A stretch of 25,147 nucleotides of DNA from a virus. The stretch spans positions 1 through 25,147 of the IMG/VR virus record IMGVR_UViG_3300046009_009564, one strand, 5' to 3'. Made by a program: the position numbers and the translations under genes. Shown here piece by piece: positions 1 through 25,147 of this stretch. The notes below the pieces were generated by a model that saw nothing but the letters and a program-made list of their open reading frames with translations, made no database searches and was not told the DNA's origin. Each line of letters opens with the position of its first letter. Position 1 is the stretch's first letter.

Positions 1-158
1 GAGCCCTTGGTTGGGAAAAAGAAAATAATGAAATTGATTTTTCTTTAATTAAAAGATTGGTCTTTAAGTTCGGTGATACAGAACAAGAAGTAAAAGATAA
101 ATTGTATGAACGAGATATCGTTTTAGAATTTGAAAAAAAAATGATGTATGAAAACTGA
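1..158 (+). CDS. 3' end of an unidentified gene (partial)
   Basis: An open frame (codons begin at position 3) enters from the left edge and stops at TGA 156-158, giving about 51 residues with no internal stop. The visible peptide is charged, rich in Lys and Glu, and ends in FEKKMMYEN. Its last 11 bases overlap the start of the next gene (ATG at 148) in another frame, a usual compact-phage arrangement that supports both being translated. No domain is recognisable from the fragment, and the start lies outside the window. Confidence 0.6.
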   Translation, partial: ALGWEKENNEIDFSLIKRLVFKFGDTEQEVKDKLYERDIVLEFEKKMMYEN

Positions 159-1218
159 TAATATTAAAATTTTATTAGATAATGGTTTACAACTAAAAAC
201 CATTTCAAAATTAACAGAATCTCAAATAAATGTTTTAGCAAAAAAATTTAATAAAAAAAAATTAAATGAGCAATGGACTAAAACACAAAGTACTGAAGTT
301 AAATATAAAACACCTTTAACAAATGTTTCTGGTGGAAAACCAGTTGCCGTACCACCACCAACAGACCCAAATAAAAAAACAATGTTAAGTGTTGATGCTG
401 GAAATTTAGTTGTAACACAAGCTGAAGGTGAAATGAAAGAAGATCAAAACATTAATATCATACAGGATCCGGACGCAACAGCTGATGGTATGCCAACAAC
501 AGAGGGTGAAGTAAATGAAAAATTTAAATCTTCCGCACAACAGAAATTTTTCTGGGCTAGATGTAACAAATCAAAAGATAAAAGTAGTAAATGGTGTAAA
601 TGGGCAAATGAGTTTCAACAGGACACTAAAGATAAAAATTTACCAAAAAAATTACACCCAGAAAAAACAGTTAAGGTTAGAAAAGAAAGTTATGACCAAT
701 TTTTAGAAGATAGTATTGTTGAGATGGTTGAAAGATACATCAACCCTAGTATGACAAAATCACAACTAGTAAAATCAATAAATGAAAAAGTTAATAAATC
801 AGAATCATTTATGTTGAAAAAACCAAAAAGAAATTCTATCTTTTCAAAAGACGAAGGAAAAGAAATGAAAACAATGAAAAGACCTATTGGTAAGCTATCA
901 TCAATTGGTGAAGGTACTAAAACAGCACCATCAAGACCAGATACAGATACAGATAAAAAAGAAAAAGGTAAAGATAGGGATAAAAAAACACCTTACGGAC
1001 CAAAACACAATCCTAAACCAAAAGCTTTTAAAGGTGAGTATAAAGAGAACGAAATTGCACCATCAAGACCAGATACAGATACAGATAAAAAAGAAAAAGG
1101 TAAAGATAGGGATAAAAAAACACCTTACGGACCAAAATACAATCCTAAACCAAAAGCTTTTAAAGAAAAATTACCTAGTTTTTTAACTTGGAATAAACTT
1201 GGTGTTAATTTAAAATAA
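148..1218 (+). CDS. Putative phage structural/packaged protein with duplicated C-terminal repeat
   Basis: A 356-residue, Lys-rich, low-complexity protein of unknown function. The middle (about residues 125-155) has an SSAQQKFFWARC...KWCKWANEF segment, a Cys/Trp motif I associate with small conserved phage proteins. It is followed by a helical stretch (about 185-215, LEDSIVEMVERYI) and then two near-identical 44-residue units rich in Lys, Asp and Pro (about 260-340). The start ATG overlaps the upstream stop by 11 bases and the next gene begins 6 bases after the stop, so it sits in an operon leading to the head genes. No Shine-Dalgarno is seen. The position just before the terminase and the lack of enzyme motifs favour a virion or prohead component. 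No function is assigned. Confidence 0.8.
   Translation: MKTDNIKILLDNGLQLKTISKLTESQINVLAKKFNKKKLNEQWTKTQSTEVKYKTPLTNVSGGKPVAVPPPTDPNKKTMLSVDAGNLVVTQAEGEMKEDQNINIIQDPDATADGMPTTEGEVNEKFKSSAQQKFFWARCNKSKDKSSKWCKWANEFQQDTKDKNLPKKLHPEKTVKVRKESYDQFLEDSIVEMVERYINPSMTKSQLVKSINEKVNKSESFMLKKPKRNSIFSKDEGKEMKTMKRPIGKLSSIGEGTKTAPSRPDTDTDKKEKGKDRDKKTPYGPKHNPKPKAFKGEYKENEIAPSRPDTDTDKKEKGKDRDKKTPYGPKYNPKPKAFKEKLPSFLTWNKLGVNLK
925..1165 (+). repeat. Two 109-bp direct repeats inside a coding region
   Basis: Copies at 925-1033 and 1057-1165 (132-base period, 44 codons) differ at one base by my reading: C at 1006 versus T at 1138, changing His to Tyr. The unit encodes a Lys/Asp/Pro-rich segment with a DTDTDKKEKGKDRDKK core. 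The near-perfect DNA identity points to a recent in-frame tandem duplication. Confidence 0.9.
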
Positions 1219-1224
1219 ATAAAA

Positions 1225-2499
1225 ATGGGAAATTTAAGAGATAAAGAAATTAGTAGAATTGTTAATCGACTTTTAAAAGAAGCACCAATTGATTATGAAG
1301 GTCCGGAAAGAATGGACCCTAGTATTGAAAGAAAGATTTTAAGTAAAAGTACCCCATACTCAAAACATCCAGCGATGCCAAGAATGAGTAGAGATTTTGT
1401 TGAGTTAATTTCATCAAAAAGATTTAATGATACACTTAATAAATTAAAATCTGTATTAGAAAGAACAGTTGGTACAACAAGACAATTAACAACTGGTAAT
1501 CCACTTATGAATCTTATGATGTTAATAATGCAAACTCTTAGAAAGAGTTCAGCAATAGAATCTAGACATAAAGAAGACCTTGAAAATTTAGCTGTTGAAT
1601 TAGTAAAAAAAGAAATGGGAATTCCTCAAGGTGCACTACAATTTGACGCTAAACTTGTTGGTATGGGTCAAAGTGAGTCAACGCAAAATATGAGAAGACA
1701 AGCTGAAGAACCATCAAGAGAAGAAATGATGGACGCTTTTAAAAGTGCCCAACAACACGAAAATGATGTTGAGGCCTTTTTAGATGCTATGGATAATTTT
1801 GATAGAGAAAGAGCTAAAAGAAGAATGATAAATGCACTTATTGGTGGTGCGGCTAAAAAAGGTCAATATATGTATCATATGGTTTCACAAAAACTAAATG
1901 AAATTGACCCAGGTTTAATTGATTTGTATGGTGTAACTACCGCTATTGTGGATCACTTATACTGGTTATATCCAGAAGAAACATTAGAAGCAATGTCTGG
2001 ACAAGGTGGTAGTGAAATTGGTACATCAGAAATTAATAATCAAACAGACCCACCAACTGTGAAAGCAAGAGGGGTTAATTTCCCAACATTAGTTCACGAA
2101 CTTGTAAAAGGTGTTTACGAAGTGTTTGGAACACATGGATTACCTGATGACCCAAGACAAGCTGAAATGGTTATGGGTGCGGAAGATACTGTACCAGCAG
2201 AAGCTTGGGATTTAAAATTAGGACCAGTATTCTGGGAATTATTACAAAAATCATATCCTATTGAAATTCTAACAGAAGAAGATATGAAACATATCCAACA
2301 CTATCTTTTTATGAGATTGAGTGCAATGCCAGCAGAAGAATTTTTTCAATTATTTAGAGAAGTATTAGAAGAAAAACCATCTGGTAAAGAAAAAATACAA
2401 AGAATGGTAAATGAAATTGTTAGAGAATTGGAAGAAAATGATGATGACGAAGAGGATGAAGAAGAAGACGACGACATCTTATCAAAATTAGGTTTATAA
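1225..2499 (+). CDS. Putative internal/structural protein with N-terminal capsid-targeting-like peptide
   Basis: A 424-residue protein of unknown function immediately upstream of the terminase, after a 6-base gap from the previous gene. The first 19 residues form an amphipathic helix-like segment ending RIVNRLLKE-A. That matches the (L/I)-x-E cleavage rule of T4 gp21-type prohead proteases and resembles the N-termini of the genes at 16012 and 17616. The central region is mostly helical, with Met-rich (about 95-103) and charged parts. The last 20 residues are almost all Asp/Glu (EENDDDEEDEEEDDD), ending LSKLGL. It occupies roughly the gp16 slot of T4, but I see no small-terminase signature. 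An intrinsic terminator follows. Virion or prohead-core location is inferred. Confidence 0.8.
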   Translation: MGNLRDKEISRIVNRLLKEAPIDYEGPERMDPSIERKILSKSTPYSKHPAMPRMSRDFVELISSKRFNDTLNKLKSVLERTVGTTRQLTTGNPLMNLMMLIMQTLRKSSAIESRHKEDLENLAVELVKKEMGIPQGALQFDAKLVGMGQSESTQNMRRQAEEPSREEMMDAFKSAQQHENDVEAFLDAMDNFDRERAKRRMINALIGGAAKKGQYMYHMVSQKLNEIDPGLIDLYGVTTAIVDHLYWLYPEETLEAMSGQGGSEIGTSEINNQTDPPTVKARGVNFPTLVHELVKGVYEVFGTHGLPDDPRQAEMVMGAEDTVPAEAWDLKLGPVFWELLQKSYPIEILTEEDMKHIQHYLFMRLSAMPAEEFFQLFREVLEEKPSGKEKIQRMVNEIVRELEENDDDEEDEEEDDDILSKLGL

Positions 2500-2518
2500 T
2501 AAAACTATAAAATAATGT

Positions 2519-2552
2519 AAAACCCCCTTTTATGAAAATAACTGGGGGTTTT
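2519..2552 (+). terminator. Intrinsic terminator between the 424-aa gene and terminase
   Basis: AAAACCCCC (2519-2527) pairs perfectly with GGGGGTTTT (2544-2552) around a 16-base A/T-rich loop, and the 3' arm ends in a T run. It lies between a stop codon at 2499 and the terminase start at 2576, so the terminase needs a promoter downstream of it. Confidence 0.8.
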
Positions 2553-2554
2553 GA

Positions 2555-2561
2555 TATTTAT
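2555..2561 (+). promoter_or_regulatory. Candidate late-promoter motif TATTTAT upstream of terL
   Basis: TGATATTTATATT sits directly behind the terminator, with the motif 21 bases before the ATG at 2576. It is one of ten copies found just before gene starts in this window. The position between a terminator and a start is the best single argument that the motif is a promoter element. Confidence 0.5.
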
Positions 2562-2575
2562 ATTAAAATATATTT

Positions 2576-4348
2576 ATGAGTTTAACTAAAGAACAAATAA
2601 TGTTAGAATATGTGAGATGTATGAAAGATACTCCATATGCTTTAAGAACATACCTACAAACTTACGATAATACAGTATCAAAATATGTTCCTTTGGAATT
2701 ATTTCCAGATCAAGTATCATTACTAAAAGATTATGAAGAATACGAAGAAAATATTGCATTAAAATATCGTCAGGCTGGTGTATCAACAGTAACTGCCGCT
2801 TGGATATCTAAAAGGCTCGTATTTGCTAAAAAAGAAAGACCAGAAAAAATTCTAATTATTGCTAACAAACTTGATACATCAATGGAGATGGCAAATAAAA
2901 TTAGAGCTTTTGTTGAGCAATGGCCAAAATGGGTTGGTTCTGGATTTTCACCGGATAAAAATTCACAAAGACATTATAAATTAACAAATGGTTGTGAAGT
3001 AAAAGCTGTTGCAACATCACGAGATGCCTTGAGAGGTTATACACCAACAATTCTTGTATTTGATGAGGCCGCGTTTATCGAAGCTGATGGTGATTTCTGG
3101 GCAGCTTGTATGGCATCACTATCTACCGGTGGTAAAGTAATTGTTGTGTCAACACCGAATGGATATGACCCAATTTATTATGAAATATACAATCAAGCAA
3201 CAAAAGGTATAAATAACTTTAAAATATCTGAAATGTTTTGGTGGAAAGACCCAAGATACTCAAAAGACTTGTTTTTGGTACCAACCGACGATATGGTTGA
3301 TTATTTGTTAAATAAAGATGAAAAGGACCATTCTGGAAACATTTCATTTGCCGATACGGACCCATATGAAAGAGATTATGAAAAAATAAAAGAATACTTT
3401 TTACAAGGATATAAACCTTGTTCTACTTGGTATGAAAAGATGGTTAAAAAACTTAAATATGATAAGAGAAAAATTAACCAAGAGCTTAACTGTGAATTTC
3501 TTGGATCTGGAGATAACGTATTTGACGCAAAACAACTTGAATATATAAAACAAAATACAATACAAGATGCCCCAAATAAAATGATGGGAAATTCATTATG
3601 GTTATGGAAAGACCCAGTTCCTGGACATAAATACATAATGGGTGTTGACGTTTCTCGTGGTGATAGTGAAGATTTTTCTTCAATTCAAATTATTGATTTT
3701 GATGAGAGAGAACAAGTATTAGAATATGTTGGAAAGATACCACCAGACGCTTTAGCTGAAATTGCATACAAGTGGGGTTTAATGTATAACGCATTTTGTG
3801 TTGTTGATATCACCGGTGGTATGGGGATCACTACTGTAAGAAAAATGCAAGAACTTGGATATAAGAGTTTATATATTGATGGCGTTGACTCAATGAATAT
3901 ATGGGCAGTTAATAAAACTTCTGTTGACAAAATACCAGGAATTAACTTTAACAATAAAAGAGTCCAAATTGTTGCGGCATTTGAAGAATATGTTAGACAT
4001 AAATTTAAAATAAAAAGTGTTAGACTATACAATGAAATGAACACTTTTGTTTATGTTAATGGTAGACCGGATCACCAAAAAGGACAACACGACGACCTTA
4101 TTATGGGTATATCTATGGCAATATATGTTGGCGAATCATCATTTTCAAAGTTAGAAAAAGTTACAGAAAAAACAAAAATTATGATAGATTCTTGGACTGT
4201 AGCAAATAATGATGCTGTTGCAAAAGAAGTTTATTTTAACCCAACATTACCAAATATGAATATTAAAAATGAAAGTTTTAATCGTGATTTTTCAGGGCCA
4301 TCAAAAAAAGATTATATGGAGTATTCTTGGTTATTTGGTAAGAGATAA
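2576..4348 (+). CDS. terL: Terminase large subunit (T4 gp17-like packaging ATPase/nuclease)
   Basis: The DNA packaging motor: ATP-driven translocation into the prohead plus headful cutting. At 590 residues it is close to T4 gp17 (610). The N-terminal ATPase has a deviant Walker A at residues 64-71 (YRQAGVST, Arg rather than the usual late Lys), Walker B ILVFDEAA at 159-166 with D163/E164, and the coupling motif VSTPNG at 191-196. The C-terminal RNase H-like nuclease shows D358 (GVDVSRGD), D411 (CVVDITGG) and D506/D507 (QHDDLIMG), matching the expected acidic triad. The start is the ATG that follows a terminator and the TATTTAT motif. The next genes are a small unknown and the portal. T4 would have tail sheath and tube (gp18, gp19) between them, but they are absent here. 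Confidence 0.97.
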   Translation: MSLTKEQIMLEYVRCMKDTPYALRTYLQTYDNTVSKYVPLELFPDQVSLLKDYEEYEENIALKYRQAGVSTVTAAWISKRLVFAKKERPEKILIIANKLDTSMEMANKIRAFVEQWPKWVGSGFSPDKNSQRHYKLTNGCEVKAVATSRDALRGYTPTILVFDEAAFIEADGDFWAACMASLSTGGKVIVVSTPNGYDPIYYEIYNQATKGINNFKISEMFWWKDPRYSKDLFLVPTDDMVDYLLNKDEKDHSGNISFADTDPYERDYEKIKEYFLQGYKPCSTWYEKMVKKLKYDKRKINQELNCEFLGSGDNVFDAKQLEYIKQNTIQDAPNKMMGNSLWLWKDPVPGHKYIMGVDVSRGDSEDFSSIQIIDFDEREQVLEYVGKIPPDALAEIAYKWGLMYNAFCVVDITGGMGITTVRKMQELGYKSLYIDGVDSMNIWAVNKTSVDKIPGINFNNKRVQIVAAFEEYVRHKFKIKSVRLYNEMNTFVYVNGRPDHQKGQHDDLIMGISMAIYVGESSFSKLEKVTEKTKIMIDSWTVANNDAVAKEVYFNPTLPNMNIKNESFNRDFSGPSKKDYMEYSWLFGKR

Positions 4349-4355
4349 TATTTAT
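4349..4355 (+). promoter_or_regulatory. Candidate promoter motif TATTTAT before the 87-aa gene
   Basis: TAATATTTATTATTATG: the motif starts at the base following the terminase TAA (4346-4348) and ends only 4 bases before the ATG at 4360. If it works like a -10 element, the transcript would begin at or next to the start codon, implying leaderless or near-leaderless mRNA. Confidence 0.4.
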
Positions 4356-4359
4356 TATT

Positions 4360-4623
4360 ATGGGATTGAGTCGTAGAAAAAAATCTGGAAAAAAAATTGG
4401 CGGGTCAAGACTTATTGTTGACGGACAAGAAATCTATTCAACAAAAACTTTTCAACCAAGTTTTAATAAAAAAAGAAAAAGATATGAAGATTTTGTTGAA
4501 GCACCATTAATTGTACCAACAACCACAACTACAACAACAATACCAATTGAAACTTGTAATCTTGAAACACAAAATTTTGATAATTTAATTACACAAAATA
4601 ATTCTAATATCATATTTTGTTAA
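4360..4623 (+). CDS. Small basic protein of unknown function with Thr-rich linker
   Basis: An 87-residue protein between terminase and portal. The N-terminal 45 residues are strongly basic (MGLSRRKKSGKKIGG..., NKKRKRYEDF). A run of seven Thr (about residues 53-60, VPTTTTTTTIP) leads into a short Asn-rich tail with two Cys. I do not recognise the family. The basic head plus flexible Thr linker would suit a nucleic-acid or prohead contact, but this is inference. It begins 11 bases after the terminase stop, has its own TATTTAT motif, and is followed 38 bases later by the portal gene. Its reading frame and codon composition match its neighbours. Confidence 0.65.
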   Translation: MGLSRRKKSGKKIGGSRLIVDGQEIYSTKTFQPSFNKKRKRYEDFVEAPLIVPTTTTTTTIPIETCNLETQNFDNLITQNNSNIIFC

Positions 4624-4625
4624 AA

Positions 4626-4632
4626 CATTTAT
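4626..4632 (+). promoter_or_regulatory. Variant promoter motif CATTTAT before the portal gene
   Basis: AACATTTATAAAA lies 36 bases before the portal ATG at 4662. It differs from the consensus TATTTAT at the first base, so it is the weakest of the ten sites. Confidence 0.3.
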
Positions 4633-4661
4633 AAAAAAAAGAAAATTATTAGATTTTAAAT

Positions 4662-6452
4662 ATGGAACAAAATAATCTAACAATATGGCAAAGATTGTCC
4701 AAAACATTTGGACCAAACTCACTTCTTGATATGGATTACCCAACATATAAGTTGGACAAAAAAGTATTATTAAGAACACCGGATAAAGAAAGATATGAAC
4801 AAGAAAAGTTGCAAATGCAACAAAGTTTATATATTTCAGATAACTGGAAAAAAATTGAAAATAATTTATACGCACAAGCGGTTTATTATGAACCAAATAG
4901 GATTTCAGCTTTCTATGATTACGAATCAATGGAATATACACCAGAAATCTCAACAGCATTAGATATATATTCTGAAGAATCAACAACACCAAATCAAGAT
5001 GGTTATGTTTTACAAATATATTCCGAATCAAAAAGAGTTAAGGCAATCTTAGCCGATTTATTTAATAAAACTTTAGATGTTAGTATTAACTTACCAATGT
5101 GGGTTAGAAATACTTGTAAATATGGTGATAATTTTGTTTATTTAAAATTGGACCCAGAAAAGGGAATTGTTGGTTGTTTACAATTACCAAATATTGAAAT
5201 TGAAAGACTTGAAAGGGGAATGGAAGCTAGAACAATTAGCGCAAACATTGGTACAGACATTCAGTTTAAAAATAAAACAATGAAGTTTGTTTGGAAAAAC
5301 AAAGATATGGAATTTAACACTTGGGAAATTGCACATTTTAGATTACTTGGTGATGATAGAAAACTTCCATATGGAACATCAATGTTAGAAAAAGCTCGTA
5401 GAATCTGGAAACAATTAGTATTAGCAGAAGATGCAATGTTAATTTATAGAACATCAAGAGCACCAGAAAGAAGGGTATTTAAAGTTTACGTTGGTAATAT
5501 GGATGATAAAGACGTTGAAGCTTATGTACAACGTGTTGCAAATAAATTTAAAAGGGATCAGGTCGTTGACTCAAAAACAGGTAATGTTGATTTGAGATTT
5601 AATCAAATGGCTGTAGATCAAGATTATTTTATTCCGGTTAGAGATGCGACACAACAAATGCCGATAGAAACTTTGGCTGGTGCTGCTAATTTATCTGAAA
5701 TTGCAGATATTGAATATATCCAAAAGAAACTTGTAACAGCATTAAGAATACCAAAGGCTTATCTTGGTTTTGAGGAACCGGTTGGTGATGGTAAAAATTT
5801 ATCCTTACTTGATATTCGTTTTGCTAGAACAATTAATAAGATTCAAAAATCTATGATTGCCGAACTTAATAAAATTGCAATTATTCATTTATTTTTATTA
5901 GGTTTTGAAGATGAGTTACATAACTTTACGCTAGGTTTAACAAATCCATCTAAACAAGCTGATTTATTAATGATCGATGTTTGGAAAGAAAAAGTAACTC
6001 TTTATAAAGATATGGTTACAGAAATCCCAAATACAATACAACCAACATCAGCAACTTGGGCTAAAAAACACATTTTTGGTTTTTCTGATGAAGATATTAA
6101 ACTTGAGATTCAACAGATAAGATTAGAGAGAGCTGTTGCTGGAGAAATAGCAAATACAGCAACAGTAATTACACATACTGGATTATTTGACACTGTTGAT
6201 AAATTATATAAAACTGTTTCTGGTGAAACAGTTAGTGCTGGAGGAGCAGCTGGAGGTGGGGCACCTGCAGGTGGAGCACCAACACCACCACCAGGCGGTG
6301 AAGCTCCTTTAGCTGATAGTGTTGAAAAAACAAATTTAAATATATTATTAGAAAGTGATGCGTTATTTGGTGATGAATACATTGATTTATCGAAAGGTAA
6401 AAATTCTTTAGGTTTAATAGAAAGTGAGTTGGATAAATTACTAAATGGTTGA
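4662..6452 (+). CDS. 20: Portal vertex protein (T4 gp20-like)
   Basis: Forms the dodecameric portal ring through which terminase pumps DNA and to which the tail attaches. It is 596 residues (T4 gp20 is 524). Family-like segments include RISAFYDYESMEYTPEIST and ALDIYSEES (about residues 78-108), the WVRNTCKYGDNFVYLKLDPE region (about 147-166), and the clip/stem region around LAEDAMLIYRTSRAPERRVFK (about 257-277). The C-terminus is unusual: residues 525-550 are an Ala/Gly/Pro linker (AGGAAGGGAPAGGAPTPPPGG) joined to a 46-residue tail containing ILLE-S, a possible prohead-protease site. It sits downstream of terminase and upstream of the small core genes, as in T4. The stop TGA overlaps the next promoter-like motif. 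Confidence 0.93.
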   Translation: MEQNNLTIWQRLSKTFGPNSLLDMDYPTYKLDKKVLLRTPDKERYEQEKLQMQQSLYISDNWKKIENNLYAQAVYYEPNRISAFYDYESMEYTPEISTALDIYSEESTTPNQDGYVLQIYSESKRVKAILADLFNKTLDVSINLPMWVRNTCKYGDNFVYLKLDPEKGIVGCLQLPNIEIERLERGMEARTISANIGTDIQFKNKTMKFVWKNKDMEFNTWEIAHFRLLGDDRKLPYGTSMLEKARRIWKQLVLAEDAMLIYRTSRAPERRVFKVYVGNMDDKDVEAYVQRVANKFKRDQVVDSKTGNVDLRFNQMAVDQDYFIPVRDATQQMPIETLAGAANLSEIADIEYIQKKLVTALRIPKAYLGFEEPVGDGKNLSLLDIRFARTINKIQKSMIAELNKIAIIHLFLLGFEDELHNFTLGLTNPSKQADLLMIDVWKEKVTLYKDMVTEIPNTIQPTSATWAKKHIFGFSDEDIKLEIQQIRLERAVAGEIANTATVITHTGLFDTVDKLYKTVSGETVSAGGAAGGGAPAGGAPTPPPGGEAPLADSVEKTNLNILLESDALFGDEYIDLSKGKNSLGLIESELDKLLNG

Positions 6453-6459
6453 TATTTAT
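6453..6459 (+). promoter_or_regulatory. Candidate promoter motif TATTTAT before the 239-aa gene
   Basis: TGATATTTATAAAA: the portal stop codon TGA (6450-6452) abuts the motif, which begins 21 bases before the ATG at 6474, the same spacing as for terL. Confidence 0.45.
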
Positions 6460-6473
6460 AAAAAAAATTAAAT

Positions 6474-7193
6474 ATGAAATTCGGTTTACTAAAGTCTAAA
6501 ATAGAAAAGTGTTTGTTAGAATCATACACAAATGATACTCTAAAAAGAGATTTATTTGTTTTTAGAGAATTAATTACAAAAAATAAAAATCTAAATAAGT
6601 TATATTATCTATATGATGAATTATCAAAAAACAAAGGTTTAAATGAATCTGTTGCAAATGAATTTATTAATGAAAGTATAACAATTTATGAAAATACAAT
6701 TAATAAAATACCTAAATCAATTTTTGATGAATTACAAATGTGGGTAGGTCACATAAAAACTAGTAATTCATACGAAAATGTTGATAACTTATTTTCAACT
6801 AACATATTAAAATTAGAAAGTAAATTAGAAAGTAAAAAAATTATTTTAGAAACTTTAAAAAAAACAGAAGAGAAAGAAGAAATTGTTTTAGAAAATATTT
6901 CAGTAAATGATATTGTTAATGTTGCAAATAAAACTGTAAAAAATTATTTAAAAACACTTTCTGAAAATGAAAAAAGAAAATTAGAAACAATTTTATTAGA
7001 ATCTGATGAAAAGTTAGAAATTAAATATGGTGTGATAAAAGAAGATGTTATTGAAAAATTAAATGATTTAAAATTAAATGAGTCTGAGACCGATGTTTTA
7101 TCTAAAATAGATGAAACAATAAAAAAAGTTGAGTCAGAAAAATATGATAAATTAAATTATTTTAAATTACAACAATTAAATAAAAGTCTTTAA
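6474..7193 (+). CDS. Putative prohead core protein in the gp67/gp68 position
   Basis: A 239-residue protein, rich in Lys, Glu, Asn and Leu and probably almost all helical with coiled-coil character (for example KLESKLESKKIILETLKKTEEK around 118-139). It sits between portal and protease, where T4 has the small core proteins gp67 and gp68, but I cannot show sequence homology. The N-terminus KSKIEKCLLE-S (cleavage possible after E16) and several internal L-x-E-S sites (GLNE-S, LLE-S, KLNE-S) fit substrates of the gp21-type protease. Its stop codon overlaps by 4 bases with the stop of the oppositely oriented bS21 gene. Role in head assembly is inferred from position and composition. Confidence 0.75.
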   Translation: MKFGLLKSKIEKCLLESYTNDTLKRDLFVFRELITKNKNLNKLYYLYDELSKNKGLNESVANEFINESITIYENTINKIPKSIFDELQMWVGHIKTSNSYENVDNLFSTNILKLESKLESKKIILETLKKTEEKEEIVLENISVNDIVNVANKTVKNYLKTLSENEKRKLETILLESDEKLEIKYGVIKEDVIEKLNDLKLNESETDVLSKIDETIKKVESEKYDKLNYFKLQQLNKSL

Positions 7194-7375
7194 TTACCTA
7201 GATTTAATTTTTGTCTGTATTTTGCTTTACTTATTTCATTTCTCCTCTCAACGGATTTTTTAGTAAATTCTTTTCTGTAATTAAGATGTGAGTTTTGTCT
7301 GGTTTTTATTACCTTACTCTTTAATTCTTTAATTGCTCTTTCGATGTCGTTTTTTTTTACTTTTACTATTAACAT
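7190..7375 (-). CDS. rpsU: Ribosomal protein bS21 (phage-encoded)
   Basis: A 61-residue basic protein matching the whole bS21 family in length and pattern: N-terminal strand MLIVKVKKND, helix IERAIKELKSKVIKTR, then REFTKKSVERR-type motif (here RKEFTKKSVERRNEISKAKY). The start is the internal ATG at 7373-7375, because the family begins MLI+V+; the frame stays open 13 codons further upstream, but those residues do not fit. bS21 binds the small subunit near the 3' end of 16S rRNA. In Bacteroidota it is reported to help sequester the anti-Shine-Dalgarno. Tyr53 aligns with the conserved Tyr near position 54 of Flavobacterium bS21 (aligned from memory). It lies on the opposite strand inside the head module, with its own Bacteroidota-like promoter. 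Other phages carry bS21 genes. Confidence 0.85.
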   Translation of the reverse strand: MLIVKVKKNDIERAIKELKSKVIKTRQNSHLNYRKEFTKKSVERRNEISKAKYRQKLNLGN

Positions 7376-7411
7376 ATTTTTTATAAGATTTTTATATATT
7401 GATATATATTT

Positions 7412-7419
7412 CAAATTTA
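7412..7419 (-). promoter_or_regulatory. Bacteroidota-type -7 element for bS21
   Basis: On the minus strand this reads TAAATTTG, an exact match to the Bacteroidota consensus TAnnTTTG, 36 bases before the bS21 ATG. At the -33 position I see only TGTTT rather than a clean TTG, so the promoter is plausible, not certain. Confidence 0.4.
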
Positions 7420-7463
7420 TGTAAATTTCTTAAAAATAAACATTATATGTATGAAAAAAAATT

Positions 7464-7931
7464 ATGAAGAAAGGAAAAACAACCAAAATAAATGGTTTTA
7501 GAACTTCAAAAGTCCAGTACGGAACAGTAGACTCAAAAAATTTTAAATCACTTTACTTAAACTTACAAACTTGGGCTGAACCAAAAGACGACTATGAAAA
7601 TTGGAATAGAATTGTTTTAAATATGAATAGAGCAATAAAACATTCAATTTACAAAAATATTGATACAAAATTATTTGATCAAAAATTTATTGTTGATTTA
7701 GATTTAAGAACAAGTGGATTACAAATAAAAAAGAAATCATTTATGAATTTAGAAATAAATTTATTTTTAATTGATGAAATAGATTTTAAATCGACAAAAT
7801 TAAAAAAATCATTAAAAAATATAATAAAAGAATTATATTTAGATGTTTTAACAAAAAACGAATATTTTAAATTTTATTTAACTAAAAATGGTAATACTAA
7901 ATTAATTAAGGTAAAAACTGAAAAGGTATAA
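7464..7931 (+). CDS. Conserved-looking protein of unknown function between core genes
   Basis: A 155-residue basic protein, MKKGKTTKINGF at the start, with alternating hydrophobic stretches such as FIVDLDLRTSGLQIKKKSF (about 73-91) and INLFLIDEIDF (about 97-107) that suggest a compact alpha/beta fold. No catalytic motif is seen. It starts 88 bases after the bS21 start on the other strand, and its stop TAA (7929-7931) abuts the promoter-like motif of the protease gene. Position 3' of portal and 5' of the protease again corresponds to the T4 gp67/gp68 region. A role in capsid assembly is only an inference. An ATG at 7451 is out of frame and was not used. Confidence 0.75.
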   Translation: MKKGKTTKINGFRTSKVQYGTVDSKNFKSLYLNLQTWAEPKDDYENWNRIVLNMNRAIKHSIYKNIDTKLFDQKFIVDLDLRTSGLQIKKKSFMNLEINLFLIDEIDFKSTKLKKSLKNIIKELYLDVLTKNEYFKFYLTKNGNTKLIKVKTEKV

Positions 7932-7938
7932 TATTTAT
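7932..7938 (+). promoter_or_regulatory. Candidate promoter motif TATTTAT before the prohead protease
   Basis: TAATATTTATTTAAAA, directly following the stop codon of the upstream gene and 22 bases before the ATG at 7954. Confidence 0.45.
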
Positions 7939-7953
7939 TTAAAAACATTTAAA

Positions 7954-8670
7954 ATGAAAATATTAGCACCTAATGAAATTGGTAAAGGAATTCTTATTGA
8001 ATATGATGCCGGTTATATAAATCCAAGAACAGAAAATAATCATTATATTATGGAATCCAAAAATTTTTTGGATTACTCAAAACCATTTGAGTTTTATGCT
8101 GTTTTACAAAAATATAATACACCAAATAGAAATGGAAGAGTCTATCCGGAAAAAATTCTAAAAAGAGAAGCTGAAAATTATAAAAAGATGATTGAAAAGG
8201 GGACTTCACTTTCAGAATTAAACCACCCAGAATCTTCATTAATTGATTTAGATCGAGTCGCTCACATAATAACTGATGTTTGGTGGGATGGTCCAGTACT
8301 ATTAGGTAAATTAAGATTACTTACAAGTCCTGGATTTCACGAAAGAGGTATTTGCTCAACAAAGGGAGATTTAGCAGCAAATTATCTTAGACAAGGGGTT
8401 ACTCTTGGTATTTCATCTCGTGGTGTTGGTTCACTTAAAAAAGTTGGTGAAACAAATGAAGTACAGGATGATTTTGAATTAATTTGTTTTGACCTTGTTT
8501 CTTCACCATCAACACCAGGTGCGTATCTATTTTTAGATAAAAATGATAGAATGAAATATGAAGAAAATCTTGATGAAGAGAAAAAAATGACAATAGAAAG
8601 AAATGTTGGTGATTCTGGCAACAAATCTCTTGACTTAATGAAAAGATTATCCGATTATTTGGGTAAATAA
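7954..8670 (+). CDS. 21: Prohead core protease (T4 gp21-like serine protease)
   Basis: A 238-residue maturation protease (T4 gp21 is 212) of the herpesvirus-assemblin-like fold. The hallmark block SELNHPESS places the catalytic His at H91. The nucleophile is S154 or S155 in TLGISSRGVGS, and the acidic residue is probably D180 in ELICFDLVSSPSTPGA. The N-terminal LQKYNTPNRNGRVYPEKIL segment (51-69) is also typical of the family. In T4 this enzyme cuts the scaffold, major capsid protein and internal proteins after (L/I)-x-E once the head is built. Several proteins in this window carry such sites. The last 40 residues are charged and may be removed in autoprocessing. The next gene starts 7 bases later. 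Confidence 0.93.
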   Translation: MKILAPNEIGKGILIEYDAGYINPRTENNHYIMESKNFLDYSKPFEFYAVLQKYNTPNRNGRVYPEKILKREAENYKKMIEKGTSLSELNHPESSLIDLDRVAHIITDVWWDGPVLLGKLRLLTSPGFHERGICSTKGDLAANYLRQGVTLGISSRGVGSLKKVGETNEVQDDFELICFDLVSSPSTPGAYLFLDKNDRMKYEENLDEEKKMTIERNVGDSGNKSLDLMKRLSDYLGK

Positions 8671-8677
8671 AAAAAAT

Positions 8678-8893
8678 ATGGAACAAGGAGAAAAATATTT
8701 CGTAGCAAAAATTACATCAGATTTGTTAGATAGTGAATCTGGAAGAGTAAAAAAAATGAAAGAAGAAAAGTTAGTTTTAGGTTATTCACCAACAGATGTT
8801 GAGGCAAAAGTAACAAAAGTTTATGAACATTATACGATGGATTGGAGAATAACATCAATCACTGAAAGTAAAATTGATGAAGTAATTAATTAA
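8678..8893 (+). CDS. Small DUF4494-like protein
   Basis: A 71-residue protein with pattern KYFVAKITSDLLD, GRVKKMKEEKLVLGYSP, DVEAKVTKVYEHY, WRITSITESKIDEVI. The layout of strand, charged turn, KLVLGYSPTDVEAK, then a strand ending in Ile resembles the Bacteroidota DUF4494 family, known mainly from Bacteroides genomes and phages. I recall this resemblance and have not searched it. It is expressed with the protease (7-base gap, no motif of its own) and is closed by a terminator. Function is unknown. Confidence 0.75.
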   Translation: MEQGEKYFVAKITSDLLDSESGRVKKMKEEKLVLGYSPTDVEAKVTKVYEHYTMDWRITSITESKIDEVIN

Positions 8894-8911
8894 TTTTAAA
8901 AATTATTTTTC

Positions 8912-8943
8912 AAAAAAGGGAGGACAAATGTCTTCCCTTTTTT
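8912..8943 (+). terminator. Intrinsic terminator after protease/DUF4494-like pair
   Basis: AAAAAAGGGAGGACA (8912-8926) pairs with TGTCTTCCCTTTTTT (8929-8943) across a 2-base AA spacer, with one G-T wobble, so the closing pairs must open to form a real loop. A T-rich tail follows. It separates the protease transcript from the scaffold gene. Confidence 0.85.
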
Positions 8944-8973
8944 ATTTTATATGAATTTTTTAACAATATGTAA

Positions 8974-8980
8974 TATTTAT
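8974..8980 (+). promoter_or_regulatory. Candidate promoter motif TATTTAT before the scaffold gene
   Basis: GTAATATTTATATTG lies downstream of a terminator and 25 bases before the ATG at 8999, so a promoter is required in this interval. Confidence 0.5.
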
Positions 8981-8998
8981 ATTGTAAAGAACTAATAA

Positions 8999-10675
8999 AT
9001 GGCAAAAGAAAACATTGTAGAGAACACATTATTCCAAATAAAAAATTTGGAAGAGTCTCTTAAAAAAAATGCACAAGGAATACTTTCATCAACAATGAAG
9101 AAAGAAATCAATTCATTAGTAAAAGAATCTCTTATGGAACAAGAAGAGGTTGCAGAGCCAATACCAGACGCAGAAACACCAATGGGTGATGAAGAAATGA
9201 TGGATGCAGAACCTCAAATGGGTGATGAAGAAATGATGGACGCAGAACCTCAAATGGGTGATGAAGAAATGATGGATACTGGTGATATGGAAGAACCAAT
9301 GTCTGACGATGAAACGGTTGATATGACCGGAGCTTCTGACGAAGAGGTAATTAGAGTATTCAAAGCCATGGGTGATAATGATGGCGTTGTGGTTACTAAA
9401 GATAACAATATTATCACATTAACAGATGATGACAATGAGTACATTATTAAATTAAATGAATCTATGGAAAATTTTGAAGAAATTGATATGGAAAAAGATC
9501 TATACGAAATGGATGATTATTCATTTGAAGATGAAGAAGATGACGATATGGAATATTCTTTTGATGATGAAGAAGATGATGAAGATGAAGACTATTCTTT
9601 TGAAGATGAAGAAGATGATGATATGTCTTTTGATGACGAAGAAGAAGATGACGATATGGAATATTCTTTTGATGACGAAGAAGAAGATGATGATATGTCT
9701 TTTGAAGAAAAGGGTAGTAGGAAATCACATCCAGAATGGTATGAATTTTCAGAAAAAGACACTTTATACGAATTAGAATTGGATGATAAAGATATGAATA
9801 TGTATGAAACTCCAATGTATGAACAAGGAACAGAAGATATCCTTGAATTCGGAGAAAATATGTATGAAGAAGATGGAGTAGACCTTGTTGAATTCGGAGA
9901 AAATATGTACGAAGAAGACGGAGTAGACCTTGTTGAATTCGGAGAAAATATGTACGAAGAAGACACAGATTATGTTGAAGTTATGGAATCAAAATCTTTT
10001 TCACCTAAAGGAAGAGTTGGTAGAGTTAAAAAGGTAGATTTTAAATCAAACACAGTTGGTGGTTTTAATGAAAAAAGAAAAGAAGCCTTTGGTGGTAAAG
10101 TAAAAGCTCACGGTACCGGTAAAGCTAAATTTACTTACAAAGATGGTGAAAATTTAGATGGTGAATTTAAAATTAAACCAAAATCTAAAAAAGTTGAAAC
10201 TAAAGAAGCGTCAAGATTTGTAAAATCTGTAGATAGAAAAGTTAAAAGAGGATTAATGGCTGCACCAGGACAACTTAAAGAAGAAGTTGTTGAATTAAGA
10301 ACTAAAAATCAAGAATACAGAAAAGCTCTTGATTTGTTTAGAACAAAACTTAATGAGGTTGCGGTATTTAACTCAAATTTAGCTTACGCTACAAGATTGT
10401 TTACCGAACATTCAACAACAAAACAAGAAAAGATTAATATTCTTAGAAGATTTGACGATGTTGAAACTTTAAAGGAATCTAAAAATCTTTACAGAGTTAT
10501 TAAAAACGAACTTTCAGACGGAACTTTGAACGAAAGTGTAAGTTTAAATGAATCAATTCAAAGAACAGTTAATAATTCAGTTTCATCTGGTTCTGCTGTT
10601 AATTTGATTGAGTCTAAGACTTATGAAAATCCTCAATTCTTGAGAATGAAAGATTTAATGACAAAAATAAAATAA
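8999..10675 (+). CDS. 22: Prohead scaffold/core protein (gp22-like) with acidic repeats
   Basis: A 558-residue, extremely acidic protein between protease and major capsid gene, the T4 gp22 position (T4 gp22 is 269 residues). Residues 1-45 are helical. Residues 61-93 hold three tandem units (MGDEEMMDAEPQ), 170-240 are runs of Asp/Glu with YSFDDEE units, and 280-325 hold three units of FGENMYEEDGVDLVE. A basic region follows (about 335-420). A helical C-terminal domain (about 424-558) includes LKEEVVELRTKNQEYRKALD and KLNEVAVFNSNLAYATRLF, which I take as the conserved scaffold part. The end carries several L-x-E-S sites (TLNES, SLNES, LIES), as expected for a core protein shredded by the prohead protease. 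Homology to gp22 rests on position, composition and these sites. Confidence 0.8.
   Translation: MAKENIVENTLFQIKNLEESLKKNAQGILSSTMKKEINSLVKESLMEQEEVAEPIPDAETPMGDEEMMDAEPQMGDEEMMDAEPQMGDEEMMDTGDMEEPMSDDETVDMTGASDEEVIRVFKAMGDNDGVVVTKDNNIITLTDDDNEYIIKLNESMENFEEIDMEKDLYEMDDYSFEDEEDDDMEYSFDDEEDDEDEDYSFEDEEDDDMSFDDEEEDDDMEYSFDDEEEDDDMSFEEKGSRKSHPEWYEFSEKDTLYELELDDKDMNMYETPMYEQGTEDILEFGENMYEEDGVDLVEFGENMYEEDGVDLVEFGENMYEEDTDYVEVMESKSFSPKGRVGRVKKVDFKSNTVGGFNEKRKEAFGGKVKAHGTGKAKFTYKDGENLDGEFKIKPKSKKVETKEASRFVKSVDRKVKRGLMAAPGQLKEEVVELRTKNQEYRKALDLFRTKLNEVAVFNSNLAYATRLFTEHSTTKQEKINILRRFDDVETLKESKNLYRVIKNELSDGTLNESVSLNESIQRTVNNSVSSGSAVNLIESKTYENPQFLRMKDLMTKIK
9182..9280 (+). repeat. Three 36-bp tandem repeats in the scaffold gene
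   Basis: Units begin at 9182, 9218 and 9254 with ATGGGTGATGAAGAAATGAT; the third is truncated. They encode MGDEEMMDAEPQ. Wholly coding, in frame and acidic. Confidence 0.85.
9845..9965 (+). repeat. Three 45-bp tandem repeats in the scaffold gene
   Basis: Units begin at 9845, 9890 and 9935 with GAATTCGGAGAAAATATGTA (C for T at the end of the later copies). They encode EFGENMYEEDGVDLV. Only silent-type differences separate the complete copies, indicating recent expansion. Confidence 0.85.
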
Positions 10676-10706
10676 ACAAAAAATAAACTTTTTTAAAAGT
10701 CAAGTA

Positions 10707-10713
10707 TATTTAT
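10707..10713 (+). promoter_or_regulatory. Candidate promoter motif TATTTAT before the major capsid gene
   Basis: GTATATTTATAATATAC begins 47 bases before the ATG at 10754, giving this gene the longest leader of the set. The leader between motif and start is almost pure A with few T and C, which should stay unstructured and favour initiation. Confidence 0.5.
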
Positions 10714-10753
10714 AATATACATAAATAAAAAATAAAACAAAAAACCAATAAAA

Positions 10754-12604
10754 ATGGGAGCATTATTAGAATCAGGTCTTGTTGGTAACATCGGTCTTAA
10801 GCACCTTAAAGTTATCAAAGAAGATACAATTAACAAATGGGACAGATTAGGGTTCCTAGAAGGTCTTAGAGGCCACCTAAAAGAAAATGTTGCGCAATTA
10901 TATGAAAACCAAGCGTCTCACTTGATTAACGAAGCAACTTCAGAAGGTTCTAACGGAGCTTTTGAAACAGTTGTTTTCCCAATCGTAAGAAGAGTTTTCT
11001 CTAAATTGTTAGCTAACGATATCGTATCAGTACAAGCTATGAACTTACCAATCGGTAAATTGTTCTACTTTGTACCTAGAATCCAAGGATATATTGATTC
11101 AGGTGCATATCAATTACCTGATGGTGCTGCACACTATAAACCAGTTGGTGCTCCAGGTGGACCTACAGCTTCTGATTTAAATGATATCGGATATCCACCA
11201 GCAGCAAACGCTTTCCAAAAAAATCTTTATGATTTATTTTATGAAGGTGCTGAAGCAGGTTTAGATCCAGCAGGATTGTTTGACTATTCAAAAGGAAAAT
11301 GGTCTGCAGTAACAGCTGATACTACAGTTGTTAAATGGTCTGGTAGCGATTTAGTTGAAATTTCAAACGACGATCCTGTATATGTTAAAAATACAAGAAA
11401 AGTTTTAATTAAACTTTGTGGATGGAATGCACTTCCTGGTGCTGGTAAACTTATAGGACCTGATGGTAATGAAATGGATACTGAAACTTTCCTTTCTGAC
11501 CTTAAAATTTTACCTAACTTTACTAATTTAGGAATTGATGCAGATAATGTTTGTGAAATCCCAACAGCAACTACACCATTATTATTTAGAGTTGTTACTC
11601 AAAAATATGGTAGAGGTATTGTTGATTATGGTAAACAAACAAAAACAACTTTCCCAACTGATGGAAATGGTGGTTCTTTCTACGATATTTGTAGTCCTGA
11701 TGGGTGTATCGTTCTTGAAGTTGACCTTTCTTGTCCAGCATGTGCTAACTGTGGTAGCGATTCATTAGACGGTTATACTGGAACAACACTTTCTGCTATT
11801 ACTTCTGGAGAATCTTTTACCGCTGTATGGAGAAGATATGAAAACTTAGAATTCCAAGACGAAATTGGTGAAGTATCTTTTGATCTTGAGTCTGTAACTG
11901 TATCTGTTACTGAAAGAAAATTAAGAGCTCAATGGTCACCAGAACTTGCACAAGACGTTGCGGCATTCCATAATATCGACGCTGAAGCTGAATTGACAGC
12001 ATTACTTTCTGAACAAGTTGCTGCTGAAATCGATAGAGAAATCTTGAGAGATTTGAGAAAAGGTGCTGCTTGGAATTTAAGATGGGATTACAACGGATGG
12101 AGAAGATTAAACTTAACAACTTCTTACACTCAAAAAGATTGGAACCAGACTTTAATTACAGCAATCAACCAATTGTCTGCACAAATTCACAAATCAACTT
12201 TGAGAGGTGGTGCAAACTGGATTGTTGTTTCTTCTGAGGTTTCTGCAATCTTTGACGACCTTGAGTACTTCCACGTATCAAATGCGTCTCCTGAGCAAGA
12301 TCAATACAATATGGGTATTGAAAGAGTTGGAACATTATCTGGTAGATACCAAGTTTATAGAGATCCATACTTCCCGCCAAATCAAATCTTGATTGGTCAC
12401 AAAGGTACATCTCTATTGGATACTGGTTACATCTACGCTCCGTACGTACCACTTCAATTAACACCTACAATGTATAACCCATTCAACTTTACACCTATCA
12501 AAGGTATAATGACGAGATACGCGAAAAAAATGGTGAACAACCGTTTCTATGCGAGAATTACTGTTGATGGTGTTCGTACATTTGATTTAAGAGAATTAAG
12601 ATAA
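10754..12604 (+). CDS. 23: Major capsid protein (T4 gp23-like)
   Basis: Main hexamer subunit of the head, 616 residues (T4 gp23 is 521). The N-terminal 60 residues are a helical propeptide ending SHLINE-A, a perfect (L/I)-x-E site for the gp21-type protease at nearly the T4 position (residue 65). FETVVFPIVRRVFSKLLAND (70-89) matches the start of the mature T4 protein. The conserved block SVTVSVTERKLRAQWSPELA, DVAAFHNIDAEAELT and EIDREILRDL lies at about 380-435. An enlarged middle section contains a Cys cluster, C313, C318, C327, C330 and C333 (DICSPDGC, SCPACANCG). Codons end in C more often than in neighbouring genes, as expected for very high expression. A strong terminator follows. Confidence 0.96.
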   Translation: MGALLESGLVGNIGLKHLKVIKEDTINKWDRLGFLEGLRGHLKENVAQLYENQASHLINEATSEGSNGAFETVVFPIVRRVFSKLLANDIVSVQAMNLPIGKLFYFVPRIQGYIDSGAYQLPDGAAHYKPVGAPGGPTASDLNDIGYPPAANAFQKNLYDLFYEGAEAGLDPAGLFDYSKGKWSAVTADTTVVKWSGSDLVEISNDDPVYVKNTRKVLIKLCGWNALPGAGKLIGPDGNEMDTETFLSDLKILPNFTNLGIDADNVCEIPTATTPLLFRVVTQKYGRGIVDYGKQTKTTFPTDGNGGSFYDICSPDGCIVLEVDLSCPACANCGSDSLDGYTGTTLSAITSGESFTAVWRRYENLEFQDEIGEVSFDLESVTVSVTERKLRAQWSPELAQDVAAFHNIDAEAELTALLSEQVAAEIDREILRDLRKGAAWNLRWDYNGWRRLNLTTSYTQKDWNQTLITAINQLSAQIHKSTLRGGANWIVVSSEVSAIFDDLEYFHVSNASPEQDQYNMGIERVGTLSGRYQVYRDPYFPPNQILIGHKGTSLLDTGYIYAPYVPLQLTPTMYNPFNFTPIKGIMTRYAKKMVNNRFYARITVDGVRTFDLRELR

Positions 12605-12625
12605 GATATCTTAAACGAATAAGAG

Positions 12626-12655
12626 AAAGGAGACAAGTAATTGTCTCCTTTTTTT
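12626..12655 (+). terminator. Strong intrinsic terminator after the major capsid gene
   Basis: Perfect 11-bp stem AAAGGAGACAA (12626-12636) with TTGTCTCCTTT (12641-12651), GTAA loop, then more T. It marks the end of the head transcript and the left border of the insert carrying the secreted protein. Confidence 0.92.
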
Positions 12656-12727
12656 GTAAATAATAATTTATTACCACTAAATGTTCATTTGACACAAAAT
12701 TTACTTTATAATTAAACTTTTTCAAAG

Positions 12728-12734
12728 TATTTAT
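12728..12734 (+). promoter_or_regulatory. Candidate promoter motif TATTTAT before the secreted protein gene
   Basis: AAGTATTTATTAAG lies 26 bases before the ATG at 12754. AAGTATTT (12726-12733) and AAATACTT further on form an inverted repeat that could fold into a hairpin or bind a regulator. Use of the same motif as the head genes suggests co-timed expression. Confidence 0.45.
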
Positions 12735-12753
12735 TAAGAAAAAATACTTAATT

Positions 12754-15330
12754 ATGAAAAGTTTTTTAATCTTACTATTTACCCTAATTTCTTTTATAGG
12801 AATTACACAAGTATCAAGTCTTTATTCATTTTCTGAGACAACCGGTACATATACGGCAATTGTTGGTGGTACTCAATTAGTAACAACAACTGGTGGTGCT
12901 ATCACTTATGATACTGATGGTAGTTATTTTACAATACCATCCGGATCACAATTTCAGTTTAACAATACAACAATTACATCTGTTAATATGACGGCAGATG
13001 GTGCTTTGTTTTTAAACCCAGGAACAACAACAACAGGAAATAGTGTAACTGGACCATTATCATCAACAGGTACTGCAGTGGGTGTTATTGCAGGTATGGG
13101 TATGGATTTAAGAAGTACGGCAATTGCGTCACAAGTATATGAAAGAAGATGGGAGGATGTAGGTACTGAAGTGGTGTTTCAATGGCAAAATGCTGCAAGA
13201 TATTTACAAAGTAGTTCAGAAAGATTTTCATTTCAAATCAGAGTAAACAAATCAAATGGTCAAATAAGTGTTGTGTATGGTAATATGACGACAATTACAA
13301 CAAGTACAACTTATCAACCAATGGTTGGTTTAAGGGGTTCCACAAATACAGACTACAATAACAGAAGATTAACAACTTCTATACCGGATGCAACACCAAA
13401 TTGGGGGGCACCAAATGGTACAACCGCCGGAACATCTAATGCTCACAACGTAAGGTTTCGTAGTGGATGTGTCCCTTCAACAGGGTTAATATTTATTTGG
13501 ACTGTGCAGTCTTGTATAGGTCCTACATTACCAACAATATCATACACTTCATCATCAACTGCAAATCTTTCTTGGACGGCACCATCACCAACACCAAGCA
13601 ATGGTTATAATTGGGAATTAAGGTCGTCAGGTGCTGGCGGTAGCGGATCTACCGGACTTGCGGCATCTGGAATAGTCGGTACAACAACCACGACCGCGAG
13701 TAGTTTAACCCAACAAACGTCCTATATTCTTTATGTACAAAGTAATTGTGGTGGAACTACAAGTTCTTGGGTTGCTTCTACCTCATCCATAAGTCCACCA
13801 ACTAATAATGATTGTTCAAATGCAACATCTGTCACAGTAAACAGTTCTTCAACTTGTACCTCAACAACTTCCGCTAGTAGTGTTGGTGCAACACAATCAT
13901 CAGCGGCATGTGCCGGTACAGGTGCTGATGATGATGTTTGGTTTTCTTTTGTTGCAACAAATACTTCACATGTTATTACTGTCACACCAGGTACTATGGC
14001 TGATGTTGTTTTTCAAGTGTATGGTGGTAATTGTGGTGGACTTTCATCACTATCTTGTATTGATGCGACGGCAGGTTCTAGTGTAGAAACCACAACAGTT
14101 AATAGTTTAAGTATTGGCGTTACTTACTACATAAGAATTCATAGTTACGCATCCACTGTTGGGTCAAGAGGTACTTTTACAGTTTGTATCACAACACCCT
14201 GTACTACACCAACAACTGCGGGTACATTATCATCAGATAAAACGACAACAGTTGTAAATGATGCTGTTACATTCTCAATTGTGGGAAATGGGGGTAGTGT
14301 AACATTATTAGAATGGTCTTTTAATAATTTTAGTACAGTTGACGGATCAATAACAAATCCTATTATGCCATACACATTACAACTAAATGTTGCACAAGCA
14401 AATATGTATTTTAGGGCAACTTCAGTAAGTGGTTCTTGTCCTGCTGGTGTCACATCACCAATTTTAGTCACATTAGAACTTGCACCACCATATACTTATG
14501 GGGTTAGTGATGGTGATTATATATCAAATGTGACATTAAGTAATATCAACAATACGTCAACAAATGATGGTGATGCTTACCAAGATTTTACTTCTCAAAT
14601 TATTGAGTTAACTAAAGGGGAACCATACCAATTAAGTGTTACCGCAACAAATACCTTTCAATCCGGACAAGGATACGCCGCTTGGATTGACTATAATGGT
14701 GACGGTATTTTTCAAACAACAGAAAATGTTTTACAAAAAGCACCAGCAAATTCAACATCAGAATTAATTACAGTACCATCAGATGCTGCAACCGGTGACT
14801 TTTTAATGAGAGTTTTATCAGCTTGGGGTTCAACGCCATCAAACGATGCTTATTATTCAACAGGGTATGGTTATGGTGAAATAGAGGAATACACTGTTAG
14901 ACTTTCAAATCCGGTGTCATTACCTGTAGAACTACTTTATTTTGAAGGTGTAAAATATCCATCATTTAATAACTTAAAATGGGCTACAGCATCAGAACAA
15001 AATTCATCTCATTTTGATATCGAAAGAAGTGAAGATGGTGAAAATTGGAGAGTTGTTGGTACTAAATTAGCGGCGGGTAATAGTCAGTCATTAATAAATT
15101 ACACCTATCTTGATTATTATAACCAAGATAATATTGTTTATTACAGACTGGTACAATATGATATTGATGGTCAACATAAAATTTACGGACCAATATCAAT
15201 AGAAGGATTTTTTTCAAGTAAAAAAATTGTAAAATATATAAATCTTACTGGTCAAGAAGTTAATGAAACATATAAAGGAGTTGTGTTTGAAGTATATGAA
15301 GACGGTACTATGAGAAAAATTATTAGATGA
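12754..15330 (+). CDS. Secreted multidomain surface protein with GEVED domain and T9SS-like C-terminus
   Basis: An 858-residue protein. Residues 1-22 are a Sec signal peptide (MKSFLILLFTLISFIGITQV). A Ser/Thr/Gly-rich beta region follows (25-250), then a fibronectin III-like domain (about 257-345, SSTANLSWTAPSPTPSNGYN), a Cys-containing PPC-like beta domain (352-480, DDDVWFSF) and a GEVED domain (about 590-716, AAWIDYNGDGIF and YGEIEEYTV). The C-terminal part is typical of Flavobacteriia secreted proteins (LPVELLYFEG, LKWATASEQN, FDIERSEDGENW, YYRLVQYDIDG). The end, KYINLTGQEVNE...GVVFEVYEDGTMRKIIR, resembles a short type A sorting signal of type IX secretion. Domain names are by recognition. 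Expected fate is export to the host cell surface; virion use is less likely given the signal peptide. The next gene overlaps by 4 bases. Confidence 0.88.
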   Translation: MKSFLILLFTLISFIGITQVSSLYSFSETTGTYTAIVGGTQLVTTTGGAITYDTDGSYFTIPSGSQFQFNNTTITSVNMTADGALFLNPGTTTTGNSVTGPLSSTGTAVGVIAGMGMDLRSTAIASQVYERRWEDVGTEVVFQWQNAARYLQSSSERFSFQIRVNKSNGQISVVYGNMTTITTSTTYQPMVGLRGSTNTDYNNRRLTTSIPDATPNWGAPNGTTAGTSNAHNVRFRSGCVPSTGLIFIWTVQSCIGPTLPTISYTSSSTANLSWTAPSPTPSNGYNWELRSSGAGGSGSTGLAASGIVGTTTTTASSLTQQTSYILYVQSNCGGTTSSWVASTSSISPPTNNDCSNATSVTVNSSSTCTSTTSASSVGATQSSAACAGTGADDDVWFSFVATNTSHVITVTPGTMADVVFQVYGGNCGGLSSLSCIDATAGSSVETTTVNSLSIGVTYYIRIHSYASTVGSRGTFTVCITTPCTTPTTAGTLSSDKTTTVVNDAVTFSIVGNGGSVTLLEWSFNNFSTVDGSITNPIMPYTLQLNVAQANMYFRATSVSGSCPAGVTSPILVTLELAPPYTYGVSDGDYISNVTLSNINNTSTNDGDAYQDFTSQIIELTKGEPYQLSVTATNTFQSGQGYAAWIDYNGDGIFQTTENVLQKAPANSTSELITVPSDAATGDFLMRVLSAWGSTPSNDAYYSTGYGYGEIEEYTVRLSNPVSLPVELLYFEGVKYPSFNNLKWATASEQNSSHFDIERSEDGENWRVVGTKLAAGNSQSLINYTYLDYYNQDNIVYYRLVQYDIDGQHKIYGPISIEGFFSSKKIVKYINLTGQEVNETYKGVVFEVYEDGTMRKIIR

Positions 15331-15797
15331 TAAGTAGATTTGAAATTATAAAAAGGTTGTTTACTTCTATTTTAGCGGTATTACAACCTTTTATAATTTA
15401 TTTTACTTGTGGTAATTTAGAGTCAATATCACAATCTTGGGAAACTCAATTACAACCCTTATTTATTTTTTCAAATGCACTTGTTAGTTATTTTTTATTT
15501 GATTTACCTAAATGGAGAATTCCTGCAGTTTTGTTACTATTGTTAACGGTATTTTCAGTACAAAATTGGTTTTTACTTCACAATGTTTTAGCTATTTTAT
15601 TTTTTATAATGTCCGGAATATCAATGTTATCAGTTAAAAAATTTAGATTTTATATTCCAATATATTTAATATCATTATTTTTTCTACTAAATGGTGGTTT
15701 TTTCTGGATGGAAACTTGGGCAATTATTTGTTTAGTTGCATATCATATACACATAATGTTTTATACATTAAGTCTTGGAAGAAATAACTCTAATTGA
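15327..15797 (+). CDS. Polytopic membrane protein paired with the secreted protein
   Basis: A 156-residue, very hydrophobic protein with about five or six predicted membrane segments (near residues 10-28, 41-58, 66-80, 82-102, 108-124 and 128-146) and short polar loops. The ATGA overlap with the upstream gene means the two are translationally coupled, so they are likely to act together or were acquired together. No family is recognised; there is no holin-like dual-start motif and it is large for a holin. It could be an inner-membrane partner, a superinfection-exclusion protein, or a passenger. Its 3' end overlaps a convergent gene by 30 bases. Confidence 0.75.
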   Translation: MISRFEIIKRLFTSILAVLQPFIIYFTCGNLESISQSWETQLQPLFIFSNALVSYFLFDLPKWRIPAVLLLLLTVFSVQNWFLLHNVLAILFFIMSGISMLSVKKFRFYIPIYLISLFFLLNGGFFWMETWAIICLVAYHIHIMFYTLSLGRNNSN

Positions 15798-15983
15798 TTT
15801 TGATAGAATTTCTGACTCGCCAATTGTAAATGCACCACGTTTGTGTGCCGCTTTAACAGATTCAACTAAATAGTAAATTGCATGTTCTTTATCCATTGTT
15901 GTTAAAATTAATTCTAGATGTTCTTCTGACAATAAATTTATTGTACCAAATAAATTACCAAATAATTCTTTTTCTTCTTCCAT
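15768..15983 (-). CDS. Small conserved-looking phage protein of unknown function
   Basis: A 71-residue helical protein: MEEEKELFGNLFGTINLL, HLELILTTMDKEHAIYYL, SVKAAHKRGAFTIGESEILS. I recall similar small proteins in T4-like Bacteroidota phages but cannot name a function. It is convergent with the membrane protein gene (30-base overlap of coding ends) and divergent from the gene at 16012, with only 28 bases between the two starts. On its coding strand that gap contains TATAAATA, the T4 late consensus, which is also the reverse of the TATTTATA reading of the other strand. Confidence 0.7.
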   Translation of the reverse strand: MEEEKELFGNLFGTINLLSEEHLELILTTMDKEHAIYYLVESVKAAHKRGAFTIGESEILSKSIRVISSKT

Positions 15984-15998
15984 TTTAGTTATTTTAGA

Positions 15999-16005
15999 TA
16001 TTTAT
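15999..16005 (+). promoter_or_regulatory. Candidate promoter motif TATTTAT in the divergent gap
   Basis: GATATTTATAATATAATG: the motif begins 13 bases before the ATG at 16012 and ends 6 bases before it, so a transcript would be leaderless or nearly so. The reverse strand of the same bases reads TATAAATA, facing the gene at 15768-15983. Confidence 0.45.
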
Positions 16006-16011
16006 AATATA

Positions 16012-16977
16012 ATGGATTTAAGAAAAATTATAAAGAGAATACTAAAAGAAGCCACAAGTGATGGTGGTGGTAGAGGATCTTATGCTCCACCATTACAACC
16101 TGGTATGAAAGATTTTAATGATAGTCAATTAGGACCATTTACTGTTGATGTTTCAAAATATAAAAGTCCTTTAGTTGCATATGATAGTTATGACCATAAA
16201 TTTGATTTAAAGAAAAATGAAATTAAAAAGTTAGAAACTAGAGCAAAAAAAGTTTCTAATTATTTAAAGTATCATCCAGAAGCAACTTTTACTGATGAAG
16301 ATGGTGGTGTAATAAATCAAACACCAAGTGGTAATTTAAAAAAAACAAAAAAAGAAATTGTTCCAATTGAAAGAAAAAAATTAAATGAAATAAGTACTAC
16401 GACTAGTGCCGGTGAATATAATGGACCACAAGAACTTGGTTTAAGGATTTGGAAAAACTCTGAACTAGGTCCTTTTAGTGTTGAGTCTAAAATTAGAGTT
16501 AACCAAATCCCAAAGAAAAAAACAACAAAAAAAAATGTTAAAAGAATTGTTGGTGTATGGGAAAAGGACAAATCTGGTAAATATGAAATACCAACATACC
16601 CAGTTGGTACTACAGATGAAGAAACAATTACTGAAGACTTAGCTGTTTGGTTTGGTAAAAAGAAAAAACCAAAAGGTTCATCACAACCAAAAGGACCTTG
16701 GGTTGATATTTGTAGAAAAGTTGATGGTAAACATCCACCTTGTGGTAGGTCAGACGCAAGTACAGGTTCTTATCCTAAATGTAGAGCGGCTGGTGTTGCA
16801 GGTAAAATGTCTGATTCACAAAAAAAAGCAGCTTGTCAACAAAAAAGAAAAGCAGAAAAAAATGATCCACAATCTGGTAAAGGACAAAAACCAGTTATGA
16901 CATCATATAAGACAAAAAAAGAATCAATTAATAATTTAGTTGACAGAGTTCTTACTGAAATTAGAAATTCTTTCTAG
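16012..16977 (+). CDS. Putative capsid-targeted protein with L-K-E leader and Cys-rich DUF-like domain
   Basis: A 321-residue basic protein. The N-terminus MDLRKIIKRILKE-ATS is an amphipathic helix ending in a predicted prohead-protease site (E13). The following Gly-rich segment ends in SQLGPFTVDVSKY (about 38-50). A related unit, TSAGEYNGPQELG...NSELGPFSVESK, recurs at about 130-165 right after another L-N-E. Residues about 210-300 hold a Lys-rich linker and the pattern WVDICRK, HPPCGRSDAS, YPKC, MSDSQKKAACQQKRKAEK. That pattern belongs to a conserved phage/eukaryote family I associate with DUF6321; its function is unknown. The C-terminus overlaps the opposite gene by 42 bases. Head-internal location is inferred from the leader. 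Confidence 0.82.
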   Translation: MDLRKIIKRILKEATSDGGGRGSYAPPLQPGMKDFNDSQLGPFTVDVSKYKSPLVAYDSYDHKFDLKKNEIKKLETRAKKVSNYLKYHPEATFTDEDGGVINQTPSGNLKKTKKEIVPIERKKLNEISTTTSAGEYNGPQELGLRIWKNSELGPFSVESKIRVNQIPKKKTTKKNVKRIVGVWEKDKSGKYEIPTYPVGTTDEETITEDLAVWFGKKKKPKGSSQPKGPWVDICRKVDGKHPPCGRSDASTGSYPKCRAAGVAGKMSDSQKKAACQQKRKAEKNDPQSGKGQKPVMTSYKTKKESINNLVDRVLTEIRNSF

Positions 16978-17376
16978 TACATTATGTAATGAATTTTTTA
17001 TTTGGGAATTTATCTTTTCTTCGTATTCGGTTCTTCTTTTTTCGGTTTCTGTGTCATATATTTTTGTGACTCTTTCCCAATCTCGTTTACTCAATTTTAC
17101 GTGGTAATGGTATACGTGATTTGTTAAATCAACATTACCATCATACATTGTTATAAACAAATCTAATTCTTTATTCTCCAAATACCGTTTATGTGACATT
17201 GGGGCAATCATAAATTTGGTTGATTGGTTTTTAATCATTTTGACACAAATATGAAAACAAGTTTTTTCATAAGAAGTTGTTTCTTCTTCGTAACTTTTAA
17301 AAACACCGTCTTTTTTTGTCCATAAATAAAATCGCATTTTAAACCTTCTAAAAAACCTAAAAATTCTTTTAAACAT
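16936..17376 (-). CDS. Basic protein of unknown function
   Basis: A 146-residue protein with a very basic, aromatic N-terminus (MFKRIFRFFRRFKMRFYLW) followed by an alpha/beta region (CFHICVKMIKN, DLFITMYDGNVDL, HVYHYHVKLSKRDWERV) and a charged C-terminal helix. The start could also be Met14. The coding end overlaps the 3' end of the 16012 gene by 42 bases on the other strand. It is separated from the tail operon by about 240 bases and has its own Bacteroidota-like promoter, so it is probably a separate transcript. I do not recognise the family; the basic N-terminus could bind nucleic acid or membrane. Confidence 0.68.
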   Translation of the reverse strand: MFKRIFRFFRRFKMRFYLWTKKDGVFKSYEEETTSYEKTCFHICVKMIKNQSTKFMIAPMSHKRYLENKELDLFITMYDGNVDLTNHVYHYHVKLSKRDWERVTKIYDTETEKRRTEYEEKINSQIKNSLHNVLERISNFSKNSVN

Positions 17377-17396
17377 ATCTTATAATTTATTTTCTA

Positions 17397-17404
17397 CAAA
17401 GATA
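17397..17404 (-). promoter_or_regulatory. Bacteroidota-type -7 element before the 146-aa gene
   Basis: The minus strand reads TATCTTTG, an exact TAnnTTTG match, 21 bases upstream of the ATG at 17376. I did not find a convincing -33 TTG. Confidence 0.35.
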
Positions 17405-17429
17405 TGGAAAAAATAATTATAATACCAAA

Positions 17430-17615
17430 TTATTTTAATAGTATTTTATTATATTCACATTTCCAACCTTTATAATGTTGTAAATCACCTTTACCAACCC
17501 TATGTAAAGCACTGTCATTCAAACCGTGCTCCAAACAAAAATTTCTCAAGGAAGTTAAATTAAATTCAACGCCATATGGTGATATTAATTTATAAACTCT
17601 TTTTTCATCTGTAAA
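17430..17615 (-). pseudogene. Start-less homing-endonuclease-type DNA-binding domain remnant, in frame after the upstream stop
   Basis: Directly behind the TAA of the gene at 17616-18068, the same frame stays open for 61 codons to a TAA at 17430-17432. It contains no ATG or GTG in its N-terminal part. The peptide includes YKLISPYGVEFNLTSLRNFC, then LEHGLNDSALHRVGKG and HYKGWKCE. This is the pattern of the small DNA-binding modules found at the C-termini of phage HNH/GIY-YIG homing endonucleases (G-x-nL-xx-FC-xx-HGL ... G...GWkC). I interpret it as a remnant of a lost homing endonuclease. The alternative is a fused extension reached by stop-codon readthrough, or a sequencing error at the TAA. 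Confidence 0.55.
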
Positions 17616-18068
17616 TTATTTTTTTATCCACTTACCACCTTTAGAGTTGTACCTCTTAACGGCAGCGCCATTACAATATGCGCTCGGACAAACGTCGTAT
17701 CTTGCTCTAGCCCAAGATAAAGATTGTTGCCATAATTTTTTATTAGTTGCAACATTCTTTTTTTTCTTACCTTCAGCCATAACCATATCCTTATCGTCAA
17801 TATTCATAGACATTTCCATACCATCTTTTTTTGATTCATTCATTAAAAAATCAAAAACTTGGTCCATATTATTTTTTGCTTCAGATATGTGATCTTGAGC
17901 CCAATCGTGACCATTTTCTAAAATAGATTCAACCATTTCTTCATCTAAATCTAAAAGTAAATCACACTGTCTTCTCATTTGTTGCAGGTTAGAGAAGAAC
18001 ATATATCTTCCAGACCTATGTTCGTCTTCTTCCTTTAGTACTTTTTTTATAATTCTTTCTATACTCAT
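17616..18068 (-). CDS. Putative capsid-targeted small protein with Cys-containing C-terminal motif
   Basis: A 150-residue protein. The N-terminus MSIERIIKKVLKE-E matches the leaders of the genes at 1225 and 16012 and ends in an L-x-E site (E13). The middle is acidic and Met-rich (about 35-95: DLLLDLDEEMVESI, MNIDDKDMVMAEG). The C-terminal 45 residues carry KLWQQSLSWARARYDVCPSA, YCNGAAVKRY and KGGKW. This module recurs in phage proteins, often described as DUF5872-like (from memory), with Cys residues in VCPSAYC. Four bases separate it from the 18073 gene upstream in the operon. Role unknown; a packaged internal protein is the best inference. Confidence 0.8.
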   Translation of the reverse strand: MSIERIIKKVLKEEDEHRSGRYMFFSNLQQMRRQCDLLLDLDEEMVESILENGHDWAQDHISEAKNNMDQVFDFLMNESKKDGMEMSMNIDDKDMVMAEGKKKKNVATNKKLWQQSLSWARARYDVCPSAYCNGAAVKRYNSKGGKWIKK

Positions 18069-18070
18069 AA

Positions 18071-18245
18071 TTTTAATTATTTAATCCGTTAGGTCCTCCA
18101 AGAACTATCATATTTAATTGTGTCACCGCTGTTCCATAACCATCAGTCCATACTGGATGAGGTGGTGTTACCGATATTGTAGTTGTACCACCAGATGTAC
18201 ATATTTCTTGACATAAAAATGTTTCAGTATTTGCACTTCTTGGTT
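18071..18245. repeat. Repeat copy A encoding the shared C-terminal module
   Basis: Matches 19891-20065 at an offset of 1820 bases. A 111-base core (18121-18231) is identical by eye, as is the start (18071-18087). The stretch 18088-18120 has diverged. It encodes the last ~55 residues of the 602-aa protein. Confidence 0.9.
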
Positions 18246-19881
18246 GATTTACATCTGGGTTGTTTTCAGAACATATTGAACAATTAAAATAAAAACCAAC
18301 CGGCGTAAATTCATTTGAATTTAAAGGTATTGGACATACATTTGATATTGTATAACAATTACCATTTTGGTCGCTTACGGAATAATTTTGTAATGAACCG
18401 TAGTTTAATATTTGTAAATAATTCTCAAGTGTTATTTGAACAAAACTTTCTGTGTATGGAATATCGCAAGAAAGTAATGTGATTCCTATTGCACCTTGTG
18501 AATTACAATTTTCACAAGTATCATATATTAATGTTGTTCCTAAACCATTTTTTTGTGTGTTATAATAAGTTCCATTATAATAACCACTTGTAGTACTAGT
18601 AATTTCACCACAAACCCACTCATTAGAACCCCACATTAATTTAACAATATCTCCAGTTGTGACTGTACTATCTGTCGTTACATTTACAGAATAATTTGAT
18701 GATGTACCACTAGCAGCACATATATTTACCTGCCAGTAATTTATATCGGCAGTTGCATTACAATCCGAACAATCTTCAAAAGTTTCAACACTATATATTG
18801 TTCCAGGGTAATATCCGGATGACGTTCCTGCAATTTGTGCACACACATCATTTAATGGGTCATAAAAATGAGTACCAGCACTTAAAGCTTGAAACGACCT
18901 AAGTGTATAAGAATTTTCATTACAATCTACATAACCATAAAGAACACCACTACACTCAACACAAGGGTCACATCCAGGTTGTGGTTCAAAATTAAAGAAA
19001 TTATTAATTGTAACTTCTTCTTCTGTGTACCCACTAACTTCGTAACAACCATTATCTAAAGATAGGTTTGAAACATCACCAGCACCATAAAAAGCTGAAG
19101 ACCAAACAACTTCAGTTTGCTCAGAATCAATACAATTAACAAGTTTTATTTTTTGGGCTGAAGTTGATAAACAATCAATACATTCGGCTTCACCTCCATT
19201 GTCAATAAAAAGTCCATAATCTTGAATAAAATTAAAAAATGGACCAGTACATGCTTCACTAACTGAGACGACACCACAATATTGGTCAATTCCATTTGAA
19301 TATGAAATTAAATGTCCGTCAAATGTATTATCAAGTAATAAAACACAATCAGTTTCACCATCCGTACATCTTTGTACAATATGTGGAATAGCGTTTGTTT
19401 GAAGACAAGAAGGACAATCAGTTTGTAATACTGGTGTTCCTTGTACAACACCTATTTTACAATTGAGAATCTGTTCATTTAAAACTTCTTGTGATGAATA
19501 AATACCAAAACCTACTAGAGTTGCACAAGTGGTTATTAATTCGTCACATACGGAATATGTTATATAATAAGTTTCATCAATAGTTGGTGAAAAACCAAAA
19601 CTTTCTGCTGTGACAGCAAAATTACCCCTTACACAATCTTCAAAGTTATAAACAAAAAAATTAGAAACTTGACAATCATAACAATCTGTATAACCACTAA
19701 TTAAATATCTTCCAGCAGTTGGTTCGTCAGTTAAACTTGTTATAGTAACACATTGTATTTTGTTGGGTCCGTTAGGTATATTTGATGTTAACCACGCTTG
19801 TCCTATTGATGGTATATTAAAGTTAAAATCTACTGACTCAAGATTATTTGTGGTACATTGAACCGTATTTATATTTGCCAT
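18073..19881 (-). CDS. Cys-repeat structural/tail protein with shared C-terminal module
   Basis: A 602-residue, beta-rich protein built from about seven units, each marked by a C-x2-C motif (CYDC, CPSC, CIDC, CDPCVEC, CSDC, CENC, CSIC) and strands such as GDIVKLMWGSNEWVCGEITS, TSGYYNGTYY and TSSGYYPGTIY. There is no signal peptide. The C-terminal 55 residues (from RSANTETFLCQEICTSGG to LGGPNGLNN) are nearly identical to those of the neighbouring 204-aa protein. Position in the tail operon and the repeat build suggest a fibre, tail-tip or head-decoration protein exposed on the virion, but no homologue is named. It is followed 4 bases later by the 17616 gene and preceded by an 11-base gap. Confidence 0.8.
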   Translation of the reverse strand: MANINTVQCTTNNLESVDFNFNIPSIGQAWLTSNIPNGPNKIQCVTITSLTDEPTAGRYLISGYTDCYDCQVSNFFVYNFEDCVRGNFAVTAESFGFSPTIDETYYITYSVCDELITTCATLVGFGIYSSQEVLNEQILNCKIGVVQGTPVLQTDCPSCLQTNAIPHIVQRCTDGETDCVLLLDNTFDGHLISYSNGIDQYCGVVSVSEACTGPFFNFIQDYGLFIDNGGEAECIDCLSTSAQKIKLVNCIDSEQTEVVWSSAFYGAGDVSNLSLDNGCYEVSGYTEEEVTINNFFNFEPQPGCDPCVECSGVLYGYVDCNENSYTLRSFQALSAGTHFYDPLNDVCAQIAGTSSGYYPGTIYSVETFEDCSDCNATADINYWQVNICAASGTSSNYSVNVTTDSTVTTGDIVKLMWGSNEWVCGEITSTTSGYYNGTYYNTQKNGLGTTLIYDTCENCNSQGAIGITLLSCDIPYTESFVQITLENYLQILNYGSLQNYSVSDQNGNCYTISNVCPIPLNSNEFTPVGFYFNCSICSENNPDVNQPRSANTETFLCQEICTSGGTTTISVTPPHPVWTDGYGTAVTQLNMIVLGGPNGLNN

Positions 19882-19890
19882 AATTTATTT

Positions 19891-20065
19891 TTTTAATTAT
19901 TTAATCCATTAATACCACCTAATGTAATCATGTTTAACTGTGTCACCGCTGTTCCATAACCATCAGTCCATACTGGATGAGGTGGTGTTACCGATATTGT
20001 AGTTGTACCACCAGATGTACATATTTCTTGACATAAAAATGTTTCAGTATTCGCACTTCTTGGTG
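19891..20065. repeat. Repeat copy B encoding the shared C-terminal module
   Basis: Partner of 18071-18245. The core at 19941-20051 is identical to copy A. The following base differs (C at 20052 versus T at 18232), and similarity ends where the N-terminal parts of the two proteins begin. Confidence 0.9.
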
Positions 20066-20507
20066 GTTCTTCTCCACAATCTTCACAAAGTAAAAAGGGT
20101 CCTGAAACGTATGTATAATCTGTTACACCCAATTCACTTAACCCCTCAAAAGTAGCACAAAATGGTGTTTCAGAAGCAAATTGTATTTCATAAGTAAGAC
20201 CTGTAGTGGGTGACCCAAATTCACTACAAAAATCAGTTGCGCTTATATTAATTTCATTTTCTGTACCACATTGTATAAATTTAAAATTTAAAGATTCTGT
20301 AAGACCACTTAAACACGAACAACAATCTGTATGTGGGCTAATAAAGGATATATTTAGAGTTTCAGCGTTCTCTGTTACTGCCCCAACAGTACCACAAAAT
20401 CGGGCCTCGCTAATATCAAACTCTATTGTGGCGCCCGACGTTAACGTATCTGCAGAAATAATGTATTCATTATTAGTTAAACATTCGTTTATAATATAAT
20501 TTGGCAT
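19893..20507 (-). CDS. Short Cys-repeat protein with the same C-terminal module
   Basis: A 204-residue companion of the 602-aa protein. Residues 1-149 contain about two Cys units (DCCSCL at 61-66, CEDCG at 141-145) plus Cys in strand contexts (FKFIQCGTENE, EARFCGTV, ETPFCATF). Residues 150-204 are the shared module ending LGGINGLNN. It lies directly upstream of the longer protein, in one operon. The pair looks like a duplication in which the C-terminus was conserved while the N-terminal array differs in length, as for two virion surface proteins docking to the same site. Function is not known. Confidence 0.78.
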   Translation of the reverse strand: MPNYIINECLTNNEYIISADTLTSGATIEFDISEARFCGTVGAVTENAETLNISFISPHTDCCSCLSGLTESLNFKFIQCGTENEINISATDFCSEFGSPTTGLTYEIQFASETPFCATFEGLSELGVTDYTYVSGPFLLCEDCGEEPPRSANTETFLCQEICTSGGTTTISVTPPHPVWTDGYGTAVTQLNMITLGGINGLNN

Positions 20508-20518
20508 TTTCTATTTTT

Positions 20519-21979
20519 TTATTTTTTATTCACTATTTGAAACTTAATCTGTTTTTTATAAGTATTTACCTCACCAGAAGAAATTACCTTTAAATCAACA
20601 TAATATTCATTTGGTATTTTATCTCTGGTATCAAAAATAAAATAATATTCGTTTGGTGTTCTATTAAGTTTTGACCAGTCTTGAACTTGGACTTCTGTTT
20701 GACCTTCTCTTACATATACACGATAATAACCTTCTACTTTTGGTAACATTTTATTTGTCGTATATGCTTGTTTTATAATAACACCAACTTTTCTTATATC
20801 TGTATTTAATATTTTTTCATCTTGTTTAATTCCAAAGAAATCAAAACCATAAACTTTTGGATCATTTGTTGATGTTCCTATTTGAATGTTTTTTTGGACC
20901 GGATATAAAACAAATTCATTATAAACATCTGGTAATACAAAACCATCCATTGTAATGTTTTTCCAAGTATCCTGAAATGTACAAGGGGTTTTATATCCTA
21001 ATAAAGGTGGAATTGTAACTTCGTATACACCTTTTGTTTTTTGACAAGAAGGTAAATTAATTAATCCAGAAATTGGGTCACCACTAGCATCACTAATTGT
21101 AACTAATGGCGGATTGTCTAAATTTTTAAAATCACCATCTTCATAAATGTATAAATACAATTTATTTGTTTTACCTAAAGAAAAAGAATTTCTATCATCT
21201 TCAATTAAATCATCATAATTTGTTTCCAAAAAAGGCTCATAAAATGTTTGAGTATGTCTTGTAAAAAACCCAACAGAGTATGTACCAGTTGTTCCGGATA
21301 AATTCTCAACTTGAGGTAAGAAAGCAATTACCCAACCAACAGAGTTAATAGTATCACCATTCAATACACCATTTATTTCATCAGTCATATCAAATTCAAT
21401 ATTTTCATCACCAAATTCAAAATGTTGTCTTGCAATTTCGGTTAAACCGGAATATGGAACAGAACCACTATTTGTATTACTATATATTCCAGGTTGTTCC
21501 CAAACACCAATTGTTGTTGTTTGATACCAGTTTGATGGACGGTCAGAATAATTTTTATCATTTGGTATTTCTGTTATCACATCATAATAATCGTAACCAA
21601 CACCTTCATCCCAAATTTGTGGTTTTTCTGGGTCTAAATCAAAATAAGGAATTCTAAGTAACACAAGATCAAATGATGTTGCCCTTAATCTTCCTTGTGA
21701 TGTTTTTGCATTTAAAAAATCTTTATCAAAATAACTTGTATTTGTCATTCTTAGGGTGTGTTTCATATTTGTTGTACACCCAGTTGATATTAATCCATTT
21801 GCAATTTTTTCTTTTAGTAATGTTAAATCTAAATCAAAAATAAATCTTGTAAAACCAATTGGATTAACAAGGCCACCATCACCATAAAATAATTCTGTTA
21901 CTGGATTTCTTCCGGTATTAACAAAACTATTTGAAATTAAAGTATTATTTCTACTAAAGTATGAATTATTAATTGACAT
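20519..21979 (-). CDS. Beta-rich tail/baseplate structural protein
   Basis: A 486-residue protein without signal peptide. The N-terminus (MSINNSYFSRNNTLISNSFV, NPVTELFYGDGG, GFTRFIFDLDLTLLKEKI) recalls DNRLRE-type beta-sandwich modules. The middle has aromatic-rich segments (about 120-200), and the C-terminal half contains Ig-like strands (LYLYIYEDGDF, YEVTIPPLLGYKT, YRVYVREGQTEVQVQDW, YYVDLKVISSGEV). It lies between the gp5-like baseplate gene and the Cys-repeat proteins, so a baseplate, tail-fibre-attachment or tail-tip role is inferred. It has its own TATTTAT motif overlapping the stop of the upstream gene, separating it from the baseplate genes in expression. Confidence 0.78.
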   Translation of the reverse strand: MSINNSYFSRNNTLISNSFVNTGRNPVTELFYGDGGLVNPIGFTRFIFDLDLTLLKEKIANGLISTGCTTNMKHTLRMTNTSYFDKDFLNAKTSQGRLRATSFDLVLLRIPYFDLDPEKPQIWDEGVGYDYYDVITEIPNDKNYSDRPSNWYQTTTIGVWEQPGIYSNTNSGSVPYSGLTEIARQHFEFGDENIEFDMTDEINGVLNGDTINSVGWVIAFLPQVENLSGTTGTYSVGFFTRHTQTFYEPFLETNYDDLIEDDRNSFSLGKTNKLYLYIYEDGDFKNLDNPPLVTISDASGDPISGLINLPSCQKTKGVYEVTIPPLLGYKTPCTFQDTWKNITMDGFVLPDVYNEFVLYPVQKNIQIGTSTNDPKVYGFDFFGIKQDEKILNTDIRKVGVIIKQAYTTNKMLPKVEGYYRVYVREGQTEVQVQDWSKLNRTPNEYYFIFDTRDKIPNEYYVDLKVISSGEVNTYKKQIKFQIVNKK

Positions 21980-21992
21980 TTACTTTTTTATA

Positions 21993-21999
21993 ATAAATA
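21993..21999 (-). promoter_or_regulatory. Minus-strand TATTTAT motif before the 486-aa gene
   Basis: The minus strand reads TGATATTTATTATAAAA, with the TGA stop of the gp5-like gene adjoining and the ATG 20 bases downstream. It is the only clear minus-strand copy before a start, and its orientation follows the gene, which shows that the motif is directional. Confidence 0.5.
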
Positions 22000-23559
22000 T
22001 CAATTAATCCGAATATTTTGATTTAATATAGTATTATCTTTATCTAATAATTTTTGAAGTATGTTCTCAACTGTTGTTCCGTCTGTTGCAACTGGAACTG
22101 GTGCTAAACCTGGAAATGCGTGAACGTGTGAAACAAGAAAGTTTACAATTTCTTGAAGTAATACCATTAACTGGTCCCCTCTCACCATTGGATCCGTTTT
22201 CAAGTAAACTTCATTTGTAAATTTTTCTTGGTCAATACCATATAATGTACCAGTTAAATCTATTTTACTACCTTTTGGTCCTATAACAGATTTGTGTGAT
22301 AATAAATAAACAAAATCACCACCCATAGTACCATAGGTAACTGGTGTTTGTGTATATGTAGATGTCTCAACTTTAGTTCTTGTTATTGTTGGTTGTTGAC
22401 CAAAAACATTTTGTTGCCAAATAAGGCCATAACCTGAATTTGGTGCTGACTGAATTAATTTCACACCATTGTATATTTTTGTAAAATTTTGTTCATCAAT
22501 AACAGTGGTTGATGTTACTGTTTCTGATAATTCAGAATTAAATTTACTAGGTCTATAATAAAATGGGAACTGATTTTCTAAATTAACACCATCTTGTGAT
22601 GGATAACTAATATAACCATTAATATTTATTTTACCATTATTAACACCTTGGATAAACTGATTAATTAATTGTGTTGTTTCATCTGATGTTTTTCCTGTAA
22701 AATTTAATTGATATAATGTTGATGAAATATAACTTGTTAAATCTGAAGATAATGTTACTTTTGGATGTTTAGTATTTTCATCTTCTTTTAAACTAAATAA
22801 TTTAATTGACCCATCAAACGTTGTTCCAGATAAATTTGTAACTTCCCACTCAACTAGGTTTTTAACATATTTTACTTCTTGTATAACGTTTGTAACCGTA
22901 GTATCCCCACTTTTTACTTTTTCTAATCCAAATGTTGAAACTTGTACAAAAGACCTTTTATCATTTGGTGTTGGTATATTAAAATCAGCACTACTAGATT
23001 CTAATGGATTTAATTTTCCAGATCTTAATAGAACACCATCAAAACCATTTGCATCGTCTTTTCTAATAACTAAATCCGAAGTTCCACGGCCAAGAAGGGC
23101 GTTGTCACCAGGTTCCGGATATATACCAAATGCTTTTGGATCCGTAACACCGGTTTTTCTATTTTTTAACTCATTTGCCGGTTTAAAAAACTCACCACTA
23201 GCTAGCATTGTTTGTGAGTTTGTCCATTCTTCTTTAAAATTATTTTGTGGACGAGTTATTGGACCTTGAATATAAAATTTACTATTGTCTAATCTTTCTC
23301 TTTTGTTGTAAAAGAATATATTAATGTATTCACCAACTTTTGGCACTTGGTTTATATAATATGGTAATAATGGTAAAAAAATAAAAGGGTCTCTAGCTGT
23401 CCATTTATCCTTTTCTTCATCCCAACCTTCCGGTAAGGAATCTTGATATCTTTCATAAATAGGTATAGCTCTAACTCTACCAAGCATCATAGGATCCTGA
23501 TTATCATTTACGTGACCTTGAAAAATTACCTTACTTTGTAACCAACCCTCTAGACTCAT
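22000..23559 (-). CDS. Baseplate hub/spike protein with N-terminal OB-fold (gp5-like)
   Basis: A 519-residue protein. The N-terminus (about 10-100) fits the OB-fold of T4 gp5 and related spike proteins: GRVRAIPIYERY (27-38), DPFIFLPLLPYYINQVPKVG (57-76), EYINIFFYNKR (77-87). The C-terminal part has DFVYLLSHKSVIGPKGS, then LLQEIVNFLVSHVHAFPG with an HVH at about 478-480, a pattern common in central-spike proteins. I see no lysozyme domain, unlike T4 gp5. It would sit at the tail tip and pierce or contact the cell envelope. Its start overlaps the end of the 71-aa gene by 29 bases. The assignment rests on recognised motifs, and the middle region is unassigned. Confidence 0.8.
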   Translation of the reverse strand: MSLEGWLQSKVIFQGHVNDNQDPMMLGRVRAIPIYERYQDSLPEGWDEEKDKWTARDPFIFLPLLPYYINQVPKVGEYINIFFYNKRERLDNSKFYIQGPITRPQNNFKEEWTNSQTMLASGEFFKPANELKNRKTGVTDPKAFGIYPEPGDNALLGRGTSDLVIRKDDANGFDGVLLRSGKLNPLESSSADFNIPTPNDKRSFVQVSTFGLEKVKSGDTTVTNVIQEVKYVKNLVEWEVTNLSGTTFDGSIKLFSLKEDENTKHPKVTLSSDLTSYISSTLYQLNFTGKTSDETTQLINQFIQGVNNGKININGYISYPSQDGVNLENQFPFYYRPSKFNSELSETVTSTTVIDEQNFTKIYNGVKLIQSAPNSGYGLIWQQNVFGQQPTITRTKVETSTYTQTPVTYGTMGGDFVYLLSHKSVIGPKGSKIDLTGTLYGIDQEKFTNEVYLKTDPMVRGDQLMVLLQEIVNFLVSHVHAFPGLAPVPVATDGTTVENILQKLLDKDNTILNQNIRIN

Positions 23560-23746
23560 ATTCTTTTAATATTGTGTTATAACTTAATTCTAGTTTATCT
23601 AAATGTAAACTTAACTTTATTAAAGATTCTTTTGTTAATTCATAATCTTTTTTTATAAACTCCATAGCTAAAACCAAATCTTTATTTGGTCTAGTTTTGT
23701 GTTCTTTAATAATCTCAACAATTTTATCTGATTCTATTTTATCCAT
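23531..23746 (-). CDS. Small helical protein between two baseplate genes
   Basis: A 71-residue, highly charged, probably coiled-coil protein (MDKIESDKIVEIIKEHKTRP, YELTKESLIKLSLHLDKLEL). It begins 2 bases after the stop of the large upstream gene and its last 29 bases overlap the start of the gp5-like gene, so tight translational coupling supports its reality. No family is recognised. A small baseplate-assembly factor is possible. Confidence 0.68.
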   Translation of the reverse strand: MDKIESDKIVEIIKEHKTRPNKDLVLAMEFIKKDYELTKESLIKLSLHLDKLELSYNTILKEYESRGLVTK

Positions 23747-23748
23747 AA

Positions 23749-25147
23749 TTAACCTTTTTTTCCATAACTTGATAATCCTTTAGTCACACCGATTGGTAAA
23801 ACGGTCATTGGTTTTACCGCAACCTGAAGGCTACCGTTTTGTCTATCTTCTTTATCTGACCCATCTAAAATTGCCTTAATTGATACTAACATCAAATTAG
23901 GACTTCCGTCTGGCATAGGTCCGGTAGGTAGCCCAAGTTTTTCAAACTCTTCAATAACATTTAAAAACGCTCTTGTAGAAGAATAGCCGTCAAGTAATTC
24001 GGAACTTAACAAAAGTGGATAAGGAATTTTATTACCAAAACCTTTACCCGCTAATTTTAATAAAGAAAGTAATTCATCAATAACACTTTTACATTCTCTA
24101 AAATCTTTTACAATATTTGCTAACGTTACTAAAACTTCAGTTAAAGAACGTATTGCTTCTAATCTATTTCGTATTTTTTCATTTTTAATGTCACCAATAA
24201 TACCCTTAATTAAACTTAAAATGTCTTTTCTTATTATGTTAAATAATATTTTAGCAAAAAGAGCACCGATTTTTGATGCAATATTTACTATCATTTTTTT
24301 AAATCTTTTAGCAAAATCCATAAAAGAATTAATTGCTAAATCAACATTATCCCCTAAAGCTTTTAGCATAACAATTAATGGTAGTAAAACTTTTGGTGTT
24401 AAAAGAGCTAATATAACTGCTTTTGGAAATTCTTTTAAGAATGATAAATCAATATCAATTTCTAATGGAAACCAACCTGGGTTACTAGTTAAAATGTCTG
24501 TTAAATTTGCGGCGTCATCAATGTTGTTATTGTTGTTTGAGTCTTCAACAAAATTTAAATTATTTAAACCATTTAAAATGTCATCAGTATTTACCGGTAA
24601 TTTAACAGTATCACACTCCTCAAATTCAACAACACCTAATTTAATATCTGAAATTTTTTGATCTATAATTCTTAAATCAACTTCGTCAAACTCAAAAAAA
24701 GATTCATCTATTGTATCATTTTCAGAAACCTTTGCTGTTCCAGAAACATCAATTTCTTCATTTTTGTCAAAACAAATTCCAAGGATTCTTTGTAAGATTA
24801 AAAGTATTTTTTGTAAGTCACCTAATTCTAATTTTCCTTCACCTTTTTTTATTGATATAACACCAGAAAGTTGGTTCATTAAATTTGCAAAAATTGATTT
24901 ATAATCAAGAATATTTATTGTCGAATAATAGTCTTTTATAAATTCTGTTATTTTGTTAACATTATTTACTCTATTTTTTAAATCTATTTTATAAAAATTA
25001 CCCTGTATTGTTTGTGATGTTATTGGATCCACGTAACTTTCAACATATGTTATATCAAATAGTTCTTGATTAGATTTTCCTTTATATGCTGGATTACCAG
25101 ATGGTACAGAATATGGTTGATTAATATTTTGAATTCTACTATATCCC
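23749..25147 (-). CDS. Large tail/baseplate structural protein (5' end outside window)
   Basis: The frame is open from the stop (TAA, 23749-23751) to the right edge of the window. A GTG at 25030-25032 could be taken as a start, but 38 sense codons precede it without a stop (visible peptide GYSRIQNINQPYSVPSGNPA), so the gene continues beyond the window. At least 465 residues are seen. The middle carries an Asn-rich linker (DSNNNNNIDDAAN) and two hydrophobic helical stretches (PKAVILALLTPKVLLPLIVM and IGALFAKILFNIIRKDILSL). The C-terminus has KIPYPLLLSSELLDGYSSTR and GLPTGPMPDGSPNLML, segments I recall from unnamed structural proteins of T4-like phages. Position upstream of the gp5-like gene favours the baseplate or hub. 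Confidence 0.78.
   Translation of the reverse strand, partial: GYSRIQNINQPYSVPSGNPAYKGKSNQELFDITYVESYVDPITSQTIQGNFYKIDLKNRVNNVNKITEFIKDYYSTINILDYKSIFANLMNQLSGVISIKKGEGKLELGDLQKILLILQRILGICFDKNEEIDVSGTAKVSENDTIDESFFEFDEVDLRIIDQKISDIKLGVVEFEECDTVKLPVNTDDILNGLNNLNFVEDSNNNNNIDDAANLTDILTSNPGWFPLEIDIDLSFLKEFPKAVILALLTPKVLLPLIVMLKALGDNVDLAINSFMDFAKRFKKMIVNIASKIGALFAKILFNIIRKDILSLIKGIIGDIKNEKIRNRLEAIRSLTEVLVTLANIVKDFRECKSVIDELLSLLKLAGKGFGNKIPYPLLLSSELLDGYSSTRAFLNVIEEFEKLGLPTGPMPDGSPNLMLVSIKAILDGSDKEDRQNGSLQVAVKPMTVLPIGVTKGLSSYGKKG

Follow-up and report, generated by a model that had tools for sequence, protein, structure and literature searches.

The window analysed here, i.e., the whole stretch of 25,147 nucleotides (IMGVR_UViG_3300046009_009564), is a viral record of 25 kb whose head module is T4-like, and Pfam identified in it a Gp23 capsid protein, a gp20-like portal, an S77 prohead protease, and a T4-type terminase. 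The gene of the Gp23-like major capsid protein (10754..12604, + strand; PF07068, E 7.7e-73) is followed directly on its 3' side by an ORF with an ATG start (12754-15330, + strand), which encodes an exported, cargo-like protein of 858 aa. The position between the capsid gene and other phage genes, as described in the first-pass annotation, was thus confirmed, and the capsid gene adjoins the cargo gene in related loci as well. By the comparison of capsid and portal, the nearest named phages were Microcystis phage Mel-JY01, Flavobacterium phage immuto, and Rhodothermus phage RM378, each with less than 60% identity. In the IMG/VR scan, the search for the gene in related phage genomes had a positive outcome, because the cargo gene was observed on 22 further viral contigs, mostly directly behind the capsid gene. 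In most of these contigs, the gene order was protease, scaffold, capsid, and cargo, and then a varying subset of those located downstream in the window. None of the PHROGs families matched the 858-aa protein. Downstream, a multi-pass membrane protein of 156 aa is encoded at 15327..15797 (+ strand), and the start of its gene and the stop of the cargo gene share 4 nt. This membrane protein was without a family match in profile searches and follows the cargo in only some relatives. It may be a functional partner of the cargo.

The N-terminal Sec signal peptide predicted earlier was confirmed at residues 1-18 (12754..12807, + strand), where MKSFLILLFTLISFIGIT is followed by Q at the mature position +1 (Q19). 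The family alignment shows no variation at M1, K2, and Q19. In a wider viral scan with the C-terminal alignment as the query, a strong signal peptide was present in 74 of the 76 loci with a complete 5' end. The Q-rule of Bacteroidetes signal peptides (PMC5837995) was followed by 56 of 59 distinct full-length proteins according to the script and by two more according to inspection by eye, and the remaining one has a truncated start call. Judged from the sequence, Sec export of the 858-aa protein is near-certain. The mature protein, encoded throughout on the + strand, starts with an exchangeable N-terminal module (about residues 19-250, 12808..13503), which is one of eight unrelated fronts. It continues with a fibronectin type III-like domain (258-338, 13525..13767; PF00041, 20.0 bits, under the cut-off of 25), a galactose-binding-like GBD_T9SS_assoc domain (350-475, 13801..14178; PF23759, 32.0 bits, cut-off 27), and a GEVED domain (641-715, 14674..14898; PF20009, 53.4 bits, cut-off 24.4). 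Of the domains proposed at first sight, GEVED was therefore retained above the cut-off, the part called PPC-like was recognized as GBD_T9SS_assoc, also above the cut-off, and the fibronectin-like domain stayed below it. The C-terminal region includes a pre-CTD domain starting with LPVEL (721-816, 14914..15201), which has an FN3-like fold in the AlphaFold2 model, and a sorting-type tail of 42 aa (817-858, 15202..15327), supported by the alignment and by the C-terminal position of its homologues in Sec-exported cellular proteins. The AlphaFold2 model of the pre-CTD and tail (pLDDT 84) showed an FN3-like sandwich and then three short strands. The top Foldseek matches of this model were largely FN3/Ig-like folds, and no CTD structure was among the matches listed, so the comparison was uninformative for the tail. 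The full-length model was poor (pLDDT 49) and unusable.

The C-terminus of the protein is GQEVNETYKGVVFEVYEDGTMRKIIR, exactly the ending that the first-pass annotation had pointed out and interpreted as a type A sorting signal of the type IX secretion system (T9SS). The type A models PF18962 and TIGR04183 gave no match to the tail at E<=10 in the 11 family members tested, so the label of type A is unearned. No type A sorting domain was found in three long phage records either. The window protein was also without a match to the type B models PF13585 and TIGR04131, and the tail matched no CTD model of Pfam or NCBIfam, with the type C (ChiA-like) model not scored by name. The profile-profile comparison of the tail with canonical CTDs was weak (Prob 39%). 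In Flavobacteriales genomes, the tail profile matched Sec-exported proteins at their very C-terminal ends. Within one Flavobacteriales family, the tail was present in 63 of 100 genomes, compared with 4 of 297 genomes sampled phylum-wide, and at least 24 matches were found in a single host-type genome. The family in question also includes the genome of Fluviicola sp. SJ411 and probably corresponds to the Crocinitomicaceae (the Fluviicola family) of NCBI. The host of the phage is likely a Crocinitomicaceae-like bacterium; the capsid gene was not found among 240 genomes of this Crocinitomicaceae-like family, which is uninformative by itself. SprA was identified in 14 of the 15 genomes checked, including all 11 of the 11 tail-bearing genomes, and the tail-rich genomes also contain many canonical CTDs. 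In a sample of proteins obtained by HMM search, whose loci were fetched by the tail and are hence biased to tail-bearing ones, the same pre-CTD was followed by this tail in 18 cellular proteins (and in one classed as "other") and by a canonical CTD in four (and in one classed as "other"). This shows that the tail and the canonical CTD take an equivalent position after the pre-CTD.

Conservation in the tail is highest at the invariant G of NLxGQ, at a G preceding the penultimate strand, and at the K of the last strand (92%), and these residues appear to resemble motifs B, D, and E of the type A CTD. The last 22 residues of a type A CTD, containing motifs D and E, were enough for the secretion of GFP, and the lysine of motif E matters (PMC10202324, PMC11285876). 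Like the type A CTD (PF18962/TIGR04183), the tail is C-terminal, follows the LPVEL pre-CTD, and has a conserved G and a C-terminal K. On the other hand, it has 42 aa compared with about 75, it is without the N-terminal PNP half, and it is not matched by the profiles. With its CTD position, and as an element common to Sec-exported proteins of T9SS-positive genomes, the tail is T9SS-associated in the broad sense. We regard it as a putative shorter, lineage-restricted variant outside the type A models. The earlier view of the protein as a T9SS cargo can thus be kept as far as export, cargo-like character, Bacteroidota descent, and a sorting-type C-terminus are concerned, and its type A membership has to be dropped.

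By comparing the 59 distinct full-length viral proteins, eight groups were obtained from the first 150 mature residues and one group from the last 140. The eight front modules are mutually unrelated, and the tail family is single. One locus (L015) combines the window-type signal peptide with a front of the type found in L012. The capsid genes of the window and of L003, L008, and L009 differ with dS 0.66-0.81, compared with a dS of about 0.07 for cargo residues 21-350 of the same loci, and the C-terminal part of the L003 cargo differs from that of the window with dS 0.8-1.0. Because the dS of the cargo front is far below that of both the capsid gene and the C-terminal part, the front was transferred between phages recently, without either of its flanks. 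The dN/dS ratio of the front was about 0.04-0.08 (about 0.08 against L007), which indicates strong purifying selection acting on the protein. Genes resembling homing endonucleases, recognized by weak Pfam matches, were located between the capsid and cargo genes (L010:5213-5911, L014:5237-5911, L018:3578-5290, and L020:2833-4539), and they may promote the exchange of fronts. The combination of variable fronts and unchanging sorting ends suggests that an arms race takes place at the cell surface.

Other exported proteins were encoded by related phages. The L005 and L010 records contain a signal-peptide protein of 188-189 aa whose type B sorting domain scored above the curated cut-offs, and the presence of type B cargo in these two related phages represents independent evidence for T9SS use by the phage group. 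The type B cargo is the third of three small signal-peptide proteins encoded in a run (L203:9113-10861, also L224), and the first gene of this run in the L005 record is preceded by a late-type motif. Two of the three proteins end in PI(T/N/Q)HN. Furthermore, three relatives have, between their capsid and cargo genes, the gene of an S8 subtilase with a signal peptide (L012:3540-4967, L007:4336-5787, and L017:3195-4622; PF00082, E to 1.9e-31), which carries its own C-terminal KxIYK(N/G) tail. The subtilase is known from 27 viral loci and is 50-55% identical to cellular enzymes from the same host family.

About 18 nt on the 5' side of the cargo ATG, there is a late-promoter-like motif, TATTTATTA (12728..12736, + strand). 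The core TATTTAT was observed at most 60 nt upstream of 9 of the 22 window genes, compared with 1.6 expected, and the genes preceded by it include those for TerL, protease, scaffold, capsid, and cargo. In two long relatives, it was counted 34 times (3.3 expected) and 24 times (2.5 expected), where the counts are based on mechanical ORF lists and AT-rich gaps also increased the antisense control (20 and 12). It is nearly missing from long runs of other genes in these two relatives. The motif also precedes structural genes in immuto and Mel-JY01, and TATTTATWA may be considered a candidate promoter for the late genes of this T4-like branch. Read as its reverse complement, TATTTATWA has the letters of the T4 late box. 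The terminator noted on the left side of the cargo gene was recovered in part. On the 3' side of the capsid gene, the inverted repeat GGAGACAA-GTAA-TTGTCTCC with a T run (12629..12656, + strand) is kept in most aligned loci, but the terminator scan scored its stem-loop on the minus strand only. A sigma-70-like match at 12689 was rejected as a promoter because its score was weak, near the chance expectation, and it was not conserved in all loci. The idea of a moron-like unit with its own promoter was not upheld, since the upstream motif is common to structural genes and a gene fills the slot throughout the phage group.

We hypothesize that the 858-aa protein is a polymorphic surface or secreted protein, which is supplied by a T4-like lytic phage late in infection and routed through the T9SS. 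This reading is reasonably probable, and its support at the level of sequence consists of the phage location, the signal peptide, the homology of the tail to secreted proteins of the host, the exchange of modules, and the common upstream motif. The cargo gene would be expressed late in infection, at the same time as the structural genes. The product would then be exported by Sec, and signal peptidase I would expose Q19. The short C-terminal tail would serve as the T9SS sorting signal, taking the beta-rich front to the surface or to the medium, and passage through the T9SS is likely. The carbohydrate-binding-like front would act at the surface or in the medium, and the phage group would keep the signal peptide and the tail and recombine the fronts. 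The outcome may be a lytic conversion of the host surface, in which receptors are shielded or altered and the loss of competing phages or of the phage's own progeny on infected cells and debris is spared. Receptor shielding as the specific benefit is a rather doubtful choice. Aggregation, which the first-pass annotation named next to receptor blocking, may be an effect of the protein as well. As a point against the hypothesis, late expression is less useful for early superinfection exclusion. The T5 protein Llp is a small lipoprotein that acts in lytic conversion, in which the surface of the host is changed by a lytic phage to protect its progeny or exclude competitors. The likeness to Llp lies in the proposed working principle. 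It is also conceivable, with chances slightly short of even, that the tail represents a distinct, unmodelled T9SS signal class of Crocinitomicaceae and forms one half of a late-expressed modular phage display with interchangeable passengers. These passengers would include the protease encoded by a separate gene, would be spread by recombination, and would change the surface of dying cells. Taken together, the locus suggests that lytic viruses may redecorate the host surface or release proteins from it.

If export stopped at Sec, the protein would be held in the periplasm or envelope and freed at lysis, and the tail would be a folding or stability element. Such a fate would agree with a tail that is without a T9SS model match and has a weak profile similarity to canonical CTDs. 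However, the tail is strictly C-terminal and replaces the canonical CTD after the same cellular pre-CTD, its matches number at least 24 in one host-type genome, and sister phages encode type B T9SS cargo, so that Sec-only export seems unlikely. The protein could also be a component of the virion, such as a head decoration or a fibre, whose beta-sandwich domains bind host glycans or particles. The adjoining capsid gene and the upstream motif common to virion genes are in line with this role, the slot after the capsid gene of immuto contains a repeat protein without a signal peptide, and T4 Hoc is an Ig-like decoration of the capsid. On the other hand, Q-rule signal peptides are nearly universal in the family and would remove the protein from the cytoplasm, where heads are assembled, and some relatives have a signal-peptide protease in the same slot. 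A virion role is hence quite improbable.

A moron of a temperate phage, giving lysogenic conversion as the first-pass annotation proposed, would account for the cellular-looking domains, the terminator in front, and the weak sigma-70-like match. It is hard to reconcile with the T4-like head module, with the structural-gene motif upstream, and with the identical position across the phage group. Moreover, PF00589 detected no integrase in eight records from the phage group, which may be fragments, while the controls were positive in 14 of 14 cases. Lysogenic conversion was therefore abandoned as an explanation and is very improbable. The last alternative is an assembly chimera with host DNA, to which the several contigs of the group that terminate inside the cargo gene could point. 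The contig mis-join was refuted by independent full-length contigs with diverged alleles, which span the capsid, cargo, and downstream phage genes, and a second contig of 92 kb overlaps the window at 100%. The probability of a chimera is practically negligible.

Phage-encoded T9SS cargo as such is already known from Cryophage, whose proteins with T9SS sorting domains are highly variable between phage variants and were proposed to hijack host secretion for superinfection exclusion or competition (Bellas et al., 2020, PMC7468147). The family described here is similar to it in that a Bacteroidetes phage encodes T9SS cargo that varies among phage variants. However, Cryophage has a circular genome of 76 kb and three enzyme-like or PA14 cargos with type A domains (PMC7468147), whereas the window family belongs to a T4-like group, occupies the slot after the capsid gene, and has a tail that the type A models do not match, eight fronts combined with constant ends, and the upstream motif of structural genes. 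Proteins of P. gingivalis phages likewise have Bacteroidota-type signal peptides following the Q-rule and were proposed to modify the host envelope, but no T9SS tail was described for them and the phages are different (PMC10367356). The BACON/T9SS proteins of crAss-like phages also represent T9SS sorting domains in Bacteroidetes phages, with other domains and in another phage group (PMC6949934). No description of the present protein family was found by targeted literature searches. The traits that seem to be new are the position of the slot after the capsid gene in a T4-like group, a tail that existing models miss, the exchange of modules, and regulation together with the structural genes. If the hypothesis is true, lytic phages would use the T9SS of the host late in infection and place proteins that are chosen by the phage and traded among phages on or outside the cell, which would be a concrete example of lytic conversion among the abundant Bacteroidota of aquatic habitats. 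The short tail may then define a minimal T9SS signal and may serve as a host-lineage marker for uncultured phages. Moreover, "host-like" secreted genes on viral contigs would not need to mean contamination or lysogenic cargo.

Several minor observations were made in the window and in other phages. Two neighbouring proteins on the minus strand (18073-19881 and 19893-20507) have an identical C-terminus of 55 aa (RSANTETFLCQEICTSGG...NGLNN) and are possibly tail-fibre paralogues or carriers of an exchangeable tip. The first gene of the window (148-1218) contains a near-identical internal repeat (APSRPDTDTDKKEKGKDRDKKTPYGPK). Mel-JY01 (PP395634.1) carries a Microcystis label, yet its capsid and portal group with those of Bacteroidota phages, and the host label merits a check. 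Finally, homologues of the LPVEL-type pre-CTD were observed in uncultured phages of 460-640 kb, namely, in LR745206.1 (42673-43020) and in three other records of huge phages.
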